64,000 nucleotides of DNA from an uncultured Muribaculaceae bacterium (GTDB lineage: Bacteria; Bacteroidota; Bacteroidia; Bacteroidales; Muribaculaceae). Both the position numbers and the translations under genes were made by a program. Shown here piece after piece: positions 1 to 64,000 of this stretch. The stretch lies in the NCBI GenBank assembly GCA_905233845.1, contig CAJOFH010000013.1, positions 30,531-94,530 on the forward strand, written 5' to 3'. The notes beneath the pieces were generated by a model. It was not told the origin of the DNA, made no database searches, and saw only the letters and a list, made by a program, of their open reading frames with translations. Numbering within the stretch: position 1 is the first letter of the stretch; every line of letters starts with the position of its first letter.

Positions 1-119
1 ACATTTTTCTCATATTGTTGTGTTGCCCATTCCTGTGTGTTATTTTTGTTATTACAGGTTTGCATGCCATAAACACATGGTGTAAAAAGAAATAACTCCC
101 ATGTGTTATGAAAGTCTGA

Positions 120-152
120 GCGGTTGATTTACAAAAAAGGTAAATCAACCGC
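120..152. terminator. perfect 13-bp inverted repeat (GCGGTTGATTTAC-aaaaaag-GTAAATCAACCGC)
   Basis: Arms read directly; no long T tract, so terminator role is uncertain. Confidence 0.4.
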
Positions 153-301
153 AGGTGATTTTCCAAGAGAATGCTGATCTGCATGAGACTACCAACGCCT
201 GATGAATAATAAATCGCTAAAAGTAAACGGAAATAGGAGCTTAATAAACATAATAATATGGTTTTTAATCCGTTAATTATAAAAGAAATAGTTTATATGT
301 T

Positions 302-778
302 ATGGCGATAATAGAACAATGTCGAAAATGTAGAAGGAACTTGAGTGATTGCCCGTATTATGTACAGGAAGAAGTGAAACCATGCAAAAACTATATGTAC
401 CCGATAGATAATAGCACTTTTTTTAGCAACTTCTTGAGTCGAAAAGGAAGAATAGGAAAAACACAATATCAGGTTATTGGATTAATATCTTTGTGTGTGC
501 TTTTTCTCTGTATGTATTTAGCGAGTATTATAGTAGGCTTTCTCATGGCCTATAATATCAATATATTTGTTTGTGTAATTATTTTTTTTCTTATTATTAC
601 CCCACCGTTTATTATTATTAGTTTTGCCAAAAAAAGACGTTGCAATGACTTAGGAACAAGTTCTCGATATACAACGTTTAAGGAGTCGATTTTTAATAAT
701 GGCGAAGATGGCATAAATGAAAACGGGACAGAACCACTAAAACCATATGCCCCTCAAGTGGAATGGAGAGAAGAATAA
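302..778 (+). CDS. small membrane protein, truncated DUF805-like
   Basis: N-terminal Cys motifs, 'RKGRIGKTQYQ' and 'KKRRCNDLG' resemble DUF805; C-terminus looks unrelated. Confidence 0.45.
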   Translation: MAIIEQCRKCRRNLSDCPYYVQEEVKPCKNYMYPIDNSTFFSNFLSRKGRIGKTQYQVIGLISLCVLFLCMYLASIIVGFLMAYNINIFVCVIIFFLIITPPFIIISFAKKRRCNDLGTSSRYTTFKESIFNNGEDGINENGTEPLKPYAPQVEWREE

Positions 779-842
779 AGGTGTTCATATGAAAAAACAG
801 GGTACGACTCACTTCATTTAAATCTAAAAGTATCCCACAATC

Positions 843-1142
843 TTGAATCAGTCCTTTTCGCTCGTGGGCAAAGTCCTCAACATCGAGGGCTTTGCCGTGG
901 GCGAGGACGGTGTAACGCTCACCGCCGCACAAGTGCAGGAGATCGAGCGTGCGCTTGCCGAACGCGACAAACGCAACACCGAGCTCGCCGAACAACTGGA
1001 AGCGGTGAAAAAGTCGCCAGCCGACACTTCCACCGCAGTAATCAATGAAAGCAAGTCCGACACTCACCAACCACTTGACGAGGTGGAGAGTTTTGCACAG
1101 ACTTGCAACAGCTCCCGTGCATTGTACAATCAACTCCCTTGA
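843..1142 (+). CDS. phage head protein fragment (scaffold/protease C-terminal-like), possibly 5'-truncated
   Basis: TTG start, no clear RBS, coiled-coil acidic sequence directly upstream of capsid gene. Confidence 0.35.
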   Translation: MNQSFSLVGKVLNIEGFAVGEDGVTLTAAQVQEIERALAERDKRNTELAEQLEAVKKSPADTSTAVINESKSDTHQPLDEVESFAQTCNSSRALYNQLP

Positions 1143-1200
1143 TTGACGAAGCAGCTCATGAAATCACAGAATCCAAACCCTAATCCAAGAAAAACACACT

Positions 1201-2175
1201 ATGGCAGGAAGACTTAATTTCACCCTGGAAGACTATCAGACCGCGGCCATCAAATGGCGCAAGGATCTGCTTATGCTTCCCATCATCGGAATCTCCGACA
1301 CCCTGCAATATATGACAGGGCGTCCCGGAATCCGATACAAAGAGATTGTGGGCACCATCAATGCTGATGCCCAGTTTGCTCCCTACAAGTCCAACCGACG
1401 CGCCGACGTGGATCTCACGCTCGACCACCGCACGCTGGAGACCCACTTCGGCAATGTGGTGCTCGACTTCGAGCCGAACACCGCCATCAGCACACTGCTC
1501 GGCACCGGCGCAACGAAAGGCGACGGTCAGATGACCACGCCCACCGCTTTGCACGTGCTGGCACTTATCGCAAAAGGCTTGTCCTCGCACCTCAATGATG
1601 CTATTTGGAACGGCGTGCGTGATGCCAATGGCGACACCACTCACGATTTGTTCGATGGCTTCGACACTATCACCGAAGCGGAGATTGCCGCCGAGACCAT
1701 CAGTGAAACCAACAAGAACTACATGAAGCTCACTGAAGAAATCACCGCCGCCAACGCCGTTGACGTGGCGAAGGAGATTCTTTATTCGCTTGACCCACGC
1801 TTGCGTGCAAAAGACTTGAACTTGTACTGCTCGCAGGACTTCGCCGACAAGTACAACGAGGCCATGTTGCTTACCCACGGTGGTATTAACTACTACAACC
1901 AGTTCAATCAGAACTGCGTCGAGGGAAGCAACGGACGTTTGCACATCGTGCCGCTCTACAACAAGACCGACAGCAAATTCTTCCACGTCACACCCAAGAG
2001 CAATATGCTCGTGGGCTATGACCAGATGGGCGACGTGGAAAGCATCATGGTCAAGGAGTATGCTCCTTTCGTGCTTACCTACATCGCCACCATGTTCTTT
2101 GGTGTGCAGTTCGAGAGCATCGACTACCGCACACTCAAAGTAATTGAGTTGGCTGACAATGATTCAAATCCATAA
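1201..2175 (+). CDS. putative phage major capsid protein
   Basis: 324 aa, position in morphogenesis operon, capsid-like composition. Confidence 0.65.
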   Translation: MAGRLNFTLEDYQTAAIKWRKDLLMLPIIGISDTLQYMTGRPGIRYKEIVGTINADAQFAPYKSNRRADVDLTLDHRTLETHFGNVVLDFEPNTAISTLLGTGATKGDGQMTTPTALHVLALIAKGLSSHLNDAIWNGVRDANGDTTHDLFDGFDTITEAEIAAETISETNKNYMKLTEEITAANAVDVAKEILYSLDPRLRAKDLNLYCSQDFADKYNEAMLLTHGGINYYNQFNQNCVEGSNGRLHIVPLYNKTDSKFFHVTPKSNMLVGYDQMGDVESIMVKEYAPFVLTYIATMFFGVQFESIDYRTLKVIELADNDSNP

Positions 2176-2199
2176 CCCATAAAATCCACACATCGTATT

Positions 2200-2853
2200 A
2201 TGGCAACGAATTGTACCAGTATTCAAAACTCGCTCGCTTGGTGTCAGGGAACGCCCGAACTCCCTGGCATCAAGAGGCGAATCTACTACATCAGCAAAGA
2301 CCAAATCGTGAATTGGCCTACGCTCCAGCACGACACGCATGGTCGTCTCACTTCGGCAGTGTATAACGGCAACTTCGAGCTTGCCGCCGATGCCACTTGG
2401 AAGTTCATCGACATCCTGCCCGATAAGTCACAGCTCACCAGTGAGGCACAGGGCGAATACCCCAGCCAGACGCAGTTGAACAAGCTGACCGCAGTTCACC
2501 CAGGAGTGGGCGTTAACGCTTCGGCTCTTGCCGCTTACGTCAACAACTGCGACTGCGTGTTCCTTGTCGAGACAGTCAGAGGACGTTACCGTGTAGTCGG
2601 CAGCGAGAAATGGCAGGTCAAGTCCACGGTCGCACAGGATCTCGGACAAGGTGCCACCGGCACCACCAGCACCACGCTCTCGGTGGAAGCCACCGACGAG
2701 TGCCCCGCTCCCTTCTACAACGGAAAGATTGAGACCGAGGACGGTGTAATCAACCCGTCTGGCACTGCTACACAGTGGAACGGCGATGACCAAATCGCCG
2801 GTCCAGTCCAAATGGATCCGAATGACCAAATCGCCGAACCATACAATCCCTAA
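2200..2853 (+). CDS. putative major tail tube protein
   Basis: 'YRVVGSEKWQVKSTVAQDLGQGATGTTSTTLSVEATDECPAPFYNG' resembles tail-tube C-terminal region. Confidence 0.5.
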   Translation: MATNCTSIQNSLAWCQGTPELPGIKRRIYYISKDQIVNWPTLQHDTHGRLTSAVYNGNFELAADATWKFIDILPDKSQLTSEAQGEYPSQTQLNKLTAVHPGVGVNASALAAYVNNCDCVFLVETVRGRYRVVGSEKWQVKSTVAQDLGQGATGTTSTTLSVEATDECPAPFYNGKIETEDGVINPSGTATQWNGDDQIAGPVQMDPNDQIAEPYNP

Positions 2854-2868
2854 TGACTGCCAATCGGC

Positions 2869-3555
2869 ATGATTGACAGCCAGCGCGACATCGGGAGAAC
2901 ATCGGTCGACATGGGAGAGGTCTTGCGCGACATCTCCTTTCCTAATGCCGACCTTGATTCTCTCGATGTTTCATTTCCCGACAGCGGTTCTGCACCCCAG
3001 AGCCGCGCCCAACAAAAGGATTTGTTTGCCGTGCAGAAACGCAAGTCGTGGGATAAGTCCACCGAGGCTCGGTGTGACTTCTCCTATAGGCTTCGGCTGA
3101 CACGTCGCTCGGACATCAACTTTATCTCCATCTGGCAAAAGACCGTCTACGGACGCACACTCACCGACATCAAGGGCGACCCTGATATGGTGGACTTCTT
3201 TGCCGTCAGCATTTGCCCGGTCATCAAGGAAATGCTCGGCTACAACCTCAAAGATGGTAACTGGTGCATTGTCACTTCACCGAAACGCCGTCACAAGGTC
3301 AAGAACTTTTCGACGCTCATCAGCGAGAAATTGGGGCAAATGCTGGAGATTCCGTTTTACGAGGACGTGGCATTTTGCCACACTAAACAACGGGTGAACG
3401 CTGTTTTTGACCTCAATGTACTGCCCAAGGAGCCAAACATCATTGTCTATGATGACTTTGTGACAACGGGGCAGACATTGGCGGCTATGCGCAGGTTGCT
3501 CCAGCCGTTGGGCAAAAATCTCGTTTGGTTTACTAACGTCAACAATAAGCTTTGA
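2869..3555 (+). CDS. phosphoribosyltransferase-like protein
   Basis: 'NIIVYDDFVTTGQTLAAMRRLL' matches the PRPP-binding signature of type I PRTases. Confidence 0.65.
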   Translation: MIDSQRDIGRTSVDMGEVLRDISFPNADLDSLDVSFPDSGSAPQSRAQQKDLFAVQKRKSWDKSTEARCDFSYRLRLTRRSDINFISIWQKTVYGRTLTDIKGDPDMVDFFAVSICPVIKEMLGYNLKDGNWCIVTSPKRRHKVKNFSTLISEKLGQMLEIPFYEDVAFCHTKQRVNAVFDLNVLPKEPNIIVYDDFVTTGQTLAAMRRLLQPLGKNLVWFTNVNNKL

Positions 3556-3558
3556 AAT

Positions 3559-4290
3559 ATGAACGAAGAATTTACCAAGCAGGTACAAGATTGGCTGAAT
3601 ACTGCCGCCGAGGAGCGAGACAACGCACAAGGCGCGTTGCTCTTGCTCAAACTCACCGGCAACCAAATCATGTACCGAAATCTGATGGCTAATCCGAAAC
3701 GGAACGCCCAGTTTATTGAATACCAGTTGCAGAAACGGCTCAACTTCCGGCTAGCCAAGCTGACCCATGAACAGGTAGAGCAAATGCAGTCGCAAGTCAA
3801 TGTCATCGTAACGAAACGACACCTTGAACCGAAGCAGGAAAACCCTGCCAACGAGTTCCGCAAAGGCAAGCGTGCCGACCACGACACGCTGCCCGATGAG
3901 ATTCAGGCCCTCTATGTCGAGAACCTGGGCATCCTTCATAAGATGCGCGAGCTTCACCTGCGGCTGCGTAATCTCTCCACAGAGGAAAATCCTGCTCGTG
4001 ACTGCGACCGCTATCCGTTCCTCAAAGAACTTATCGAACTTGATAAGCGGCTGCACGCCAATTGGGAGCAGTATGACCACTTCACAGGTGCCGACGGCGA
4101 GGCGGTGATGACTGCCGACGCACGCGAGGAGAGTAAGAAGGCAGTCCGCTGGATTAACCTTGCCAAAGGCAGATATGCCAAAAAGCCAAGCGAGGAACTG
4201 AAAAGTCAGATCCTCGACTTCTATGGCAAGGTCATCAATCCTACGGACAAACTCACCAGTGATTTGAAGAAGCTGGGATTACTTGAATGA
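3559..4290 (+). CDS. phage hypothetical protein
   Basis: ORF 243 aa, tightly packed in operon. Confidence 0.6.
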   Translation: MNEEFTKQVQDWLNTAAEERDNAQGALLLLKLTGNQIMYRNLMANPKRNAQFIEYQLQKRLNFRLAKLTHEQVEQMQSQVNVIVTKRHLEPKQENPANEFRKGKRADHDTLPDEIQALYVENLGILHKMRELHLRLRNLSTEENPARDCDRYPFLKELIELDKRLHANWEQYDHFTGADGEAVMTADAREESKKAVRWINLAKGRYAKKPSEELKSQILDFYGKVINPTDKLTSDLKKLGLLE

Positions 4291-4808
4291 AAAGAACGGC
4301 TGACATATCGGACTTCCTAAAACCCATTCGGGAGAAGCCCTATCAAGCCTACTTGTCAAATGCCTTGCAGGTGGCGGACGTTCTCGACTGGGTGTTGCGA
4401 CAACTCGGCAAGTCCGAGGTGTGGCAGACATCGTTCTCAATCAGCGAGGAGTTCATTCGCCGATTGTACTTCATCGAGAAGTCCGGGCTCGTCACTCGGT
4501 TCAACCTCGTGCTCGACCACAAGGCCACCAACAAGACGCTGAAACTGTGGGCGTTCATCACGCAGGTAATCACCACCACCTACCTTGCCGACAACCACAG
4601 CAAGGTGCTGCTGGTCAAGAGCGAGAAAGGCGAAATGGTCAGTATCATTACGTCACAAAACCTCACACGAGGTAACAGGTGTGAGAGTGCCGTAGTGACA
4701 ACCGACCCTCAAATTTTCGCCACGCTCTTTGCTCAAATCGAAGATTTAATCACCAATCATTCTGTCCCACTCAATGACCTATTCAGAAGCAGAATTGCAG
4801 CAGATTGA
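4287..4808 (+). CDS. PLD-like (HKD) domain protein
   Basis: 'NHSKVLLVKSEKGEMVSIITSQNLTRGNRCESAVV' matches an HKD-type motif. Confidence 0.6.
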   Translation: MKRTADISDFLKPIREKPYQAYLSNALQVADVLDWVLRQLGKSEVWQTSFSISEEFIRRLYFIEKSGLVTRFNLVLDHKATNKTLKLWAFITQVITTTYLADNHSKVLLVKSEKGEMVSIITSQNLTRGNRCESAVVTTDPQIFATLFAQIEDLITNHSVPLNDLFRSRIAAD

Positions 4809-5049
4809 GCAGTTCGCATCAATCTACCTCAAAATATCGGACATGGCGGTGATTCTCGGTGTGCCTGTCGAAGTCTTGCGAGAAGACATCGCCGACAAGT
4901 CAACCGCAGTGAGCCAGCACTACCGACGTGGCAAAGCCGCCTCGAAAGTGAAACTGCTTGCGCAAGAAATGCAGCTGGCGCAGGTTGGCTCACCGCTAGC
5001 CATCGAGAACACACATCGCAATCTGCTCGATATGGAAGACGACGAGTAG
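4774..5049 (+). CDS. small HTH-like phage protein (possible terminase small subunit part)
   Basis: Position upstream of terminase, helical content. Confidence 0.4.
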   Translation: MTYSEAELQQIEQFASIYLKISDMAVILGVPVEVLREDIADKSTAVSQHYRRGKAASKVKLLAQEMQLAQVGSPLAIENTHRNLLDMEDDE

Positions 5050-5051
5050 TT

Positions 5052-5690
5052 ATGGCACAACACAACACCCTCGATGTTTGCCGTGTCGATTTGTTCACGG
5101 CAGAAGATGAATTGAGGCAACGATACCCCGAAGTTATCGTTGCCCGTGTCCTTCGTATTCGTGACGAATACAACTGGTTTCTCGCCAACCCTGACGCTAA
5201 AGACCGTCAGTTTGTCGAGCAAGCGGTCAGCCGTCACGGCATTAGCAAGGTGCTGGCGTATTCCGACCTTGCCATTGTCAAGGCTCTGCTGCCGCACCTC
5301 GCACAAGCGAGCCGTGACTTCCACCGCTATCGCTATAATGAAATGATCCTTGAAACATTCCAGATGGCGAAGAAACGCAAGGACACGAAGACGATGGAGA
5401 AAGCTGCTTCGTCTTATGCCAAGTTCAACAGAGTTGACCTCGAAGACGAGCAAGCAGTGCCGTATGACCTTATCGTGGTGCAGCCGTTCACGGCAACGGC
5501 AGACCCCACAGTTCTCGGCATTAAGCCCATACCGAACATTCAAGAGCGTATAAATGCGCTCATTAAGAAGTATCAAGCCGAGAACATCGACATCGAGGAC
5601 ATCGAGTTCGAGGAACCCGACCTCGAAATGAAATCCCTTATGCCGAACTATGACGATGAAGAAACCGCAGGAGAAGAAAATATACTTTAA
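5052..5690 (+). CDS. phage hypothetical protein, terminase-adjacent
   Basis: ORF 212 aa in operon. Confidence 0.55.
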   Translation: MAQHNTLDVCRVDLFTAEDELRQRYPEVIVARVLRIRDEYNWFLANPDAKDRQFVEQAVSRHGISKVLAYSDLAIVKALLPHLAQASRDFHRYRYNEMILETFQMAKKRKDTKTMEKAASSYAKFNRVDLEDEQAVPYDLIVVQPFTATADPTVLGIKPIPNIQERINALIKKYQAENIDIEDIEFEEPDLEMKSLMPNYDDEETAGEENIL

Positions 5691-7290
5691 TGCGCCGCAA
5701 CGCTTGACGCAGCTTATTGGTGCCAATACCACCGTAATTGTCGCTGGCCGTCGAACAGGCAAGACGGACAGCATCGCCTCGCCATTCGTGTTGCGCAATA
5801 TGCAACGAATGCCTGGCAGCACTGGCGGCATTGTCGTGCCGACCTACAAGCACGGACTGACAAACACCATTCCGGGCTTGCTGGCGGCGTGGAAACGATG
5901 GGGATTTCTCAATGGCGTGCATTATGTCATCGGGCGAAAACCGCCCAAGTCATTCGGCAAGCCCATCATCGAGCCTGCCGAATATGAGCACGTCATTACT
6001 TTCTACAACGGTTCTTGCGCCATCATCATTTCGCAAGACCGACCGGGCAGTTCCAATTCGCTGACACTTTCGTGGCTGCTCATCGACGAGGCAAAGTTCA
6101 TAGACTATGAACGCCTCAAAGATGAAACACTCCCTGCCAACGGCGGCATTAAATCGTATTTCGGACATCATTCGTTCAACCACTCCGTGATGATCCTATC
6201 CGATATGCCGCAGACGCAGAAAGGCTCGTGGTTTCTCCACTACCAAGAAAAGATGGACGTTGACCTTATCGAGACGATTAAGGGCACCGTCTATGAGATT
6301 TGGCACGTCAAGCAACGCATACGCGAGCTTGTCGCTGGTTACAAGTACGTGCCTGATTCTCTCTACGCCTATCTGCGTCGGCTCGACCGCAATCTGAATA
6401 GAATGCGGTCGGTTGCAGTTTACTACAAGGAATATTCCTCGATAGAAAACCTGCAACTGCTGGGCGAGAGCTACATCAAGCAAATGAAACGAGACCTCAC
6501 GCCAAAGACTTTCCAGACCTCAATTCTTTGCCAACGAATAGGAATCGCTAAAGACGGCTTCTATTCGTCGATGCGCGAAGCCCATAAATACAACGCCAGC
6601 GACTTCGATTATCTCGACTCGCTTGGCTATGACTTCAACGAAAGTCAGTTGGACTGCCGAGCCGACAAGGACTTGAATCCTTTCGCGCCCATTTGCATCG
6701 GAATGGACTACAACGCCAACATCAACTGGATTGTTGCCGGTCAGCCGCACGGCAGACGGCTCAATGTCATCAAGTCCTTTTACACCAAGTTTGAGCGCAA
6801 GATACCTGCGCTCATTGATGATTTCTGTCGATACTATGCCCACCACCAATGCAAGGTCGTGGTTTACTACTACGACAGTACCGCTCTCGGCGGCAACTAT
6901 GCCGTCAACGAGCAGGACTTCCATTGGGTGGTGTGCCACGAGTTTGAGCGGCACGGCTGGCAAGTCGAGGACATCAACCTCGGCAATCCCATGCGGCACG
7001 ATGAGAAATACTTGCTCATCAACCAGGGCTTTGCTGGAAAGCAACGCCTGATGCCGATGTTCAACCGCCAAAACAACGATGACCTCATTTTGGCTGTTCA
7101 GACCGCCGGGGTTGTGCGAGGTCGCAACGGCTTCCGCAAGGACAAAGGCGGTGAAAAGTTGGCAGAAACCGAAGAAGATCTGCTCCAACACCGCACCGAC
7201 GGCACGGACGCTTTCGACACCCTATACATAGGCTGTGAAAAGTTTCCGTACCGTGATACCTACGGCATAAATTCGAGCGGTGTTCTCTAA
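5650..7290 (+). CDS. terminase large subunit
   Basis: Walker A 'VAGRRTGKTDS', Walker B 'LLIDEAKFI', C-terminal 'GMDYNANINW' nuclease-type motif. Confidence 0.8.
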   Translation: MTMKKPQEKKIYFNAPQRLTQLIGANTTVIVAGRRTGKTDSIASPFVLRNMQRMPGSTGGIVVPTYKHGLTNTIPGLLAAWKRWGFLNGVHYVIGRKPPKSFGKPIIEPAEYEHVITFYNGSCAIIISQDRPGSSNSLTLSWLLIDEAKFIDYERLKDETLPANGGIKSYFGHHSFNHSVMILSDMPQTQKGSWFLHYQEKMDVDLIETIKGTVYEIWHVKQRIRELVAGYKYVPDSLYAYLRRLDRNLNRMRSVAVYYKEYSSIENLQLLGESYIKQMKRDLTPKTFQTSILCQRIGIAKDGFYSSMREAHKYNASDFDYLDSLGYDFNESQLDCRADKDLNPFAPICIGMDYNANINWIVAGQPHGRRLNVIKSFYTKFERKIPALIDDFCRYYAHHQCKVVVYYYDSTALGGNYAVNEQDFHWVVCHEFERHGWQVEDINLGNPMRHDEKYLLINQGFAGKQRLMPMFNRQNNDDLILAVQTAGVVRGRNGFRKDKGGEKLAETEEDLLQHRTDGTDAFDTLYIGCEKFPYRDTYGINSSGVL

Positions 7291-7391
7291 TCGCCTACGT
7301 TGGCACGGAAATTGCTTATACATTTTTGAGAAACAAATGTAAAAATATCCGTGGCCAAAAAAATCCATTGCGTTTGGATTTATTAAGGTGA

Positions 7392-7429
7392 GTGTGCATG
7401 TTTTTTGCACACCCTCAATAGTATATTTG
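7392..7429 (+). promoter_or_regulatory. promoter A: GTGTGCA-N7-TGCACAC palindrome plus TATATTTG -7 box
   Basis: Perfect 7-bp inverted repeat 9 nt upstream of a TAnnTTTG box; same layout at 8526-8562. Confidence 0.6.
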
Positions 7430-7494
7430 CAGATTGTTTAAGATGTTGTTACGGCAAATATTTGTCGCAACCCATTAACTATTTGTATTTAGTA

Positions 7495-8244
7495 ATGGAA
7501 CAGACACTTAAATTCACACCCCAGCCTTATGCAACAATGATTGCTAAAGGCTTGCTGAATGCAGTACGAACACGACTGCATTTCGAAAAAGCTCAACGCA
7601 TTTTCATCTATGCGGGTGAGCCAGTAACGAACCCTGCAATGCCCATCGAGTGGCAGCAGGAAGTAATCAACCATCAGCTGTTCGGCAACCTTGCCGAAAC
7701 AAAGGACTTGCCCACCAACGAGCTTGTAGGCTTCGTAGATGTGCTGTGTCCTGCCGACCCCAAGTCGAGTGTGTGGACGCTTGACGAAGAACCTGCCTAC
7801 ATCGTAGGCAACGCCCACGCCTTCGACAACCCTCTTGTCTTTCTCGAAAACGAGCATGGCAATCTTCGTGGCATCGAGGACTTCATCCCCTCGCACGTGT
7901 TCAAACCAGTCAATCCGTTCCTGCTTGACTATGACGAAGAACTTGTGCTGCCCGTCAACCGACGCTTGTTCCACATGGCAGCTATGCGCCAAACGCTGAA
8001 GTTCGAACTTACCGGCTTACTTGCAGTCACCGTTCTTGATGACAATGGCGAACTCAAACCGTTCACAAAATTCACTGTCATCAACAACCGTCGTGCTAAA
8101 TCTTTCCTCTTTGAGGGAGAGATTTGTCACGAACTCACTGCCGATGAAACCGACTTGCAACGCTACCCAAGCGTCACTTCTGCAGATGGTACGACAACGA
8201 GAGCGCAGCTTGTGCTCTCGTGCCGTTATGCGCTCACCGACTGA
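7495..8244 (+). CDS. ASCH-domain-like protein
   Basis: Start ATGGAACAG; 'LKFTPQPYATMIAKGL', 'FIYAGEP', 'GFVDVL' pattern resembles ASCH fold. Confidence 0.5.
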   Translation: MEQTLKFTPQPYATMIAKGLLNAVRTRLHFEKAQRIFIYAGEPVTNPAMPIEWQQEVINHQLFGNLAETKDLPTNELVGFVDVLCPADPKSSVWTLDEEPAYIVGNAHAFDNPLVFLENEHGNLRGIEDFIPSHVFKPVNPFLLDYDEELVLPVNRRLFHMAAMRQTLKFELTGLLAVTVLDDNGELKPFTKFTVINNRRAKSFLFEGEICHELTADETDLQRYPSVTSADGTTTRAQLVLSCRYALTD

Positions 8245-8291
8245 TTTTTCCTACAAAATCACTCCGTTTAGGAAAAATTGTCGTACCTTTG
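8244..8291 (+). promoter_or_regulatory. 10-bp inverted repeat (ATTTTTCCTA/TAGGAAAAAT) followed by TACCTTTG -7 box
   Basis: IR arms 8244-8253/8269-8278; box 8284-8291; no clear -33 TTTG. Confidence 0.5.
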
Positions 8292-8295
8292 CAAT

Positions 8296-8499
8296 GCCGA
8301 AAACATCGTTTTTGACATTACATAGGTTGTTCTAAAGAACATTATGCTTCTCGATGATTTGAAAACGTAGGAACTTTTCATTGATGAACGACGAAAGCAT
8401 AGTGGTTTCTCTCGCATATTGCGTGAGCCACTTTATGCACTCGTTCATCTGGTTATCCTACGACCATCAAATCTAGTGCTGTGGTTCACGCATTTTTTT
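8296..8499 (+). ncRNA. candidate structured RNA with ~118-nt compound stem and terminator
   Basis: Nested pairs GATTTGA/TCAAATC, CGTAGGA/TCCTACG, GATGAACGA/TCGTTCATC, GCAT-AGTGG/CCACT-ATGC, CGCA/TGCG; terminator 8477-8499. Confidence 0.6.
8477..8499 (+). terminator. rho-independent terminator (TGC-GTG hairpin + T7)
   Basis: TGC t GTG gtt CAC GCA TTTTTTT. Confidence 0.45.
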
Positions 8500-8525
8500 A
8501 GCTCCGTTAAGTTTTTTCTATTTTA

Positions 8526-8562
8526 GTGTGCAAGATTTTTGCTCACCTGTGATATACCTTTG
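8526..8562 (+). promoter_or_regulatory. promoter B: GTGTGCA-N7-TGCTCAC operator plus TACCTTTG
   Basis: Near-identical to promoter A; second inverted repeat CTCACC/GGTGAG spans the -7 box. Confidence 0.6.
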
Positions 8563-8568
8563 CAGCGG

Positions 8569-8595
8569 TGAGAATAATATTCATTCTCATTTTTT
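8569..8595 (+). terminator. 5'-UTR terminator/attenuator-like hairpin before the CoiA-like gene
   Basis: TGAGAAT-AATATTC-ATTCTCA followed by six Ts, between promoter B and ATG 8626. Confidence 0.5.
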
Positions 8596-8625
8596 CGTTA
8601 ACATATTATATAAATCCTTATTTAT

Positions 8626-9603
8626 ATGGCTGATAATATCCTCAATCCGTGGGCTATAGATAGCAACGGGAAAATAATAAGCATTGAACATGCTCGCAAA
8701 GGAGAAGTGTATCATTGCCCTGTTTGCAAGGAACTGCTTTCCTATTGCAAGAAAGGCGATGGCCCACGCGCTCGCATTGACCATTTCAAGCACCAATCCA
8801 ATACAAATTGCCATGGTGGCGGTGAATCTGAAATCCACAGGATGGCAAAGGAGAAAGTTTATGAGATACTGCGGCACTTTTTAGACAAACACTATGAGTT
8901 GCCCATTACATGGACTTGTCCTGATTGTGGAATTGACATGAAGGCAAACTTGCTCAGACGAGCTAAAGATGTGCGCATGGAACACGACCTCGATGCGGCG
9001 CGTCCTGACATTGACTTGCTCGATGACAAGGGTAACACAATCATTGCCATTGAGATTGTATTTACCCACGATGTCGAAGCAAGCACACTTCGTTTTTATG
9101 ACAACAACAATATTGTGCTTGTGCGAATCGTCGTGAGATCAGCTGAAGACTGCAACGACATGATGCACAAACTACAATTCCCAGACAGTTGCAATCTTTG
9201 CTTTAACGAAGATTGTAAGCGAGGCGAAAAGATGCAGGTGTATAGGAAGATAATTCCAGTAGTTGACAACAATAGAATTGTTGGTCTTGCTGTTGCTTTA
9301 GATAACCCATTCGAGGAAGAAATCATTAAAGGTTTACCATTCAACGAACAAGACAAGCGTACTGCAATAGCCATAGCCAAAGAGAAATGGCCAAAACATC
9401 AACTCTATTTTAGCGAAGTCCCGGCTTATCCTTATGCGTTGTTAAAGCCCATTCAAACAATGAGTTTTCAATCTAGGATGAGGGCAACACCAAGTCCCTA
9501 CCATACCGGTCTTGAAGAAGTTATGCGCCAGCGGCAAGTAAAAGCTATCCGTAGAAACTATGCAATAAGAGCAAAAAAAACAGGTGGCAAACGTCGTCGT
9601 TAG
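8626..9603 (+). CDS. competence protein CoiA-like nuclease
   Basis: N-terminal 'YHCPVCKELL...DHFKH', 'RPDIDLLDDKGNTIIAIEIVFTHDVE' nuclease-like core. Confidence 0.7.
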   Translation: MADNILNPWAIDSNGKIISIEHARKGEVYHCPVCKELLSYCKKGDGPRARIDHFKHQSNTNCHGGGESEIHRMAKEKVYEILRHFLDKHYELPITWTCPDCGIDMKANLLRRAKDVRMEHDLDAARPDIDLLDDKGNTIIAIEIVFTHDVEASTLRFYDNNNIVLVRIVVRSAEDCNDMMHKLQFPDSCNLCFNEDCKRGEKMQVYRKIIPVVDNNRIVGLAVALDNPFEEEIIKGLPFNEQDKRTAIAIAKEKWPKHQLYFSEVPAYPYALLKPIQTMSFQSRMRATPSPYHTGLEEVMRQRQVKAIRRNYAIRAKKTGGKRRR

Positions 9604-9686
9604 ACTTTTTTTACTACCATTGCATTTCGTAGTAAGAGTATTTCATACTCTTATCCAGCAAAAGACCATAGTTATTAACGATATAC

Positions 9687-9750
9687 AAACTCCTTTGCAA
9701 TTTTATGAGCTTTGGTCGGCTCGCTGGGAATTGCATTGGAGTTTGTTTTT
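9687..9750. other. stem-loop, 7+6+4 bp, followed by T-rich tract
   Basis: AAACTCC-GCAATT-GAGC / GCTC-AATTGC-GGAGTTT. Confidence 0.4.
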
Positions 9751-9914
9751 GTTAAAGCAATGAAAACTAACTTTAGTAAAAAGTACAACGAGAAATCAGC
9801 AATAACGACAAGAAAAAAAGCAAAAAGGGTGACTTTGGATATGTGTACCAAAATGGGAACGAATTCTTTATTGCGCTGAACTTCCAAATCAGATTCAGGT
9901 AAGACATAGATTTT

Positions 9915-10292
9915 ATGAAAGACCAACCCAGTAAACAGCAGCTCATTTTGCTTGTAAACTCGCTGTGCAAGTTACAAGACAAAATCTTGTCGGTTAAAGG
10001 AATGCCGAAGCACATTCAGCAACCCATCGCTGACAAGGTTGAGCCATTGAAAGCTCCATTGTTTTTCCTCTGGGAAAAACTGGGCTACGGAAGTCCTACC
10101 GAACTTTCGCCGCAAGGCATCAATGGCTACTGGATGGCATCTTTCCAAACATCGCCACCTGATTTCCTCTCGGAGTGCATCCAGCAGCTCCGAACATTGG
10201 AAATCCCCATCAACGAATATGACGGCGGCATTGATCTGCAAAAATCACTCATCAATTTCTATTCGGACCTTCAAGAAATGTATTGCGATTAA
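9915..10292 (+). CDS. hypothetical protein
   Basis: ORF 125 aa. Confidence 0.5.
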   Translation: MKDQPSKQQLILLVNSLCKLQDKILSVKGMPKHIQQPIADKVEPLKAPLFFLWEKLGYGSPTELSPQGINGYWMASFQTSPPDFLSECIQQLRTLEIPINEYDGGIDLQKSLINFYSDLQEMYCD

Positions 10293-10394
10293 ACAACACA
10301 ATAAAGAATTCAATGTTTTGCGAAGTAGCTGTGTCATTTCGCATGCCCTATAAGGGTCTTGTTAGTGTCAATACTATTAACAAGGACATTGTTT

Positions 10395-10450
10395 GGGCAA
10401 TCCTGTACGAGGCTTTTCGAGAGCAGTACTTTGAAGGGATTGCCCTTTTT
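10395..10450 (+). terminator. terminator-like stem (GGGCAATCC/GGATTGCCC) with T5
   Basis: 9-bp arms, long loop, T tract. Confidence 0.45.
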
Positions 10451-10452
10451 CT

Positions 10453-10490
10453 ATACCAACCGCTGTGAGGCGGTGGTTTGCTCATCGGTA
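10453..10490 (+). repeat. 38-bp direct repeat copy 1
   Basis: ataccaaccgctgtgaggcggtggtttgctcatcggta; one mismatch to 15209-15246. Confidence 0.9.
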
Positions 10491-10689
10491 TAGTGGGCGT
10501 TGCCGCTCACTATATTGTTGATTTTCTGAAAAACTTCAGCTTTATTAAGCTCACGCAGATAGTTGCGAATAATTCTATGCGCTCTCATTTTTTCAAAAAA
10601 AGTTCGTTGCTTTTGTTTGAAAAGTGGGGGGTGATGTGTTATATAGATGTAAAGTTAGTAATTTTGTCGGCAGATTACGAGATTTGTAA

Positions 10690-11169
10690 ATGACTATTGA
10701 CGCATTTGAACTGATAGCTCCACAGCTGAGGGCTGCTGCCGTAAACAAAGCAACAGCAATGGGCCTCGACTATGACGAGTCGCAAGACATCGCCCAGGAG
10801 ACGCTGTTGCGGAGTCGGCTCTACAATCCTGAGGGTTTTGCCTCAGTGATTGCACACCGATTATCGCTGAACCACTTGCGTCGCAAGCCTCCGCTTCCGT
10901 TAGAGAGCGAGGAGTCCGCAAGTCAGACCAACCCATCGCCGCTGGACGAAATCATACAGCAAGAGGACGTACAGTGGCTCGAACAGAAAATCAAGGAGCT
11001 GCCATCCACCCTGCACGCAGTGTTGAAAATGCGCCAGGATGAGCGATACTCCAACGAGCAGATTGCAACTCTGCTCGGAATAAAGGAAGACAGCGTTAGC
11101 ACATTGCTTGCAAGGGCACGAAGGCAACTTATGGAACAAATCAAGCAACTACGCAGAGAACAACAATGA
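10690..11169 (+). CDS. ECF-type RNA polymerase sigma factor
   Basis: 'DYDESQDIAQETLLR' region 2 and 'YSNEQIATLLGIKEDSVSTLLARARRQLM' region 4. Confidence 0.85.
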   Translation: MTIDAFELIAPQLRAAAVNKATAMGLDYDESQDIAQETLLRSRLYNPEGFASVIAHRLSLNHLRRKPPLPLESEESASQTNPSPLDEIIQQEDVQWLEQKIKELPSTLHAVLKMRQDERYSNEQIATLLGIKEDSVSTLLARARRQLMEQIKQLRREQQ

Positions 11170-11885
11170 AACAATATTCACGACATCAGATAGAGGCTTT
11201 GCTCGGCAAATTCATGGCGGGCAAGACCACCATTGAGGAGGAGTCGTTGCTGAGCAAATATTTCAACACGACCCACGATGTGCCTGCCGAATGGGAAGAT
11301 TATCAGGCTTTGTTCGGCTATATCGACCGTGGACTGGAAGGAGACCTGCTTCCCGAAACATCCTCACCATCACATCGCAAATGGCTTTGGTGGGTTCCTG
11401 CTGCTGCAGCGGCAATCGTGGCACTCGTTTTCGGCTTCAAGGTTTTAAACAAACCAGAAACCACACAGCCTATTTCATCGCCGATAATCACTCAAAAGGC
11501 AGATCCAAAAGATGAGTCGATTGACCAGAAGACCGGCAATCCTCATGTGGCTGAGAACGAATCAGCTGACAAAAACATTTCTGCACCTAATAAAGCAGAC
11601 GTCGTTGCAATCAAGCAGCAATCGAGAAAGCAAAAGCATTCTTTGACTGTCTCACATCATGAGGCGCAGACCAATCTGATTGCACAAAACGAACGGCTTT
11701 TGCAAGAGAACGGGCGGCTGCAACGAGAACTTGAAGAACTGAACCAGCGAGCCATCATCATCGACATGGAAGCCATGGGCTACCAAGCCGTGAAGGACGA
11801 GAACGGCTCAATAATTTACGTGGATATGCAACAAGAGATAGATAATCAATTCAACAACCAATCAACTAACATACCTGGATTATGA
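11166..11885 (+). CDS. membrane anti-sigma-like protein
   Basis: Overlaps sigma gene; one TM segment 'WLWWVPAAAAAIVALVFGF'; coiled coil. Confidence 0.6.
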   Translation: MKQYSRHQIEALLGKFMAGKTTIEEESLLSKYFNTTHDVPAEWEDYQALFGYIDRGLEGDLLPETSSPSHRKWLWWVPAAAAAIVALVFGFKVLNKPETTQPISSPIITQKADPKDESIDQKTGNPHVAENESADKNISAPNKADVVAIKQQSRKQKHSLTVSHHEAQTNLIAQNERLLQENGRLQRELEELNQRAIIIDMEAMGYQAVKDENGSIIYVDMQQEIDNQFNNQSTNIPGL

Positions 11886-12712
11886 AAACAAAGTATATTA
11901 TCCTTGCGCTGGCGATGTTCATCGCACCTGCGGCAATGGCACAAGACTATTTCGCAAAGTTGAGATATTACTTTGGAGATAATTCGCCTATCGTCCAAAA
12001 GCAGAACACGCTGAAGGTTCACAACACCTTCACCAACCCCGAGAACGGGGAGAAAGAAGGCGAGCTCACAATCTATAAATTTGTATTGCCTGAATCTGAC
12101 GTCAGTTACACCGACAGCGTGAGAGTGCTGTATGAGGCCATCAGCCAAGCGATGGACGATGGCAAGATTCCCAGACGCGGCATCTACACTTTATGGAGCA
12201 TCACCGGCAATAAAGACCGTTGTTATACTGGGTATCGCTTGTATCATAATAAAAGCGAGTTCACACTTGTGGGAACTGAATCCGACAACTGCTACACAGT
12301 AGGATTGATCAACGAGGATGACACACAGTTCAGAACTACTTACACCATAGAGTGGAGCGAAACGTCAGATGGCGGAGTCACAGGTAGGCTGATCACCACA
12401 TACGCACCCATAAAACCACAAATAGAATCTCCCACAGTTACCCCACCTTCAGAGCCAAAGAACGATAACAAAATGTGGATGAGAAAACTGTTCTTTTATC
12501 TTGACAAGCTCAAAGATGGCGAATCTCTGTATCTATCCGGGCTTTACTCATTGGCGAAAGAGTGTGATATGCTCGACCATGACGACCTACAGGTCGCCAT
12601 CGGTCAAATCAAACTGTCAAAAGCAGAATTTGAGCGAAAGCACAAGGACGCATCGAGCATTCTCTTGCTGCAGCAGGTCATAGAGATACTTGAAGCGCGA
12701 CTGAGTAAATAA
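11882..12712 (+). CDS. secreted hypothetical protein
   Basis: Signal peptide 'MKTKYIILALAMFIAPAAMAQ'. Confidence 0.6.
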   Translation: MKTKYIILALAMFIAPAAMAQDYFAKLRYYFGDNSPIVQKQNTLKVHNTFTNPENGEKEGELTIYKFVLPESDVSYTDSVRVLYEAISQAMDDGKIPRRGIYTLWSITGNKDRCYTGYRLYHNKSEFTLVGTESDNCYTVGLINEDDTQFRTTYTIEWSETSDGGVTGRLITTYAPIKPQIESPTVTPPSEPKNDNKMWMRKLFFYLDKLKDGESLYLSGLYSLAKECDMLDHDDLQVAIGQIKLSKAEFERKHKDASSILLLQQVIEILEARLSK

Positions 12713-12741
12713 AAGCTCCTACCATACATTTTAATAACACC

Positions 12742-12767
12742 GTTTATGTGACCGAAATCACGTAAAC
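12742..12767. other. 10-bp hairpin with one G.U upstream of outer membrane protein gene
   Basis: GTTTATGTGA-CCGAAA-TCACGTAAAC. Confidence 0.4.
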
Positions 12768-12804
12768 AGCGATAACTATGTCTAATTTTTAAACATCAAA
12801 TTAT

Positions 12805-15141
12805 ATGAAAACACGAATTATTATGCTGATAGTCAGCACCATCATTCTTCAATTATTGTTCGCCTCATCATCTTTAGCCGCCAATTATCATGGCAAGGTT
12901 ATTGATGAGACAGGCAACCCAATTCCGTTTGTTACTGTTGTGGCGCTATCTCCGAATGACAGCACATACGTTACTGGGGCCATGACTGATGAAATGGGGC
13001 AGTTCTCGTTTGACGCAGAACAGCGACCATTGTTATTGAAGGTCTCAAATATCGGGTTTCAAACGAAATGGCTTAGTGCAATGAGTGCCGATTTGGGCGT
13101 AATCACCTTGCAACCCGAAACGACACGTCTCAATGAGGTGGTGGTGACCGCGAAGAAAGCCACAGTGACAAGAGACGGATTAAACTATTCAATCAGCAAT
13201 CTGTCGGGCACTCATATTGGAGAGGCGGGCACTCTTTATGACATGCTCGGATGGACTCCCGGCATAGTGACCTACGACATCAACAACATCAAAGCTGGTG
13301 GATCGATGAGCGTTGGTGCAATTTATATCAACGAGCAGAAAGTTGCAGACCGAAACATACTGCTGTCCATACCATCCAGCCAAGTCTCCAAAATAGAGGT
13401 AATACGTGACCTTGGGGTGAGGTATTCCGCAGAATCGGGAGCAGTGATAAAGATAACGCTCAAAAAGCAACTCAAAGACTACATTGGTGTATCTGTGACC
13501 AACAATATTGAAATACGTCGTCGTGTGTCAGATGACGGCTGGGTCAATCTCAGTGGCAAGTACGGCAAGTTCTCGTTCTCAGGTTCGCTGGTAGGCCAAT
13601 ATGCAAACCGTAAAATCTATGACAATGGCGGAACGACTATATTCAACACAGATGGTAAACCTGCCTACAGCGATGTTTTTGATTCTGAATACACCTCAAT
13701 CAAGACTGGCCCGTTATGGAATGTCGGACTGAACTATCTGGCAAAGCCAACACTTAATTTCATACTCCAATACTCAGGCAACTCTACCAACGTGGATTTC
13801 AAGGAGCATAAAATTCATCAACTATCAATGAATGGCATTGAAACAGACCTCGACGAGAACACGGTCATACCGCATCGCAAATCATCAGGGCACAATTTAA
13901 CCTCGGGAATGACATACTTCTCTCCCACAGGACACTTCTTTAACCTTACACTGAGTTATTCTCATCAGAACAAGGGTGAGACACAGTCTGTCGACATCTT
14001 TAATACAACGGACAACAAACTCACCCAAAAGAATATCGTCAGCAGCTCGAAATATGACTTGCTGGACGCGGAAGCAAACTGGCGTTTCTCACATAAAGGC
14101 AATGACTGGGGATTAGGATATAATCTTAGTGTCATTAAAAACTCTTATGACTTCATCAATGACGGTGTCGGGCAACCAACCATCAGAAAGGATTACACTA
14201 ACATCCTATACGGCTCATGGGGACGCAAAATAAAAAAGCTGAGACTTGACTTGGGTGCAAGATTGATGCACAACATCACAGAGTTGACACAATCAGCAAC
14301 AGCCAGCGACAAGCACACATTGGTTTTGCGTCCATATATCAGCTTGAAATACAACATAGCGGACAGCTACTCCATTGGCACATATTACACGATGTTTGTC
14401 GGTTATCCCACAATATCGCAACTCAATCCGGCGGTGGTATATAGCGACACGTTGCATTACAATAAAGGAAATGAAAATCTTGAAAATGTCTATACTCACA
14501 AACTGGCGTTATTTGCCAACATCAAGGACATCTCGCTTGGCGTTGACCTCAAAAGAATCAACAATATGATAGTCACTGGTTCATTCCCCTATGGTGGAAA
14601 TGGAGCTATCATAGACCAGCCTATCAACAGTTTGTTTAGCAACGATGTGACATTTAAAGTGTCCTACTCAACGGATCTCGGCAAACTGAGGATTGACCCG
14701 GAGATTGAGTATAGCTATCAATTCACGAAGTTGCCCGACATTAGCGGAATGATTAACAAAGAATTTGGACAGCACAATATCTACGTCTCATGCGATTTGA
14801 GTTATAAGTTTTGGAAAACTGCCGAGGCTTTCTGTAGGTTCTCTTATCAAAGTCCGTGGTATGACAGCAATATGAGAGTTGGCAGAACTTTGAGATTGAA
14901 CATCGGCATGAGCAAGACGTTTCTTGACGGCAGACTGCGCACTGCCATTGAATTGACCGACCTAATCGGAGAGGCTGTAACACCACGTTGGAGCATTGAC
15001 TTCTCAAATATCAAACAGTGGCAACGCAACAGGTATGACACACGAGGCGTTAAACTCACCCTCCGTTACACATTCAACAGCGTGAACACGTCATTCCGCG
15101 ATGCGCAAATCAACAAGAGCAGCGATGGACGTGTGGACTAA
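12805..15141 (+). CDS. outer membrane beta-barrel protein, CarboxypepD_reg-like/TonB-receptor type
   Basis: Signal peptide, 'GKVIDETGNPIPFVTVVALSPNDS', plug-like 'VSKIEVIRDLGVRYSAESGAVIKITLKK', beta-barrel C-terminus. Confidence 0.8.
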   Translation: MKTRIIMLIVSTIILQLLFASSSLAANYHGKVIDETGNPIPFVTVVALSPNDSTYVTGAMTDEMGQFSFDAEQRPLLLKVSNIGFQTKWLSAMSADLGVITLQPETTRLNEVVVTAKKATVTRDGLNYSISNLSGTHIGEAGTLYDMLGWTPGIVTYDINNIKAGGSMSVGAIYINEQKVADRNILLSIPSSQVSKIEVIRDLGVRYSAESGAVIKITLKKQLKDYIGVSVTNNIEIRRRVSDDGWVNLSGKYGKFSFSGSLVGQYANRKIYDNGGTTIFNTDGKPAYSDVFDSEYTSIKTGPLWNVGLNYLAKPTLNFILQYSGNSTNVDFKEHKIHQLSMNGIETDLDENTVIPHRKSSGHNLTSGMTYFSPTGHFFNLTLSYSHQNKGETQSVDIFNTTDNKLTQKNIVSSSKYDLLDAEANWRFSHKGNDWGLGYNLSVIKNSYDFINDGVGQPTIRKDYTNILYGSWGRKIKKLRLDLGARLMHNITELTQSATASDKHTLVLRPYISLKYNIADSYSIGTYYTMFVGYPTISQLNPAVVYSDTLHYNKGNENLENVYTHKLALFANIKDISLGVDLKRINNMIVTGSFPYGGNGAIIDQPINSLFSNDVTFKVSYSTDLGKLRIDPEIEYSYQFTKLPDISGMINKEFGQHNIYVSCDLSYKFWKTAEAFCRFSYQSPWYDSNMRVGRTLRLNIGMSKTFLDGRLRTAIELTDLIGEAVTPRWSIDFSNIKQWQRNRYDTRGVKLTLRYTFNSVNTSFRDAQINKSSDGRVD

Positions 15142-15168
15142 GCAGTATCATCATTTTTCATAATAATT

Positions 15169-15203
15169 GCCTCGGAGCGCTTGACGCGATCCGGGGCTTT
15201 TTT
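15169..15203 (+). terminator. rho-independent terminator
   Basis: GCCTCGGAGCGC / GCGATCCGGGGC with T6. Confidence 0.75.
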
Positions 15204-15208
15204 GTCGC

Positions 15209-15246
15209 ATACCAACCGCTGTGAGGCGGTGGTTTGCTAATCGGTA
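15209..15246 (+). repeat. 38-bp direct repeat copy 2
   Basis: ataccaaccgctgtgaggcggtggtttgctaatcggta. Confidence 0.9.
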
Positions 15247-15632
15247 AGGAGATGAAACGGCTGGCACCGTTCTTCTCCTTGCTTTGTTTTTCTCCGCTCG
15301 CTGCTTCGCTGGAGTGCCACGATGTGCGAGCCGCCATAATCAATTCCCAAGAGGTTGTCATTGTCATTACTCCTGCCGCTGATGTATAACTTTTTCCAGT
15401 GCAAAGTTAAGGGCAGCCGTTCCACTGCAAGGCCCATGTCGAGTTGCCTTTTGAAAATTTTCTAAAAAATTCAGTTCTGCGCCCATAATTTTTCGAGCCG
15501 CAAGCGATAGAAATTTTTCAGGCAAGCCTTGCGGTCGCTCACTTCCCTGCCTCACTTTATTACGCACCGTAAAAAGGTTATACGCGACATACGTAGACAA
15601 TGATTATTCACCTCTTAAAAATTTCAAAGATT

Positions 15633-15878
15633 ATGACAGCTTCATTCAACACATCGTTTTTCAGCACTCCTGCCACAGCTGCAAGCGGAGTTAGTAAAAA
15701 AGGTTTCCGCTCTACCGCATACAATAATTATGTGGTTGATGTGGTGGACTTCGACAATGAAATTCACACTTTCGAGGTCGAGGCACGCACGGCAGACGAG
15801 GCAAGCGAGCAAGCCGCAGAGTTGGCAATGTCGCAAGGCACACAAGTTAGTTACTGCAATGTCTATTGCGAGCAATAA
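15633..15878 (+). CDS. small hypothetical protein
   Basis: Start ATGACAGCTTCATTC within ORF 15600..15878. Confidence 0.5.
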
Positions 15879-15924
15879 CAAGCGAGTTAATAACACTATT
15901 CATAAATTTCTAAATTTTACTATT

Positions 15925-16536
15925 ATGGCAAATTTGATTTTAGCAAGCAAGCGAGAGGTTAAGAGCGGTGCCCAAATGTGGCACGTGTACCAGCACGAGA
16001 ATGGCGCAAAGGTCGCCGAGAGTGAGTACTACTTTTCCCTGCCTATCAAGGCGTTAAAGTACGCATTTTTGTTGCGCAAGCGCACCGGTGCGATAATCCC
16101 GAAAGCCATTTACACGAAGCTAATGGCTGACGTGAGCGCAAGCAAGGCACAAGCCGAGCCGAGCGCAGAGAGCGAGAGCACACCCCAAGCCGAGCAAGCG
16201 AGCGAGCCGAGCGCACTGGGCAAGGCTTATGAGCAGATGAAAGCCAAGCACCCCGACAGCATTTTGCTGTTCCGCTGTGGCGATTTTTACGAAGCCTATG
16301 GAGATGACGCAAGGACAGCGAGCGAAGTTTTGGGCATCACCCTCACACGCACAAGCCGCAAGGACATTACCGCACAAATGGCAGGTTTCCCACATCACGC
16401 CCTCGATACGTACCTGCCCAAGTTGGTGCGTGCAGGTAAGCGAGTAGCCATTTGCGATGAGCCTACCAAAGTAGCCGAAAAGGTTGAGCCAGCCAAGAAA
16501 GCCACACGCAAAAGCGCAAAGAAAGAGAGCAAGTAA
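15925..16536 (+). CDS. MutS domain I-like (mismatch-recognition N-domain) stand-alone protein
   Basis: '[40 protein letters not shown]...[28 protein letters not shown]'. Confidence 0.75.
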
Positions 16537-16590
16537 TTAGAAGTTTAACAAGGTGGGCGAGCAATCGCCCACCACAAACACCACCGAGTT

Positions 16591-16791
16591 ATGATTTTTG
16601 AACAAATGTACACGGACGATTTAGAGCGTTTACACACCTACATCGTCAAGGCAGCGAGAGCGATTAAAATCTATGCTGAGCCAGGCGAAAAGTCTGCCGC
16701 CTTTGCTCTAAGATGTGAGGAATATGCACGGCTTTTCCTTATGGAGATAGCGATTTTTGATGAAATCGCCAAGCGCACGAAAGGCGAGTAA
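16591..16791 (+). CDS. small hypothetical protein
   Basis: ORF 66 aa. Confidence 0.4.
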   Translation: MIFEQMYTDDLERLHTYIVKAARAIKIYAEPGEKSAAFALRCEEYARLFLMEIAIFDEIAKRTKGE

Positions 16792-16849
16792 TCGCACCGC
16801 CCACCGAGAGAGAGCGAGCGCACCCCAAAAAGGTGTGCTCGCCTTGTCT

Positions 16850-16880
16850 TTTGCCACGCAACCTAAACCGCCTACCTTCG
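16850..16880 (+). promoter_or_regulatory. promoter TTTG-N19-TACCTTCG
   Basis: -33/-7 spacing matches Bacteroidetes promoter architecture. Confidence 0.5.
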
Positions 16881-16906
16881 CACCAAGAAACCAAACGGCA
16901 ACGAAT

Positions 16907-18034
16907 ATGGCAGTAACCCTACAATCAGAACTGGGGAGCTTGATGTTTTCCTCGCAAATTCCCGACATCGTGATCACCACGAGTGATGACAACGAAGTCG
17001 AGGTGTGTCTCGATTGTCGAGACCACACCATTTTCTCGGCACTGCATTTCCCATACGGACGGAGCGTGAAGATACACGACCTGCGCTCGGTAATCGAATA
17101 TTACCTGCGCGACCGCAACACCTCGCTCGATGAGTTCCAGTTGCGATCCGTCTCGAACGGAACGCAACAAATCCTCGCCACGTTCCAAGTACTTTATCTC
17201 GAACAGCACTTCTCCGGCGACATCGAGGAGTTTTTGCGGAACAACTTCCTCACCACTATGGCGGCAAAGCTCACATCGCCAAAGGCTACGGAGTTCCTGT
17301 ATTTCTTCATCGAGGCTAACGCCCAGGAATACATTACCTACCAAGTGGTGGCAAGTGTCTATGGCGGCGAGCCGCGCATCTATCAGATGAGAGAGAACTG
17401 CGGTCTGTATAACCACGACCGCATCAAGTCGGTGGAACTGACCTGTGAAATGCTCATCGGCATTGTGGAAAGTCCTGCCGACGGCAGACCGCGCGAGGCT
17501 ATCACCCTGCACGCTTACAGCGTCCATGCCGGGCAACGTGCCTTCACATTCTATGTGCAGGATCACGAGCCACCGCTCTCGCTCTACTTCCGCAATGCCT
17601 TCAACGTCTATGAGCGTTGCGACCTGCAAGCAGTCACCACGCACAAGGCGAAGTCTGACCGCTCAATCGCCGTCACCCATCGGCTGTCGACGTTCTACAA
17701 CCAGCAGAACGAAAAGCAGTACGAGGTCGAGACCTCTGGGCTTACCGTTGAGCAAGCCCGGTGGATTGAGCAGCTGTTCTACTCCCACGATGTGCGCATG
17801 GCTACCAAGCGCACTGACTTGTCGGAAGAAACCTTCGGGCAGTACAATCCGCAGTACATGCCGATTGTCCTCATCACCGACTTCACCTGCGAAATCCACG
17901 ACGAGGACGGCGAACTGAACAGCGTTAAGTTCACCTATCAGTACCAAGACAGGAGAACCTATCTTTCTACTGATTACCTCTCGGTCGACCACGACAGAAT
18001 TTTCACCGCTCCATTTAATCCCACCTATAACTGA
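16907..18034 (+). CDS. phage structural/tail-associated protein
   Basis: ATG 16907 is downstream of the promoter; ORF-track start 16757 is upstream of it. Confidence 0.5.
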   Translation: MAVTLQSELGSLMFSSQIPDIVITTSDDNEVEVCLDCRDHTIFSALHFPYGRSVKIHDLRSVIEYYLRDRNTSLDEFQLRSVSNGTQQILATFQVLYLEQHFSGDIEEFLRNNFLTTMAAKLTSPKATEFLYFFIEANAQEYITYQVVASVYGGEPRIYQMRENCGLYNHDRIKSVELTCEMLIGIVESPADGRPREAITLHAYSVHAGQRAFTFYVQDHEPPLSLYFRNAFNVYERCDLQAVTTHKAKSDRSIAVTHRLSTFYNQQNEKQYEVETSGLTVEQARWIEQLFYSHDVRMATKRTDLSEETFGQYNPQYMPIVLITDFTCEIHDEDGELNSVKFTYQYQDRRTYLSTDYLSVDHDRIFTAPFNPTYN

Positions 18035-18035
18035 T

Positions 18036-18305
18036 ATGGCACAATCAATCCACATATCGACATTGCGCAAGATGCTCAAGGCTGGCGACCCAGTGGATAT
18101 AAAGCTGTGGGTCAAGAGCGGTGAAATCCAGGAGTGGCGAAATTGCATACCGCTGCGCTACAATTTCTACAAAGGCACGCAGCAGTTCAAGTTACTGAAC
18201 AGCAACCAAATCAGGCAAGCCCGAATTTGCTGCATTTTCAGCGTGAATAATCTCGAAGTGTTTTTGACCCTTCTATTGCTCATTACAATAATTCCATTCG
18301 CATGA
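18036..18305 (+). CDS. small phage protein
   Basis: ORF 89 aa, packed in operon. Confidence 0.4.
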   Translation: MAQSIHISTLRKMLKAGDPVDIKLWVKSGEIQEWRNCIPLRYNFYKGTQQFKLLNSNQIRQARICCIFSVNNLEVFLTLLLLITIIPFA

Positions 18306-19648
18306 TGAAAGATCTACAATTCAATTCAGTTGAGACCATACCCAACTTGAACGCTTCGGCGGCGTTTCAAGTGGATTCAGGCAAGGTGTTCAAGGAAGAC
18401 ACTGACATCGTGCCCGTCATCGTCGATGACAAGCTCAGTTATATGCCGTGGGGCGGCGACAACGCCATGCCCTTCAACATCCTTGAACTCATCGAGAGCG
18501 ACGAGACGCTTTCGACCTGCCAGATGTTCAATGCCGAAGTGTGCTACGGCAGCGGCCTGAACTACAACACCGACGAGTGCAGTGCTTCGGTCAGAGCCGA
18601 TGTCCAGGACTTCGCCCTCGACAACGCATTGCCCTCGTATTTCCTCGGTGTGTGCCAGGACTTCAAGCACTTCGCCTTCTGCGTGTCGGTCATCATCCTC
18701 AATGCCGACGGCACCAAGATTGTGCGCTTGCTGCGCAAGGAGGCTTGCTACTGCCGGCTTTCCCCTGCGGACAAAGACGGCGCAATCCGCCAAGTCTTGT
18801 ATGCCAACTGGCGCAACGCTGTCAGCAGCCGCGAGGACATCGAGGTGATTGAACTGCTCGACATCAACTCGCCGTGGCGCGACCTCGCAATCCGCATGGG
18901 CAGGATAGCGGGCGACGACGGCAGGACCGCCATCCGCACCGCATGCCGGAAGTTTGCCGTGCTGACACGTGTCCCCACACCCGACAGCACTTATTACCCC
19001 ATACCTTACTACGCTTCGCTGTTCAAGGGCAAGTGGTACAACATCAAGCAGCTCATCGGCATGGCGAAAGAGGCGAAGCTGAAGAACATCGCCCCCATCA
19101 AGTACCAGATAGAAATCTCCAACAAATATTGGGATTCCATCTTCAAGAGCGAGGGCATCACCGACCGCCACCAGCAGCAAAAACGCATCGTGCGCGAGAA
19201 GCAGCAGATCCTCGACTTCCTCACCGGCGTAGAGAACGCTGGCAAGGTGTGGTTCTCCACATTCTATGTGGCTCCCACAGGCGAGGTTCAGCATGAGGTC
19301 GTCATCAACAAGATTGACAACGACAAAGAGGGCGGCGACTGGTCGACCGACATCCAAGAGGCTGTGAATATGTTCTGCTTCACTATGCGAGTGCACAGCA
19401 ACCTTGTCGGCAGTGTGCCGGGCAAGTCGCAGACCAACAACAGCGGCTCGGACAAACGCGAGCTTTACACCATCGCCCAAGCCCTGCAAAAACCGTATCA
19501 CGACCTTTTGTTCACCGTCCATCAGATGATCATCCGCTTCAACAACTGGAGCGGCTGCAAAGTCGATGTCCCCTTCATACAACTCACGTTGTTGAGTGAA
19601 CATCAAGACGCTAAAAGTGTAACCCTCAATCAAAACGACAATGAATAA
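18302..19648 (+). CDS. putative phage portal protein
   Basis: 448 aa; position before connector genes and composition. Confidence 0.5.
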   Translation: MMKDLQFNSVETIPNLNASAAFQVDSGKVFKEDTDIVPVIVDDKLSYMPWGGDNAMPFNILELIESDETLSTCQMFNAEVCYGSGLNYNTDECSASVRADVQDFALDNALPSYFLGVCQDFKHFAFCVSVIILNADGTKIVRLLRKEACYCRLSPADKDGAIRQVLYANWRNAVSSREDIEVIELLDINSPWRDLAIRMGRIAGDDGRTAIRTACRKFAVLTRVPTPDSTYYPIPYYASLFKGKWYNIKQLIGMAKEAKLKNIAPIKYQIEISNKYWDSIFKSEGITDRHQQQKRIVREKQQILDFLTGVENAGKVWFSTFYVAPTGEVQHEVVINKIDNDKEGGDWSTDIQEAVNMFCFTMRVHSNLVGSVPGKSQTNNSGSDKRELYTIAQALQKPYHDLLFTVHQMIIRFNNWSGCKVDVPFIQLTLLSEHQDAKSVTLNQNDNE

Positions 19649-19787
19649 TCCAAGAGTTAAAGAAACCATACTTGACCTGTGGGACAAAGGCTTGACTGTC
19701 GGGCTAATCGCCAGCAAATTGAACAAGTCAATTTACTATGTGTTCCACAAACTTAAAGTATATGGAAAGATTAACCCCAACTTGTAA
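19641..19787 (+). CDS. 48-aa HTH-like small protein
   Basis: MNNPRVKETILDLWDKGLTVGLIASKLNKSIYYVFHKLKVYGKINPNL, not in ORF track (short). Confidence 0.5.
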   Translation: MNNPRVKETILDLWDKGLTVGLIASKLNKSIYYVFHKLKVYGKINPNL

Positions 19788-19789
19788 CT

Positions 19790-20644
19790 ATGGCAACAAG
19801 ACTAATAACCAGTGATGAGCAGTTGCGTAGGTATCTGCCCAATGCTTTTGCCACGGCGCAGGGCGAGCCGCCCTTCTTCGACAAGGTGCTGCCGTGGCTT
19901 GAAGCCGCCGAGCGGTGGTTGTTCCAACAGTTCATCGGCGACACTTTCGAGCCGTTGTTGCTCGCTATGGGCGAGAACGAGCCGGTGCGCCTGACCGCAA
20001 CGTGCGTCGTGGCGCACGAGGCGATGCTGCGTGCCGTTCCCAGCCTCGACCTTGTGCTAACGCCCAACGGCTTCGGCATCGTGAGTAATCAGAACGTGGC
20101 ACCAGCAAGCCGTGAGCGTGTCTCACGCCTTATCGCCTCGCTCGAGACCAGCCGCGACAATGCCATTGAGCAGCTGATTACGTACCTATTCCGTGAAACG
20201 GAGTGGTACGACAGCCCCACGCGACATTGGTTCACCGCTACGCTGTTTCCCAATCTCGACCTCGCCAACCTCTGCGGCTTCACCGAACATCGGTGGGCGA
20301 ACTACCTGGGCTTGCGCTCCAATGCGATTACGATTGAAACGGAAATCGCCAATGACTATGTGTCGCCCGAACAACTCGCCGTGTTCCGCAACGAGGTGTT
20401 CTGTATGGATTTTGAGTTCACGCTGCAAACTTCGCAACACACTTCTGTATTGCAGCAGTTGCGCTCCATCATCGTGAGAATGTTGCGTGGCGAGCCAACG
20501 CCCATTCAGTCGCTGCGCGACATCGTGGACTTCATGCGCAAGAACGAGGAGCAGTTTGCGGAGTTTCGCCACAGTGACACTTACCGCTTGTACGAACCAC
20601 CCATCTTCGAGAACAAAAAGAAATCGCATGGCTACTTCTTCTGA
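19790..20644 (+). CDS. phage head-tail connector-like protein
   Basis: Position and length. Confidence 0.45.
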   Translation: MATRLITSDEQLRRYLPNAFATAQGEPPFFDKVLPWLEAAERWLFQQFIGDTFEPLLLAMGENEPVRLTATCVVAHEAMLRAVPSLDLVLTPNGFGIVSNQNVAPASRERVSRLIASLETSRDNAIEQLITYLFRETEWYDSPTRHWFTATLFPNLDLANLCGFTEHRWANYLGLRSNAITIETEIANDYVSPEQLAVFRNEVFCMDFEFTLQTSQHTSVLQQLRSIIVRMLRGEPTPIQSLRDIVDFMRKNEEQFAEFRHSDTYRLYEPPIFENKKKSHGYFF

Positions 20645-21401
20645 AACCACGGTCAATGTGGACCTCAAACTTCCCACCAAATGGGAAGATTTGACCGAAA
20701 AGCAACTGCGTTACCTTTTCGGTCTGCTGGCCCAGGACTTTCCTGCGACGCAGATAAAGACCTATTGCCTGTTCCGTTGGTCTGGTATGCAGGTGATGTG
20801 CCGCTACGGCAAAGGCTGGTGGTGCAAATTCGACAAAGACGAGTTCGTCATCTTTGCTGAGCAGGTAAACGCAGCCATTGCCTCGCTTGACTGGCTCGAC
20901 AACGTGCCGTCGTTCCCCATCCGGCTCGCACGGATCGGCAGACACCGCGCCGTGGCCGCCGACTTCGAGGGAGTGCCTTTCGAGGTGTTCATCATCTGCG
21001 ATAACCTCTATCAAGGTTATCTCGCCACCAAGCAGGACGACCTGCTCGATGAGATGGCCGCACACCTCTACGACACGCGCAAAATCAAGCTCACCGCCAC
21101 GGAACGTGTCAGTGTGTTCTACTGGTTTGCCTCGCTCAAAGGCTTTCTCGCTCGCGTGTTCAAACATTTCTTCCAGCCTGTCAGCAACGCAAGCGTTGAT
21201 GACGGCAATATGTTTGAACAGGAACAATCGCAGTACGAAATTTTGCAGAACGCCGTCAACGCCCAGATACGAGCCTTGACCAAAGGCGACATCACCAAAG
21301 AGAAAGAAGTCCTTTCGCTTGACACTTGGCGAGCCCTCACGGAACTCGACTGTCAAGCCAAAGAGTATGAAGAAATCAACCGCAAATACCCATCGAAATG
21401 A
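20628..21401 (+). CDS. phage hypothetical protein
   Basis: MATSSETTVNVDLKLPTKWEDLTEKQLRYLF start within ORF 20487..21401. Confidence 0.5.
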   Translation: MATSSETTVNVDLKLPTKWEDLTEKQLRYLFGLLAQDFPATQIKTYCLFRWSGMQVMCRYGKGWWCKFDKDEFVIFAEQVNAAIASLDWLDNVPSFPIRLARIGRHRAVAADFEGVPFEVFIICDNLYQGYLATKQDDLLDEMAAHLYDTRKIKLTATERVSVFYWFASLKGFLARVFKHFFQPVSNASVDDGNMFEQEQSQYEILQNAVNAQIRALTKGDITKEKEVLSLDTWRALTELDCQAKEYEEINRKYPSK

Positions 21402-21895
21402 ACGACTATCCGCAGGGCATCTGGGATGCCACAGAGTATTTTGAACACCTCACCGCAACCAACCGCTTGGCAAAACGTGAAGGCTTCACCTTCTGCCGTG
21501 TCAGCGGTTTGGACGGCTTCGAGGAAGCGTTGGAGAACATGCAGCACTCCACCGCTCTTGTGTGCGTGAGCGACATCGCCAACGGCTATACTGAGCTTAA
21601 CAACACACCTCGCACGCGCCGCGTGAAGACCGTGTTTTTCGCCATGCGCCACAAGATTGATGATATGAGGGCACGCAACACCTGCATGGACACCATGCGA
21701 GAGGTGTTCCGTCAGTTCATGTCGAAGCTCATACTGGAGAAAACCAAGCTTGAAAACCACTGCATCTATCTCGACCCACGAATATCGTTCAACGAGATTG
21801 ACCGATACTTCTTCAGTGGGTGCGCTTGCGCCTTTTTTCAAGTTGCCGTCGATGTGTTCACCGACCTAAGATTGAACCCCGATGAATGGGAATAG
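21398..21895 (+). CDS. phage hypothetical protein
   Basis: ORF 165 aa, overlaps neighbours by a few nt. Confidence 0.5.
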   Translation: MNDYPQGIWDATEYFEHLTATNRLAKREGFTFCRVSGLDGFEEALENMQHSTALVCVSDIANGYTELNNTPRTRRVKTVFFAMRHKIDDMRARNTCMDTMREVFRQFMSKLILEKTKLENHCIYLDPRISFNEIDRYFFSGCACAFFQVAVDVFTDLRLNPDEWE

Positions 21896-22316
21896 CCACA
21901 TCACCGAGCAACAGGCGCAGAAAGAGCGCGAGAAGTTCGTCACCGCTTTCAATGACACAATGGTAAAGATTTGGCAGGAGCAAATCACATTGTTGGATGT
22001 CATTGACACCGGGGCACTGCTGGCTTCGCCAAAGGGCATTGCCATGCGTGCCGACGGCAGGTTTTTCGAGGTGTCGCTGTCGCAAGCCTTTCTTGAATAC
22101 GGCTTGTGGCAGGACTATGGCACAGGGCGCGAAACGCCCCGTGGCAACAGCGGAGACATCGGCAGAGCCAAAGTGCGGCAACGCCGCAAGTGGTTCAGCC
22201 GAAAGTATTACGCTTCGGTAATGAATATCAAGGAGTTCTACGAGGACAACATCGGCAAAGCGTTCACTGGCGTTTTGAGCGATTTCGCACGACGATGTAA
22301 TAAAAGTCATGTATAG
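21882..22316 (+). CDS. putative head-tail joining protein (gp10-like)
   Basis: 'YGLWQDYGTGRETPRGNSGDIGRAKVRQRRKWFSRKYY' pattern. Confidence 0.45.
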   Translation: MNGNSHITEQQAQKEREKFVTAFNDTMVKIWQEQITLLDVIDTGALLASPKGIAMRADGRFFEVSLSQAFLEYGLWQDYGTGRETPRGNSGDIGRAKVRQRRKWFSRKYYASVMNIKEFYEDNIGKAFTGVLSDFARRCNKSHV

Positions 22317-22340
22317 TCGTTTTAATTACGAGATTTGTCG

Positions 22341-22348
22341 TATCTTTG
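22341..22348 (+). promoter_or_regulatory. TATCTTTG -7 box, 4 nt before ATG 22353
   Basis: TAnnTTTG match. Confidence 0.55.
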
Positions 22349-22352
22349 CATT

Positions 22353-23441
22353 ATGGAAGAAAACAAGAACCTCATTAAGTCGCAAGATAAACAAGTGTTG
22401 CCCACGCAATTAGTTGACGATGTGAAACTAATTATTGAGCGTGGGTTACGTGAAGCGTACGATAAAGTTAACACAGTTGCCATTCATACGTATTGGCTTA
22501 TTGGCAAGCGCATTGTTGAAGAAGAACAGCATGGCCAGCGCAGAGCTGAATATGGTAGCAGATTAATCACTTCGCTCGCTGATGAACTGTCCTTAGAGTA
22601 TTCCAAAGGTTTTACGGCGAGGGATTTACGCAATTATCGTCAATTGTATCTGTGCTTCAATGATTTAGAGATTTGGTACACGCGTGTACCAAATCTTAAA
22701 TGGTCACACTACCGTACTGTTTTGTCGGTCACAAGTGAAGATGCAAGATACTGGTATATTCGTGAAGCCTCTACAGAATCATGGAGTGTGCGTACTTTGG
22801 CACGCAACGTTGGCTCTCAGTACTATCACCGATTACTGCAATCGCCAAAAAAAGAAGCCGTTGTCAATGAAATGCTGCAACTCACAGCACCATTGAACGA
22901 CGAGCCGCAAGGTTTTCTCAAAGACCCTGTTGTGGCGGAGTTTCTGCAACTCCCGTCAAATGCATCATTCACCGAAACCGAACTTGAGAAAGCCATTATT
23001 CGGCACTTGAAGGAATTTTTGCTTGAAATGGGTCGTGGATTCGCATTCATGGCTGAGCAATACCACATCAACACCGATGCCGGCGATTTCTTTGTAGACT
23101 TGGTTTTCTACAATGTGGTGTTGAAATGCTATGTACTTATCGACCTCAAAACAAAACGAGTGACCCATCAAGATGTCGGGCAAATGGATATGTATGTGCG
23201 AATGTTCGATGACCTAAAGCGTACCGAGGGCGACAACCCAACCATCGGCTTGCTACTTTGTGCCGACACGAGTAAAGACATCGCTCAATACTCTGTGCTT
23301 CACGACAGCAAACAACTCTTTGCCGCAAAATATCTCACTTTCTTGCCGAAGAAGGAAGTGCTTGACCGTGAAATAGAGCAGCAGAAAGAGATATTCTACT
23401 TGCAACACAACAAATCAGCAAAAGAAGATACCGAACAATAA
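22353..23441 (+). CDS. DUF1016/YhcG-type PDDEXK nuclease
   Basis: 'AYGSRLITSLADELSLEYSKGFTARDLRNYRQLY'-like N-domain and 'DLVFYNVVLKCYVLIDLKTKRVTHQDVGQMDMYV' nuclease core. Confidence 0.85.
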   Translation: MEENKNLIKSQDKQVLPTQLVDDVKLIIERGLREAYDKVNTVAIHTYWLIGKRIVEEEQHGQRRAEYGSRLITSLADELSLEYSKGFTARDLRNYRQLYLCFNDLEIWYTRVPNLKWSHYRTVLSVTSEDARYWYIREASTESWSVRTLARNVGSQYYHRLLQSPKKEAVVNEMLQLTAPLNDEPQGFLKDPVVAEFLQLPSNASFTETELEKAIIRHLKEFLLEMGRGFAFMAEQYHINTDAGDFFVDLVFYNVVLKCYVLIDLKTKRVTHQDVGQMDMYVRMFDDLKRTEGDNPTIGLLLCADTSKDIAQYSVLHDSKQLFAAKYLTFLPKKEVLDREIEQQKEIFYLQHNKSAKEDTEQ

Positions 23442-23486
23442 CATCTATTTTACTTCTTTTTGTCAATAATATAGATTATTCAAAAA

Positions 23487-24326
23487 ATGGTTCGACTGGA
23501 AAACGTATCATTCGGATACAAGAAACATAAATATATACTTCAAGACATCAATCTTCTATTGATGCCGTCTCATGTTTATGGGCTTTTGGGAATGAATGGA
23601 GTTGGCAAATCCACATTATTGTATTTGATTACCAATTTGTTGCGTCCACAACAAGGAACAATCTCATATAAAAATTCCGCCGATGGAAAATGGCAGAATA
23701 AAATTGAAGACTTCTTCTTTGTTCCTGAAGAATTTGATTTGCCAAACATCAGTATTAGAAACTATCTGAAAATAAACGTTCCATTCTACCCAAAGTTCAG
23801 CGAAGATGATTTTTTCCAATATCTCAGCCTTTTTGGTATTGATTGCGACAATAGACTGGGAGAGTTGTCGATGGGGCAAAAGAAAAAATTCTATTTGAGT
23901 TTTGCTCATTCTGCGAATACCGACTTACTTATCCTTGACGAGCCGACTAATGGCTTGGACATAGTAAGCAAGCAGCAATTCCGGGATTTCATTTCCCAAT
24001 CCACGGAGAATAGTGACAAATGTATTATTCTTTCCACTCATCAGATTAATGATGTTGATGTTTTGTTTGACGATGTTGTTATCTTACATGACAAGCATAT
24101 AATTCTTCAAGCTGATTGCGAATCTTTATCACGAAGATTTGTTATTGAGAAAGATGGAGCACAAATAAATGATAGAAACTACTTGGCAGTTCTACAAGAT
24201 GCAAACAGAAATTTCTCATTACGAGCTGCCCAAAGCAACACGAGAATAGATTTGGAGATGTTATATAATATGTTGGTGCACAATCCGAGCATTGCAGAAA
24301 CTATAAATCATGAACTCACAAAATAA
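23487..24326 (+). CDS. ABC transporter ATP-binding protein
   Basis: Walker A 'GMNGVGKST', signature 'LSMGQKKK', Walker B 'LLILDEPTNGLD'. Confidence 0.9.
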   Translation: MVRLENVSFGYKKHKYILQDINLLLMPSHVYGLLGMNGVGKSTLLYLITNLLRPQQGTISYKNSADGKWQNKIEDFFFVPEEFDLPNISIRNYLKINVPFYPKFSEDDFFQYLSLFGIDCDNRLGELSMGQKKKFYLSFAHSANTDLLILDEPTNGLDIVSKQQFRDFISQSTENSDKCIILSTHQINDVDVLFDDVVILHDKHIILQADCESLSRRFVIEKDGAQINDRNYLAVLQDANRNFSLRAAQSNTRIDLEMLYNMLVHNPSIAETINHELTK

Positions 24327-25041
24327 AATCAATCATTTATTTATGGCATTCAGGAAGTTTCTTCATGAAAATGCCAGACGATTGCTGTATTATGCCGCAT
24401 TGATGTTTGCGGCAATGTTGCTTTCGTACTTGATATTTGCAATTATTCCCGTCCTATCGCGACCTCAATCTAATCTTAATTATGCCACTGAGATAATGCA
24501 AATAAGCATTTTCTTGTTGTTTGTATTTGGCTGCTTAAGCGCAAGCATCATGTTTCGGGAGTTAAGAAATCGAAGAACACGAATAGCCTATATATGCTTC
24601 CCGACCACCAAGTTCGAGAAGTATATTATCGAGTGGTTTGTTTATGTTTTGTTATTCCCAGTTATATTTTTGTTGTTATCAGAATTATCGGTAAAACTCC
24701 TTATTGCTATTCTTCACTTCTCTGTGGAATCCACAAAAAGCATGGAGAACATATCGGTTACAAAACAACTCATTGAGTTTACGAAAAGTGAAAATAGTGT
24801 ATTCTTGTTTTTCTTAGCCGTTCAATCATGTTTTGTGATTGGTAGCGCATATTGGCGGAAATTCCCTTTTATTAAAACTTTCTTATGTATAGTGGGCATT
24901 TCTGTTGCTTTGTTCTTCTATGCTCTACATTCCAAGAATCAAGATGTTTTAATCGCATACAACTATGTCTATGTAATCTTCACTCTAATTGCATGGGCAT
25001 TATCATATATTGTTTTTCGAAAGAACGCAACATTAGTATAA
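24310..25041 (+). CDS. ABC transporter permease-like membrane protein
   Basis: Six hydrophobic segments; overlaps ATPase gene. Confidence 0.7.
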   Translation: MNSQNKINHLFMAFRKFLHENARRLLYYAALMFAAMLLSYLIFAIIPVLSRPQSNLNYATEIMQISIFLLFVFGCLSASIMFRELRNRRTRIAYICFPTTKFEKYIIEWFVYVLLFPVIFLLLSELSVKLLIAILHFSVESTKSMENISVTKQLIEFTKSENSVFLFFLAVQSCFVIGSAYWRKFPFIKTFLCIVGISVALFFYALHSKNQDVLIAYNYVYVIFTLIAWALSYIVFRKNATLV

Positions 25042-25052
25042 TCGAAGATAGT

Positions 25053-25075
25053 TAAGCCTACTTTGGTGGGCTTTT
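25053..25075 (+). terminator. rho-independent terminator
   Basis: AAGCCTAC-tttg-GTGGGCTT + T tract. Confidence 0.6.
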
Positions 25076-25103
25076 TATGTCTTTTCGTTTACCGAACATT
25101 GAG

Positions 25104-25141
25104 TGTAGTTTTGCGGTGTAATTCGCAAAACTACATTTTTT
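25104..25141 (+). terminator. perfect 12-bp terminator directly abutting the next start codon
   Basis: TGTAGTTTTGCG-gtgtaatt-CGCAAAACTACA-TTTTTT then ATG. Confidence 0.75.
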
Positions 25142-26629
25142 ATGATTGACGTAAACCAACTCACCTCGCTAATCTCGGCGTTCCGTGTCGAGACTGAGAA
25201 AGAAAGCATCTCGCCCGAAACCGTCGGCAAGATACTTCAAGACATTACCGACCTGCTCGCCACCGCATCGACGGACGCGGAGCGTCAAATCCTCGATGAC
25301 TGGAAAGCAATGTTGTCGCAGTTTTATGTCGTCTATGACGTGGCGGATGCCAATATGCCCGACCCGCAGAACATGTTCCTGCGGTTGAAGGCACGCAACC
25401 TCGGCAACGGCAACTCCTATTCATCGTCAGTGCCCATCGCCGGGGCAACCGACATGAAAGCAGGAGCGATGACGGCCACTCACGTTCAGACCATCATGGC
25501 CCTGCAAGCTGCCGTAAGCCAGCTGCGTTCCTCGGTCACATCGTTACAGACCGCAAGCAGTCAGCATGGCAACCAGCTGTTCATCATCCAAGCCGCAGGC
25601 TATGTCGTGACCGGCATAGCCCAGGGAAATCCTCACTCGTCGAGGGTGAACCTGCGGATCACCCAGCACGACGTGCGCACGGGTGAGGACTTCGTGTTTG
25701 ACGGCAGCACCTATCTCACTGGCGCGACCAATGAGAAAGCCGGTGTGATGACAGCCCAGCAGTGCAACGCGCTGAATGTCGCCAAGACCGACATCACCGC
25801 ACTTCAATCCGCTATGCGCAATGTGCAGGGCGCAGGGTGTGTGGTCGATGGGGCAACCGTGTTCCACATCGCCACCGACAGACTGGGAATTATGCTGTTC
25901 GGCTACAACCTCGCCACTGGCGAGCGTGAGGTCGAATTGCAACAGTTCTACCTCACGGGAGCCTCGGAGTATGGCGCAGGAGTGATGACCGCCCGACAGG
26001 TCAAAAGGCTCAACGAGCTTTATCAAGCGGTGTTTGGTGGAAACGGCAGCACCGCGTTTTTCAACTTCGGCATTGAAATCGGCGAGGGAAAGAGAGAACT
26101 CTTTCTGAAGCACGCCGTCAAACTCGTTGAACTCGGCTATGTGCCGTACCTTTTCCGCTATTCGCGCAAGCGTAACCGCAAAATCGACAACGAAGGGCAC
26201 AAATCACACGGCGATTTGCGAAAGGGCTGGAATGTCGTCGGCAAAGGCGAAACCATCCAAATCGGCAACAACGGCCAAGTGAGCATCAACAAAATCATGT
26301 TTGAACACGATGAGTTCGACGACGAGGAAATGCAGAGCATGGCGCAGTTCCAGAGCGAAGCGAAGTTCTTTGTCGCCGACAAGTACGATGAAGCTCTGGG
26401 TATAAGGTATGTGCCATTCGGCAAGAACCGAATCAACCTGCATGTGAAGATAAACAACGAGTACCAACTGCGCAAGGTACGCTTGCAGTACGGCATCGCC
26501 TTCGCCTCGTACCGTGCCGGCAAGCGGGAACTGCTCGACAAGACACGCCTTGTCACGCCCATTGTGCCGTTCCACATCGCCAACGTGCCGTTCCGCAATG
26601 GTGGCTACCGCTGGGTGTTCGAGCGATAA
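25142..26629 (+). CDS. phage structural protein with repeated domains
   Basis: 495 aa; recurring 'LTGAt.e.aGvMTA.q...L' motif. Confidence 0.55.
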   Translation: MIDVNQLTSLISAFRVETEKESISPETVGKILQDITDLLATASTDAERQILDDWKAMLSQFYVVYDVADANMPDPQNMFLRLKARNLGNGNSYSSSVPIAGATDMKAGAMTATHVQTIMALQAAVSQLRSSVTSLQTASSQHGNQLFIIQAAGYVVTGIAQGNPHSSRVNLRITQHDVRTGEDFVFDGSTYLTGATNEKAGVMTAQQCNALNVAKTDITALQSAMRNVQGAGCVVDGATVFHIATDRLGIMLFGYNLATGEREVELQQFYLTGASEYGAGVMTARQVKRLNELYQAVFGGNGSTAFFNFGIEIGEGKRELFLKHAVKLVELGYVPYLFRYSRKRNRKIDNEGHKSHGDLRKGWNVVGKGETIQIGNNGQVSINKIMFEHDEFDDEEMQSMAQFQSEAKFFVADKYDEALGIRYVPFGKNRINLHVKINNEYQLRKVRLQYGIAFASYRAGKRELLDKTRLVTPIVPFHIANVPFRNGGYRWVFER

Positions 26630-26635
26630 CGGCAC

Positions 26636-26730
26636 AAAAAAAATGATGAGCTAGGGCACATCATTATAAAGGACGGTGAACTACGGTACACCCTTATGAG
26701 TCGGAGAGAGCTACGGCACCCTCTTACTGA
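26636..26730 (-). ncRNA. candidate sRNA with three iterated stem-loops
   Basis: Minus promoter at 26736-26767; hairpins 26704-26723, 26675-26692, 26642-26665; terminal T8. Confidence 0.7.
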
Positions 26731-26735
26731 TACTG

Positions 26736-26767
26736 CAAAGGTACTCACTTTTTCAATAACCACCAAA
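26736..26767 (-). promoter_or_regulatory. promoter TTTG-N20-TACCTTTG
   Basis: Exact -33 and -7 boxes with 20-nt spacer on minus strand. Confidence 0.7.
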
Positions 26768-26783
26768 AAATCAGCAAAAAAAT

Positions 26784-27272
26784 ATGGATTTTTTCGTAGA
26801 AACGCTCAAAAACGCATCACTCCACATCCATGCCGTGTGGCTTGCCATCGCATACGTTGCCGTGATACTGGCAATGGCCGTCGATTTCATCGCCGGACTG
26901 CGAAAGGCGAAAATCGCTGGCAAGGTCACAACAAGCAGGGCATTGAAAATGACCACAGAGAAAGCAACCAAGTACTTTCTCCCTATGTTGTGCCTCTCCT
27001 GCATTGACGTTCTGACTTCCGTTGTCCTGCCAGCACCGTTCTTCACGCTGCTCATGGGCGCGTTCAACATCTTCTGCGAATGGAAGTCGGTGCTTGAAAG
27101 CACCCACGACAAGCAGGAGTTGCGCGAAGCAGCCAACACCTTCAACGTCATTGTCAAGAACAAGGACGACATCGCAGGTATCATTATGCAAGCGATGGAG
27201 ATGATGGAGAAGAAACAAGCCATCGAGAGTAATAACAAAAATATCAACCCCCAAACAACAGAAGAAACATGA
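26784..27272 (+). CDS. phage holin-like membrane protein
   Basis: 'VDFIAGLRKAKIAGKVTTSRALKMTTEKATKYFLPML' typical of toxin-secretion/lysis holins. Confidence 0.7.
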   Translation: MDFFVETLKNASLHIHAVWLAIAYVAVILAMAVDFIAGLRKAKIAGKVTTSRALKMTTEKATKYFLPMLCLSCIDVLTSVVLPAPFFTLLMGAFNIFCEWKSVLESTHDKQELREAANTFNVIVKNKDDIAGIIMQAMEMMEKKQAIESNNKNINPQTTEET

Positions 27273-27721
27273 AAAAGAAAGTCATGAACATCAGACCGCA
27301 GGAAGTCACCCAGGGCGGCGAGCGGTCAGTCCAGTACAAAGGCAGCGACGGCAAGATGCACGGCATCGCACCCGCTGGCAACGGCGGTGGCACCGCCCAA
27401 TCAAACATCGTGCTTGAAGTCAATTTTGCCGACGACGGCAAAGCGTTCACCGAAAGTGAACTGATTGACTATCTCACACAGTTCATGAACGGCAAGTGCA
27501 TTATTTGCATTTCCGACAACAACTGGGGCACGCAGAATGAGCGTCGCGTCGCTCTCGTCACCCGTGCCAAAGGCTTCGAGGTCGTTGACGGAAGCATCGT
27601 CATCGGCAACTCGCTGACTTTCGAGCTTGCAAGCCCATCGGCTTTCGGCGACCTCGACGAAGTTATGTTCCTCAAACAGCAAGACGGCAGCTTTGAATTG
27701 TCCCACTATTTCAACAAGTAA
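27269..27721 (+). CDS. modular phage protein, paralog 1
   Basis: N-terminal ~45 aa nearly identical to next gene; C-terminus unrelated. Confidence 0.6.
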   Translation: MKKKVMNIRPQEVTQGGERSVQYKGSDGKMHGIAPAGNGGGTAQSNIVLEVNFADDGKAFTESELIDYLTQFMNGKCIICISDNNWGTQNERRVALVTRAKGFEVVDGSIVIGNSLTFELASPSAFGDLDEVMFLKQQDGSFELSHYFNK

Positions 27722-27724
27722 GCT

Positions 27725-28312
27725 ATGAAAAAGAAAGTCATGAACATCAGACCGCAGGAAGTCACCCAGGGCGGCGAGCGGTCAGTCCAGTACAAGGGCA
27801 GCGACGGCAAGATGCACGGCATCGCGCCAGCTGGCAATGGTGGCAGCACCGCCCAATCGCAAGACGTGCATCTTAAAGATGCCTTCGTCATCTACCGAAA
27901 TAATATGGATCTTTTTGGTCAGGGCGAGCGGACGGTCATCTACAAGATGAACGACTGGGTAAGAACGGAAGTCGATGTCGACACGCTCATGCAAGCACTG
28001 GAGCAGAACGCATCGCAACCAGTCCTTATTCAATTAGAGTCAATGGAAGAAGGCTTCAATGTGGTGGCAAGAGTAATCAGTCTTGCATTGAGCCAAAACG
28101 AGGAAGATGAATCTTATTCGCCTTCGGTGATTTGTCTCCAATGGTGGGCTTACGAGGGTAATGTCGTGGATATTTTCAATGTTGTCCTCGAAAAAAATGA
28201 GCAAGGCTCCACCATTGAGTTTATCCCACAGGCCTTTGCAATAGGTAACGATGATTCAGGAAATGGTCAAATCGCTAACGGTCCAGAAATTGGAGGCAAT
28301 GGAAAGTTATAA
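27725..28312 (+). CDS. modular phage protein, paralog 2
   Basis: As above. Confidence 0.6.
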   Translation: MKKKVMNIRPQEVTQGGERSVQYKGSDGKMHGIAPAGNGGSTAQSQDVHLKDAFVIYRNNMDLFGQGERTVIYKMNDWVRTEVDVDTLMQALEQNASQPVLIQLESMEEGFNVVARVISLALSQNEEDESYSPSVICLQWWAYEGNVVDIFNVVLEKNEQGSTIEFIPQAFAIGNDDSGNGQIANGPEIGGNGKL

Positions 28313-28916
28313 GAACAGAGTAGTCATCCTCGGCACGGCGCACGGCTGCAACGTGCCGGGAAAATGCTCGCCCGACAAGAAGTTCCGCGAGTATCGATTC
28401 AGCCGTGATGTTATCAAGCAGCTGAAGCCCCAACTCGAAGCGCTCGGCTTGCTCGTCTTTGTCGATATGCCAGGCGACGAGGTGCCACGCCCGGGCAACA
28501 CCGAACTTTCGCTCCGTTGCCGTTACGTCAATGGAATATGCTCAAAGTTCGGCACGCAGAACTGCGTCTATGTGAGTATTCACGTCAATGCCGCAGGTTC
28601 TGACGGGCAGTGGCACACAGCACGAGGCTTCGCAGTCTATGTGGCACGCCAATGCTCAGAGGCGAGCAAGCGGCTCGCAAAATCCTTTTGCGAAACCGCT
28701 ATCGCCATGGGATTGCGCGGTAACCGCTCCATCCCCAAAGAGCATTACTGGCAAGCCAATTTCTACGTTGTAAAGAACACCGCTTGCCCTGCGGTGCTGA
28801 CCGAGAACTTGTTCCAAGACAACCACGACGACGTGGATTTTCTCGCATCACCAGAGGGCAAGGCGAAGATTGTCGAACTCCACCGCACCTGCATCGCTAA
28901 ACATTTTGGACTATGA
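28299..28916 (+). CDS. N-acetylmuramoyl-L-alanine amidase (amidase_3 type)
   Basis: 'VVILGTAHGCNVPG', 'VYVSIHVNAAGSDGQWHTARGF', 'AVLTENLFQDN'. Confidence 0.8.
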   Translation: MESYKNRVVILGTAHGCNVPGKCSPDKKFREYRFSRDVIKQLKPQLEALGLLVFVDMPGDEVPRPGNTELSLRCRYVNGICSKFGTQNCVYVSIHVNAAGSDGQWHTARGFAVYVARQCSEASKRLAKSFCETAIAMGLRGNRSIPKEHYWQANFYVVKNTACPAVLTENLFQDNHDDVDFLASPEGKAKIVELHRTCIAKHFGL

Positions 28917-29464
28917 AAGCACTCTCACTCGCTGCAACCACGGCAATGCTTGCTGTGGTATTGCTCGCGTCGTGCCACTCCAAAAAGGAAGTCACGGCTA
29001 CCACGAAAGAGCAGTACGACATCGAGACGGCTGGCTCAACTCTCACTGCAACCGACGAGCGGTTGCAGTGGTTGAGCCGCTTATCGCTCGACATCGACAG
29101 CTTCGAGGTGGTGATACCCACACGCCATTTTGCTGAAATCGGCAAGATGGCTGGTGACACGGCGATGGATCTGCCTGAACAGTTTGCCCTCTCCGCAAGC
29201 CAACCTCGCCCTGGCTCGGTTGTCCTGCGAGGCAAACACGCACGATTGGGCAAGGCCGACATCGTTCAGCGCAACGCTGCGCGTTGCACTTCACAGGTTG
29301 ACACACTGTCGGCTCACCGCTCAATCGACAAGGCAGACCATTACGCTCGTGACAACGTGGGTATATACAAGCCACCCGATGTGACGTGGTGGCCGTGGCT
29401 CCTGCTCACAGGTCTGCTCGTGGGTTCCATTATCATCATTTGGCTGAAAGAAAGAGGTAAATAG
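28913..29464 (+). CDS. lysis-associated lipoprotein (spanin-like)
   Basis: Lipobox 'LLASC', C-terminal TM, downstream of amidase. Confidence 0.5.
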   Translation: MKALSLAATTAMLAVVLLASCHSKKEVTATTKEQYDIETAGSTLTATDERLQWLSRLSLDIDSFEVVIPTRHFAEIGKMAGDTAMDLPEQFALSASQPRPGSVVLRGKHARLGKADIVQRNAARCTSQVDTLSAHRSIDKADHYARDNVGIYKPPDVTWWPWLLLTGLLVGSIIIIWLKERGK

Positions 29465-29503
29465 TTTTTTCATGATGATTTTTGAGTTTAATATGTTCAT
29501 TCA

Positions 29504-30445
29504 AGTAAAGGCTTTGCCGTGAGGCACGGCCTTTACTGCTTCAAGGTGTAAACACATAGCGACCGACCCCACACACCCGCCCTTGACACAATGCAAGCAT
29601 TGCCAAATTGCCCACCCCAGCCCCCGATGTGGGCGGCGTTCCGGACTGGCTCGGCATGGCGGCGATGAGCTTTACGTTGCGGACACCGGCTAACGGCTCA
29701 CAACATCAATCGGGTATCGAGGCGGCAAGCCGTTTCGACACCCGATTTCGCCACCGCCAAACCCACGCACTCGGCTCTTATCGGTCGCTACCATTGCGCA
29801 CCGCGTCTCATTCCGACATCGAAAGTGCCACGCCTACGGCTTATATGCCTCTCTATTGACGGCGTTACGGAAGCGCATCAAGTCTGCCTCGTTACATCGG
29901 GTATCGGTGCGCCAAGTCGCACTGACACCCGATGATTTTCCACTATGTCAGACACAATGCTCGACAGGTCGTTCCGTAACGCCTATGGTTCGGCAAGGGC
30001 ACACTCAATGCTCCAATCGTCTTGTGCTCCATTACCGCTCCCTGCAAGCCCAGTGCTCTCGCTGCGCTCGGGGATTGTCGGTGGGGTGAGCCTATCCGAA
30101 GTCCTTCACTATGCTCGTCGCACGCAATGCTTCTCACCGCCCAATGAACACTCGCCCACATCGCCTAATCACAAAATCAAGGCGCAAGCGAGTTGAGCCA
30201 CGATTTTGATTTAACGATTTTCGGCAATCCGAAAATCTCGAACAGCGGAAGCCAAAGTGTGCCGCCGAAACCAAAACTGCGTTTCGGTTCATCGGCTCAC
30301 ATTGGCGCTCTGACCGCACATTCAGCTCGGTCGAAAAGGCAATTTGCGAAAGCGAGGAAGAGGGTGGTCGGGGGGTCTTTGCAGACAGCAACGGGGCGCA
30401 GCCCCGTACCCCAGAAAAGGCTGTTACACAGCCTTTTAATTTTTT
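29504..30445 (+). ncRNA. candidate large structured non-coding RNA (~940 nt)
   Basis: No convincing ORF; many strong hairpins and long-range helices; ends in terminator 30415-30445. Confidence 0.7.
30415..30445 (+). terminator. rho-independent terminator
   Basis: AAAAGGCTGT-tac-ACAGCCTTTT-aa-TTTTTT. Confidence 0.85.
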
Positions 30446-30626
30446 CAATCCTTAACAAATCGTGTGTTTCCGTAAATCGAGGCTGAAAATACGCAGAAAT
30501 ATCGACTGATTTTCAGTCATTTACACACTTTGTTGTTTTGCACTTTCTTGCACAATGTTGCACATCGGCAAAGTTCCTGCAAAGGATTGAAAATTTCGCT
30601 CGCCAATAGGCGAGGTCGGCAATGTC

Positions 30627-30669
30627 TTTTATAGGTCGGAACGACAAAATTACTTTTGTGCCTATAAAA
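30627..30669 (+). promoter_or_regulatory. tape-measure promoter within 9-bp inverted repeat
   Basis: TTTT-N20-TACTTTTG; TTTTATAGG / CCTATAAAA arms flank it. Confidence 0.6.
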
Positions 30670-30685
30670 TCCATAATCTACTACA

Positions 30686-33600
30686 ATGAGCAACATAAAC
30701 AGTCAAGCAACGGTCAATCTGACCGTGAACGGTCAGCAACCCCTCCAAGTCCTGCAAATGCTGAAGCAGCGTGCAATGGAGTTGGAGAATGCCATCGCTA
30801 AAGCGGCTATGGCAGGGAACAAAGTGGAGCTGCGCAAACTCCGCAGGGAGTTGAGCGACACCAAGCGGCAAATGCGTGAGATTGAAACCTCAACCCAGCA
30901 GGTCGAGCGAGTAATGCTGCGCCTCGACCGAGCCACGCCCAAAGAGTTGAACAAGACCTTACAGACCTTGAACCGACAACTCGAATACATGGAACGTGGC
31001 TCTGCCGCATGGAACTCCCACGTGGCTAAAATCCAGCGTGTGAAAGCCGAACTCGCAAAGGTCAATGCCGAACTCCGCACGCAGGAGTCGTTCTGGACCC
31101 GCTTCAATCGTAAACTCAACGATTGGCAGACATCGCTCATGGGCATCGCAGCTTTGGTCACCGGCCTTGTCATGGCAGGGCGCAAGGCGGTGAACTCCTA
31201 CGCCGAGATGGAAGAAGAAATCGCCAACACCATCAAGTACACCGGCATGGCTCGTGACGAGGTGGTGGCGATGAATGATTCATTCAAGGCAATGGACACC
31301 CGAACAGGGCGAGACAAGCTCAACGAACTGGCGCAGGAAGCAGGACGCTTGGGCAAGAACACCAGGGAAAGTGTTCAAGGCTATGTCGAGGCAGCCGACA
31401 TCATCAACGTGGCGTTGGTGGACTTGGGCGAGGGAGCGACCCAAGTCATCGCCAAGCTCACCAACATCTTCGGTGTCGAGCAGATACTCGGTACCAAAGA
31501 CGCAATGCTCGCTGTCGGCTCGACGGTGAATGTCCTCTCGCAGAACTGTACCGCGGCGAAACCCTACCTTGTGCAGTTCGCCCAACGCATGGCTGGTGTG
31601 GGCGCACAGGCGAGAATGACAATCCCCGAAATACTCGCCTTCGCGGCCACCCTTGACGCTAACGGTCAAAAGGTAGAGATGTCGGCTTCGGCGATGTCGC
31701 GCCTTATTATGATGTTGTTTCAAAAGCCGCAGGAGATAGCAAAGACTGTCGGGCTTGACGTGGAGAAGTTCACCGAGACGCTGAACCGCAGCACCAACGA
31801 GGGCGTGCTGATGTTCCTCGGCAAATTGCAGGAGATCGGTGAGGCTGACGCACTTGCCGCACTCTCGCCCTTGTTCAAGGACTTGGGCATGGACGGCATC
31901 CGCATGGCCCAGGTCCTCGCCACGCTCGCCACCCACCTCGACATGGTGAAGTGGGAGCAGAAAGAGGCGAACAAGGCATTTACCGAAGCCACGTCTGCGA
32001 CCCGCGAATACAACATCTTCAACAACACTGCCCAAGCAGGTATCGACAAGGCACGCAAGCACATCCACGAGCTCGCCATTGAGTTAGGAGAGAAACTCCT
32101 GCCTCTATACAAGCATATAATGACGAGCGGAAGCGCCATGCTGCGATTCCTGAATGTGCTGGTGAATTTCTTTGTCCAGTACAAGGGATTGATCGTGACC
32201 TTCACGGCATCATGGATTGCCTACAAGGTAGCGGTCAACGCCAGCAACATCGCTTTCAAGGCTCATTACTACTGGCTCGTCATCACCGAGGGAGCGCAGA
32301 AGTTGCTCGGAACGGCAACGCTGGCTCTCAAAATCGCCTTCTACGCTCTCACGGGGCAGGTCGAGAAGGCAAAGGCAGCTTACACCGCTTTCCACCTTCT
32401 CACCAAGACCACGCCGTGGGGCATCATCCTCGCGGCTGTCACCGCATTGGGAGTGGGCATTTATAATCTCTGCACACGCACCGACGAGCTGACGAAGAAG
32501 ACCAACGAGGCCGTCAAGGCAGCCAAAGGCTACAATGCCGAAGCCGTGAAAGAGCAGCACGAACTGGACGTGCTTTTCGGCAAGCTCAAAGGTGCCGAGA
32601 AAGGCACGAAAGAGTATGAGGACGCGAAACGCGCCATCATCAACCAGTACGGCAAGTACCTCTCCGGTCTCATCAACGAGAAAGGCGAAATCCTCAATCT
32701 CGAAGCCGCCTACAACCGCTTGACTTTGGCGGTGAGGCGGTCAGCCCAAGAGCGAGGCATCGCCGCGGCACGTGAGCAGATTGACCAGGAATATTACAAG
32801 TCGCTCGCTTCGGGCTTGACAGACCTGCAAGCCTCGCTCGAAAGTGCCGGAGCGACCACAAGGGACGCAGCCGAGATTGTCGCAGCCGTCAGTTCAGCGA
32901 TGGCGGCTGGCAAGCCCATACCGCAGAACTACATCAATAAAATCAACGGCTACTCCAAAGGTATTGAGTGGCGGTTGCTGCCCGACTGGGTGGGCGGCAG
33001 CCAGCACCCCTTCTGGGGCGGCGACAGCCGAAAGCCGGCTCCCATCGTCAACCGTATGTATAATGCATACGAGACCCACCGCAAAGGGCTTGCGGCTCTT
33101 GACGCTATGGAAGACGGCGTTTCCCCATTGAGGCACATAGACAACTATTACCTCAAAGGCACCATCGGGCAGCTGGAGAAGATAGTGAAGAACAATCAGG
33201 CGGGCAACGCCATCGTGTTCATCGAGGGCACGCAGCAGGGCGAGTACAAGGAAGTCTCGGTTGCCGAAGCCAAGCAGCTCCTCACACAGTACCGTGAGGA
33301 ACTTGCCTACCGTGGCGCCAGCAAGACCGATGCCACTGGCTTGAACCTCGACACCACTGGCGGCACCGGCGGTGCGGCTGGCGGCGTGGGCGGCGCATCG
33401 CCCAAGACCACCAAAGGCGGCGGTCGTGGCGGCTCGCAGAAGTCCGAGGACAAGTTCAAGGCGGAGAAAGACTGGCGAGAGTACCAGGAAGCCTTGAACC
33501 GCATCGCCTATGCAACAGGGGAAAAGAACTATGAGGAATACACCAACAGAATGTTGGAAATCGAGGAAGCGTTCTACCGCAAGCAACTGGCTCACGCAGA

Positions 33601-35488
33601 TCTCACGGCTAACGAACGCATCTCGATAGAGGCACAGCTGTATGAAGTCCTGCGCAAGCAGACCGAGACCGCCAACAAGAAGACCATCGAGGATGAGAAT
33701 CGGCTGTATGCGCTCCGAAAGTCGGAGACGCAGCAGCAGTACATCGACGGCTTGTTGTCGACCGAGGCATACAACGAGCAGATGCAGCGCATCGAGCTTG
33801 AACACCTCAAAGCCATCAAGGACATCTACAGTGACCAGGCGTTCGCGCCCATCACCGAGTGGGAGGAAACCAAGCGGCAAGCAGCCGAGATGATGCAGAC
33901 GCAGTTCAACGGCAACGTCGACCTGCTCAACAGACCCGTCATTGACGCTCACGAGCTGACAAAGGCGGGCTGGAAAGGCAATCCGCAAAACGAGGGAGAG
34001 GCCACCGCGACGGTGTACTCATCCCAGTACGGCATCAAGGACTCCACAGGACAAGTCCGTGAAATCCTTGTCACGCCCATCTTACCCGACGGCTCAGTCC
34101 TTACAGAGAAAGAACTGAAAGATTACGTCTACAAGACGCTGCAGGGTGCAGAGGACATTCTCGAAGCCGATGACAAAGGATTGGTCATCGCCGTGGACGT
34201 AAGCGCAGACGGCAAGGCTGGCGAGAATCTGCACACCATGCAGGAAGCCTACAATTCGTCAAAGCCGAATGTAGATGAAAAGGCATGGGCTAACTTCCTC
34301 GCTGCCGAAGAAGCCTATCAGAACAAACTGATTGCCGAGCAGCAGAAGAAGCAGCGTGAGGCAGAGGAAGCCGAGCAGAAGCACCAGGCTGAACTCAAAC
34401 GCATCAAGGACGAGTATTTCGGCAACAACGCAGCCGAAAACAAGGCTCTCTACGACGAAGCCATCTCGAACCTTGATAAAGTGTACCAAGCCGAGGTAGC
34501 GGCAGCTGGCGACAATGCGAAGGAGAAACTTCGCATTGACGAGGCTTATGAGAAAGCCAAGCTCGCCTTGAAGAAGAAGTACAATCAGATGGGCGGCGAG
34601 GAAGACCGCAACGCCATGCAGAAGTGGAACCAGGATCTGCTCGACTGGCTCAATGGCGACGGCGGACAGGCCGTCACCAAGAGCGTCGAAACATTGACAT
34701 CGGGAATGTCAAGTATCTTCTCGCAGCTCTCCTCACTTGTGCAAGCCGAGATGGAGATTGAAACCGCTGCCGTGGAGAAACGCTACGAGCGTGAGGTGTC
34801 TATGGCAGAGGGCAACAAATACAAGACCAAGCAGCTTGAAAAGCAGAAGCAGAAAGAGATTGCAAAGGTCAAGGACGAGGCAAATAGGAAACTGTTCGCC
34901 ATGCAGGTAATCCAAGCCGTGGCGCAGACGGCAACGGCTGCGCTCAACGCCTACTCATCGGCTGCCGCTATTCCTGTGGTGGGCTACATACTCGCGCCTA
35001 TCGCCGCAGCGATGGCTATTGCCGCTGGCGCAATACAGATTGCGACCATCAAGAAGCAACAGCAAGCCAGCACCGCGCAGGGCTATGCCCGGGGCGGTTT
35101 CACCAAGCAGGGCGCAGTCGATGAGGTAGCTGGTGTCGTTCACGCAGGAGAGTGGGTGGCAAGTCAGAAGCTCCTTGCCTCACCGGTGGCTCGCCCACTC
35201 ATCGAGGCCCTGGACTATGCGCAGCGGACAAACACAATCGGCAGTTTGAGACAGTCCGATGTGAGCCGCACGATTACTGCTCCCGCAGTATTGGCGCAGT
35301 CCCAAGCCCCGACAGTCATTGTTCAAGAGAACAAAACTCTGCGTGAAACGCTCGCTCGCTTGAATGAAAGGCTAAATGAGCCTTTCGTCACCGTGAACAC
35401 CGTGACTGGTGATCTCGGTATCAAGCAAGCGCAAGATGATTACCAGCGATTGATGAACAATAAATCCCCGAAGAATAAACGCAAGTAA
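30686..35488 (+). CDS. phage tail tape measure protein
   Basis: 1600 aa, coiled coils, 'MEEEIANTIKYTGMARDEVVAMNDSFKAMDTRTGRDKLNELAQEAGRLG' typical TMP core. Confidence 0.9.
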   Translation: MSNINSQATVNLTVNGQQPLQVLQMLKQRAMELENAIAKAAMAGNKVELRKLRRELSDTKRQMREIETSTQQVERVMLRLDRATPKELNKTLQTLNRQLEYMERGSAAWNSHVAKIQRVKAELAKVNAELRTQESFWTRFNRKLNDWQTSLMGIAALVTGLVMAGRKAVNSYAEMEEEIANTIKYTGMARDEVVAMNDSFKAMDTRTGRDKLNELAQEAGRLGKNTRESVQGYVEAADIINVALVDLGEGATQVIAKLTNIFGVEQILGTKDAMLAVGSTVNVLSQNCTAAKPYLVQFAQRMAGVGAQARMTIPEILAFAATLDANGQKVEMSASAMSRLIMMLFQKPQEIAKTVGLDVEKFTETLNRSTNEGVLMFLGKLQEIGEADALAALSPLFKDLGMDGIRMAQVLATLATHLDMVKWEQKEANKAFTEATSATREYNIFNNTAQAGIDKARKHIHELAIELGEKLLPLYKHIMTSGSAMLRFLNVLVNFFVQYKGLIVTFTASWIAYKVAVNASNIAFKAHYYWLVITEGAQKLLGTATLALKIAFYALTGQVEKAKAAYTAFHLLTKTTPWGIILAAVTALGVGIYNLCTRTDELTKKTNEAVKAAKGYNAEAVKEQHELDVLFGKLKGAEKGTKEYEDAKRAIINQYGKYLSGLINEKGEILNLEAAYNRLTLAVRRSAQERGIAAAREQIDQEYYKSLASGLTDLQASLESAGATTRDAAEIVAAVSSAMAAGKPIPQNYINKINGYSKGIEWRLLPDWVGGSQHPFWGGDSRKPAPIVNRMYNAYETHRKGLAALDAMEDGVSPLRHIDNYYLKGTIGQLEKIVKNNQAGNAIVFIEGTQQGEYKEVSVAEAKQLLTQYREELAYRGASKTDATGLNLDTTGGTGGAAGGVGGASPKTTKGGGRGGSQKSEDKFKAEKDWREYQEALNRIAYATGEKNYEEYTNRMLEIEEAFYRKQLAHADLTANERISIEAQLYEVLRKQTETANKKTIEDENRLYALRKSETQQQYIDGLLSTEAYNEQMQRIELEHLKAIKDIYSDQAFAPITEWEETKRQAAEMMQTQFNGNVDLLNRPVIDAHELTKAGWKGNPQNEGEATATVYSSQYGIKDSTGQVREILVTPILPDGSVLTEKELKDYVYKTLQGAEDILEADDKGLVIAVDVSADGKAGENLHTMQEAYNSSKPNVDEKAWANFLAAEEAYQNKLIAEQQKKQREAEEAEQKHQAELKRIKDEYFGNNAAENKALYDEAISNLDKVYQAEVAAAGDNAKEKLRIDEAYEKAKLALKKKYNQMGGEEDRNAMQKWNQDLLDWLNGDGGQAVTKSVETLTSGMSSIFSQLSSLVQAEMEIETAAVEKRYEREVSMAEGNKYKTKQLEKQKQKEIAKVKDEANRKLFAMQVIQAVAQTATAALNAYSSAAAIPVVGYILAPIAAAMAIAAGAIQIATIKKQQQASTAQGYARGGFTKQGAVDEVAGVVHAGEWVASQKLLASPVARPLIEALDYAQRTNTIGSLRQSDVSRTITAPAVLAQSQAPTVIVQENKTLRETLARLNERLNEPFVTVNTVTGDLGIKQAQDDYQRLMNNKSPKNKRK

Positions 35489-35490
35489 CT

Positions 35491-37518
35491 ATGGCTATAT
35501 CACTACAAATCGACGGCAAGCAAGCTGCCTTGAAAAAAGGCTCGTCAATAGAGTATGTTTCCGAGAATCGTGCGTTTACCGACGCTGACGATTACTCGAT
35601 GGAGATAGAGCTGCCGCTTGCCGACTGTCCGCAGAACATCGCCATCTTCGGACTGCTCACACGCAAGGACATCGACACAGAAGAAATCTTCTTTGACGCT
35701 GTGTTGCAGGACACCAACTTCTACAAGCGTGGTGCCGTCGTTATCACAGGCATCACCAATGAAGCCGTCAAGGTGCAGTTCTTGGAGAAAAGAAGTTACC
35801 AAAACTTCTTTCCTCACTTTGATGAAACATACATCGACGAACTCGACTTGGGAGAATGGCCGAATATCTACCCCAACAATCTTTCGAGCGGTGGAATGAG
35901 CGGCAATCCTCGCCCCGATACTGGCGGCGGTGAGACGACATACGACTCACCTGCGAATCTGTGGGCGAGGTGGCAGGACTACACTGCCTTGCCGTGGGTC
36001 AACAACTATTCGGGCAATCTCCAAAACTGCGCTCGCTGGAACGCGAGCCAAAACAAGTACGAGTGGAAAGTCAATCCCGACAACGACGAGGACACGGACT
36101 TCACCCGTGGCCTCTCGTTCCAGCCCAATCTGCTCTGGCTCACAAAGCAGATCTGCGATGCTTTGGGCTACGGTTATGACTTCTCATCGTGGGAGAACAG
36201 CGATTACAAGTACCTGCTCGTGGTCAACACCTTGCCTTATACCTGGAGCATCCGCAAGTGGGCGGCTGCGCTGCCGCACTGGACGGTCAACGAGTTTTTC
36301 AAGGAACTGGAAAAACTCTTGCTCTGCGAGTTTGACATTGACCACGCAAAGGCTCTCGTCACCTGCTCGGTCACGAGCGAGAACGTGGGCAATGCCGGTG
36401 TGGTGAATATCGACAAGGTGATTGACGCTTACTCGGTGGAAGTTTCCACCGACGAGGACAAGGACGGTTACAAGCCAATGCTGAATCAAGGCTTTGCAGA
36501 GGGCGGTCATAGACTGGATAACATCTATAACGCCCAGTGGTACATCGACAAGAAGACACGAGCCGACGGCACGGTGGCTTGTACCGAATGGCCCACGCTG
36601 CAAGACCTTTTCAACAGCAATCTGCCGCAGGATTCCGTCAGTGACACTGGCGGCGGTCGAAGCGACTACGCTCAATATCCGGGCGGCAAGTGGGGCTTGC
36701 ACCATGTGCAGGATATAGATACTTACTTCGTTCTCGAAGTGATGAAACGTGTGGAGTACAGGACTACTCCTTTCACGATACACTCCGAGCACATGAAGTG
36801 GGGGAATGTGTGTAGGCTGGTACCAGTGAACCGCTTCGGTCCAGTCATTCTCGACAAGGAGAATGAGGACGATGTAGAGGAAATAGGCATCATTCCTGCT
36901 TGGATTGACGAAACCGACGAGACCTACGGCAACGTCGTGTTCCTCGACTGCGGAGAGAGCGGTGACGACGACACGAACTCGGCACATCAGACACACCAGT
37001 ACGTTCCCGATGGTGTGACGTGGCAGGAGCACGTAGATCCCGATGTGCCTATTCAGTTCGGAGCTTTCTCCAGCGTGAGCGACGGAAAGAAAGAGAGCAG
37101 CGGTGCCGTGTTCGACAAGCTCTTTGTCGCATTTTGGTGGGGCGACTACCTGCGCAACAAGCCGCAGTTGCCCCATCCGTGGACGGACACCTTTGACATG
37201 ACTTATTCATACGTCGCTCCCACAGTCCTAACGGACAACAGCCAGCTCACAATCATTTGGGGTGTGATATACAGCGGTCGCAACTACTCCCTGCGTATCA
37301 ACAACAACGCCTACGGACAAAGCAGCGAGCGGTCAACCTACATCGAGGTTGACCAGAAGAAGAAGTACTCCTTCTCCTTCCTCGCTGATGAAATCCCCAA
37401 TGTCCGCAGTCTGTTCTACATCGAGGGCAAGAAATACTTGTGCGCCAAGATTACTGCTCAGTTTGACGAGAACGGCATGAGCCATCTCCTTAAAGGCGAC
37501 TTTTACAAGGTAGTGTAG
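35491..37518 (+). CDS. phage tail/baseplate-like protein
   Basis: 675 aa directly downstream of TMP. Confidence 0.6.
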   Translation: MAISLQIDGKQAALKKGSSIEYVSENRAFTDADDYSMEIELPLADCPQNIAIFGLLTRKDIDTEEIFFDAVLQDTNFYKRGAVVITGITNEAVKVQFLEKRSYQNFFPHFDETYIDELDLGEWPNIYPNNLSSGGMSGNPRPDTGGGETTYDSPANLWARWQDYTALPWVNNYSGNLQNCARWNASQNKYEWKVNPDNDEDTDFTRGLSFQPNLLWLTKQICDALGYGYDFSSWENSDYKYLLVVNTLPYTWSIRKWAAALPHWTVNEFFKELEKLLLCEFDIDHAKALVTCSVTSENVGNAGVVNIDKVIDAYSVEVSTDEDKDGYKPMLNQGFAEGGHRLDNIYNAQWYIDKKTRADGTVACTEWPTLQDLFNSNLPQDSVSDTGGGRSDYAQYPGGKWGLHHVQDIDTYFVLEVMKRVEYRTTPFTIHSEHMKWGNVCRLVPVNRFGPVILDKENEDDVEEIGIIPAWIDETDETYGNVVFLDCGESGDDDTNSAHQTHQYVPDGVTWQEHVDPDVPIQFGAFSSVSDGKKESSGAVFDKLFVAFWWGDYLRNKPQLPHPWTDTFDMTYSYVAPTVLTDNSQLTIIWGVIYSGRNYSLRINNNAYGQSSERSTYIEVDQKKKYSFSFLADEIPNVRSLFYIEGKKYLCAKITAQFDENGMSHLLKGDFYKVV

Positions 37519-37556
37519 ACAAAATGGGTACATTATAGGGTACACTCAAAATAGAG

Positions 37557-37597
37557 AAAAAGCATAGAATGGGTAATCCCAAACTATGCTTTTTTTG
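37557..37597. terminator. terminator between tail module and integrase
   Basis: AAAAAGCATAG / CTATGCTTTTT, inner TGGG/CCCA. Confidence 0.75.
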
Positions 37598-37621
37598 ATG
37601 TCTATTTGTGTACCACTAAAT

Positions 37622-37724
37622 GCTACACTTTGAAGTACACTTCGAGTTACACCTTTGGTTGCACTTTTAGTTACACCTTTAGTTACACTCTCGGTTATAC
37701 ATTTGGGTACACTTATGGGTACGT
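37622..37724. repeat. 12-bp periodic degenerate repeat (nine TACAC-like motifs)
   Basis: Motifs start at 37624, 636, 648, 660, 672, 684, 696, 708, 720. Confidence 0.85.
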
Positions 37725-38960
37725 CTATTTCTTGCCATATAGCACCCAGTCAAGCACTTTTCTATTGGCCTCATCGACCTTGCTTTGGTCAAAGTCAATG
37801 TAGATGTCGGTCACTGTGTTGTTGCCGTGTCCGAGAGCATGGGCGATAGTGTCCTTCGGAATGTCAAGAGAAGCGGCGATTGTAGCCCACGAGTGACGCG
37901 CCCAATACGTTGATATTTGGGGAAATAGTGGCTCGTATTCTTTCTTGCCTCCACGCCCTACACGCTTCACTGGACCAATCTTTTTCAAAGCTCGGTTCAT
38001 TCGTTTTGTGTAGTCCTTATAGTCCTTGTATCGGTCAAGAATGTTAAGCAGCCACTTCTCGCCACGGTAGCGATTGATGATTTCCAACGCCTCTGGCTCA
38101 ACCTTTATACTATAAAGGCGGTTAGTCTTTGCTCTGTGAAACTCCACCCGGCCATCCACAATAGCCGTGAGGTTGCAAAGGTCAATCGCATTGATACCCA
38201 GCAGCATAAACATCAGCTTGAACATATCAAGATACTGTTGGGCGTGCTTCTCACAAGGATAGTTGAAAAACTTACGAAGTTCCTCTACTTTGAGGTTTCG
38301 CTTGGCAGTCGCAACATTGCGGATAGAGAAGCGACGGAACGGGTAGAACGTAGTGATTTCATCATCAAGAGCCTCGTTGAAAACGGCTCTGATGTTGCGC
38401 AAATGAATGTTGCGAGCGTTCTTTGAGGGTGATTGAGGGATGAGGTGAGAATCAAACTTCGTCAGCCATTCCTTTGTAATATCCTCGAAAGCAAGCGTTT
38501 CGAGTTTCTTACCTGCGAACTCAACCATACGCTTATATGTGTCCATATAAATGCGTTTGGTACTCGGCTTTTTGCTGTCAGCAAAAGCGAGGTAGCGTCT
38601 GACAAACAAGTTCTTACGCCGTTCCGCTTGTTCTTTAGCCTCGACCTTGCTGGGATTGAGTTTGCGCTCAATCTCTAGTTTAATGTCGTTGGCAGTCATA
38701 CTTTGCAGACTGCCAGCGTCAGCGAGGATAAAGATAGTACGCTCCACCTGCTGCATAATCCCCATCAAATACAGGTTTAGCACCTTTTGCTCTGGGTGGT
38801 TCACCACCATAGACTGCCCGCAGTCCCATTGCGTGGGCAGCAGTCGTGCATCAGTTGAGATGTACGAAGTCTTGTCACGGTGACCGATAGCCACCTTCAA
38901 GACCGACGGAGACCCAGGTTTCGTTCTCCGTGTGTCAAGGAAAAACTTAGTTCTTGCCAT
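37725..38960 (-). CDS. tyrosine recombinase/phage integrase
   Basis: 'YWARHSWATIAASLDIPKDTIAHALGHGNNTVTDIYIDFD'; start MARTKFFLD. Confidence 0.9.
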   Translation of the reverse strand: MARTKFFLDTRRTKPGSPSVLKVAIGHRDKTSYISTDARLLPTQWDCGQSMVVNHPEQKVLNLYLMGIMQQVERTIFILADAGSLQSMTANDIKLEIERKLNPSKVEAKEQAERRKNLFVRRYLAFADSKKPSTKRIYMDTYKRMVEFAGKKLETLAFEDITKEWLTKFDSHLIPQSPSKNARNIHLRNIRAVFNEALDDEITTFYPFRRFSIRNVATAKRNLKVEELRKFFNYPCEKHAQQYLDMFKLMFMLLGINAIDLCNLTAIVDGRVEFHRAKTNRLYSIKVEPEALEIINRYRGEKWLLNILDRYKDYKDYTKRMNRALKKIGPVKRVGRGGKKEYEPLFPQISTYWARHSWATIAASLDIPKDTIAHALGHGNNTVTDIYIDFDQSKVDEANRKVLDWVLYGKK

Positions 38961-39008
38961 ATAAAACCTCCCGCTACTCTCCGCACAACTTTCGTGTCTC
39001 TCAAATCC

Positions 39009-39040
39009 ACCTTGTACGTACAAGGTAATGTACAAGGTAA
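39009..39040. repeat. palindrome plus direct repeat upstream of integrase
   Basis: ACCTTGTAC|GTACAAGGTAAT|GTACAAGGTAA. Confidence 0.8.
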
Positions 39041-39178
39041 ATGGGGCGATATGTTGAGAAATCGTGTAAAATTGTGCAAATTTGGCGTTTTTTTTAATGG
39101 CATTTACCGCCTAAAACGGCAAAAAAGTAAGGTCGGAAATAGGCTTAATCGCCTATTTACCAACCTTTTCCTTTTCAG

Positions 39179-39253
39179 TCGGGATGACTAGATTCGAACT
39201 AGCGACCCCACGCCCCCCAGACGCGTACTCTAACCGGACTGAGCTACATCCCG
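39179..39253 (-). tRNA. tRNA-Pro (anticodon GGG)
   Basis: Cloverleaf read by eye: CGGGATG acceptor, loop CTGGGGG, T-loop TTCGAAT, CATCCCG-A. Confidence 0.9.
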
Positions 39254-39487
39254 AACATACTGTTTCGAGGTGGCACTATGTGCCATTTTTTCGAAAAGCG
39301 ATGCAAAATTACTGCTTTGGTTTGAATTGTGCAAGCATTTTGTGATTTTTTTCTTTTTTCCTACGTTTTTTCTTTCGTTATTTGTATGTTGTGTTCTAGA
39401 AAGTGTTGATTTCATTCTTGGAATTTCGATAAAAAAGTGGTGACTTTAAGCTGCCACCACTAATCTTAAAAAAATAATGCCTTGTAA

Positions 39488-39895
39488 TTAGTACTCCATC
39501 TTGGGAGGAAGCTCCTTAGCTTGAGCAACCATTTTCTCTACCTCTACGAGAGCGGGAACGCGGTTAACGAGGTTTTTCTGGTCATTTACCTCAACGAGTT
39601 TCTTGTGCAGGTTCTCGGGCACGCGGTTGCGCAACTCTTTCACAGTGTCAACGCCCGAAGCTTCGAGCAGCTCGCTGAATTGTGGTCCTACGCCGTTGAT
39701 GCGCATGAGGTCGGCATGATTTGCCCATTTCAGGATTAGTTTGCCGCTGATTCCGGTTTCGTCCTCGAGAGCTTTGCGTCCTGCAGGTTTGCAGCATTTT
39801 TCAAGAATAGCGTCGGTGTCTTTTATTCCGGCTGCGATCAGTTTCTCGGCATAGACATCGCCCACGCCCTCAATGTCGATGATTTTGTAAACCAT
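39488..39895 (-). CDS. helix-hairpin-helix protein (DUF4332-like)
   Basis: 'DIEGVGDVYAEKLIAAGI...INGVGPQFSELLEASGVDTVKEL'. Confidence 0.75.
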   Translation of the reverse strand: MVYKIIDIEGVGDVYAEKLIAAGIKDTDAILEKCCKPAGRKALEDETGISGKLILKWANHADLMRINGVGPQFSELLEASGVDTVKELRNRVPENLHKKLVEVNDQKNLVNRVPALVEVEKMVAQAKELPPKMEY

Positions 39896-40021
39896 AATGT
39901 TAGTATTTAAAAGTTAATAAAAAGGTATTGTGTTAATTTGTGGGCAAATATACGTAGAAAAATTCCAAAAAGCAAATATACTGTGGCAAAAAGCGCAGTA
40001 ATAGAAATAAAAAAATGATTT

Positions 40022-40423
40022 TTATGTTCCTATGTTATGGGTTAAGTCCAAAATTGCAAATGCTACAATTGTTATTATTACAATCAAGTGGAGAAGTTGG
40101 TCTAGACCATATAGTATCCAGAATGGTTTCTTGGTATTGTCTCCTAAAGTTGGGAACTTCCTGCCCAACAAACCTTTACAATAGTCGATAACGAAATGGG
40201 TGATATATTCGAAAGCTGAGAGAGCAGCGGCTATGGGTGTGGTAACCCCGAAAGCCAGTAGCACGATGCCCATTAGCACGGTATGGATAGCGGCATGTAG
40301 TGCAATGTGTTGGAGCTTTTCGCCTGTGGCTTTTGCCTCAATCATCTGCTTTGTGGTTAGGCAGTAGTCGGCAAGGAAGTGGCAGACCAAAAGCGATATT
40401 ATCAATGTGAATGTAGTCATCAT
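40022..40423 (-). CDS. DUF3307-like membrane protein
   Basis: 'HFLADYCLTTKQMIEAKATGEKLQHIALHAAIHTVLM'. Confidence 0.75.
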   Translation of the reverse strand: MMTTFTLIISLLVCHFLADYCLTTKQMIEAKATGEKLQHIALHAAIHTVLMGIVLLAFGVTTPIAAALSAFEYITHFVIDYCKGLLGRKFPTLGDNTKKPFWILYGLDQLLHLIVIITIVAFAILDLTHNIGT

Positions 40424-40935
40424 TCAAATAATGAAAAATCAGCATTAAATCCCATATAGAACTCGGTATAATCGGGGTTTGAAACAAATTCTGCCCCTTG
40501 TTTTGTTGCCATTCTATCGGGCAAAGGGATTATGCCTACTCTTGGCAGGTCCATTCGGTCCGCGTCGAAGCAAATATCGATTGTCATGTCGCCTGTTCGT
40601 AGCTCGATAGTGTGCAGTTCGCATGCTCGTTTGAGTTTTGCGATTTGTTCATCATTCAGAAAACTCAATTGTGTTTGGCGAATAGAATCAATGAGTCTTG
40701 AAGCTCTGGGCCCGTGGGCGAGATCTTCTCCATTATTCTTTCTTTCTGAGTCATGAATATAGGCGAATGCCATGATGACGTCCAAGTCGGCCCCTTCTTG
40801 GAAAAGCATACTTCCAAACTTGGCGACTCTGTCCCAATGATTTACGCCATGAATAGAGCCTAATTTTTGTGGCCATCGAGCGGCGCTGAATCGTCGCAGT
40901 TTTTCAATGTCGAGTTTATTGCCTTTTAATTCCAT
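40420..40935 (-). CDS. HD-domain-like protein
   Basis: 'HGVNHWDRV...AFAYIHDSER...LAHGPRA'. Confidence 0.65.
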   Translation of the reverse strand: MELKGNKLDIEKLRRFSAARWPQKLGSIHGVNHWDRVAKFGSMLFQEGADLDVIMAFAYIHDSERKNNGEDLAHGPRASRLIDSIRQTQLSFLNDEQIAKLKRACELHTIELRTGDMTIDICFDADRMDLPRVGIIPLPDRMATKQGAEFVSNPDYTEFYMGFNADFSLFE

Positions 40936-40952
40936 GAGTTTTTTGTACTATA

Positions 40953-41477
40953 TCAGAATATCAGTTGCATTATTTCAACATCGTGGACCTCAGTTCCGTG
41001 GTTTATCCATTTTTTTAGGAGGCCTGCGGCGGTGAAGCCGTGCTTCTTGAGCAGTGCGGTGCAAATCGTATTGTTCACTGGCACCAGTGCATAGAGTTGG
41101 AATAGTCCCAGATAGTCGCGAACATAGCCAACAGCGAGTTTGAGGGCCTCGTCACCTAGACCTTTTCCTTCATGCGATTTGTCAATCATTATGCCTAGTT
41201 CTGCTCGGTTGTTGAACGGGTCAAAGTTGGTGAAATCAACGGTGCCCACTGGCTCGCCAGTCTCGGTGAGCGTTATCATCAAACGTAGCTGACGAGTAGT
41301 GAAGATATCACTGTCGTAGTTCTGTAAGTACTGCCAAAGGTAGCTCTTAGGCGATGGTGTCATGATGTTGCTTACAGTCCACAACCAAGAATCATTCTCC
41401 CACTTATATAGCACGTCAAGGTCGGTAGGCTCAAGTGAGCGTAGTGCCACGATGTCGTTAGATATTATTTTTTTCAT
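40953..41477 (-). CDS. GNAT family acetyltransferase
   Basis: 'AELGIMIDKSHEGKGLGDEALKLAVGY'. Confidence 0.85.
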   Translation of the reverse strand: MKKIISNDIVALRSLEPTDLDVLYKWENDSWLWTVSNIMTPSPKSYLWQYLQNYDSDIFTTRQLRLMITLTETGEPVGTVDFTNFDPFNNRAELGIMIDKSHEGKGLGDEALKLAVGYVRDYLGLFQLYALVPVNNTICTALLKKHGFTAAGLLKKWINHGTEVHDVEIMQLIF

Positions 41478-41658
41478 GTCTTTTTTTATTCTTTGTTGTG
41501 CAAATTTAATGATAATTTTTGTGACGATGCATTTTTTGTACCATTTTTGGATTAATTAGGCTATGTTTCGGCAATAAAAATGAAAAACTTTGTTTTTGAT
41601 TTTGTATTTCTCTCAACTTGCACTAATTTTGGGCACTATTTGTAAAAAAGAGAAAATT

Positions 41659-42483
41659 ATGGGCTTAGTAATAGGTATTGATGTGGGTGGCAGCACCACC
41701 AAGATTGTGGGTCTGAAAGACGGGCAGATACTCTCGCCCATGTTTATAACGGCAGCCGACCCCATCACGTCGCTCTTTGGAGCGTTTGGCAAATATATTT
41801 ATGACAACGGCATAACCCTCGCCGACATTGAGCATGTGATGCTCACGGGTGTTGGTAGCTCGGGAGTTACGACTCCTATCTACGGGTTGCCCACGAGCAA
41901 GGCCGACGAGTTTCAGGCCGACGGCTTGGGCGCACGATTCGACAGCGGTCTCGACAATTTGACCGTTGTGTCGATGGGCACTGGTACCACGCTGGTGAGT
42001 GTTGACGGTGATGAGATACGCCATTTGGGTGGTATTGGCATTGGTGGTGGTACCTTGATGGGACTCGCTCATTTGCTTCTAAAGACCGACCACATCTCTG
42101 ACGTTATAGAACTCGCAAAGAATGGCGACATTACACACATCAACCTGCAAATCAAGGATATCTGCAAGACCGACCTCGAGGGTCTGCCACTGCACGCCAC
42201 TGCATCTCTCTTTGGCAAGGTGCGCCAGATTACTCCGAGTGATTATGACGTGGCACTGGGTATCATCTGCATGGTGCTTGAATCAATTGGCTCGGCTGCT
42301 GTGCTGTCGAAGCTGAATACTGGTGTGAAGGACTTTGTACTTATCGGTAATTTGACTCGTTTGCCTCAGTGCTCTGTGGTGTTCCCGCGCATTGAGGAAA
42401 TTTACGGCGTGAAGTTCCATATCCCTGCTCATGCCGAGTTTTGCACAGCATTGGGTGCTGCGCTGGCTTATAATAAGGCGTAA
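41659..42483 (+). CDS. type II pantothenate kinase-like
   Basis: 'GIDVGGSTTKIVGL', 'MGTGTTLVSVDG', 'GGTLMGLAHLLL'. Confidence 0.8.
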   Translation: MGLVIGIDVGGSTTKIVGLKDGQILSPMFITAADPITSLFGAFGKYIYDNGITLADIEHVMLTGVGSSGVTTPIYGLPTSKADEFQADGLGARFDSGLDNLTVVSMGTGTTLVSVDGDEIRHLGGIGIGGGTLMGLAHLLLKTDHISDVIELAKNGDITHINLQIKDICKTDLEGLPLHATASLFGKVRQITPSDYDVALGIICMVLESIGSAAVLSKLNTGVKDFVLIGNLTRLPQCSVVFPRIEEIYGVKFHIPAHAEFCTALGAALAYNKA

Positions 42484-42510
42484 TATAGTAACAAGTAATA
42501 AGTGGCTAAG

Positions 42511-42897
42511 ATGTATAATAGGGAATTTACACCTGGTTTTATAAGGGAATTGAAGCAAAACGAGATTTTTGTCTTTGGGAGCAACCTTGCTGGTGCCCAT
42601 GCTGGTGGTGCTGCGCGAGTGGCAGTTAATAAGTTCGGCGCTGTATGGGGCCAGGGAGTGGGCATGCAAGGGCAGTGCTACGCTATCCCAACAATGCAGG
42701 GGGGAGTAGAGACAATTAAGCCTTACGTTGACGAGTTTATCACCTATGCTAAGCAGCATCCCGAGCTCAAGTTTCTTGTTACACCAATAGCTTGTGGCAT
42801 CGCTGGTTTTACTCCTAAAGAAATCGCTCCACTATTCAGTGCGGCGATTGATGTGGAGAACGTGATACTTCCCAAAAGTTTTGTTGATATTATATAG
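42511..42897 (+). CDS. conserved protein (A1S_2505-like)
   Basis: 'NEIFVFGSNLAGAHAGGAARVAVNKFGAVWGQGVGMQGQCYAIPT'. Confidence 0.65.
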   Translation: MYNREFTPGFIRELKQNEIFVFGSNLAGAHAGGAARVAVNKFGAVWGQGVGMQGQCYAIPTMQGGVETIKPYVDEFITYAKQHPELKFLVTPIACGIAGFTPKEIAPLFSAAIDVENVILPKSFVDII

Positions 42898-42991
42898 GGT
42901 TTCTCATGTAATAAATAATAATAAATTACGTTCTATTCATAGAACGTTTTTTGCTATTGCTATAAATTAGATATATCGAAGAAAACAACAT

Positions 42992-44434
42992 ATGAAGATT
43001 ACTTTCTTAGTACCACCAGTCCTTGACGGTCAGCGACCTGCCGAGCGCTCAGCCGGCTGTACAAGGGTGGTGTACTTTGCGCCAAATATTTACGAACTTA
43101 CAGTTATTGGTGTTGTTGAAGCCGAGAATCTGGGCGAAGTCGCCTACGAGGACTTCGTGTTCTACAAGAAGAGCGAGGTGGATTTCCATCAGTTCCTTGC
43201 CGGCGATGACAGCGACATCTACTGCATTTGGACGGTGAACCTGTCGATAGAGAGCGACATGCTGGCAATTGACACGTTGCTGAAAATGCGCCCCGAGGCA
43301 AGAGTCATTATGATGGGGCCTGGTCCGTCTTATTTTATCGAGAAATGCCTTGCTAACGAACGCATAATCATCGTGCGCGGTGAGCCTGAGGCCACTATCG
43401 TAGAGCTCCTGCATGCTCTCGACGAGGGCAAGCCGCTCAACGATATTTTGGGTATCTCGTGGCTGAACAGCGAGGGCAAGGTTGTGAACAATGGCTTCCG
43501 TCCACTAATTGGCGACCTTGATGCGCTGCCGTTTCCCGCTCGCCACTTCATTGCCGACCGTCGTTACCATAATCCCAAGATTAAGCGCAGTGGTTATACC
43601 ACGGCCTTCACCTCTCGCAACTGCCCCTATCACTGCATCTACTGTGTACCCAGTTCGCTAACCTTCGCCCGTGAGATAGAGAACAAGCGCTTCACTGGTC
43701 GCAAGCCCACCATCTCTTACCGCACTGCCGAGAGCGTTGACCGCGAGATGGCGATGCTTCATGAGCAGGGCTACAAGGCCATTGGCTTCATGGACGATAA
43801 CTTCATCTGGAACGAGGAGCGCACTCGCCTCATGTGCGAGATAATGAAGAAATATGAGATGCTGTGGGGTTGCCAAGCACGCGTTGACGCCATCACCGAA
43901 CCCATCGCCAAGATGCTGGGTGAAAGTGGTTGCCAGTATGTGGACTTAGGCGTGGAATCATTCAACGACGAGATTCTCAAGTATGTGCGCAAGGGCATCA
44001 CCACCGAGCAAATCTATGAGGCAATACGCCTTCTCAAGAAGTATAAAGTGCCAGTAAAGCTCAATGTGCTCATTGGCAGCAGCCCGCTTGAGACTAAGGA
44101 AACACTGCATCACACACTCAAGGAGGCCAAGAAACTCAAGGTTGACCAGGTGATGTTCAACATCGTGTCGCCATTCCCCGGAACCGAGTTCTACAAGCTG
44201 TGCAAAGAGAACAATTGGCTGTCGACTCCCGACTATGTTCCAACCGACGTTCAGCGCGAATCGATATTGAACTTGCCCAACATCAGCAGCGATGAGATGG
44301 AGAAAATCCTGTTCAAAAACAATGTGAGCTACTTCCTTTCATGGAATTTCATCTCCACTCAACTCAAGCGATTCTCTAGTTGGAGTGAATTCGTCCATGC
44401 TGCCCGAGCCTTGAAAATCAAACTCTTCGGCTGA
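42992..44434 (+). CDS. B12-binding-domain radical SAM protein
   Basis: 'RNCPYHCIYC' CxxxCxxC cluster motif. Confidence 0.85.
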   Translation: MKITFLVPPVLDGQRPAERSAGCTRVVYFAPNIYELTVIGVVEAENLGEVAYEDFVFYKKSEVDFHQFLAGDDSDIYCIWTVNLSIESDMLAIDTLLKMRPEARVIMMGPGPSYFIEKCLANERIIIVRGEPEATIVELLHALDEGKPLNDILGISWLNSEGKVVNNGFRPLIGDLDALPFPARHFIADRRYHNPKIKRSGYTTAFTSRNCPYHCIYCVPSSLTFAREIENKRFTGRKPTISYRTAESVDREMAMLHEQGYKAIGFMDDNFIWNEERTRLMCEIMKKYEMLWGCQARVDAITEPIAKMLGESGCQYVDLGVESFNDEILKYVRKGITTEQIYEAIRLLKKYKVPVKLNVLIGSSPLETKETLHHTLKEAKKLKVDQVMFNIVSPFPGTEFYKLCKENNWLSTPDYVPTDVQRESILNLPNISSDEMEKILFKNNVSYFLSWNFISTQLKRFSSWSEFVHAARALKIKLFG

Positions 44435-45183
44435 TGAAGCGGTTGTCGATAATCATTATCACCTATAATGGTTTGGGCTTCTTGACTCGATGCCTAGCAT
44501 CGTTGCACTCGTTCATTGATGACCCGTCGTGCGAGGTGATTATTATTGACAATTATTCCACCGATGGCACTCTTGATTTCTTGCGCCTGAACTACCCTCA
44601 GTTGCAGCTCATTCTCAACAGTGAGAACAGAGGTGTGGCGGCTGCTCGCAACCAGGGCATCGCTGTGGCTAAGGGCGAGAAACTGCTGCTGCTCGACAAT
44701 GACACTGAGGCAAGCGATGATGCCATCAATGCCATGAGCGATTATCTCGACGCTCATTCCGATGTGGGCCTGTGCTCATGTCGACTAGTAGATAAAGAAG
44801 GGTTTCCTCAGGACAGCTGCAAGCCTTTTCCTGGGCTGATGATAAAGGTGAGAAATGTGTTGGGGATAGGCAACAAGATGCATTACGCTCCCAATGAGAA
44901 TGGCATTATCGAACCCGTCTATGTGATAGGTGCTTGCCAGATGTTTTGGCGCAAGGTCGTTGACAAGGTGGGAATGCTCGACGAGAACATTTTTTATGGC
45001 CCTGAGGATGCCGACTGGTGCATTCGCATCAAGCAGGCGGGATGGAAGACTCATTGTTTAAACAACTACACAATCATTCACGACTATCGTCGTTCAACTC
45101 GTCGCAGCCCATTCTCCAAGCTGGGGCGCATGCACATGAAAGCGCTGCTTTATTTCTACTGGAAACATAAACGGCTATTTTAA
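44434..45183 (+). CDS. family 2 glycosyltransferase
   Basis: 'SIIIITYNGLGFLTRCLASL', 'NRGVAAARNQGI', 'LLLDNDTE'. Confidence 0.9.
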   Translation: MKRLSIIIITYNGLGFLTRCLASLHSFIDDPSCEVIIIDNYSTDGTLDFLRLNYPQLQLILNSENRGVAAARNQGIAVAKGEKLLLLDNDTEASDDAINAMSDYLDAHSDVGLCSCRLVDKEGFPQDSCKPFPGLMIKVRNVLGIGNKMHYAPNENGIIEPVYVIGACQMFWRKVVDKVGMLDENIFYGPEDADWCIRIKQAGWKTHCLNNYTIIHDYRRSTRRSPFSKLGRMHMKALLYFYWKHKRLF

Positions 45184-45190
45184 CGCACAC

Positions 45191-45217
45191 AAGGCGCAGT
45201 TTTTGCTGCGCCTTCTT
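45191..45217 (+). terminator. rho-independent terminator
   Basis: AAGGCGCAG-tttttg-CTGCGCCTT. Confidence 0.6.
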
Positions 45218-45225
45218 TGCATTAT

Positions 45226-45390
45226 TTAGCGTTGATTCTCTTCTCCCACATCTTGTTCCTTTTTCTTTTGGGCGAGTCGTTTGCGGTAGGCCTCAAGGTA
45301 CTGATGCTGGCGATGTCGGCGAGCGGCTTCTTTTTTAGCCTTCGCCTTCAGGTAATCGTTATAGTGGTTTTCAACGTAGTTGTCGGCCAT
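45226..45390 (-). CDS. 54-aa basic small protein
   Basis: MADNYVENHYNDYLKAKAKKEAARRHRQHQYLEAYRKRLAQKKKEQDVGEENQR. Confidence 0.6.
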   Translation of the reverse strand: MADNYVENHYNDYLKAKAKKEAARRHRQHQYLEAYRKRLAQKKKEQDVGEENQR

Positions 45391-45407
45391 TGTTATTTAT
45401 CAGTTGA

Positions 45408-46037
45408 TTACTCACGTGCGAAAGAGTCGCTGAAGAGGGTACGGTTGAGGATGGAGCGTCCGAGAGTTAGCTCGTCGGTGTATTCAATCTCGTTGCCCAC
45501 GCTCACGCCTCGCGCGAGGATGGTGATTTTCACATCGGGGTAGGGCGCCAGCTTGCGATAAATGTAGAAATTTGTAGTGTCACCTTCCATCGTGGCACTC
45601 AAGGCAAGAATGACTTCTTTCACCTCGCCGCTTTTTACACGCTCTACAAGACTCTCAATTTCAATGTCTTGTGGTCCAATGCCGTCCATGGGCGAGATGA
45701 GTCCTCCCAGTACATGATATAGTCCATGGTGCTGTGCTGTGTTCTCAATGCTCATCACGTCTTTCACGTTCTCAACCACACACACAATGCTGCGGTCGCG
45801 AGATGGATTTGAGCAGATGGGGCAAGTCTCGGTCTCGCTGATGTTGTGGCACACATGGCAGTAGCGAATTTCTTTGCGCAGCTTAATGATGCTTTCACCA
45901 AATCGTGTTGCCACGTCCTCGTTCTGCTTAAGCAGATATAACACGAGCCTGAGCGCCGTCTTGCGGCCAATACCTGGTAGCTGTGCAAACTCGTTCACAG
46001 CATTTTCCAGTAATCTAGAAGCAAATTCTTGTTCCAT
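45408..46037 (-). CDS. recR: recombination protein RecR
   Basis: '[17 protein letters not shown]', Zn finger '[16 protein letters not shown]', Toprim '[14 protein letters not shown]'. Confidence 0.95.
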
Positions 46038-46137
46038 AGTGCAAAAGTACATAAAAATAAATAAATAGCAAAGTTTGGATTTGTTTAGATGGAAAAAATG
46101 GTGTACCTTTGAAGATTGTTATAATAATTGTAGCATT

Positions 46138-47316
46138 ATGAAAGACAAAAATATCACGATACCTAGCGAGTTTGTTGACATTTGTCCCATTCAGGACAAG
46201 GATTTCCACAACGAGATGTCGATGCTGGTCAATGAGCCTATGTTTAGGCACATAGTAAAAATGATAGCTCCCGACTATAGCTTCACAAAGATTAGATTGC
46301 TGCTTTTGAGCCTCAACTCAAAACAAGAGTTCCAAACTAAGGTGATGAAGCCTGTAGTGGAAGGCTTGCTCAAGAAAACGTCTCAAGGGCTCACTTTTAG
46401 CGGACAAGAGAATCTGGTTAAAGATGTTCCCAATACGTTTATCACCAACCATCGCGACATTGTTCTCGACTCGGCTCAACTCAGTTATCTTATGCTTGAG
46501 AATGGGATGGACACATGCGAGATTGCCATAGGCAACAACTTGCTAATATATAACTGGATTACAAGACTTGTGAGGTTGAATAAATGCTTTGTGGTTAAGC
46601 GCAATTTGGGGCGACTTCAAACTATGGCTGCTGCCATTCAGCTCTCGAGGTATATTCACTTTGTCCTCACTCAAAGGAAAGACTCAGTGTGGATTGCACA
46701 GCGCGAGGGACGGTGCAAAGATGGCAACGACCGCACACAGGAGAGCTTGCTCAAGATGCTCACCTACGGCAACCGTGAAGTTCCTTTTGTTGAGAGTCTC
46801 AAGGAACTGAACATCGCCCCTATTGCCATTAGCTATGAGTATGATCCTAACGACCGTCTCAAGGCGCGTGAGTACTTGCTCAAAAGCAAGAATCCTAACT
46901 ATAAGAAGACTCAGGAAGATGACCTTGAGAGCATGAAGATAGGAATTATGGAGAACAAAGGTCACATCCACTATGCCTTCACTCCGTGTATCAATGAGAG
47001 GCTTGAGAAAATCCCCGCCGATCTTGACCGTCTGCTCATGGTTCAGCGCATTTGCAATATCATTGATCACGCTATCCATGCCAACTACAAGATTTTCAAG
47101 ACTAACTATATCGCTCATGACTTGCTCTTTGACAACAAAGACTTTGCCGAGCACTACACCAGTCAGGACGAGAAAGAGTTCCGTGACTACCTCAACGGCC
47201 AGCTTGACCGCATCGACGACATCCCCGTTAATGCCAGCGACCGTAACTATATGCTCAAGTATATGTTGCAAATGTATAGCAATCCTTTAACCAACCAGCT
47301 CGAAGCTAAGGAATAA
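46138..47316 (+). CDS. 1-acyl-sn-glycerol-3-phosphate acyltransferase-like
   Basis: 'TFITNHRDIVLDSA' HxxxxD motif, 'WIAQREGRCKDGNDRTQE'. Confidence 0.75.
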   Translation: MKDKNITIPSEFVDICPIQDKDFHNEMSMLVNEPMFRHIVKMIAPDYSFTKIRLLLLSLNSKQEFQTKVMKPVVEGLLKKTSQGLTFSGQENLVKDVPNTFITNHRDIVLDSAQLSYLMLENGMDTCEIAIGNNLLIYNWITRLVRLNKCFVVKRNLGRLQTMAAAIQLSRYIHFVLTQRKDSVWIAQREGRCKDGNDRTQESLLKMLTYGNREVPFVESLKELNIAPIAISYEYDPNDRLKAREYLLKSKNPNYKKTQEDDLESMKIGIMENKGHIHYAFTPCINERLEKIPADLDRLLMVQRICNIIDHAIHANYKIFKTNYIAHDLLFDNKDFAEHYTSQDEKEFRDYLNGQLDRIDDIPVNASDRNYMLKYMLQMYSNPLTNQLEAKE

Positions 47317-47330
47317 ATTATATAGCATCT

Positions 47331-48596
47331 ATGACAATTCAATGGATTCCACTGATATCGCTTTTGGTCGTTAACCTGGCGCTTGACTTATGGCTATATC
47401 GTTTTTTCCGCAGGAACAAGCATTGGCCTAAGTTTAAGAGTGGTGCTCATGCTGTGTTGTCGATGGTGTTGTTAGGGCTGATGGTGGCTGTGATAGCAAT
47501 ACCACGCAAGGAGTGTGACGACTCCACCTTCTTGGGTGTGATGTGGGCTATCTACATCTATTATTCTTTTTATGTGCCTCGTTACTTGGCTGCGATGGTG
47601 TGGGCTCCCACTCACTTGAAGCGAAGTGGTACTCTCACACGTCGTGTGGGAGGCATAGCTGCCACCGTTGTTGGCATTGTGGCGTTCCTTTTCATGTGGT
47701 CAGGACAATTCTTTACCGTTTATCATGTCAATGTGGAACGTGTGGAGCTTGAGTTTGAGAACCTGCCTTCAGAATTTGACGGCTATCGCATTGCCCAATT
47801 CAGCGACACCCACTTGGGCACTTACAATGGCAATACACGATTTATAAAGAATTGTGTTGATAGCATCAATTCTCTAAACCCCGACATGATTTGCTTCACT
47901 GGTGACCTTGTGAGCCGACATTCAGGCGAGGCACAACCATTTAAGAAAGTGCTCTCAAAACTTCATGCTCCTGACGGTGTGATATCGGTGCTCGGCAACC
48001 ATGATGACGGGCACTACAAGTCGTGGCCCTCGGAACAAGAACGGAATACCGATTTGCAGAAGCTTATCGACCTTCAGGAGCAGATGGGTTGGAAGGTCCT
48101 TGTCAATGACCACGTCATTTTGCATCGCGACACGAGCGAGATGGCAGTGGTGGGCACCAAGTGCTTTATGGGTTGGCCTTTTCCTAAAAACGGCTATCTC
48201 GACACTGCTTATGTTGATTACAATACTTCTAAGCGTTTTGTTGTTCTCTTACAACATGCTCCCGACGAGTGGAAGCTCGAGCGTGCTTATCAGAAGCGTG
48301 TGACCATGTTGAGACTGTGCGACAAAGTGGATTTGATGCTCTCGGGTCACACCCATGCTATGCAGATGATGGTTACGCTCTTTGGTCACAAATACTCTCC
48401 AGCTTGTTTTTCTAGTGATTTTTGGGGCGGGCTTTACTGCGAAGGTGACCACAAGCTTTATACTAATATTGGCATTGGTATGGTGGGTATTCCTATGCGA
48501 CTGGGTACTGCCTATCCAGAGATAACTCTCATTACCCTTAAGAAACGAGGAGAATGCATAGTTGATTCTAAAGGAAAAAGAATAAGTAACAAGTAA
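47331..48596 (+). CDS. metallophosphoesterase
   Basis: 'IAQFSDTHLG', 'CFTGDLVSRH', 'VLGNHDDG', 'LSGHTHAMQ'. Confidence 0.9.
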   Translation: MTIQWIPLISLLVVNLALDLWLYRFFRRNKHWPKFKSGAHAVLSMVLLGLMVAVIAIPRKECDDSTFLGVMWAIYIYYSFYVPRYLAAMVWAPTHLKRSGTLTRRVGGIAATVVGIVAFLFMWSGQFFTVYHVNVERVELEFENLPSEFDGYRIAQFSDTHLGTYNGNTRFIKNCVDSINSLNPDMICFTGDLVSRHSGEAQPFKKVLSKLHAPDGVISVLGNHDDGHYKSWPSEQERNTDLQKLIDLQEQMGWKVLVNDHVILHRDTSEMAVVGTKCFMGWPFPKNGYLDTAYVDYNTSKRFVVLLQHAPDEWKLERAYQKRVTMLRLCDKVDLMLSGHTHAMQMMVTLFGHKYSPACFSSDFWGGLYCEGDHKLYTNIGIGMVGIPMRLGTAYPEITLITLKKRGECIVDSKGKRISNK

Positions 48597-48650
48597 AAAG
48601 TAGCAAGTGTCAATAGATGACTTGTTCAACTGAAAACTGACAACTATATT

Positions 48651-50786
48651 ATGGCCGACAAAATTTCAACTCTTATATCGCAGGAGCTAAACATCCCCAT
48701 CAATCAGGTGTTGGGGACCGTTAGTCTTTTGCGTGATGACAATTCCATCCCTTTCATCAGTCGCTACCGTAAGGAGCAGACTGGAAACCTCGACGAGACA
48801 CAGATTCAATCTATTGATGCACGAATGGCTTATTACGATGAGTTGCAGAAGCGCAAGTCGACAATCCTGAAGACAATCGAGGCACAGGAGCAACTCACCG
48901 ACGAGCTCTCCAATCGCATCCTAAACTGCTGGGATGCCACTGAGCTTGAGGACATATATTTGCCCTACAAGCCAAAACGCCGCACTCGTGCTCAAGTGGC
49001 AAGGGAGAAAGGCCTGGAACCCCTCGCCAAGATGATTATGGCGCAGAAGGGAGGAGACGTGAGCCAGATGGCTTCGCGTTTCGTCGATGGTGACAAGGTT
49101 CCTGATTCTGATGAGGCAATAGACGGCGCTCTCGACATCATTGCCGAGTGGGTTAGCGAGAACCAAACGGTGCGCAACAGTGTTCGACGTTCGTTCCGAT
49201 ATGATGCTGTCCTCAACTGCAGTGTGGTGAAAGGTAAGGAGATAGAGGGCCGAAACTATGAGTTCTACTATGACTTCTCCAAGCCATTGAAACGCATATC
49301 GTCGCACCAGTTACTCGCCATTCGCCGTGGTGAGAAGGAAGGATTTCTCAAGGTGAGCATCGACATCAACAATGACCGAGCTGTCGACAACGTGTGCCGC
49401 ATTGTGGTGAAAGGTAAAGGCGAAACATCACAGCTGGTTGAAGAGGCCGCCGAGGACAGCTTCGACCGCCTCATCAAACCGTCAATAGAGAATGAGTTTG
49501 CCGCCATTTCAAAGGAGCGTGCCGATGCCGAAGCCATCGACATGTTTGCCCAGAATGTGCGCCAGCTGCTCTTTGCGCCACCATTGGGACACAAGCGCAT
49601 CCTAGCTGTCGACCCTGGTTTTCGCACTGGTTGTAAAGTGGTGTGCCTCGACGAGAATGGCAACCTCTTGCACAACGATGTGATTTATCCCACAGCACCA
49701 AACTACGACGTTGAGGGAGCTACAAAAAAGATTCACAATCTTGTAGAGACCTATAAGATTGATGCTATCGCCCTGGGCAACGGCACTGCGAGCCGTGAGA
49801 CAGAGAAGTTTTTGAAGCGCATACGATATCACCGCGACATCAACGTGTTTGTGGTTAGCGAGAATGGAGCGTCAATCTACAGCGCCAGCAAGATTGCCCG
49901 TGACGAGTTCCCCGACAAGGACGTGACTGTGCGCGGCGCCGTGTCGATAGGACGTCGACTGCTTGATCCGCTCGCCGAGCTCGTGAAAATCGACCCAAAA
50001 TCGATTGGGGTAGGGCAGTATCAGCATGACGTGGACCAGACCAAGCTCAAAGAAGCATTGAACTACACCGTTGAGAGCTGTGTGAATAGTGTAGGCGTGA
50101 ATCTCAACACAGCCAGCAAAGAGTTGCTCACCTACGTTTCGGGCCTTGGTCCCGCATTGGCTCAGAACATTGTGACCTATCGAGCCAAGAATGGCGACTT
50201 TAAGTCACGTCAAGAGCTGCTTAATGTGCCCAAGTTAGGTCCTAAGACCTTCACTCAGGCGGCTGGTTTCTTGCGTGTGCCTGAGAGTGATAACCCTCTC
50301 GACAACAGTGCGGTTCATCCCGAGCGATACGACTTGGTGAAACGCATGGCACAAGACTGTGGATGCACTGTGGAGCAGCTAATAAAGGAACCAGACAAAA
50401 GAAATCTCATTGACATCAAGCGTTATGTGTCGCGAGATGTAGGAGAGCTCACGCTGGTCGATATCATGAAAGAGCTCGAGAAGCCAGGACGTGACCCGCG
50501 AAGTGAGGTGAAGGCTATGGAGTTTGACGAGAGTGTTCACGAGATAACCGACCTCAAGCCAGGCATGGAGTTGCCAGGAATAGTTACTAATATCACACAA
50601 TTCGGTGCTTTTGTTGATATTGGCGTCCATAAAGAAGGTCTCGTTCATGTGTCACAGCTCAGTGACAAACGAGTGGACAATCCCGCCAAAGCGGTCAAAC
50701 TCAATCAACATGTGAGAGTGAGGGTGTTGAGCGTTGATTTAGAACGCAAACGCATTGCCCTGTCGATGAAAGGCGTGGCACAATGA
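48651..50786 (+). CDS. tex: Tex-family RNA-binding transcription accessory protein
   Basis: N-terminal Tex domain, HhH, C-terminal S1 'GAFVDIGVHKEGLVHVSQLSDKRV'. Confidence 0.95.
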   Translation: MADKISTLISQELNIPINQVLGTVSLLRDDNSIPFISRYRKEQTGNLDETQIQSIDARMAYYDELQKRKSTILKTIEAQEQLTDELSNRILNCWDATELEDIYLPYKPKRRTRAQVAREKGLEPLAKMIMAQKGGDVSQMASRFVDGDKVPDSDEAIDGALDIIAEWVSENQTVRNSVRRSFRYDAVLNCSVVKGKEIEGRNYEFYYDFSKPLKRISSHQLLAIRRGEKEGFLKVSIDINNDRAVDNVCRIVVKGKGETSQLVEEAAEDSFDRLIKPSIENEFAAISKERADAEAIDMFAQNVRQLLFAPPLGHKRILAVDPGFRTGCKVVCLDENGNLLHNDVIYPTAPNYDVEGATKKIHNLVETYKIDAIALGNGTASRETEKFLKRIRYHRDINVFVVSENGASIYSASKIARDEFPDKDVTVRGAVSIGRRLLDPLAELVKIDPKSIGVGQYQHDVDQTKLKEALNYTVESCVNSVGVNLNTASKELLTYVSGLGPALAQNIVTYRAKNGDFKSRQELLNVPKLGPKTFTQAAGFLRVPESDNPLDNSAVHPERYDLVKRMAQDCGCTVEQLIKEPDKRNLIDIKRYVSRDVGELTLVDIMKELEKPGRDPRSEVKAMEFDESVHEITDLKPGMELPGIVTNITQFGAFVDIGVHKEGLVHVSQLSDKRVDNPAKAVKLNQHVRVRVLSVDLERKRIALSMKGVAQ

Positions 50787-51084
50787 TAGAAAATGGGGAG
50801 GCGAGAATTATTGTCTCCCCCCCCCATTTTTTGCTTTTTTGTCTCTCAAAAGGGTGTAAAATCGCTGAAAATGAGAAAAAAACTAAAAAAACATGTATTT
50901 TTTTGTGAATATTAGGTGCTAATTAAAAAAAAAGTACGATATTTGCAGTTGCAAAAAAATGAGGGTTGCCTTTTTTAGGTGTTAAAAGGCTGTTTTGAAG
51001 CTGAATATGTTACCGAGAAAGGCAATACTCATTAAAAAGAGTGAGTGATTTTTAAATTAAAATAAACTAAAATTTTTTACTAAA

Positions 51085-51360
51085 ATGACAAAAGCAGATA
51101 TCGTAAGCGAAATCGCTAAGACAACAGGCATTGACAAGGCCTCAGTATTGGAGACCATCGAGAAATTTATGGAGACAGTGAAGGATTCACTCGCCGAGGG
51201 CGAGAACGTATACCTGAGAGGTTTCGGCAGCTTCATCGTGAAGACTCGTTCGCAGAAGACCGCTCGCAACATCTCTAAGAACACTGCAATCATCATCCCA
51301 GAGCATAAGATTCCAGCTTTCAAGCCAGCTAAGGTTTTCATGGAGCAGGTTAAGAAGTAA
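51085..51360 (+). CDS. HU family DNA-binding protein
   Basis: 'GENVYLRGFGSFIVKTRSQKTARN'. Confidence 0.95.
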   Translation: MTKADIVSEIAKTTGIDKASVLETIEKFMETVKDSLAEGENVYLRGFGSFIVKTRSQKTARNISKNTAIIIPEHKIPAFKPAKVFMEQVKK

Positions 51361-51407
51361 GTTTTAGGAACCGAACATCAAATATAAATTTCTAAATACA
51401 AGAAAAA

Positions 51408-51500
51408 ATGCCAAGCGGTAAAAAGAGAAAAGGCCACAAGATGGCCACGCATAAGCGCAAAAAAAGACTTAGAAAGAATCGTCACAAGAACAAGAAGTGA
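51408..51500 (+). CDS. 30-aa highly basic AURKAIP1/COX24-like protein
   Basis: MPSGKKRKGHKMATHKRKKRLRKNRHKNKK, not in ORF track. Confidence 0.75.
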   Translation: MPSGKKRKGHKMATHKRKKRLRKNRHKNKK

Positions 51501-51732
51501 TCTTTCTAATTGAGTCTAAACGAAGAACAAACGAATGAGGAAGACTCGCGAGGTGTGTGTGATTTATGCATTTAGGGTGTCGTGATTCATTGGTTTGTTC
51601 TTTGTATTTAGACTATAACCGATGTTTGTGCTCTACGAAGCACATTGCCGGTTATCATGCTCCCCGCTCTCCTTTTACACATTATTTTATATATAATAGG
51701 GAGAGTGACCTTTTTAAAAACAGTATTTCACG

Positions 51733-53370
51733 ATGAGAAGTGAACTGATTGTAGACGTACGCCCCACAAGCATCAGCACCGCTCTTCTGGAAGACGGACG
51801 GTTGATGTCGTTGCAAAAGGAGGCTCGAGATGCTTCCTATGCCGTGGGTAACCTCTATTTTGCCAAGGTAAAGAAGTTGATGCCAGGCTTGAATGCCGCG
51901 TTTGTGAACGTTGGTTATGGCAAAGAGGCATTTCTTCACTACCTTGATTTAGGCTCACAGTTCAGTAGCTATTTAGAATTCATCAAGCAGGTGCGAGAGA
52001 GCGGCGGCAAACGCCAAGTTAATCTCTCGAAGATGAAGCTGAAGGGCGATATTGACAAGCATGGCTCGGTGAGCGATGTGCTGGAGGCCGGTCAGGAACT
52101 GATAGTTCAGATTTCGAAGGAACCCATTTCTACTAAGGGACCTCGATTGACGACCGAAATCACATTTACAGGTCGATTCTTGGTGCTGATTCCTTTCAAC
52201 AACAAGATTCTGGTGTCTCAGAAGATAAAAGACCGCGCCGAGAAGACTCGACTCCGCCGACTAGTGGAGAGTATCAAGCCCAAGAATTTTGGTGTGATAG
52301 TGCGCACCTCGGCCGAGAACAAACGCGCCGCTGAACTGAATAGTGAACTGAAAGTTCTCATGAAGTGCTGGGAAGAGAGTGTGGCGAAGATAAACTATAG
52401 CGAGGCGCCCTCATTACTCTATGAGGAAGATAGCCGAGCCGTGAGTTTGATTCGCGATATCTTCAGCCCTGACTTTGAGAGCATCCATGTGAATAATGCT
52501 GAGATTTATGAGCAGATTCACAACTACGTGAGCCTAATCGCCCCCGACCGAGGGGATATTGTCAAGATTTACAGCGACGAGCAGCCGATTTTTGACAAGT
52601 TCAATGTCACACGGCAGATGAAGTCGTCGTTTGGAAAGACGGTATCATTCCGTTCGGGCGCATACATAATTATTGAAAGCACCGAGGCACTGCACGTGAT
52701 CGATGTGAACTCGGGCAACCGGTCCCGCAAGACCACCGACCAGGAGAGTAATGCTCTGGACGTGAACTTGCTGGCAGCCGACGAGATAGCGCGACAGCTT
52801 CGTCTGCGCGATATGGGAGGCATCATAGTTATAGACTTCATTGATATGGCTAAGAGTGAGCATCGTCAAGCACTCTACGACCACATGAAGGAAGTGATGC
52901 AAAAAGACCGTGCCCGTCACAACATCTTGCCCTTGAGCAAGTTTGGCTTGATGCAGATTACACGCCAGCGCGTGCGCCCTGCTCTCGACATTGTCACAAG
53001 CGAGACGTGCCCCTCTTGTGGAGGTAAGGGGGAAGTGATGCCCTCGTTGCTTTTCACCGATCGCCTCAAGGACAAAATTGACTACTTGATTCACGACTTG
53101 GGCGTTAAGGATTTTATTATGTATGTCCATCCATTTGTCGATGCCTATCTCAAGAAAGGCTTTATCAGCCGGTACATGAAATGGCGTCGCGAGTTTGGGC
53201 GAGTTTTTAAGATTTTGCCCGACCAGGATTTAGCCTATCTGCAATACCGGGTCATCGACAAGCAAAAACAAGAAATTGACCTTAGCGAAGAGAAAGACAC
53301 AAGCAGCTCCTCAAGCAAGAAGGAAAATCGCCTGAGGAAGCAAAAAGAACAAGAAGACGATGGCGAGTGA
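51733..53370 (+). CDS. rng: ribonuclease E/G family (RNase G)
   Basis: 'LNAAFVNVGYGKEAFLHY', 'VIDVNSGNRS', 'CPSCGGKGEV'. Confidence 0.95.
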   Translation: MRSELIVDVRPTSISTALLEDGRLMSLQKEARDASYAVGNLYFAKVKKLMPGLNAAFVNVGYGKEAFLHYLDLGSQFSSYLEFIKQVRESGGKRQVNLSKMKLKGDIDKHGSVSDVLEAGQELIVQISKEPISTKGPRLTTEITFTGRFLVLIPFNNKILVSQKIKDRAEKTRLRRLVESIKPKNFGVIVRTSAENKRAAELNSELKVLMKCWEESVAKINYSEAPSLLYEEDSRAVSLIRDIFSPDFESIHVNNAEIYEQIHNYVSLIAPDRGDIVKIYSDEQPIFDKFNVTRQMKSSFGKTVSFRSGAYIIIESTEALHVIDVNSGNRSRKTTDQESNALDVNLLAADEIARQLRLRDMGGIIVIDFIDMAKSEHRQALYDHMKEVMQKDRARHNILPLSKFGLMQITRQRVRPALDIVTSETCPSCGGKGEVMPSLLFTDRLKDKIDYLIHDLGVKDFIMYVHPFVDAYLKKGFISRYMKWRREFGRVFKILPDQDLAYLQYRVIDKQKQEIDLSEEKDTSSSSSKKENRLRKQKEQEDDGE

Positions 53371-53434
53371 CGCCACACTTCACAATTAACAACATCCCTG
53401 CCACATTCTCGCGGCGGGGATGTTTGTGTGATAG

Positions 53435-54037
53435 CTATGCGTTGGCAAAGAAAGTGACGAGGAAGGGGACGCTGAAGTCGACGATGAAGCCGTGGAATAT
53501 TGAAACGATTACGAAGTCTTTGCCACAGGCGTTGGTGAGGATGGGTAAGGTGGTGTCCATCGTCGTGGCACCGCCAACCGAGATAGGAGCCAATTTGCCA
53601 AACCAGCGCACCATGAGCGGAGCTCCAAGTAGGGTGATGACTTCGCGCACAATATTTGCCAGCAATGCCACAGTGCCAAGTTCAGGACCTCGATATTGCG
53701 TGATAAGCACACTCGAGAGTGAGTAGTAGCCCATTCCCGAACCCACAGCGAGACAGTCGGCAAGTGAGCGGTTTGGGAGTAGGGCAGTAGTGATGGCGCA
53801 GCCTGCCAACGACCCAACGATTGTCATCAACGGCAGCAGCATATAAAGGCGGTTGAGCTTGCGGAATTTCTTGAAAATTTCGGCATCATTTCCAATTAGG
53901 AAGCCCACTATAAAGATGAGCGAGCACAGTGTTAGGTAGCTCACGTTGCCCAGGTCTCTCATGGGCGGCAGCAGGTGGGTGAGCCCCACAACTATGCCCA
54001 CAATGAAGAACCCCACAATTATCAGGCTTCCTTTCAT
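53435..54037 (-). CDS. lysine exporter LysO-like, large part
   Basis: Membrane protein; 'SVGGATTMDTTLP', 'LADCLAVGSGMGYYSLSSVLI'. Confidence 0.8.
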   Translation of the reverse strand: MKGSLIIVGFFIVGIVVGLTHLLPPMRDLGNVSYLTLCSLIFIVGFLIGNDAEIFKKFRKLNRLYMLLPLMTIVGSLAGCAITTALLPNRSLADCLAVGSGMGYYSLSSVLITQYRGPELGTVALLANIVREVITLLGAPLMVRWFGKLAPISVGGATTMDTTLPILTNACGKDFVIVSIFHGFIVDFSVPFLVTFFANA

Positions 54038-54312
54038 CTCTTGCCTCCTTCTTTGTGTTGAATGAAGCGCCATAATGCCCATGCAAAGAATATGCTTCCT
54101 GCTGTTGCGGCTATTGCGAGCAGCAACGCTTCCAGTCCCAAGCCTTTGAGGCTGTTGATGATTTGCTCATTCTCGCCCACTTCAACTCCCAGGAAGAACA
54201 GCAGCGCCCACACCAGCACAATGAGCAATGTGTTGATGAATCTAAGTGTGTGCTTGCGCAGGAGCCATCCCGCGGCAATGCCAGCAGCCATTATGAGAAT
54301 GATTTGCAACAT
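54034..54312 (-). CDS. LysO-like N-terminal part
   Basis: Membrane protein overlapping the next gene. Confidence 0.7.
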   Translation of the reverse strand: MLQIILIMAAGIAAGWLLRKHTLRFINTLLIVLVWALLFFLGVEVGENEQIINSLKGLGLEALLLAIAATAGSIFFAWALWRFIQHKEGGKR

Positions 54313-54438
54313 ATACCGCTACAAATGTAAGCATTTGCCCTCAATTCACAACCATCATCGGTAAAAAAACTTGTAGAAGTCACTGAAAAACACTATCTTT
54401 GTCGTCAAATACGATAACTTTCCCGTTCACGAATCATT

Positions 54439-54819
54439 ATGGAGACAAGAAAACATATAGCAGCCGAGAAAAAGAAAACATGTAACTGTGCTCAAGCAGT
54501 AATCGCTACCTATGCCGACCTGGCAGGTATCACCGAGGAACAGGCGATGGCTTTGGGCAGCGCCTTTGGCAGCGGTATGGGTAACATGGAAGGGACCTGT
54601 GGAGCTCTAACGGGAGCCGCCGTCGTGCTGGGACTCATCAAGCGCGACAAAATCCAAGCACGCAAGTGCATGATAAGAATAATGAACGACTTCCAGGCCC
54701 GCAATGGTGCCACACAATGCAAGGCTCTCAAAGGTGTCGAGACAGGACAGCTGCTCCGCTCTTGCGAGGACTGTGTAGCCGACGCCAGTGAACTTCTTGA
54801 GCAGCACATTTCTAAGTAG
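54439..54819 (+). CDS. C_GCAxxG_C_C family protein
   Basis: 'CNCAQAVIATYADLAGI', 'GSGMGNMEGTCGALTGA'. Confidence 0.85.
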   Translation: METRKHIAAEKKKTCNCAQAVIATYADLAGITEEQAMALGSAFGSGMGNMEGTCGALTGAAVVLGLIKRDKIQARKCMIRIMNDFQARNGATQCKALKGVETGQLLRSCEDCVADASELLEQHISK

Positions 54820-55386
54820 TAAGGATAAAGTAACAAGAAGCAGATTTTTAACCATCAATAATAAATTTCCTTTGTATGTGCGAGCTCATTGACATCATTG
54901 TAAAAGGAGAAAGAAGGAAAGAAGAAAGGAACAATTGATTCAAAAAATTTTTTTTAACCGAAAAGTGTCCCACACACTCTTGGGAGTTGTCAATGTATTG
55001 CACCGCAGGTGCGGTGCTTAAAATTCAATTTCCATCTCGTTCAAATCCTATCATTATGACGTTTTTTTCTCGAAAAAAAGGAAAGTTGAATTAAACCAGT
55101 GGATTTATTTTCAGTCAAAGGCCCAAAATAAAGAAAACTGCCAGCGGGCAAAAGTGGGCGAAAAACTAGTGTTAGTCACGGCTCAAAGAGCTATTACTTA
55201 GTTAAAAAAGGTAATTTTGTGTTTCTAAGTTACTTGTTTTAAGCCTCGTTAAGCAATTTTTGCAGAAAAAACAGTTTCTTGTTAGCAAAATCTTGATGTT
55301 TTGCTTTTCTATTTGGCAAATAATTACTTACTTTGCACCGCAAAAAATGAACATAATTTATTTAACAATTTAAAATTCATAGTATT

Positions 55387-55629
55387 ATGTCAGAAATTCA
55401 AGAAAGAGTAGCAGCGATTATCGTTGACAAATTAGGTGTTAGTGAGTCACAAATTACTCCCGAGGCAACATTTGCTCAGGATCTTGGTGCCGATAGCCTT
55501 GACACTGTAGAGCTGATCATGGAGCTTGAGAAGGAATTTGACATCACTATTCCCGATGCAGAAACTGAGAAGATCCAGACTGTTGGTGACGCTGTTTCTT
55601 TCATCGAGGCTGCCAAAGCTGCTGAGTAA
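55387..55629 (+). CDS. acpP: acyl carrier protein
   Basis: '[22 protein letters not shown]'. Confidence 0.97.
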
Positions 55630-55681
55630 GGAAAGCTGAAAACAATTCTATTGTTTTAATAAATTCCCTTTTTAATTGTTT

Positions 55682-56941
55682 ATGGAATTAAAGAGAGTAG
55701 TGGTAACAGGTCTTGGTGCCATCACTCCCCTTGGAAATGACGTTGAAACTACATGGAACAACGCCATTAATGGAGTGAGTGGTGCAGGACCTATTACTCA
55801 TTTTGATGCCTCATTGTTCAAGACACAGTTTGCCTGCGAAGTCAAGGGCTTCAACGTGGAGGAATATTTGGACCGTCGCGACTCTCGTCGCATGGACCTA
55901 TACTGCCACTACGCTATAGCAAGCGCCACCCAGGCTCTTGCCGACTCAAAGCTCCTTGACGATGAGAAGGTTGACCGCAACGAGATAGGAGTCATTTACG
56001 GCTCTGGCATTGGCGGACTTCACACCTTTGAGAGTGAGGCAGGCTACTATGCCAAGAATGAGGATAAGGGTCCAAAGTACAATCCCTTCTTTATTCCTAT
56101 GATGATTGCCGACATCGCTGCCGGTCACATCTCAATAAAGTGGGGCTTGCGTGGTCCTAATTATGGCATTGTGTCGGCATGTGCCACATCGACCAATGCT
56201 TTGATTGACGCCTTCAACTATGTGCGCTTGGGCAAGGGTACTGCCATTGTCACTGGTGGATCTGAGGCGGCAATCTATCCAGCTGGCGTAGGCGGCTTCA
56301 ACTCGATGAAGGCGATTTCTACCCGCAACGAGAGCCCCGAGACTGCTTCGCGACCATTCAGTGGCTCGCGTGATGGTTTCGTGATGGGCGAGGGCGGTGT
56401 GACGCTGATTTTCGAGGAGCTCGAGCATGCCCTGGCTCGTGGCGCGAAGATTTATGCCGAGGTGATAGGTGGTGGCATGAGTGCTGACGCCTACCATATC
56501 ACTGCTAGTCATCCCGAGGGACTGGGCGCTTCGCTGGTAATGCAGCGCGCTCTTGACGATGCTGGAATCAGTGCTGCCGAGGTGGACTATATCAATGTTC
56601 ATGGCACATCGACTCCTGTTGGCGACCTTAGTGAGGCTCAAGCCATTATCAACGTGTTTGGCAAACATGCCTACGAGCTTAACATTAGCTCTACCAAGTC
56701 GATGACCGGTCACATGTTGGGTGCTACTGGTGCTATGGAGGCATTGTTCTGCGTTAAGGCTTGTCAAGACAACATAGTTCCCCCCACCATCAACCACGAG
56801 GATGGCGACAATGACCCAGAGATTGACTATAAGTTGAACTTCACGTTCAACAAGGCTGAGCGCCGTGAGGTGAATGTGGCGCTGTCCAATACCTTCGGAT
56901 TTGGCGGTCACAATGCCAGCCTAATAGTTAAGAAGTATTGA
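55682..56941 (+). CDS. fabF: beta-ketoacyl-ACP synthase II
   Basis: 'VSACATSTNAL', 'NVHGTSTPVGD', 'STKSMTGHMLGATGAMEA'. Confidence 0.97.
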   Translation: MELKRVVVTGLGAITPLGNDVETTWNNAINGVSGAGPITHFDASLFKTQFACEVKGFNVEEYLDRRDSRRMDLYCHYAIASATQALADSKLLDDEKVDRNEIGVIYGSGIGGLHTFESEAGYYAKNEDKGPKYNPFFIPMMIADIAAGHISIKWGLRGPNYGIVSACATSTNALIDAFNYVRLGKGTAIVTGGSEAAIYPAGVGGFNSMKAISTRNESPETASRPFSGSRDGFVMGEGGVTLIFEELEHALARGAKIYAEVIGGGMSADAYHITASHPEGLGASLVMQRALDDAGISAAEVDYINVHGTSTPVGDLSEAQAIINVFGKHAYELNISSTKSMTGHMLGATGAMEALFCVKACQDNIVPPTINHEDGDNDPEIDYKLNFTFNKAERREVNVALSNTFGFGGHNASLIVKKY

Positions 56942-57043
56942 TAACTGATTAATTCAGTTTCAGTAACACGACGTTAAACCCAAAGATGGCAAGGAAAGCA
57001 CCATAGCTTCCTATTAAGACCAAGAGGCCTGTGGAGCCTTGCC

Positions 57044-57838
57044 ATGAAAAAGCTTGACTCCACTACCTTGTTTAACCGAATCATATCAGTCATAAAGTTC
57101 CTTTTCGCTAAGGAAAAGGAACTTTATGTTTTTATAAACGGTATAACAGGGTTCTATCCTTTGCACATTGAGTACTACAAGCTGGCACTTGTTCATCGCT
57201 CAATGCCCATGAAGACGCAGAACGGCCGTTGGGCCAACAATGAGCGCTTGGAGTTCTTGGGCGATGCCATTCTCGATGCCGTAGTTGGCGCCTATCTTTA
57301 TAATCGCTATCCCAATAAGCATGAGGGATTCTTGACGAGTACAAGGGCGAAGATTGTTCAGCGCGAGAGTCTTAACAGGATAGGCAAGGCTTTTAGGATA
57401 GAGTCGCATGTAAGGGCGTTGACCCATTCGTCAAGCCACAATTCTTACATCAGTGGCAATGCTGTGGAGGCATTGGTGGGTGCCATTTATCTCGATCGTG
57501 GTTATCAAGCTTGCAAAGACTTTATTGAGAAGAAGATTATAGCTGAGCATCTTGACCTTAAGGAACTGGTGAAGACCGAGCAAAACTACAAGTCGAGGTT
57601 AATAGAGTGGACTCAGAAGTATCGTGTGTCTATTGAATTCCAGCTTGTTGACACACTCAGCGATCCACAGGGTAGCCCCATATTCAAGACTGCGGTGCTG
57701 CTGGGTGGAGTCTATGCTGCCGATGGCTCGGGCTATAGTAAAAAGGAATCGCATCAAGGCGCAAGCAAGAAAGCCTATGAGCGCTTGAACAAGGATAAGA
57801 TTTTCCGTGAGCAAGTGCTTTCAACGGCATCTATGTGA
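57044..57838 (+). CDS. rnc: ribonuclease III
   Basis: 'NERLEFLGDAILDAVVG', C-terminal dsRBD. Confidence 0.95.
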   Translation: MKKLDSTTLFNRIISVIKFLFAKEKELYVFINGITGFYPLHIEYYKLALVHRSMPMKTQNGRWANNERLEFLGDAILDAVVGAYLYNRYPNKHEGFLTSTRAKIVQRESLNRIGKAFRIESHVRALTHSSSHNSYISGNAVEALVGAIYLDRGYQACKDFIEKKIIAEHLDLKELVKTEQNYKSRLIEWTQKYRVSIEFQLVDTLSDPQGSPIFKTAVLLGGVYAADGSGYSKKESHQGASKKAYERLNKDKIFREQVLSTASM

Positions 57839-57866
57839 TTTGTAAATGAGATGACAAACAATTCGT

Positions 57867-59006
57867 TTAGTCATCATTCCATTGAGATAAATCAAGATTA
57901 AGAATCGCTCTCTCGACTAGAGCGAGGGCAGTTTTTGTGTCCATTGCTTGCTCAAGTGGCATGTTGTGTGGTGTCACTTCTATCACGCGGTCAAATCCCA
58001 GCAGCGACGTTTCGGTCCTGGGAGCTATATTTCCGCATATCGCGATAACTGGGATGTTTTGTTGCTTGGCGGCTTGTAACACTCCAGCTGGGGCTTTGCC
58101 CATCAAAGTTTGGTTGTCAATACGTCCTTCACCAGTGATTACTAGGTTTGCATCGGCAATTATTTCGTTGAAATGAGCCATATTGAGCAGGAAATCGATG
58201 CCTGGCACTATGGTGGCTCCCAGTAGACCCACCATTCCTGCTGCCACTCCACCAGCAGCTCCCGCTCCGTTAATGAAGCTGGTGCCTTCGGGCAAAAACG
58301 AAGCGAAGTTCTCAAGTCCTCGTTCTAGCTCGATGACTTGTTCGGGTGAAGCACCCTTTTGTGGACCAAAAATTGCTGCGGCTCCATTAGGTCCTGTCAA
58401 TTGGTTGTTCACATCAGTGAGCAACGAGAAACGTGTGTGGGCAATGGCAGGATTAAGGCCAGTGGTATCAATGTGCTTGATTAGCCTTAGGTTTTGCCCG
58501 CATGGCGTGAGTGGTTGTTGCTTGTCGTCAAGGAACTTATAGCCCAATGCAGCGAGAATACCCATTGCCGCGTCACATGTAGCGCTACCTCCTAAACCCA
58601 TGACCACATGATTAGCTCCTTTGTTAATGGCATCTCTGATTATTTGTCCAGTGCCAAAAGTGCTGGTCCTCATCACGTCGCGCAGTTGGTGTGGCACCAA
58701 TGCCAGTCCACTTGCCGTTGCTAAGTCAAGATAGGCCGTGTGTAAGTCATCGTCGAGCAAATATTCAGCATCAACAGTCGGCAGTTGGGGTAGTGGTGCC
58801 GACACTTGAATGTGTTGTAACGCTGAAGCTTTGTGAGCGAGAAGTGTTTTAAACGCTTCCAATGTTCCGTCGCCACCGTCAGCAATGGGCACAATTATGA
58901 TGTCTACATCAGGTGTTTGGCTTTTGATTGTGTTGTGAATGCGTTGTGCCAATTGTTGCGAAGTGGCACATCCCTTGAACTTGTCGACTGCGATAACGAT
59001 TTTCAT
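57867..59006 (-). CDS. glycerate kinase
   Basis: 'DKFKGCATSQQLA', 'PIADGGDGTLEA', 'GLGGSATCDAAMGILAALG'. Confidence 0.95.
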   Translation of the reverse strand: MKIVIAVDKFKGCATSQQLAQRIHNTIKSQTPDVDIIIVPIADGGDGTLEAFKTLLAHKASALQHIQVSAPLPQLPTVDAEYLLDDDLHTAYLDLATASGLALVPHQLRDVMRTSTFGTGQIIRDAINKGANHVVMGLGGSATCDAAMGILAALGYKFLDDKQQPLTPCGQNLRLIKHIDTTGLNPAIAHTRFSLLTDVNNQLTGPNGAAAIFGPQKGASPEQVIELERGLENFASFLPEGTSFINGAGAAGGVAAGMVGLLGATIVPGIDFLLNMAHFNEIIADANLVITGEGRIDNQTLMGKAPAGVLQAAKQQNIPVIAICGNIAPRTETSLLGFDRVIEVTPHNMPLEQAMDTKTALALVERAILNLDLSQWNDD

Positions 59007-59017
59007 GAAGCTATGGG

Positions 59018-59935
59018 TCAGTCGGTTTCCACCACCAGATAGTTGGTGTTTTTCCAGAAAAGCTCTTGGTCGTAGATTCTGAGCACTTTGCTGCCGTTCA
59101 CATCATCAATCGAGAACGACTGTCCATCGTGTTGTGTTCTCACGTTAGCATTCTTGCAGTGAAGGTTTATCTCGTTCAGGGTTCGCTTGTCGGCCTTTGT
59201 GAAATAAGAGTGCATGATGCTGCTGCTTTGCATCACTTTAGTCTTCTGTAAGAATCCGCTTTCGATGATTTTGTGTCTTTTCAATTCATCATAAGTACCG
59301 AGAGTAAAATAACATTCTGTTGTCTCTTTTATTGGATCTTTCGCTCCTTCTTGAACCGTTTTGTCGTTGATTGTGGTGTTTGTGACTGTAGTGTCGATGT
59401 TATTCTCGGTTGTTTTAGATGTGGACTTTTCAGTTCCTTTTTTGCCGTTGAGTTTGTCTAACTGTTCTTGCTGATTAGTAAGCTGTTTCTTAAGGTTTGC
59501 GACAGTGTTTAGCATTGTTTTTTTCTCGTTGTCGCCCAGATTCTTGTTCTCGTTGTTGTTAATCGACTCTTCAATCTTGTCAAGTCGTTTCATTCTGTCT
59601 TGGATGGAGTTGCTTATGAGTGCCAAGTCATCGCGGTACTGTGTATTGAGTTCAGAATTCTCATTAATAGGGGCGTTAGAGAAAATCTTCTCGATGTTAT
59701 TTATGTCGTTTTGCCCGTTAGCTATCTCTTTGGCAAGAACATTGAGGTCGTTATTGTTGTCTTTGATATCAATATTATTTGAAGAACTTTTCTTCTCATG
59801 GCTTTTGCTGGCAGTTGAGTTTTCAATGGTTTCAGAGCTATTGTCACTGTCGTCACCATTTCTTTTACCACAAGCAATTAAAGTGAGAGAGCCGATTGCC
59901 AACCACACAATGATATGAAGATTAAATGTTCTCAT
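59018..59935 (-). CDS. lipoprotein of unknown function
   Basis: 'MRTFNLHIIVWLAIGSLTLIACGKRN' lipobox. Confidence 0.65.
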   Translation of the reverse strand: MRTFNLHIIVWLAIGSLTLIACGKRNGDDSDNSSETIENSTASKSHEKKSSSNNIDIKDNNNDLNVLAKEIANGQNDINNIEKIFSNAPINENSELNTQYRDDLALISNSIQDRMKRLDKIEESINNNENKNLGDNEKKTMLNTVANLKKQLTNQQEQLDKLNGKKGTEKSTSKTTENNIDTTVTNTTINDKTVQEGAKDPIKETTECYFTLGTYDELKRHKIIESGFLQKTKVMQSSSIMHSYFTKADKRTLNEINLHCKNANVRTQHDGQSFSIDDVNGSKVLRIYDQELFWKNTNYLVVETD

Positions 59936-60677
59936 CGCTATCATGTTTTTGGTTATACTTATTCTTGAATTGGGCATATTTGTCGACTTTGACATGGGTA
60001 TCGGCAACTTTTCCTGCAACAATTACTACAATCTCGCCTCTCGGTTGTTGTTGGTTAAAGTAGTTGAGCAGTTCTTGCAGAGTGCCGTTGTGGGTGGTGT
60101 CGTGGAGTTTGGAAATCTCTCGGCACACCGAGGCCTCGCGTTCTGGACCGAAAGTGTCAACAAATTGTTTCAGGGTCTTGACCAACCGCATGGGTGACTC
60201 ATAGAAAATCATCGTTCTTTGCTCTTGGGCAAGTTCGTTGAGTCGTGCTTGGCGCCCTTTCTTGACGGGTAGGAACCCTTCAAAGGTAAAACGCTCGCAT
60301 GGTAACCCTGAGTTGACTAGTGCAGGCACGAAAGCAGTGGCTCCAGGTAGCGTCTCAACGGTGATATTGTGTCTCCTACATTCTCTTGCCAATAAGAATC
60401 CTGGGTCGCTGATACCCGGAGTACCAGCATCGGTAACGAGTGCGATATCCTCGCCAGCCTTAAGCATATCTATTATGCCCGTTGTGGTGTCGTGTTCGTT
60501 AAATTTGTGATGGCTTCGCATGGGGGTGGTGATGTCAAAGTGTTTCATCAACACGGCGCTGGTGCGTGTGTCCTCAGCGAGTATGAGCGACACCTCCTTG
60601 AGGATTCTGATGGCTCGTTGAGTCATGTCCTCAAGATTCCCCACTGGTGTGGGCACCATATATAGCTTGCCTGCCAT
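59922..60677 (-). CDS. rsmI: 16S rRNA 2'-O-methyltransferase RsmI
   Basis: 'LYMVPTPVGNLEDMTQRAI', 'DAGTPGISDPG'. Confidence 0.95.
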   Translation of the reverse strand: MAGKLYMVPTPVGNLEDMTQRAIRILKEVSLILAEDTRTSAVLMKHFDITTPMRSHHKFNEHDTTTGIIDMLKAGEDIALVTDAGTPGISDPGFLLARECRRHNITVETLPGATAFVPALVNSGLPCERFTFEGFLPVKKGRQARLNELAQEQRTMIFYESPMRLVKTLKQFVDTFGPEREASVCREISKLHDTTHNGTLQELLNYFNQQQPRGEIVVIVAGKVADTHVKVDKYAQFKNKYNQKHDSDENI

Positions 60678-60690
60678 GCGAATTGTTGAA

Positions 60691-61218
60691 TTATTCGAAG
60701 TTTAGACCCACGAGCCTGATGAACTCTTTCACCTCTTCTCGACTGGAATCTAATAGTAAGTCCTGTGTTATGTAATCGCTCACTTGTTTGATGTCACGCA
60801 TGCTCTCTATTTGAGATATGGCATCATTGAAGCGCTGTTCGTCACCATCAAAAAGTTCGCGCAAGAACAGGAATCGGTCGTTGATAGAGAAGGCCGACAT
60901 GATGTTGCGAGATGGCTTTGGTTTGACTAAAACGGGAGGTGCCACTTTTGGCTCTGGTTCTGGTTCTGGTTCAGGCTTAGGTTCAGGCTCTTGTTCTGGT
61001 TCTTTTTCCTGCTCTTGCTCAGGCTTTGCTTGTGTCACAGGTTCTGTGATGGTGTTGCGACTACTGAGTTCATCCTCAATGTCGTTGATTTGCTGCTTGA
61101 GCGAGTCGAGCTTAGCCTTGAGCGTGGTAATCACATTGTCGTTGTGCTGTTGCAAGACCAGCAAGATATCTTCTATCTCAGAGACCTGAGTTAGCAAAGT
61201 GTCGATGCGAGTATACAT
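60691..61218 (-). CDS. hypothetical protein with Pro/Glu-repeat linker
   Basis: 'PEQEPEPKPEPEPEPEPK' low-complexity segment. Confidence 0.65.
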   Translation of the reverse strand: MYTRIDTLLTQVSEIEDILLVLQQHNDNVITTLKAKLDSLKQQINDIEDELSSRNTITEPVTQAKPEQEQEKEPEQEPEPKPEPEPEPEPKVAPPVLVKPKPSRNIMSAFSINDRFLFLRELFDGDEQRFNDAISQIESMRDIKQVSDYITQDLLLDSSREEVKEFIRLVGLNFE

Positions 61219-61288
61219 AGTTGAAAACGATTAGCGGCTGCAAACATATAAAAAATAAATGAATAAACACCTCAAAAATATGGAAAAA

Positions 61289-62722
61289 TTAATGCTCAGG
61301 GTCAAAGATGTTGATGAGCAGTCGGTCTATCATGTTCTTGAGGTTGGGACGGCTGCCATGCCAGTTATTCACGAGGACTGCCCATGCATAACGTGGCTCA
61401 TCGGCAGGGTAATAGCCTACGTAGCACTGCACATCACGCATCGAACCTGACTTCACGGCGATGTGGGTGCTTAAAGACGATTCTTTGAACCAATCTCCAA
61501 TCTTGGCATTCACTCCAATGCGTGGCATAAGGTCGACGAGGCGGAGTTGTTTTGTGCCAAATCTACGGTCTGCCATATAAGTGAGCATATCTGCAAAAAA
61601 GCGAACTGGTGCTTTGTTGTTGCGGGCAAGTCCGCTGCCATCGTACTGAAACTTGCCGCTGGCATCAACGCCACGTGCGTTGAAGAGGCTGTCGATTACT
61701 GCTACGCCCTCGCTGTCAAAGGGCTCACGACCGCTATTGACTGCTATTGCTCGCAATAGTGCCTCGGTGAACATATTGTCACTGCGTTCCAGCAGAGAGG
61801 TGATAATATCGGTCATCACTGGCGATTTGTGGATGAGCAACTGCCAGCGCTGAGTGCCTTGAGTTATATCATTGTTTCCCAACTTGATGCCCTCTCGTGC
61901 AAGAGAGTGGTTGAGGCTGTCGATGAGCAGAGCATCGGGGGTGGGGTTTGAGACATCAAAATAGTAGGTGGTGTCAGCGGCTGTGCCAGTGAGTACAATG
62001 GCAGGGTTGGCATACTCAAGCAGAGGCACCACGTCGTCCTTGTCGCCCTTTCGGAGTCGGTTGATAATTTGCACTCCTGGCACATTTGGCTCAAAGTGGG
62101 CATTCCTGGCTGAACCATCGCCCTTACCGTCAAAGACAAGTCGCATGCGGTTGTCGCAGTAGTTGAGTGCGTGCACTCCCATGCCATAGTCCCAAGCCAG
62201 GTCATCGGCACACCAGTCTCCGTTGTAGGCTGGGTAGTAGTAGCGCGACTGGTCGACAATTGCCTTGCCGTCAATCTGTCGTATGCCTTGCTTGTGCAGC
62301 TTCTCCACAATCTCTTCCACGATGTCGAGATTCTCCTTGAAGTATACCGAGCCCAGAGTGGGGTCGCCCATGCCCACAATCACAAGGTTTCCTCGCAGCG
62401 TGCTACCGTGAATCTCACCATCGAGGTAGACGGGTGTTTGGAATGTATAATCGGCACCCAGCAGTTCCAGTGCAGCCGATGAAGTGACAGTTTTCATTGT
62501 CGACGCTGTGATGCATGCCATATTGGCATTACGGCTACCAAGTGTGTTGCCGCTTTTCACGTCCACCACAATCACTCCAAGCGAGCCGTGACGCATTAGC
62601 GAGTCGTCGACAAAGCGGTCGATTGCCTTCTGCGTGCGTGCAGGAGTTATATCTCTCGCTTGAGTAGCAACACTCAAGGCAGCTCCAATTATCATTACTG
62701 CAATAAAAAAACGTAGTCTCAT
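61289..62722 (-). CDS. dacB: D-alanyl-D-alanine carboxypeptidase/endopeptidase (PBP4-type)
   Basis: 'TASTMKTVTS' SxxK, 'YDGSGLARNN', 'HIAVKSGSMRD' KSG. Confidence 0.9.
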   Translation of the reverse strand: MRLRFFIAVMIIGAALSVATQARDITPARTQKAIDRFVDDSLMRHGSLGVIVVDVKSGNTLGSRNANMACITASTMKTVTSSAALELLGADYTFQTPVYLDGEIHGSTLRGNLVIVGMGDPTLGSVYFKENLDIVEEIVEKLHKQGIRQIDGKAIVDQSRYYYPAYNGDWCADDLAWDYGMGVHALNYCDNRMRLVFDGKGDGSARNAHFEPNVPGVQIINRLRKGDKDDVVPLLEYANPAIVLTGTAADTTYYFDVSNPTPDALLIDSLNHSLAREGIKLGNNDITQGTQRWQLLIHKSPVMTDIITSLLERSDNMFTEALLRAIAVNSGREPFDSEGVAVIDSLFNARGVDASGKFQYDGSGLARNNKAPVRFFADMLTYMADRRFGTKQLRLVDLMPRIGVNAKIGDWFKESSLSTHIAVKSGSMRDVQCYVGYYPADEPRYAWAVLVNNWHGSRPNLKNMIDRLLINIFDPEH

Positions 62723-62769
62723 ATCTTTAAGTTGCTTATTATATGTTTATCTTGAAATTCTAAATCTAG

Positions 62770-62808
62770 ATTCTGCATTCTGCATTCTGCATTGAGCATT
62801 GAGCATTG
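62770..62808. repeat. 7-bp tandem repeat (ATTCTGC/ATTGAGC)
   Basis: attctgcattctgcattctgcattgagcattgagcattg. Confidence 0.85.
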
Positions 62809-62810
62809 TA

Positions 62811-63431
62811 CTATTCCCATTCCAGGAGATTTGCAGCGATGCCGTCGGCAAGATTTACGAGTGAGCAAAGTGGATGCTCGTCGCGTGCTGCGTTTATGCT
62901 TCTGGTAAGCTCATAGCTCTGCATGGGAAGGTCCCATGCTGCCATGTGCCAGCGAATGGCAAGCAGCTCGTCGTCATAGATTTCTAAACCGCTCATCAAT
63001 GCCAGCATCGCCGACTTCTCGCCGTGCCCCATTGGGAAGTTGCTGTAGCTGATGTCGTAGGTCTCGACCTCTTGCCACAGTCCGTTTTCCCCTTTGCGTT
63101 TCTTGATAGTGGGGGAGTAGATGTCGGCCTTGCAGATGTCGTGTAGCAGAGTGGCGATTATCACGCTGTCGCGCTTGAGTTTATGTTCCAAGTCTGGATT
63201 CATGGCGATTACCATTTCTCTCAGTTTCAAGCCTGCCATGCAAGTGTTTAACGAGTGAACGAGCAGCCCTCCATCGCTGTTGAGGTGGTGGTTGACGCTT
63301 GCTGGTGCCGTGAAGAACCGCATCTTGCCGTCGTCAAGCATTTCGAGAAGATCATCAATACCTTCCCTTCCTGTTGACCTGAGCAAATCGATAAACTGCG
63401 CTTTATAGGTCTCAATTTCTTGTTTGTTCAT
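62811..63431 (-). CDS. HD-domain hydrolase
   Basis: 'VIIATLLHDICKADIYSP'. Confidence 0.75.
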   Translation of the reverse strand: MNKQEIETYKAQFIDLLRSTGREGIDDLLEMLDDGKMRFFTAPASVNHHLNSDGGLLVHSLNTCMAGLKLREMVIAMNPDLEHKLKRDSVIIATLLHDICKADIYSPTIKKRKGENGLWQEVETYDISYSNFPMGHGEKSAMLALMSGLEIYDDELLAIRWHMAAWDLPMQSYELTRSINAARDEHPLCSLVNLADGIAANLLEWE

Positions 63432-63829
63432 TAGTGTCTATGTTTTTTCTTATTATGTTTATGCTTCTTAACCTTTTTCTTTCTCATGTATTTCACCCAT
63501 GCGTAATGCTTGCGACGCTTAAGATAGAACGGGTCGCCCTCGTGTCGATAGGCTTCTCGCTCAAAGCCTATGCTCATGTAAGCATTGCTCTTCATAAAGA
63601 GTCGTAATATCCATTCAATTAGGTAGATTAGATAGAATGGTAAGTAGCCTAGCTCCCGCATCTGAGCTGTGTGAATCTTCTCGTGGTTGATGAGACGATC
63701 AGTCACTTGGACTTCTGGATGCACAAAAAACACCCCAAAAATGTTGATTGCGGCATGGCGTCGCAACGGTGGCATATATCGGCTACGTACTATCTTCATC
63801 GAAACATTAGAAATGGTTTCAACCTGCAA
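63431..63829 (-). CDS. hypothetical protein
   Basis: 'NHEKIHTAQMRELGYLPFYLIYLIEW' with HExxH-like spacing; basic tail. Confidence 0.6.
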   Translation of the reverse strand: MQVETISNVSMKIVRSRYMPPLRRHAAINIFGVFFVHPEVQVTDRLINHEKIHTAQMRELGYLPFYLIYLIEWILRLFMKSNAYMSIGFEREAYRHEGDPFYLKRRKHYAWVKYMRKKKVKKHKHNKKKHRH

Positions 63830-64000
63830 AGATATAAAAATAATTCATAATGCACAATGTACAATTGTCAATGAGACTACATCAAATATAGTAAATGAAG
63901 CATTGTAGAGTCAACAAGCAAATGCATATTTTTTGACAAAGTTAAGAAAAATGTTTGTAGAACTCTCTGACGGGCGTGCTGAATTTGAGTTTTTTTCTTG

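Follow-up and report, generated by a model that had tools for sequence, protein, structure and literature searches.

The window (the 64,000-nucleotide stretch of contig CAJOFH010000013.1, from an uncultured Muribaculaceae bacterium, that was analysed here) carries the end of a prophage's structural block, followed on the forward strand by two protein genes with an RNA element between them. The features of this locus, in window coordinates, are:

5650..7290, + strand: terminase large subunit gene, which closes the prophage's conserved structural block (phrog_2, E 1.2e-9)
7422..7429, + strand: −7 box TATATTTG ahead of the ASCH-like gene (sequence)
7495..8244, + strand: gene for a predicted ASCH-fold protein of 249 aa, the conserved upstream partner of the prophage-version RNA
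8284..8291, + strand: −7 promoter box TACCTTTG of the RNA (sequence)
8296..8499, + strand: the RNA, about 204 nt, with its 3′ end in U7 (promoter box, U7, family conservation)
8335..8499, + strand: conserved core, matched by covariance model R1 with 133.0 bits
8492..8499, + strand: A followed by the U7 tract (8493-8499), which completes the terminator with hairpin II (sequence)
8555..8562, + strand: −7 box TACCTTTG ahead of the CoiA-like gene (sequence)
8626..9603, + strand: gene for a CoiA-like protein of 325 aa, this prophage's variable cargo

Positions 8296-8499 constitute a promoter-to-terminator RNA of about 200 nt; its transcription start, for which there is no measurement, is inferred to lie near 8296-8299. 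An earlier sequence-only reading had described a compact RNA preceded by TACCTTTG and standing between two genes with promoters of their own. Indeed, the Bacteroidota signature TAnnTTTG precedes the upstream gene (7422-7429), the RNA (8284-8291) and the downstream gene (8555-8562). That reading also found no long open reading frame in the RNA, and none fits as coding sequence across it; the overlapping ORFs are short or mechanical. The minimum free energy (MFE) of 8284-8505 is −66.3 kcal/mol, against a mean of −44.4 (sd 4.0) in 200 dinucleotide shuffles, none of which reaches it (z = −5.5). The MFE fold contains the compound stem, and all five nested stems listed earlier are present: 8356-8362:8467-8473 (7 bp), 8366-8372:8456-8462 (7 bp), 8383-8391:8441-8449 (9 bp), 8397-8405:8428-8438 (9 bp, with a bulge) and 8413-8416:8420-8423 (4 bp). 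The terminator that had been placed at 8477-8499 survived in part: U7 is there, but the local hairpin, at 8477-8492, reaches only about −2.7 to −4.2 kcal/mol and is weak. What forms the strong stem ahead of U7 is instead a long-range pairing of 8421-8431 with 8481-8491 (−29.5 kcal/mol), and this pairing is incompatible with the compound stem's inner part.

Homologues of the RNA and its two folds

BLASTN relatives of the RNA were observed in 25 of 149 related genomes, and the alignment of 28 of them displayed a conserved core. A covariance model (R1), one of the checks that the sequence-only reading had proposed, was built from 25 sequences. It detects four copies in the own genome. Of 199 relatives, 122 have one or more, with up to about 13 per genome at a looser threshold; of 290 good genomes from the same order, 90 (in 58 of 178 genera) have homologues, with up to 9 copies per genome at E ≤ 1e-5. 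The search filters make all copy counts lower bounds. Weak, single, divergent copies are carried by 19 genomes from other orders of the class, and the eight that were inspected are genuine. Named carriers include Bacteroides gallinarum, B. rodentium, Phocaeicola sartorii, Butyricimonas synergistica and Xylanibacter rarus. The copies fall into three subfamilies with a common architecture: S1, which includes the window copy, S2-like, mainly from Alistipes/Rikenellaceae, and S3, mainly from Prevotella. The S2 set is impure, with some S1-type members, and its numbers are approximate. TAnnTTTG lies upstream of 77 of the 83 non-redundant copies, mostly about 47-53 nt ahead of the core.

Two copies (L264:5984-6148 and L077:3573-3729) are degenerate or truncated, the one in L264 lying upstream of DUF6088 and AbiEii-type toxin-antitoxin genes. 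Putative hits, by sequence pattern, also came from a MAG of Staphylococcus (L157) and from Sphingobacterium (L168); one in Flavihumibacter (L084) was set aside, having no covariance-model match. That the RNA is specific to phages was rejected, since in the searches carried out matches in only 10 IMG/VR contigs and one phage record stand against at least 120 matching genome contigs.

Two sets of helices can be drawn in the window copy:

8356..8473, + strand: state II, compound stem, with PC 8356-8362:8467-8473, PD 8366-8372:8456-8462 and PE 8383-8391:8441-8449 (covariation, cognate test)
8397..8438, + strand: state II, hairpin B, with 8397-8405:8428-8438 and 8409-8416:8420-8427; contains the 5′ strand of the terminator stem
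8340..8404, + strand: state I, hairpin I, P1, CATTATGC 8340-8347 with GCATAGTG 8397-8404 (canonical pairing, cognate test)
8360-8365:8375-8380, + strand: state I, hairpin I, inner helix P2, TGAAAA with TTTTCA
8421..8491, + strand: state I, hairpin II, AI, 11 bp, GCGTGAGCCAC 8421-8431 with GTGGTTCACGC 8481-8491 (−29.5 kcal/mol)
8437-8441:8475-8479, + strand: state I, hairpin II, AT, GCACT with AGTGC

The window coordinates listed here, those of PD included, were taken directly from the sequence. The two states exclude each other, as hairpin B overlaps P1 at 8397-8404 and AI at 8421-8431, and PC overlaps P2 at 8360-8362. In the window copy they are near-equal in energy (−49.9 kcal/mol for state I and −50.4 for state II, computed without pseudoknots), and only state I places a strong stem, hairpin II, ahead of U7. 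MFE folds of the growing chain pass from hairpin I (formed by 8404) through hairpin B to the compound stem; this is a thermodynamic series and not a kinetic simulation. Other copies mostly favour state II, by a median of 7 kcal/mol in stand-alone copies and 12 kcal/mol in leaders, and state II is the MFE fold in nearly all copies.

Both sets of helices are supported by compensatory changes beyond those in controls, which makes this a structured-RNA family. Covariation amongst the 83 non-redundant S1 copies is strongest in the compound stem (z 29.6 for PE, 22.3 for PC and 16.4 for PD). In the same copies, columns 67 and 152 each covary with column 9, and columns 46 and 136 each with column 26; such joint changes are those of a strand with two alternative partners. 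When cognate strands were compared with non-cognate ones, the helices of state I (z of −12.3 for P1, −6.3 for P2, −4.7 for AI and −6.2 for AT) and those of state II (−26.6 for PC, −13.5 for PD, −28.4 for PE and −8.9 for hairpin B) stood apart from six control pairings, whose z lay between −2.4 and +2.0. Cognate-pair scores can be inflated by relatedness among the sequences, and since related sequences share history these z values are not probabilities. Canonical pairing across the helices is 81-97%, against about 37-49% when strands are slid: 87% for P1 and 93% for P2 (43-49% slid), and family-wide 92% for AI and 81% for AT (38-41% slid). The outer extension of hairpin B is 88% canonical and has compensatory changes, and the helices of state I covary along their full length.

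An alignment-free test gave the same picture, with helices of both states again covarying in S1 (65 sequences), S2-like (26) and S3 (11), and with controls near zero or positive; hairpin B in the S1 set was the single weak test (z −1.2). In two distant copies (L247 and L248) the PD sequence has been swapped for a different complementary pair while the internal loop is still conserved. The variable helices PC and PE fit within one molecule only (−7.4 to −9.3 kcal/mol for cognate against −2.6 to −2.9 for non-cognate strands), and pairing in trans between copies via their loops is therefore disfavoured.

Taken together, homologues, compensatory changes and a −7 box at a fixed position uphold the earlier view of a structured, conserved RNA with an independent promoter, and a lack of conserved structure, which would have refuted it, does not apply. 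The compound stem had been taken as the structure; it is conserved, but it is only one of two conserved folds. With mutually exclusive conserved helices (AI against hairpin B, P1 against outer hairpin B) and, in the window, a terminator stem followed by U7, the RNA is attenuator- or riboswitch-like in its structure.

Chromosomal leaders and the prophage version

The placement of copies outside prophages was observed to be that of a leader. A co-directional ORF comes next in 56 of 68 such copies, as opposed to 8 of 62 on the opposite, control side (p 3e-16), and its ATG lies a median of 46 nt past the core (interquartile range 42-52). These 56 copies thus lie in 5′ UTRs; this is not established for the window, where the next gene has its own box. 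Proteins encoded by the following ORFs are signal peptide-like in 41 of 56 cases, compared with 77 of 270 background ORFs (p 1e-9), as called by a simple hydrophobicity heuristic. Only 3 of 70 leaders have a TAnnTTTG box separating RNA from gene, whereas such a box is present in 7 of 13 stand-alone copies (the window and six others). Many leaders have an extra hairpin shortly ahead of the start codon, with a GGACUG-type loop complementary to a CAGUCC strand (z −8.5 for this pairing), and many lack a U-tract (CACGCUUCGUGG). Stand-alone forms with long U-tracts occur in other orders as well (L244, L247). The earlier picture of an RNA that sits alone fits the window copy, but not most of its relatives, which are mRNA leaders.

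The genes downstream of leaders are too diverse to suggest any common ligand or pathway. A small secreted protein family with a FKGIPVDGSKTEMIQKLKAKG motif recurs after the leader in many species (loci L003, L065, L066, L076, L085, L095, L119, L123, L125 and L128); the one member that was scanned has no Pfam family above cut-off. At two loci from another order of the class (L249, L251), the RNA is followed by tiny related proteins of 68-73 aa (..TIMLKNGDIIHFTP.. in L249). The leader version is also found in plasmid records: on pBUN1 of Bacteroides uniformis (L260) it lies between a MobV relaxase gene and blaMUN-1, with the RNA (L260:5050-5221) about 46 nt ahead of the latter, and a second copy precedes a DUF4433 gene (L261).

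In the prophage version, the RNA and the ASCH-like gene form a pair; in one prophage family it lies after the terminase gene and ahead of interchangeable cargo. The sequence-only reading had called the upstream neighbour ASCH-like. Although the window protein (7495-8244) has no Pfam hit itself, a homologue passes the Pfam ASCH cut-off. The assignment is further borne out by an AlphaFold model (pLDDT 91) whose best PDB folds are the human TRIP4 ASCH domain (probability 1.00, E 2.2e-6), so that an ASCH fold is predicted. Among 199 related genomes, 25 have the gene, and these all belong to the same genus; its protein has no match among 50,697 records of isolated phages. The RNA adjoins it in 24 of 30 homologous loci, and at least one of the exceptions (L195) stops at a contig edge. 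From this genomic association only, and without binding data, we infer that the ASCH-fold protein is the best candidate for an RNA-binding factor in the prophage version. The CoiA-like neighbour that had been emphasised before does lie downstream (Pfam CoiA_N, E 8e-6, slightly under cut-off), but it belongs to the variable cargo and the conserved partner is the upstream gene.

Cargo in other members includes type I restriction (L223, L227, L232, L234 and L236), BREX (L235), PARIS-like AriA/AriB (L228), MADS (L242) and a DNA methyltransferase (L237), and CoiA-like proteins are found in the window and in L223; some of these assignments rest on sequence alone. The region after the terminase is a cargo hotspot in otherwise similar prophages (L223-L242; 7495-10292 in the window). 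One RNA copy is flanked by two ASCH-like genes (L242:8658-10565, L240), the second of which passes the Pfam ASCH cut-off. Just past the prophage cargo, window positions 10690-11885 hold a sigma-factor gene (sigma-70 region 4) and then an uncharacterised gene, both probably chromosomal.

The proposed switch and its rivals

Our preferred reading, in which we have even confidence, is that of a bistable regulatory RNA, a leader or attenuator whose prophage version yields an sRNA that is perhaps bound by the ASCH protein. The RNA probably works as an on/off switch ahead of genes for exported proteins or mobile-DNA cargo, a function that is inferred. The transcript from its own promoter would fold as two long hairpins (state I) with complementary apical regions, and pairing of these regions would rearrange it into state II, with its single long compound stem and hairpin B. 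The intrinsic terminator of the window copy is hairpin II, a part of state I, and in state II hairpin B sequesters the 5′ strand of this terminator. As state II traps this strand, state I would release an sRNA of about 200 nt and state II would favour read-through to the cargo; this terminator logic derives from the sequence of the window copy. In most chromosomal copies the element serves as a 5′ leader to a single downstream gene, and a further hairpin is often present. This placement, and the ability of the further hairpin's loop to pair with the strand freed in state II, make control of read-through or translation more likely there. Since many leaders lack the U-tract, termination cannot be the outcome in every one of them, and those without it probably work through translation or stability. 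The RNA of the prophage version would be bound by the ASCH-fold protein; the role of this protein, the regulatory outcome and the signal are all inferences.

The promoter box of the RNA begins about 40 nt past the stop codon of the ASCH-like gene, and the RNA could merely be the 3′ UTR or terminator of that gene. This reading, named beforehand as one that would refute an independent RNA, is barely tenable: the box is conserved and is retained in copies without the upstream gene, and most copies have no ASCH-like gene upstream. It is also very improbable that the near-palindrome is a mobile DNA element, a cassette end or recombination site travelling with cargo, with an incidental RNA structure. 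Such an element would suit the varied downstream genes and the location at backbone/cargo junctions of prophages and mobilizable elements. Against it, P1 and AI contain conserved G-U pairs that are meaningful only in plus-strand RNA and so fix the strand, the position of the promoter box is fixed, the orientation relative to the gene is single, and no matching boundary was noticed past the gene.

The mutually exclusive helices would also suit a metabolite riboswitch whose aptamer comprises the compound stem with its conserved A-rich/ACC internal loop and whose expression platform is AI/hairpin B. The loop is kept even where PD is fully replaced (L247, L248). We nevertheless think it quite unlikely, for no pathway is common to the downstream genes, as many as about 13 copies in one genome ahead of unrelated genes would be unusual, and no Rfam riboswitch matches. 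A further possibility, unlikely but one that we take seriously, is a constitutive sRNA or scaffold in which state II is the sole working form, acting in trans or by binding protein (the ASCH-like one in prophages), and state I is a co-transcriptional intermediate. The promoter and U7 of stand-alone copies, the forms with long U-tracts in other orders, the conserved ASCH-fold partner and the prevalence of state II as MFE fold all speak for it. Yet the majority of copies are leaders with a fixed spacing to the start codon, covariation along the full length of state I exceeds what a transient intermediate needs, and the intramolecular fit of PC and PE argues against trans pairing with other copies via loops.

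The preferred reading, the bistable regulatory RNA, has limits of its own. As state II is favoured in most other copies, state I may be a mere folding intermediate, and the second promoter box before the downstream gene in 7 of 13 stand-alone copies means that the cargo need not depend on the RNA. All of the evidence is computational, without expression, probing or reporter data.

Known RNAs and significance

No Rfam family matches the RNA. At Rfam 15 gathering scores the window, 18 homologous loci and eight distant loci gave tRNA and RNase P hits only, a strong member (L124) had no match at E ≤ 1, and hits of the window below threshold were at chance level and mostly eukaryotic. Like the window RNA, attenuators and riboswitch platforms are promoter-bearing 5′ leaders in which helices exclude each other and one of them makes up an intrinsic terminator stem. 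Unlike them, the Bacteroidales RNA has no known aptamer and no leader peptide, its downstream genes are unrelated, it would switch by the merging of two hairpin loops into a long stem, and it also stands alone on prophages. The tetQ leader of the conjugative transposon CTnDOT, which acts by translational attenuation through a leader peptide and tetracycline-stalled ribosomes, is likewise structured and stands ahead of a cargo gene on a Bacteroides mobile element, but it has a leader-peptide ORF and the window RNA has none. A bistable leader RNA is thus a kind already known, while this family is outside Rfam 15.

Among RNAs reported from these bacteria, HMP2_4078 is a 109-bp palindromic candidate from human microbiomes, assigned to Bacteroidetes and located near D5_N and phage-integrase domains (Fremin and Bhatt 2021, PMC8040213). 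In size and setting it is close to the compound stem, and the parts of the main text available to us describe no second fold, leader role or partner. It may represent an earlier sighting of the compound stem, with no function assigned, although no sequence comparison supports this. FopS/GibS and BatR are Bacteroides thetaiotaomicron sRNAs that act on mRNAs in trans, FopS being multicopy, about 65-70 nt long and equipped with a single-stranded seed, and BatR measuring 154 nt (PMC11697453, PMC10861873). The FopS consensus has been deposited in Rfam, according to PMC11697453; the only Rfam family that the window matches is tRNA. They share promoter type and intrinsic terminators with the window RNA. 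With about 200 nt and two states it does not belong to the FopS/GibS family (about 65-70 nt, R1 seed, single terminator hairpin; PMC11697453), and neither FopS, BatR nor the 2010 motif list contains it as far as they are described.

Only tentatively do we extend the proposal to a switch found throughout the Bacteroidia that works by intramolecular loop-loop refolding, controls exported proteins in the cell and has been co-opted by prophages and mobilizable elements, along with an RNA-binding ASCH-fold protein, as a standard module that controls interchangeable cargo for defence and resistance. If the proposal is true, a common multicopy RNA switch of dominant gut bacteria has so far gone unnamed, and the RNA would mark a class of exported-protein genes and provide a sequence handle for locating the defence and resistance genes that prophages and mobilizable elements carry as cargo. 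Its hundreds of copies would be a naturally replicated system in which to study bistable RNA folding, and what bacterial ASCH-fold proteins bind would become directly testable.

Follow-up and report, generated by a model that had tools for sequence, protein, structure and literature searches.

A conserved three-hairpin RNA antisense to the fibre-like/holin intergenic gap in Bacteroidales prophages

A prophage of rumen Bacteroidales, here in an uncultured Muribaculaceae bacterium, carries, on the minus strand between a fibre-like structural gene and a holin gene, a three-hairpin unit that comparison with related prophages marks as almost certainly a real, conserved RNA. This three-hairpin phage RNA is previously uncatalogued. 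Our preferred reading, which we put at roughly 40%, is that it is a multi-site RNA expressed in the lysogen that binds a cap-reading protein, as a sponge or a scaffold. Throughout, coordinates refer to the window, the whole 64,000-nucleotide stretch of DNA that was analysed.

Results

A promoter, three hairpins and a terminator opposed to the late genes

The unit stands opposite the intergenic part of a plus-strand gene row, and the whole set fits inside the 154-bp gap between the fibre-like gene and the holin gene. Read along the minus strand, it opens with a putative primary-sigma promoter of the sigma-ABfr type, TTTG-N20-TACCTTTG (26736..26767), in which TTTG (26767-26764) is followed by a 20-nt spacer and then by TACCTTTG (26743-26736); the published promoter consensus is TTTG / TAnnTTTG (PMC7366714). 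The assignment draws on the sequence and on the same element in relatives, where it lies upstream of hairpin 1 on the minus strand in all class-1 members, and we infer that the RNA is made in the lysogen from this host-type promoter. About 12 nt beyond TACCTTTG begins the first of the three hairpins of a predicted non-coding RNA of ~95-100 nt (26636..26735, minus strand; the extent of covariance model R1, which scores 93.2 bits in cmsearch). These are hairpin 1, GAGGG-U-GC-CGUA-GC-U-CUCUC (26704..26723, minus strand; DNA GAGGG[TGCCGTAGCT]CTCTC); hairpin 2, GGUG-U-AC-CGUA-GU-U-CACC (26675..26692, minus strand; DNA GGTG[TACCGTAGTT]CACC), in whose cap interior A-U takes the place of G-C by a change on both sides; and hairpin 3, AAUGAUG-U-GC-CCUA-GC-U-CAUCAUU (26642..26665, minus strand; DNA AATGATG[TGCCCTAGCT]CATCATT), which doubles as the stem of an intrinsic terminator. 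The terminator is completed by a T8 tract (26636..26643, minus strand), evident in the sequence and kept as a T-run in relatives.

A preliminary description, made from the sequence alone, had placed a minus-strand phage sRNA here, and the sequence bears out its coordinates, stems, promoter and T8 tract, as well as the spacing of exactly 30 nt, twice, between loop starts (26718, 26688 and 26658). The 10-nt loop that it described has to be revised: on RNA folding, each such loop closes into a U.U mismatch, two G-C or A-U pairs (GC/GC or AC/GU) and a tetraloop.

Hairpin 3 with its T8 tract makes a good intrinsic terminator, and the GGTG..CACC stem also occurs in host terminators, so the set could simply be a reinforced terminator or barrier to minus-strand transcription whose RNA is itself functionless. 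We regard this as very unlikely: hairpins 1 and 2 have no U-tract and are as conserved in pitch and cap as hairpin 3, and, because the RNA has its own promoter, there is nothing upstream to terminate.

The prophage setting

The gene upstream on the plus strand encodes a fibre-like structural protein of 495 aa (25142..26629), and 6 bp separate its stop codon, at 26629, from the RNA's end; the gene downstream is a holin of the Phage_holin_4_1 family (26784..27272, plus strand; Pfam PF05105, phrog_20732), whose start codon lies 16 bp past the promoter's -33 box. Complementary to this intergenic gap, the RNA overlaps no coding sequence. The fibre-like protein carries the AGxMTA...L module three times, has a beta-rich C-terminal part and weakly matches a PHROG family of unknown function; its structure prediction is of low confidence, fold searches on it were uninformative, and its identity as a fibre is presumptive. 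The prophage also encodes a portal, a tape-measure-sized gene and a tyrosine integrase (37725-38960) that adjoins a tRNA (39179-39253).

Several other features of the region are recorded here in their own right. Between the head genes and the fibre-like gene, 22335-25041 holds apparent cargo (a DUF1016/YhcG nuclease, an ABC-transporter ATPase and a membrane protein), and the same position holds other genes in relatives (L015, L016). The neighbouring genes 27269-27721 and 27725-28312 have a nearly identical N-terminus of ~40 residues (MKKKVMNIRPQEVTQGGERSVQYKGSDGKMHGIAPAGNGG) and different C-termini; the shared N-terminus is a duplicated exchangeable module. From a small lipoprotein-like gene to the tape-measure-sized gene, ~1.2 kb (29465-30685) lack a convincing ORF and are possibly a large non-coding element or a decayed gene. 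Pieces of the fibre-like gene's N-terminal part are dispersed over many genomes of the genus, several per contig (G123:C35, G092:C23/C27, G100:C15, G102:C47 and G000:C45), and could be read as recombining cassettes or as pseudogene arrays.

The fold is conserved on the minus strand

By minimum free energy alone the window sequence does not stand out (z = -0.93), and the case for the RNA therefore rests on conservation. In the window, the loop pattern TRCCSTAGYT has 4 matches against 0.46 expected, three of the four being these hairpins. A mechanical three-hairpin detector found this site alone in the window, gave 0 matches in 100 Markov-1 resamplings and 0 in 1.64 Mb of reversed and complemented controls, and recovered the array in nearly all family members. 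Covariation was assessed on eight distinct RNAs from loci not picked via the RNA, using a plain sequence alignment and a hand-written structure. Over 22 pairs, 90.9% of pair cells were standard and 10 pairs had changed on both sides; the stems held 20 compensatory cells, a value reached by 0 of 500 shuffles. When partner columns were slid by 1-3, pairing fell to 37-52%.

For strand, we counted mismatches in fixed stem windows of four pairs outside the mismatch (148 cells) and found G.U 16 times, A.C 0 times and other mismatches twice, indicating that the minus-strand RNA is the fold under selection. The single G.U of hairpin 1 from which minus-strand transcription had first been argued is present as stated. 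Together with the promoter, hairpins, terminator, pitch and covariation kept in related prophages, the asymmetry strongly supports a minus-strand phage sRNA.

The 30-nt pitch is divisible by three and some members contain open frames of up to 37 codons, as would suit a short peptide gene that resembles an RNA. This idea is scarcely credible, given 29- and 31-nt spacings that break the frame, the lack of a common start codon, differing translations and pairs that co-vary; no conserved ORF was found in the RNA across members.

Cap and pitch are kept while loops, stems and linkers drift

Among 12 distinct RNAs, identity is 0.97 in the cap GC....GCUC, 0.34 in the tetraloop, 0.54 in the stems and 0.40 in the linkers, and the loop pitch is 29-31 nt in every family sequence. 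What occurs together throughout the family is the promoter, three GC-N4-GCU caps, the 29-31 nt pitch and the U-tract, antisense in the fibre-like/holin gap. The loop consensus URCCSUAGYU of the preliminary description fits this phage only, the family keeping GC....GCUC and the 30-nt pitch; of the two features whose conservation in homologous prophages had been proposed as a check, the hairpins are conserved and the loop consensus is not.

Tetraloops differ by clade (UUCG three times; UCGG/UCGG/UCAG; UUCC/UUCU/CUCU; others). Inside one RNA they are alike (Hamming distance 1.43 vs 2.63 expected, 0 of 20,000 permutations) while the stems are not, which suggests one common reader. The same likeness could partly stem from short gene-conversion tracts, a point against the protein-ligand reading; in its favour, no conservation is seen in the linkers, the place for an antisense seed.

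The RNA recurs wherever the junction is retained

Relatives were sought mostly with the holin protein and not with the RNA, across viral contigs, the host genus and GTDB genomes; those found are few, mutually related and MAG-derived, and most of the hosts that have a name are ruminant-gut Muribaculaceae/Prevotellaceae MAGs. In each related prophage region with a retained fibre-like/holin junction, the minus strand bears the promoter, three hairpins and T-tract upstream of the holin, with ~12 distinct RNA sequences at the junction, and this pairing of the same RNA with the same two genes, wherever both are retained, favours a protein ligand. Holin genes without the RNA either lie in degraded or rearranged regions (L027/L137, L033, L034, L041, L146-L148, L160) or are distant holins of other phages (L018-L021, L149-L159). 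Covariance model R1 exceeded 40 bits in 12 of 101 genus genomes, in the same phage lineage or its remnants; matches in the genus below convincing scores were weak and terminator-like.

Two genomes detected by blast (G026, G029) have only the promoter in common with the unit. On contig C83 of G026 (L009:332-1320), the holin and the promoter of the RNA persist, and a minus-strand agmatine-deiminase-like gene stands where the hairpins would be. The host genome holds a second RNA copy on contig C103 of G000 (L002:1187-1309), with the promoter and hairpins 1-2 at 88% over 75 nt; its hairpin 3 is broken at the 5' arm, transposase-like ORFs follow (1333-1686 and 1817-2665), and the copy comes after a LuxR-like gene, at a distance from phage genes. 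This interrupted copy indicates that the RNA unit can be moved or left behind, which does not imply a function there.

In other genera the slot holds three-hairpin RNAs or longer tandem-hairpin RNAs

The fibre-like gene is spread more widely than the R1 RNA, and in the family's other genera it is followed on its 3' side by a minus-strand RNA with a TAnnTTTG promoter. In two of these phages (G622, loci L228/L271; G590 contig 42, loci L234/L272), the RNA has three hairpins at a pitch of 30/31 and 30/30 nt, the spacing in L234 having been read by eye. Their caps are GGGC-N4-GCTT or GAGC-N4-GCTT, and below the GC pairs a tandem G.U or A-U/G.U step replaces U.U. That three hairpins, a ~30-nt pitch and GC-N4-GCU caps are kept in sequence otherwise unrelated to the window RNA speaks for a protein ligand.

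Most other-genus RNAs in the same slot, which we call class 2, are longer, at ~210-350 nt (loci L218-L227, L231-L233, L235 and L236, in fibre-like/lysis gaps). They are laid out as 2-4 copies of a unit like GTGAAGCCAAGCTAAATGAACCGGACACCTC (tandem unit GTGAARCCAWGCTAAA..CCGGAYACCTC), then three GATAGC...GGGCTATC hairpins ~14-18 nt apart with T's after the last, and none of them matched Rfam. Class 2 keeps its stems (GATAGC/GCTATC) but not the GC-N4-GCU cap, so no single reader is implied for the whole group, which counts against the protein-ligand reading; these RNAs are either descendants of the three-hairpin RNA or replacements of it. At a further locus (L229, G717 contig C13), the minus strand downstream of a longer, 597-aa fibre-type gene has a promoter, several hairpins and a terminator, with a methylase-like gene adjoining, and the RNA slot may on this showing be general in Bacteroidales phages.

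To which neighbour the RNA belongs can be read from 30 loci collected with G622's small membrane (holin-like) protein as query. Such a minus-strand RNA was present in 17/17 loci with the fibre-like gene and in 0/11 assessable loci without it (13 lack the gene, 2 of which end at a contig edge), a co-occurrence with Fisher p = 5e-8 when relatedness of the loci is ignored. At L279 the RNA stands in front of a different membrane gene (L230), and overall at least three different holin-like genes occur next to it, indicating that it follows the fibre-like gene and not one holin type. The earlier suggestion of a regulator of the adjacent holin survives as a live rival, but these associations weaken it.

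The tie to the fibre-like gene is what would be expected of a lysogen-protecting prophage sRNA, for example one that base-pairs with a host mRNA to lower the receptor of the phage's own fibre (superinfection exclusion). In E. coli, the lambdoid prophage sRNA svsR represses receptor-linked maltodextrin transport genes and limits phage infection (PMC12803456), and in Bacteroides the FopS sRNAs repress SusC-like transporters, one FopS sequence having been found in a phage (PMC11697453). We nevertheless hold such a role to be improbable here, as the RNA has no conserved unpaired seed, its linkers drift, its co-occurrence with the fibre-like gene may merely reflect one phage lineage, and the "fibre" is itself presumptive. 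Within the phage part, no mRNA target elsewhere carrying the loop motif was found.

Position argues for cis-antisense control, strand asymmetry and cap against it

The same position and orientation suggest another role, that of a cis-antisense RNA that restrains late-operon expression at the junction with the lysis genes: in the lysogen the RNA, or its transcription opposed to the late genes, would pair or collide with leaky late transcripts between the fibre-like gene and the lysis genes and hold holin low until induction. The RNA is always in the same gap and always opposed to the late genes, whatever the holin type, and cis-antisense control explains this strictness better than a sponge or scaffold does; if the RNA acted purely in trans, it would be by coincidence that it always lies antisense at the late/lysis junction. 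Antisense RNAs of the ColE1 RNA I and CopA type are likewise ~100 nt long and weakened below the loop, as here, and RNA I also has three stem-loops; phages have precedents in lambda oop and P22 sar. Several observations run the other way. The G.U to A.C ratio of 16:0 in the window family, and the G.U without A.C next to the cap in each hairpin of both other-genus RNAs, indicate that the complementary strand does not keep the matching hairpins on which a kissing pair would depend. The cap letters are conserved, though antisense pairing sets no constraint on them; the rigid UUCG tetraloops of one clade are poor for kissing; and no ribosome-binding site is covered by the RNA, which starts ~50 nt before the holin's start codon. 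Kissing through a loop AGCU, as first envisaged, is unlikely for the same tetraloops and because AGCU is not conserved. On balance we consider cis-antisense control less likely than not, though it is the main rival to a protein ligand.

The RNA matches no known family

Rfam scans by gathering threshold and by E-value matched no family, the best sub-threshold score being 17.7 bits against a threshold of 51.1 (RF03081, plus strand), and the INPHARED phages contained no match to the window RNA or to a class-2 RNA. Order-wide covariance-model matches (E 1e-4 to 1e-8) were rejected, as those inspected resembled single terminator hairpins or lacked the array; viral pattern scans were genuine only in phages already known and one clade-mate, the remainder being chance repeats; and the order-wide GGGC-N4-GCTT pattern gave chance matches only.

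The tetraloops of family RNAs contain no GGA, and CsrA (PF02599) is absent from the host genome (G000, 97% complete) and was detected in the controls E. coli, B. subtilis and T. maritima; GGA-free loops and a host without CsrA rule out membership of CsrB/RsmZ. Of the sponge with CsrB-like logic proposed earlier, the repeated protein-binding modules remain the best reading, and a literal CsrB fails. A search for ToxN (PF13958) gave no match in the host genome, nor in any control genome, and the next stretch on the minus strand past the terminator, which is the antisense of the fibre-like gene, holds no toxin gene. Type III antitoxins (ToxI, AntiQ, CptI) were discarded for this lack of an adjacent toxin gene and for repeats that are unlike, their stems differing; the repeat antitoxin RNA of the preliminary description falls on the same two points.

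Repeated modules at a fixed pitch would also suit a defence decoy, an RNA anti-CRISPR (Racr) or type III antitoxin mimic that soaks up a defence nuclease. In ToxI-type escape, a phage repeat-like RNA acts against defence. Racr RNA anti-CRISPRs, phage hairpin RNAs with their own promoter that copy the host CRISPR repeat including its stem, show that phage repeat-like RNAs for such use exist (PMC10651486). The loop pattern GTRCCSTAGYTC, however, occurs in the host genome at these three hairpins only, so that no multi-copy host repeat and no host array has it, what varies is the stem, the element that Cas6-type enzymes read, and no toxin gene adjoins. As far as the loop motif shows, the unit does not mimic a CRISPR repeat, and we think a decoy quite improbable.

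Discussion

We favour a multi-site protein ligand, which would act in four steps. From its own host-type promoter, the unit would be transcribed against the late genes and stop at hairpin 3 and the U-tract, giving an RNA of ~100 nt; sequence conservation establishes the unit itself, and its transcription is the presumed part. The product would present three copies of one module at ~30 nt pitch, each a stem, a non-Watson-Crick step and a cap GC-[N4]-GCU(C); the module is seen in the sequences, with U.U as the step or, in other genera, tandem G.U. One RNA-binding protein, as three copies or as an oligomer, would then read the caps, as we infer from the fact that only cap letters and pitch are kept while loops, stems and linkers drift. 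Finally, the RNA would titrate or scaffold this protein in the lysogen, as a sponge like CsrB/RsmZ for a different protein, and the phage would gain control of host or late-gene expression.

More broadly, and more tentatively, Bacteroidales phages might possess, among their core components and fixed between fibre-like and lysis genes, a diverse class of antisense tandem-hairpin RNAs that serve as multi-site ligands of an RNA-binding protein and so control host or late phage expression. In three lineages the class as we conceive it has three hairpins, a 30-nt pitch and a GC-N4-GCU cap, and elsewhere it takes in the versions of 210-350 nt.

To our knowledge, little is known about RNA regulators in Bacteroides phages. 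Bacteroides lack obvious homologues of Hfq and ProQ (PMC7366714), and a multi-site ligand class, if real, would provide ligands of RNA-binding proteins in bacteria without either. A position-locked, covarying RNA with fixed pitch and conserved cap is direct bait for a cap-reading protein; if the antisense rival is true instead, it would be a lysis-control switch in gut and rumen prophages. The R1 model, together with the further RNAs that other genera have in this slot, makes the question testable now under either reading.

Among known systems, Racr RNAs are likewise phage hairpin RNAs with their own promoter, but here the stem varies and the loop motif is in no host array. FopS/GibS resemble the window RNA as Bacteroidales sRNAs that end in an intrinsic terminator, with one phage copy (PMC11697453); FopS differs in having a single-stranded 5' seed and one terminator hairpin, and the Rfam scan found no match for the window RNA. 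The sRNA svsR shares with it the origin in a prophage, and differs in its lambdoid E. coli setting and its maltodextrin transport targets (PMC12803456). RNA I/CopA and oop/sar are alike in length (~100 nt), in being antisense to a neighbour transcript, here a presumed one, in a weak upper-stem step and, for RNA I, in three stem-loops, whereas here the cap letters are conserved, the loops drift and G.U is found on one strand only. CsrB/RsmZ differ from the present RNA, which has no GGA in its loops, a host without CsrA, a phage location and three hairpins at 30-nt pitch; they share with it the form of a stand-alone sRNA whose repeated hairpins, with their common cap motif, are suited to binding one protein in several copies.

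Follow-up and report, generated by a model that had tools for sequence, protein, structure and literature searches.

This locus raises the question of what occupies 1.2 kbp without recognizable genes between the lysis genes and the tape measure gene of a Muribaculaceae prophage and, if it is an RNA, from which strand and which promoter it is made. Few large structured RNAs are known from phages, and what they do is poorly understood. The window, which is the whole stretch of DNA analyzed, is a 64-kb piece of the draft genome of a gut or rumen bacterium; it carries a prophage, and within the named collection its nearest relatives are rumen Muribaculaceae MAGs.

Left of the gap, the prophage codes for an endolysin (amidase; 28251–28916, plus strand; PF01520, E = 1.1e-20; phrog_435, lysis) and for the last product of the lysis cassette (28913–29464, plus strand), a small exported protein that is spanin-like by position only and has zero matches in Pfam and PHROG; homologs of its gene stand ahead of the RNA element described below in related phages. 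The tail tape measure gene (30686–35488, plus strand; PF10145 and several tape-measure PHROGs) lies to the right and outside the element, followed by the prophage integrase (37725–39035, minus strand) and a tRNA-Pro gene at 39178. Between the lysis and tape measure genes, positions 29465–30685 hold no ORF longer than 104 aa on either strand and none that is credible, as the initial annotation had claimed for this gap. A protein-coding reading was rejected on the homologs, in which no ORF is conserved, indels are numerous, and the ORF breaks differ from one to the next.

Spurious long ORFs (up to 340 aa, with the start VLAGTPQDCAYGVS...) do occur over the element or its flank in relatives, at 4287–5309 in L044 (340 aa), at 7444–8067 and 8080–8712 in L043, and at 3945–4376 and 4684–5211 in L069. 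They were dismissed as genes because the sequence that they overlap is conserved and structured and because each homolog breaks them in a different way; gene annotation will probably list them as hypothetical proteins.

We confirm that the gap holds a conserved, structured, and previously uncatalogued RNA element. The reading of it that we favor, at about even probability, is a new structured-RNA family of Muribaculaceae phages and islands, which would be made as an RNA at the 3' end of the late lysis operon, would act in trans, and would not be a leader of the tape measure gene.

Covariation and the RIGHT module

The gap is matched by BLASTN in 29 of 101 related genomes. The homolog pool comprises seven viral contigs with related tape measure genes and 25 tape measure loci from named genomes, and iterated nhmmer gave 132 hits at 64 loci. 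Among 21 near-full-length sequences, 44 of the 85 pairs predicted by RNAalifold have compensatory changes on both sides, and the alifold energy is –327 kcal/mol, compared with –168 ± 10 for column-shuffled alignments (z = –16, with sparse columns dropped). Covariation among homologs was the check that the initial annotation had proposed, and compensatory changes in the homolog alignments exceed both the shuffles and the slid controls. The single-sequence folding energy of the gap is low (z = –6.2 for the plus strand, –6.6 for the minus strand), but folding energy is not diagnostic because the adjacent coding stretch scores as strongly (z = –8.8 against shuffles); MFE z-scores were dropped as evidence of structured RNA, and homology and covariation decide.

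The family-wide part of the element is the RIGHT module (30247–30445, plus strand), a unit of ~200 nt defined by a covariance model (R1) and alignments. It is made up of a bulged hairpin domain (30250–30310), a region closed by ACCGC...GYGGT, a GGGG...CCCC junction enclosing two hairpins (one of them at 30391–30407), and a terminator hairpin. In a 43-sequence alignment, 31 of the 53 pairs are changed on both sides, 85% of cells are paired versus 39–44% with the partners slid, and covariation scores 0.30 versus 0.16 when shuffled. The R1-extended alignment (42 sequences, 39 distinct), which takes in more distant members found with the model, has compensatory two-sided changes in 42 of the 53 pairs, but it was fitted to the R1 model and its counts lean towards structure. 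In both alignments every covariation measure scored (covariation score, cells paired, and pairs and cells with both sides changed) lies above 500 of 500 shuffles and all of the slides.

The module ends in a predicted intrinsic terminator (30415–30445, plus strand), AAAAGGCTGT-TAC-ACAGCCTTTT followed by TTTTTT, in which all eight aligned pairs have both-side changes; a U run is usually present 3' of it among relatives. The helices at 30265–30287 and 30391–30407 and the terminator stem at 30415–30437, which had been picked out from the single sequence, all have strong covariation support. Read on the plus strand, RIGHT helices 4, 5, 7, 8, and 9 contain 101 G.U cells versus 27 A.C cells, and this excess, together with the plus-oriented terminator, is supporting evidence that favors RIGHT as a plus-strand RNA. 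RIGHT modules also occur in tandem, with up to four copies (at 8460, 8957, 9327, and 9816 in L118), which suggests dosage of a trans-acting product.

The LEFT module and its strand

The LEFT module (29604–30165) is a long-range rod of ~560 nt closed by 29625–29635 and 30153–30163. It has two related hairpins, the first of which (29708–29747) has the form ATCGGGTATCGAGGCGGC..GCCGTTTCGACACCCGAT, and the second of which (29895–29934) is enclosed by a 12-bp helix (29861–29872 with 29972–29983; the whole spans 29861–29983) with 9 of its 12 pairs covarying in the phage subfamily. Between the modules, MID (30166–30240) contains two optional hairpins (30172–30208 and 30216–30237) and is missing from some relatives, such as L039 and L040, where LEFT and RIGHT directly adjoin. 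LEFT is partially duplicated in some relatives, and insertions of ~70–76 nt in the LEFT modules of L094 and L106 resemble added hairpins, as judged by eye. All of the hairpins listed in the initial annotation are present, with the one formed by GGTGAG/CTCACC placed one base off, its true position being 30085–30090/30133–30138; the alignment gives no support to this pairing, or to that at 29589–29602, as conserved helices.

Phage copies at the tape measure gene and island or chromosomal copies with the same LEFT version are 94–97% identical in LEFT, versus only 56–75% in their RIGHT modules; this comparison concerns the version common to those copies, and the LEFT module of the window is a more diverged version. 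Mean conservation between genomes is 0.92 for LEFT and 0.93 for RNase P RNA, and 0.74 for RIGHT. One rumen genus has many members in which LEFT lies just upstream of RIGHT, and RIGHT can occur without a recognizable LEFT module. The identity values imply that LEFT moves as a cassette or is homogenized separately. On these comparisons the locus is a composite of two modules with different evolutionary histories.

As a long imperfect inverted repeat that spreads between phage and island as a cassette, and that has no plus-strand G.U excess, LEFT would also suit an explanation at the level of DNA, with no RNA involved: selection on long quasi-palindromes that serve as a cruciform or as a site of packaging, recombination, or replication, or template-switch mutation that keeps the two arms of inverted repeats matched. 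Long inverted repeats can be corrected mutationally (quasi-palindrome correction). We consider this improbable. The best-aligned helices of RIGHT have a strand-specific G.U excess, the terminator has its T run on one strand, and the loops of LEFT have a strong purine bias on one strand, which would not be expected from the symmetry of DNA.

The initial annotation had taken the whole element as plus-strand RNA, a proposal that holds for RIGHT, with its G.U excess and terminator, and is doubtful for LEFT, in which A.C exceeds G.U and the loops are antisense-like. In plus-strand terms, distinct LEFT helix variants number 52 A.C versus 20 G.U in the union of pairs, and 20 A.C versus 6 G.U in pairs common to both strand folds, an earlier G.U versus A.C test on such common pairs having been set aside as uninformative for strand. 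The minus-strand loops of LEFT have a composition of A.39, G.38, C.12, and U.12, and the plus-strand loops are C/U-rich and G-poor. In a control using RNase P RNAs of the same and related genomes, folded as LEFT was, the sense loops have A.43, G.24, C.16, and U.18, and the antisense loops A.26, G.08, C.33, and U.33. The alifold energy of LEFT is lower on the minus strand in all three groupings, and minus-strand terminator-like hairpins are found left of LEFT in L050, L063, and L064 and, by eye, in L046. We thus lean towards minus as the sense strand of LEFT.

These features bear on a reading with two RNAs from opposite strands, in which LEFT would be a rod of ~560 nt made from the minus strand and RIGHT an RNA of ~200 nt made from the plus strand; LEFT would be antisense to the late genes and run in the same direction as the integrase, the island primase genes, and the tRNAs. 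We hold this as a tentative possibility. The minus-strand loops of LEFT resemble sense RNase P and its plus-strand loops the antisense, the alifold energies and the terminator-like hairpins point the same way, and the G.U excess falls on the minus strand for LEFT and on the plus strand for RIGHT. However, a scan for a minus-strand promoter of LEFT found none, and the abutting of LEFT and RIGHT in L039 and L040 leaves no space for divergent promoters; divergent promoters within the MID palindrome were rejected as MID is absent from these two relatives. For LEFT and RIGHT alike, shuffle z-scores fail to tell the strands apart, and so do not favor minus, and a G>A mutation bias in unpaired LEFT (35 of 105 sites, versus 35 of 166 for C>U) may account for part of the A.C excess. 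A mobile RNA system in two parts, in which a family-wide plus-strand phage RNA of ~200 nt is joined by an opposite-strand rod of ~560 nt spreading among phages, islands, and tRNA clusters as a near-identical cassette, is likewise tentative, and somewhat doubtful; if true, it would be a new giant class of mobile-element RNA, comparable but unrelated to GOLLD and ROOL.

Boundaries, promoters, and transcription

The initial annotation began the element at a hairpin with a GNRA loop (29504–29537, plus strand). This hairpin is conserved and strongly covarying among related phages (it is kept with stem changes in L037, L044, L039, L033, and L105, and with GNRA loops in several phages), but it is a separate element outside the conserved core. 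It is terminator-like in relatives, with a T run behind it in some (L033 and L105), and is also found where LEFT is not homologous; most plausibly it marks where the lysis operon ends. As aligned, the conserved core begins at ~29604 and runs to 30445, and its two modules of differing history take the place of the one continuous 940-nt unit from 29504 that had been described. The promoter box proposed upstream of the first hairpin (TATGTTCA) is not conserved among relatives. A dedicated promoter for the element was sought on both strands and none was found, and a scan for Bacteroidetes promoters (TTTG-N-TAnnTTTG) beside the element gave no consistent site.

Candidate late promoters are found further away on both sides. 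A motif scan places a late-promoter-like site, GTCTTTT-N20-TAGTTTTG, ahead of the lysis-gene operon (25079–25113, plus strand), and a predicted tape measure promoter, GTCTTTTA-N19-TACTTTTG, lies 3' of the terminator (30624–30658, plus strand). The latter comes from motif counts in 38 distinct regions upstream of tape measure genes, in which TAnnTTTG is present in 27 (2.8 expected) and GTCTTTTA in 24, mostly 27 nt 5' of TAnnTTTG. The strict late-promoter pattern has three matches in the 64 kb (16846, 25079, and 30624), all on the plus strand and in the phage late region. In the general form of this pattern, GTCTTTT(A)-N19/20-TAnnTTTG, GTCTTTTA stands in place of the host –33 TTTG; the pattern suggests a phage-encoded late transcription factor.

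With the predicted tape measure promoter downstream of the terminator, the element would not be a leader of the tape measure gene, and since the island genes to its right point towards it, it cannot lead those either. The element is like attenuator and riboswitch leaders in being a structured RNA with a terminator 5' of a same-strand gene; unlike them, it has a downstream gene with its own predicted post-terminator promoter, and the right-hand island gene is convergent. A cis-regulatory leader of the tape measure gene (riboswitch or attenuator) was rejected, as a promoter site is predicted between the terminator and the start codon in most phages.

In the trans-acting late RNA that we favor, late transcription would start ahead of the lysis operon at the 25079 site, read through the lysis genes and the element, and end at 30415–30445, with the tape measure gene starting anew at 30624 from a putative late promoter of its own. 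Of this transcript, the structured 3' part would persist as, or be processed into, a stable late-phase RNA, which may act in trans through a host or phage factor that it binds. We count in favor of this reading the covariation, the RIGHT terminator, the plus-strand G.U excess, the separate tape measure promoter, the convergent island genes, the tandem copies, and the hairpin-like LEFT insertions in L094 and L106. Counted against it are that LEFT does not look like plus-strand RNA, that the element has no identified promoter of its own, and that the 29504 hairpin may stop read-through from the lysis operon.

The same terminator invites a reading in cis, as an elaborate 3' UTR, terminator, or insulator that serves the lysis operon and the plus-strand island genes to its left by halting transcription or shielding the 3' end of the mRNA. 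The terminator at the end of RIGHT is conserved and, in phages, is followed by a new promoter, only ~110 nt separate the lysis gene from RIGHT in L184, and plus-strand genes end just upstream in several islands. Yet a terminator needs ~30 nt, and not 200–840 nt of covarying structure, and tandem copies are hard to explain in cis; we judge the cis role rather unlikely. The element is like terminator-ended phage small RNAs and structured 3' UTRs in following a lysis cassette and ending in an intrinsic terminator, but its conserved structure is much larger and is common to non-phage islands.

Distribution and comparison with known RNAs

The R1 model has one match in the genome of the window. It matches 44 of 199 sampled Muribaculaceae genomes, in 15 of 30 genera. 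Of the other genomes sampled, 2 of 247 in the order and none of 299 in the phylum have a match. The main context, that of nearly all copies examined in other genera, is between the lysis genes and the tape measure gene, on the tape measure strand. A second recurrent context, seen in genus g76 too, is in islands with PriCT_2, DUF3987, and HTH_17 genes pointing towards the element, and a third is in the vicinity of tRNA clusters, near copies in L118, L113, L116, L120, L127, and L043. BLASTN of the window's gap against INPHARED gave no match, nor did BLASTN of the L043 element against INPHARED and the PLSDB plasmids. A literature search on Muribaculaceae prophage ncRNAs found no paper; the main text of a study of structured RNAs in the human microbiome does not name Muribaculaceae (PMC8040213), and its candidates may overlap with the element.

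No Rfam model, including those of GOLLD, ROOL, OLE, and HEARO, matches the window or L118 at the gathering threshold or at E ≤ 10, and none matches other relatives at the gathering threshold. Because no Rfam family matches, the element is regarded as a new family; of the two options in the initial annotation, a member of a giant RNA class or a new one, the second stands. Membership in one of the known classes is extremely improbable given the unmatched covariance models, although the ecology is similar, with copies in prophages and islands and near tRNA clusters (e.g. the tRNA run on the element's contig in L118), and although both the element and GOLLD have conserved 3' and variable 5' parts (PMC12286853). 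The likeness in the conserved 3' part is a loose one: unlike GOLLD, the element is nearly confined to one Bacteroidales family, and its 3' module is ~200 nt, can lack a recognizable LEFT, and can be tandem. ROOL occurs in phages and prophages, often near tRNA islands, and one well-studied sequence is from the rumen (PMC12286853); the element differs from it in architecture, being a rod plus a terminator-ended module. Prophage context with nearby tRNA clusters, the ecology typical of GOLLD and ROOL, is nevertheless found for the element.

With the element comes a family that is missing from Rfam 15, together with a usable covariance model and ~40 diverse aligned sequences. The family has a fixed phage slot (lysis genes, RNA, tape measure gene) and a parallel presence in islands and tRNA clusters, and it opens the role of such RNAs to testing in a host family that is abundant in the guts of rodents and ruminants.

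Some further features of the neighborhoods are of note. Islands with PriCT_2/BT4734-like and DUF3987 genes, and with HTH_17 in several, are present in L043, L044, L053, L119, L123, L127, L178, and L179; such islands bearing the RNA module could be phage satellites that share the RNA with helper phages. In L118, ~17 tRNA genes (4454–5968, minus strand) lie ~1.7 kb from the element with four RIGHT copies (7664–10058, plus strand), which adjoins a tRNA gene and the chromosomal RNase Y and PSP1 genes; the arrangement is reminiscent of the tRNA islands found with GOLLD and ROOL. The window also has a phage gene at 15730–16536 whose product carries MutS domain I at its C terminus (PF01624, E = 9e-28); in L038, L044, and L056, homologs of this gene stand ahead of the RNA element.

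Follow-up and report, generated by a model that had tools for sequence, protein, structure and literature searches.

A candidate family of large structured non-coding RNA in temperate Bacteroidales phages and integrative islands

Results

A gene-free gap between the lysis and tail genes of a Muribaculaceae prophage

The window, the whole stretch of 64,000 nucleotides analyzed here, stems from an uncultured Muribaculaceae bacterium and contains a prophage whose late genes lie on the plus strand, in the order holin-like gene (26784), amidase gene, a 183-amino-acid open reading frame (ORF), a gene-free gap, and the gene for the tail tape measure protein (TMP). The lysis gene upstream of the gap (28251-28916, plus strand) encodes an N-acetylmuramoyl-L-alanine amidase (PF01520, 1.1e-20; PHROG endolysin). 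It is followed by the 183-amino-acid ORF (28913-29464, plus strand), which has a C-terminal hydrophobic stretch and homologs at the equivalent spot in related phages, and for which no family match was found in Pfam or PHROG. Downstream of the gap lies the gene for the 1,600-amino-acid TMP (30686-35488, plus strand), identified by PF10145 (1.3e-17), a PHROG TMP match, and synteny. The prophage integrase gene (37725-39035, minus strand; PHROG integrase, 4.2e-26) adjoins a tRNA-Pro gene (39178-39253; ARAGORN), which is likely the attachment site of the prophage. The products of two neighboring genes of the window (27269-27721 and 27725-28312) share their first approximately 40 residues (MKKKVMNIRPQEVTQGGERSVQYKGSDGKMHGIAPAGNGG) and then diverge; neither has a family match.

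The gap between the end of the 183-amino-acid ORF at 29464 and the TMP start at 30686 comprises positions 29465-30685. A whole-genome nucleotide search of 298 sampled relatives detected DNA homologs in 65, almost all of the same genus, and an iterated nhmmer profile retrieved many full-length copies (E<1e-150) spanning approximately 29604-30463. ORFs in the gap are disrupted by frameshifts or stops in the homologs, mostly several per homolog, and one short ORF is intact in the closest homolog, L038, only. Together with the covariation reported below, these data delimit a conserved non-coding element of approximately 860 nt (29604-30463, plus strand), the 5' end of which is approximate. BLASTN searches against phage and plasmid records returned chance matches only, and no description of the element was found in the literature searched, which was restricted to open-licence papers.

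Several claims of the original prediction can be judged at this point. The presence of a gap of about 1.2 kb without a credible ORF between the lysis genes and the TMP gene held, and conserved protein coding, which would have refuted the prediction, was not seen, since no frame survives in the homologs. The proposed extent of approximately 940 nt (29504-30445) was corrected to approximately 29604-30463. Placement of the 5' end at the first hairpin (29504) failed, as did the weak promoter proposed upstream of it (box 29492-29499), which is not conserved among homologs. The first hairpin itself (AGTAAAGGC..GCCTTTACT, GUGA loop; 29504-29537, strand not assigned) is real. It is terminator-like in sequence and closes the lysis gene block, and a hairpin matching it in position was shared by no homologs other than L038, L041, and L043, the closest phage relatives. 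It is thus a boundary hairpin that likely lies outside the family-wide element.

The element is folded and its helices covary

Minimum free energy z-scores of the window region relative to shuffled sequences were -5.5 for the plus strand and -9.1 for the minus strand, and means over 15 homologs were -4.3 for the 5' part and -5.3 for the 3' part. In an alignment of 26 full-length sequences, covariation was significant in 13 of 202 predicted pairs against a null of substitutions simulated along the tree; this test was our own R-scape-like implementation, not R-scape. When all column pairs of the same alignment were considered, only 3 reached significance. That test was underpowered, and therefore the one limited to predicted pairs was used instead.

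The best evidence for the 5' part comes from long-range helices. A central branched domain (29846-30000, plus strand; model R2) is closed by a helix between 29861-29872 and 29972-29983. In 18 sequences and 34 pairs of this domain, 96.4% of cells were paired, with double compensatory changes in 18 of the 34 pairs. Its covariation score of 0.354 compared with 0.139 after shuffling and was not reached by any shuffle, and shifting the partner by one column lowered pairing to 34-42%. R2 matched the window's own genome with an E value of 4.8e-26. As an example of compensatory change, the helix GGCGTTACGGAA/TTCCGTAACGCC reads GTTGCAGGAA/GTCCTGCAAC or TTTGCCCGAG/GTCGGGCAAC in relatives. The 5' part further contains the hairpin AATCGGGTATCG..CGACACCCGATT (29708-29747, plus strand), of which a second copy lies at 29895-29934 (38-nt repeat, 79% identical).

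Toward the 3' end, a hairpin at 30172-30208 (plus strand) includes the covarying pairs 30175-30205 (E, 0.01) and 30182-30198 (E, 0.04). The 3' domain includes an outer stem and the inner hairpin CCGAAAC..GTTTCGG (30251-30304, plus strand), supported by the covarying pairs 30253-30304, 30254-30303, and 30263-30294. Downstream of these lies the 3' core (30318-30450, plus strand; model R1, 90 matches), in which a GGG/CCC multiloop around two hairpins is followed by a terminator hairpin. Across the 90 sequences, 84.4% of cells were paired, compared with 67.5% after shuffling, and the top five column pairs were all base pairs of helix 3 or helix 4 (E at most 0.05). Helix 3, the hairpin ACGGGGC-GCA-GCCCCGT (30391-30407, plus strand), shows the strongest covariation, with the pair types AU, GC, CG, and UA among the 90 sequences. 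Helix 4 (30415-30437), a covarying stem, and the T tract behind it form an intrinsic terminator (30415-30445, plus strand). A conserved tail (TTTTTTCAATCCTTAACAAATCG; 30439-30463, plus strand) was defined from the alignment and match positions and is found at the last 3' module in tandem arrays.

The 90-sequence alignment was fitted to a covariance model, which favors the model's own pairs. A like covariation pattern was obtained in phage contigs collected without using the RNA, although these were also model-aligned. RNAalifold with default scoring gave a weak signal on a plain MAFFT alignment of the 3' module because subtypes were misaligned, and this was resolved with the covariance model.

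All hairpins quoted in the original prediction were found in the sequence at the positions given for them. Those at 30265-30287 and 30391-30407 and the terminator stem at 30415-30437 held and covary throughout the family. That at 30216-30237 held in part: it is lineage-specific, being present in some close relatives and absent from the 90%-identical L038. Long-range helices such as 29861-29872 with 29972-29983 had been overlooked. Absence of covariation would have counted as refutation, and strong compensatory change was found instead. We consider it very likely that the element in the gap is a large structured non-coding RNA, an inference from conservation and covariation, as no transcript was observed.

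Strand, terminator, and promoter

A TTTT tract is present behind the last hairpin in 63 of the 90 copies, whereas the mirror arrangement, AAAA before the hairpin, occurs in 3 of 90. Transcription of the plus strand is likely; this is inferred from the terminator and from the direction shared with the late genes. The inference leans on the terminator because neither wobble counts nor folding energies discriminate between the strands. GU and AC counts of 31 and 53 in sampled full-length helices, and of approximately 138 and 109 summed over the 3' core, favored neither strand; folding energies were equal for both strands, and Watson-Crick-only folding and shuffled energies did not decide between them. 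No promoter conserved among homologs was found. A promoter-like TACTTTTG, recognized by sequence only, lies at 30651-30658 between the RNA and the TMP gene. At the left boundary of the element in L034, L056, L063, and L209, a minus-strand GCGA-loop hairpin with TTTTTT behind it resembles a terminator, and together with minus-strand TAnnTTTG-like boxes it suggests a short divergent transcript.

Distribution and association with the TMP gene

The R1 covariance model gave matches in 61 of 101 host-genus genomes, 71 of 299 genomes of the family (16 of 30 sampled genera), and 8 of 395 genomes of the order, other Bacteroidales families among them. In a sample of 399 genomes of the phylum, the only match was in the window's own genome, which carries a single R1 copy. 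A pattern scan of named genomes retrieved mainly rumen and gut metagenome-assembled genomes with the labels Muribaculaceae, Prevotellaceae, or Bacteroidales, and additionally Barnesiella sp. An55. The central domain R2 scarcely extends beyond the host genus, outside which it is barely recognisable, and folding energy of the 5' parts of distant phages was not above that of coding controls. Giant size is therefore demonstrated only within this clade; outside the host genus, a large size is an upper bound given by gap length only. In the broader family, conservation is limited to the 3' core.

The TMP gene is the constant neighbor of the RNA in phages, and in distant genera, too, a TMP homolog usually lies downstream of the R1 match. 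Viral contigs picked solely by TMP protein similarity provided 51 loci, some of them overlapping or without upstream DNA. They contained 33 R1 matches with E values up to 1, and for 26 of these the E value was below 1e-3; every match lay upstream of the TMP gene and on its strand. The distance from the R1 end to the TMP gene was 85-966 nt, with a median of 189 nt (41 loci).

Some phage loci showed further peculiarities. Three contigs contain, upstream of the RNA and the TMP gene, a match to the SAM-I/IV riboswitch that exceeds the Rfam gathering score, which is unusual for phage (L228:2741-2851, L231:2472-2583, and L235:2296-2413); that in L228 is followed by a 137-amino-acid ORF (2847-3260). 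A viral contig collected by the R1 pattern, without an R1 match, carries six tRNA-like genes, and the type of two of these is unclear (L177:5185-5814). In L057, an element fragment (685-1024) lies directly 5' of the TMP C-terminal end, reflecting rearrangement or misassembly.

Copies on integrative islands

Copies of the element without a TMP gene sit on integrative islands, which widens the phage and prophage setting originally proposed. These copies are accompanied by BT4734-like primase, DUF3987, or integrase genes and lie near tRNA-Ala, tRNA-Pro, tRNA-Lys, or tRNA-Leu/Gly genes. ArdA is encoded upstream of the element in five islands, with Pfam confirmation for one, and islands also carry the defence genes AbiEii, IetAS, and DrmD-like. 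A convergent gene faces the island RNA: an integrase gene in L039 and L078, a primase gene in L048, L050/L219, L079, and L092, and a tRNA-Ala gene in L072. On some islands the 3' module is arrayed in tandem, with as many as four copies at a single site. A mosaic indicative of exchange is seen in genome G011, where the phage copy matches the island copy at 94.7% identity for 828 nt and then at 88.5% for the following 323 nt.

One island has 18 tRNA genes with varied specificities in an array (L220:16453-17968; G024:C34, the same as locus L156); ARAGORN found no tRNA array near the window copy. In L220, the tRNA genes and a gene for a T4 Rnl2-like RNA ligase lie near the element, and the island also carries IetAS defence genes and ArdA. 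Beside another ArdA island, a defence cluster (L218:170-12224; G060:C1) includes a type I specificity subunit, a GmrSD/DUF262-like protein, and a DrmD-like helicase.

Comparison with known RNAs

GOLLD, ROOL, HEARO, and OLE should all be included in Rfam 15. Neither cmscan of the window and 25 relatives at the gathering threshold nor a permissive search of window positions 29300-30750 (E up to 5) and of L072 positions 1300-4200 (E up to 1) yielded a covariance match to any of them. The element therefore represents a new family and not a member of these four. The original prediction had left open membership in a giant RNA class or a new one; the latter part is supported, and membership in a known class failed.

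Discussion

The element resembles GOLLD in its location in phages and prophages, its size of approximately 800 nt, its constant 3' and less conserved 5' region, and the occasional tRNA arrays (PMC12286853). This is resemblance in architecture and ecology, not membership. Unlike GOLLD, the element has a fixed place upstream of the TMP gene, a tandemly duplicated 3' module, and copies on ArdA/primase islands; it has no sequence or covariance match to GOLLD and in our samples occurs only in Bacteroidales. ROOL (Rumen-Originating, Ornate, Large) is likewise a large structured phage or plasmid RNA of gut and rumen origin found near tRNA islands (PMC12286853, PMC5643018), but again there is no covariance match. 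Vibrio phage ICP1 produces an abundant RNA of approximately 800 nt from an orf-less space of about 1 kb at its lysis cluster (PMC7567579); the setting is alike, although the host is unrelated and no sequence was compared. The packaging pRNA of phi29, a phage RNA acting in trans, is similar in that respect but has only 174 nt and lies near packaging genes.

A cis-regulatory role must be considered, in which the element would be the untranslated leader of the TMP gene and tune TMP via its terminator by attenuation or antitermination. Its constant place on the same strand, a median of 189 nt ahead of the TMP gene, and the terminator hairpin in between speak for such a leader. Island copies, however, lack a TMP gene and face convergent genes, and therefore a pure leader role is unlikely; the tandem 3' modules, a size far above that of known attenuators, and the separate promoter-like box ahead of the TMP gene, which rests on sequence only, also count against it. 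Similarly doubtful is an anti-defence RNA, carried like ArdA by phages and islands and serving as decoy or inhibitor of host anti-phage systems. ArdA upstream of the element in five islands and the island genes for AbiEii, IetAS, and DrmD-like proteins fit this idea, but phage copies are located among late genes, those for lysis and tail, rather than early ones, and no likeness to a known RNA family was found in Rfam.

The hairpins might alternatively act at the DNA level, as a site of recombination, packaging, or single-strand replication that is not an RNA. Wobble pairs are rare and balanced between the strands, and several islands place the element near an attachment tRNA gene. We nevertheless regard this as improbable, given the strand-specific T tract of the terminator and the covarying long-range helices with spacings above 100 nt, unusual for DNA sites. 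Duplicated segments inside the element could hint at decayed coding sequence or cassette remnants. This possibility is practically ruled out by covariation: nucleotide-level conservation across the genus is accompanied by compensatory changes, and no frame survives.

On balance, with confidence only slightly above even, we favor a new family of large structured non-coding RNA in temperate Bacteroidales phages and in integrative islands of the same hosts, acting in trans by a GOLLD- or ROOL-like mechanism; its transcription and function are inferred, without an observed transcript. Action in trans is the likely, albeit inferred, part of this reading. The plus strand would be transcribed, probably from the late region between the lysis and tail genes, transcription would stop at 30415-30445, and the RNA would act on its own, independent of a downstream gene. 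The likeliest mechanism, drawn from the parallel with GOLLD and ROOL, is that it accumulates late in the lytic cycle. GOLLD and ROOL have recently been shown to form RNA cages. Purely by analogy, a large RNA particle might assemble from it, with or without a host factor, and may help the phage or island to exploit the dying cell.

It is tempting to go further and see in the element another giant phage RNA class, specific to Bacteroidales, that combines a constant 3' module, present in up to four copies on islands, with lineage-specific 5' domains. Such an RNA would be needed in trans by phages and by probable satellites, be exchanged between them by recombination, and, late in infection, assemble into a particle made of RNA only or of RNA and protein. 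We lean slightly against this bolder version as it stands, with both the satellite status of the islands and the particle being inferred.

Among structured RNAs whose function is not known, giant phage RNAs rank with the largest. A family unrelated to GOLLD and ROOL in Bacteroidales of the gut and rumen, linked to the TMP gene in phages and also present on islands, suggests that phages acquired such RNAs more than once. The family offers tractable comparisons, of the constant core with the variable domain, of single with tandem copies, and of phage with island copies in one genome, and a core copy in the named isolate Barnesiella sp. An55 adds tractable material.

Follow-up and report, generated by a model that had tools for sequence, protein, structure and literature searches.

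A probable large structured non-coding RNA with two paralogous hairpins between the lysis and tape-measure genes of a Muribaculaceae prophage

GOLLD and ROOL form RNA-only cages, and to our knowledge no function has been established for either of them. GOLLD is expressed more during lysis and is found near tRNA islands; the known hosts of ROOL are mainly Firmicutes. Many members of GOLLD exceed 800 nt, and this phage- or prophage-encoded RNA has a conserved 3' region and a less conserved 5' region (PMC12286853). ROOL is a large, ornate phage and prophage RNA of unknown function, of which a member from cow rumen has been studied (PMC12286853). From Bacteroidetes, the palindromic candidate RNA HMP2_4078, 109 bp in length, was described in the vicinity of phage and integrase domains (Fremin and Bhatt 2021, PMC8040213).

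Here we describe a region of an uncultured Muribaculaceae bacterium, contained in the window (the whole 64,000-nt stretch of DNA that was analysed), which probably is the gene of a stand-alone, large and highly structured non-coding RNA of Bacteroidales phages and related integrative elements (Table 1). In kind this RNA is like GOLLD and ROOL; because no Rfam model matches, it is a member of neither. Like GOLLD it is large and borne by phages and prophages, with tape-measure, endolysin and integrase genes around it and copies in IMG/VR viral contigs, and it combines a 3' module present in 15 of 30 genera of the family with a full 5' domain present in a subset of loci. It differs from GOLLD in being confined to Bacteroidales here and in its recurrent place between lysis genes and the tape-measure gene. 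In the window it lies outside a tRNA array, although the prophage adjoins a tRNA-Pro gene, and several other loci have tRNA genes nearby; no GOLLD match was obtained at the gathering threshold or at E up to 10, nor in six homologous loci. With ROOL it shares the large size, the ornate structure and the phage or prophage origin, but not an Rfam ROOL match or the genomic place. OLE, HEARO and other large bacterial Rfam RNAs are similar in size and complexity; none of them matched at gathering or was listed at E up to 10. HMP2_4078 is likewise palindromic and found in Bacteroidetes in phage and integrase surroundings, but comprises 109 bp only; going by its description, it might be a part of this RNA, with a possible overlap with the hairpin of the 3' module.

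Rfam searched at the gathering threshold and with E up to 10 yielded only weak matches far below gathering, six homologous loci had no Rfam match, and phage records had no blastn match to the whole region. The family is undescribed in the literature searched, which took in subscription papers only in small part. If Bacteroidales phages have an independent class of their own beside lysis and tail genes, large structured RNAs would seem to be a component that recurs among phages, and gut and rumen bacteria would offer another system for testing their role.

Table 1. Coordinates of the RNA, its structural elements and the neighbouring genes in the window
Feature	Positions	Strand	Description and basis
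Lysis region	26784-29464	+	
Holin-like gene	26784-27272	+	
Endolysin gene	28302-28916	+	amidase_3
Small lipoprotein gene	28913-29464	+	
Hairpin after lysis operon	29504-29537	+	AGTAAAGGC/GCCTTTACT; also in L002
Large structured non-coding RNA gene (probable)	29610-30445	+	roughly 840 nt; extent inferred from conservation and terminator
5' domain	29655-30129	+	475-nt rod bearing both hairpins; consensus fold and covariation
Rod long-range helix	29655-29701/30086-30129	+	
Hairpin 1	29708-29747	+	side arm of rod, GGGU-A-UC/GA-C-ACCC motif; fold z, covariation, helix 7
Rod long-range helix	29750-29776/30047-30085	+	
Rod long-range helix	29814-29829/29998-30012	+	
Rod long-range helix	29846-29872/29972-29995	+	
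Rod long-range helix	29875-29892/29942-29960	+	
Hairpin 2	29895-29934	+	terminal arm of rod, motif as in hairpin 1; fold z, covariation, helix 18
3' module	30246-30437	+	long hairpin, CCCU/AGGG stem, G-rich three-way junction, terminal hairpin; 153.3 bits here
Intrinsic terminator	30415-30445	+	AAAAGGCTG-TTACA-CAGCCTTTT with T run; stem covaries (helix 8)
Promoter-like sequence before tape-measure gene	30620-30660	+	GTCTTTTA...TTACTTTTG, presumably Bacteroidetes-type
Tape-measure protein gene	30686-35488	+	1600 aa, directly downstream of the RNA; PF10145, phrog_25337

The two hairpins and the structure around them

An earlier note on this DNA had placed two paralogous hairpins inside a large RNA. 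Both were found where the note had located them, in the gap of 29465-30685 between the lysis region and the tape-measure gene. When the flanking base, which also pairs, is counted, each hairpin has an outer stem of 8 bp followed by the same A.C mismatch; above it, hairpin 1 has a 9-bp upper stem with a 4-nt loop and hairpin 2 an 8-bp upper stem with a 6-nt loop. In the comparison with shuffled controls that the note had proposed, hairpin 1 folds with -25.2 kcal/mol (z -6.4) and hairpin 2 with -26.0 kcal/mol (z -6.0), far beyond the shuffles, none of which was as good in either case. Among the direct repeats of the region the two hairpins form the top-ranking family, with a length of 38 nt, 79% identity and a spacing of 187. 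In the source genome the pattern GGGTATC-N6-36-GACACCC has two occurrences, both within this RNA, and its matches elsewhere in the genus, outside the RNA loci, have unrelated interiors by inspection. A dispersed REP-like palindrome was rejected, as the source genome contains two hairpin copies, both here, and one full 3' module. Kissing loops between CAAG and CUUG apical loops were also rejected, being inconsistent from species to species.

The compensatory changes between the two paralogs had been taken as direct evidence for selection on RNA structure. Such selection is supported, with the proof coming from true homologs, as two hairpins alone are thin evidence. Among 17 hairpin copies, two of them poor, 88.3% of the cells are paired and 24 cells are changed on both sides, against 8.8 +/- 2.5 after shuffling; slid controls reached at most 46% paired and at most 13 doubly changed cells. 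The A.C opposition is retained in 16 of the 17 copies. The GGG/CCC core is invariant, hence without information on pairing, and its invariance suggests a constraint on the sequence itself. The apex is the weakest part, with four pairs often broken among homologs. Hairpin 2 of a 90%-identical relative (L002) has lost two of five upper pairs with no compensating change, and L035, L036 and L045 have an open loop of 12 nt as their apex. Upper stems mutating without restored pairing, named in the note as contrary evidence, do therefore occur at the apex. The outer stem is kept, as are the lower 4-5 bp above the mismatch, which places the constraint on the lower two thirds of the hairpin and not on its tip.

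The 5' domain of eight species is predicted to form a single rod, with hairpin 2 at its tip. Its consensus energy is -294, compared with -194 +/- 6 in column shuffles. Changes on both sides affect 39 pairs and 77 cells, against 27.3 cells in shuffled and 3-11 in slid controls; since this structure was predicted from the same alignment, the percentage of pairing is inflated and the observed counts are somewhat favoured, and the gap is still wide. The complete 5' domain is confined to a subset of loci. In other genera, the sequence 5' of the 3' module mostly folds better than shuffles (z -1.3 to -6.4).

The most widely conserved part of the RNA is the 3' module, which is tandemly repeated in some loci. 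RNAalifold found almost no structure in a gappy alignment of 67 copies, and a hand-built structure with a covariance model was used instead. In 26 diverse copies 151 cells are doubly changed, compared with 72.5 shuffled and 39-61 slid. Covariation in the 5' domain and the 3' module and the consensus fold thus bear out a large RNA around the hairpins; folding of the whole gap, 29465-30460, has a z of -8.8 on the plus strand and of -6.9 on the minus strand.

A segment of the 5' domain bearing hairpin 2 is present twice in L035, L041, L044, L045 and L065, so the RNA varies by duplication of whole modules.

Distribution and genomic setting

A DNA search delivered homologs in 43 other genomes, all but one within the genus. 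With the covariance model of the 3' module, matches were obtained in 61 of 101 genomes from the genus, in 45 of 198 from the family (spread over 15 of 30 genera) and in 6 of 394 from the order, of which 4 lie outside the family; among 398 genomes of the phylum the source genome alone matched. The larger of these searches used stricter filters, with which weak matches may be lost. RNA copies were found in IMG/VR viral contigs. The exact hairpin pattern had no occurrence in the viral contigs searched; a looser pattern occurred in 86, of which 80 were run with the covariance model and one (L226) has the RNA.

An integrase gene (37725-39035) adjoins tRNA-Pro(GGG) (39178-39253), which identifies the element as a prophage. 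No left attachment repeat of the tRNA-Pro was found within the window, so the left end lies outside the window or is decayed. The hairpin that follows the lysis operon is possibly the operon terminator, though it has no long T run. The sequence before the tape-measure gene is promoter-like, of a putative Bacteroidetes type, and is conserved by eye in L032, L046, L047, L049 and L054.

A tape-measure gene lies directly 3' of the RNA in 13 loci of one locus set and in 10 of another; of the latter, 8 are outside the genus and one (L273) is in another family. Other copies adjoin a tyrosine integrase with tRNA-Pro, a BT4734-type primase or an unnamed protein. The next gene is often convergent, namely the integrase in L031, L039 and L070, the primase in L038, L041 and L044, and the unnamed protein of 231-255 aa in L040, L050 and L064. 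Genes for tRNA-Pro(GGG) or other tRNAs are found near several RNA loci and are absent from many. A role in defence or as cargo, based on copies beside AbiE or GmrSD-like genes, is not preferred, because the tape measure is the commonest and widest context.

The frequent position of a tape-measure gene downstream, in most cases no more than a few hundred nt from the 3' module, would also fit a giant cis-regulatory leader or attenuator of the tape-measure and tail genes. Such a leader should always lie upstream of and co-directional with the gene, with no terminator between. Instead the RNA is closed by an intrinsic terminator, the promoter-like sequence is conserved between that terminator and the tape-measure gene, and tandem 3' modules occur also at a chromosomal site. 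The convergent next gene in some loci likewise means that the RNA is not simply a leader. We consider this explanation unlikely and prefer an RNA with a gene of its own.

DNA element, strand and coding potential

The two hairpins can form on either strand, integrases and tRNA genes are close to some copies, and in the 3' module the first hairpin is similar to its own reverse complement, as might be expected of a DNA element such as a cruciform, an origin, or a recombination or packaging site. Nested helices with compensatory changes over 475 nt, an excess of G-U over A-C intermediates on one strand and the terminator at one end make this reading distinctly improbable, and argue for an RNA.

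Where the G-U to A-C counts can decide, they favour the plus strand, on which the first consensus stems show 74 to 2, the CCC/GGG stem 46 to 0, the junction stem 39 to 2 and the hairpins, with the constant A.C set aside, 18 to 2. These counts place the 3' module and the hairpins on the plus strand. In the fitted alignment of 86 copies the difference, taken over every pair, is small (7.5% G-U versus 6.7% A-C), and for the 5' domain alone the strands are nearly equal in energy (-294 and -290) and are not separated by these counts. Transcription from the minus strand would turn the invariant A.C into a G.U pair and gives the lower absolute folding energy (-427 versus -384). Its z is the poorer one, however, the counts in the 3' module and the hairpins favour the plus strand and the terminator at the gene end is on the plus strand, which leaves the minus strand only a slim chance.

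The region is not coding. Substitutions between the window and the 90%-identical relative are even over the codon phases (71/75/65), as they are over eight sequences, in which 379 of 398 indels (95%) are not multiples of three; nearly every frame contains stops, and open reading frames of the homologs had no Pfam or PHROGs match at the usual threshold. Some homologs do have open reading frames of 175-340 aa that share sequence, but even phases, frame-breaking indels and missing family matches render a decayed or frameshifted protein gene scarcely credible.

Possible role

The stand-alone RNA would be transcribed as an independent unit in the late region of the prophage; its location next to lysis and tail genes suggests late expression. 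In the manner of GOLLD and ROOL, it may act as a structural or trans-acting molecule. The GGGU-A-UC/GA-C-ACCC stem of both hairpins is almost invariant, beyond what pairing requires, and such a repeated stem is most simply read as two docking sites. Hairpins 1 and 2 may thus be two copies of one putative docking site, whose partner could be a protein or, through RNA-RNA contact, another part of the molecule or a second molecule. The widely conserved core is the 3' module. In a more tentative proposal, for which we claim less than even chances, the RNA represents an undescribed class of ornate Bacteroidales-phage RNAs of about 840 nt with duplicable modules and two identical docking hairpins, which would assemble with itself or with phage proteins at the late lytic stage.

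Further observations concern the surroundings. At 22335-25041 of the window, inside the prophage, a YhcG/DUF1016 nuclease (candidate defence family PDC-S02) is encoded ahead of an ABC-type ATPase and a membrane protein; this set is likely cargo. In L031 (4268-5708) an AbiEi/AbiEii type IV toxin-antitoxin pair lies directly upstream of the RNA, with an integrase and tRNA-Pro downstream. The adjacent genes 27269-27721 and 27725-28312 of the window encode proteins with near-identical N-terminal 40 residues (MKKKVMNIRPQEVTQGGERSVQYKGSDGKMHGIAPAGNGG) that diverge thereafter and have no Pfam match. Three to four tandem 3' modules occur on the chromosome of several species (L051-L063, e.g. L060:3874-5430), at a site that adjoins tRNA-Ala(GGC) and a gene which by eye reads as rny (RNase Y).
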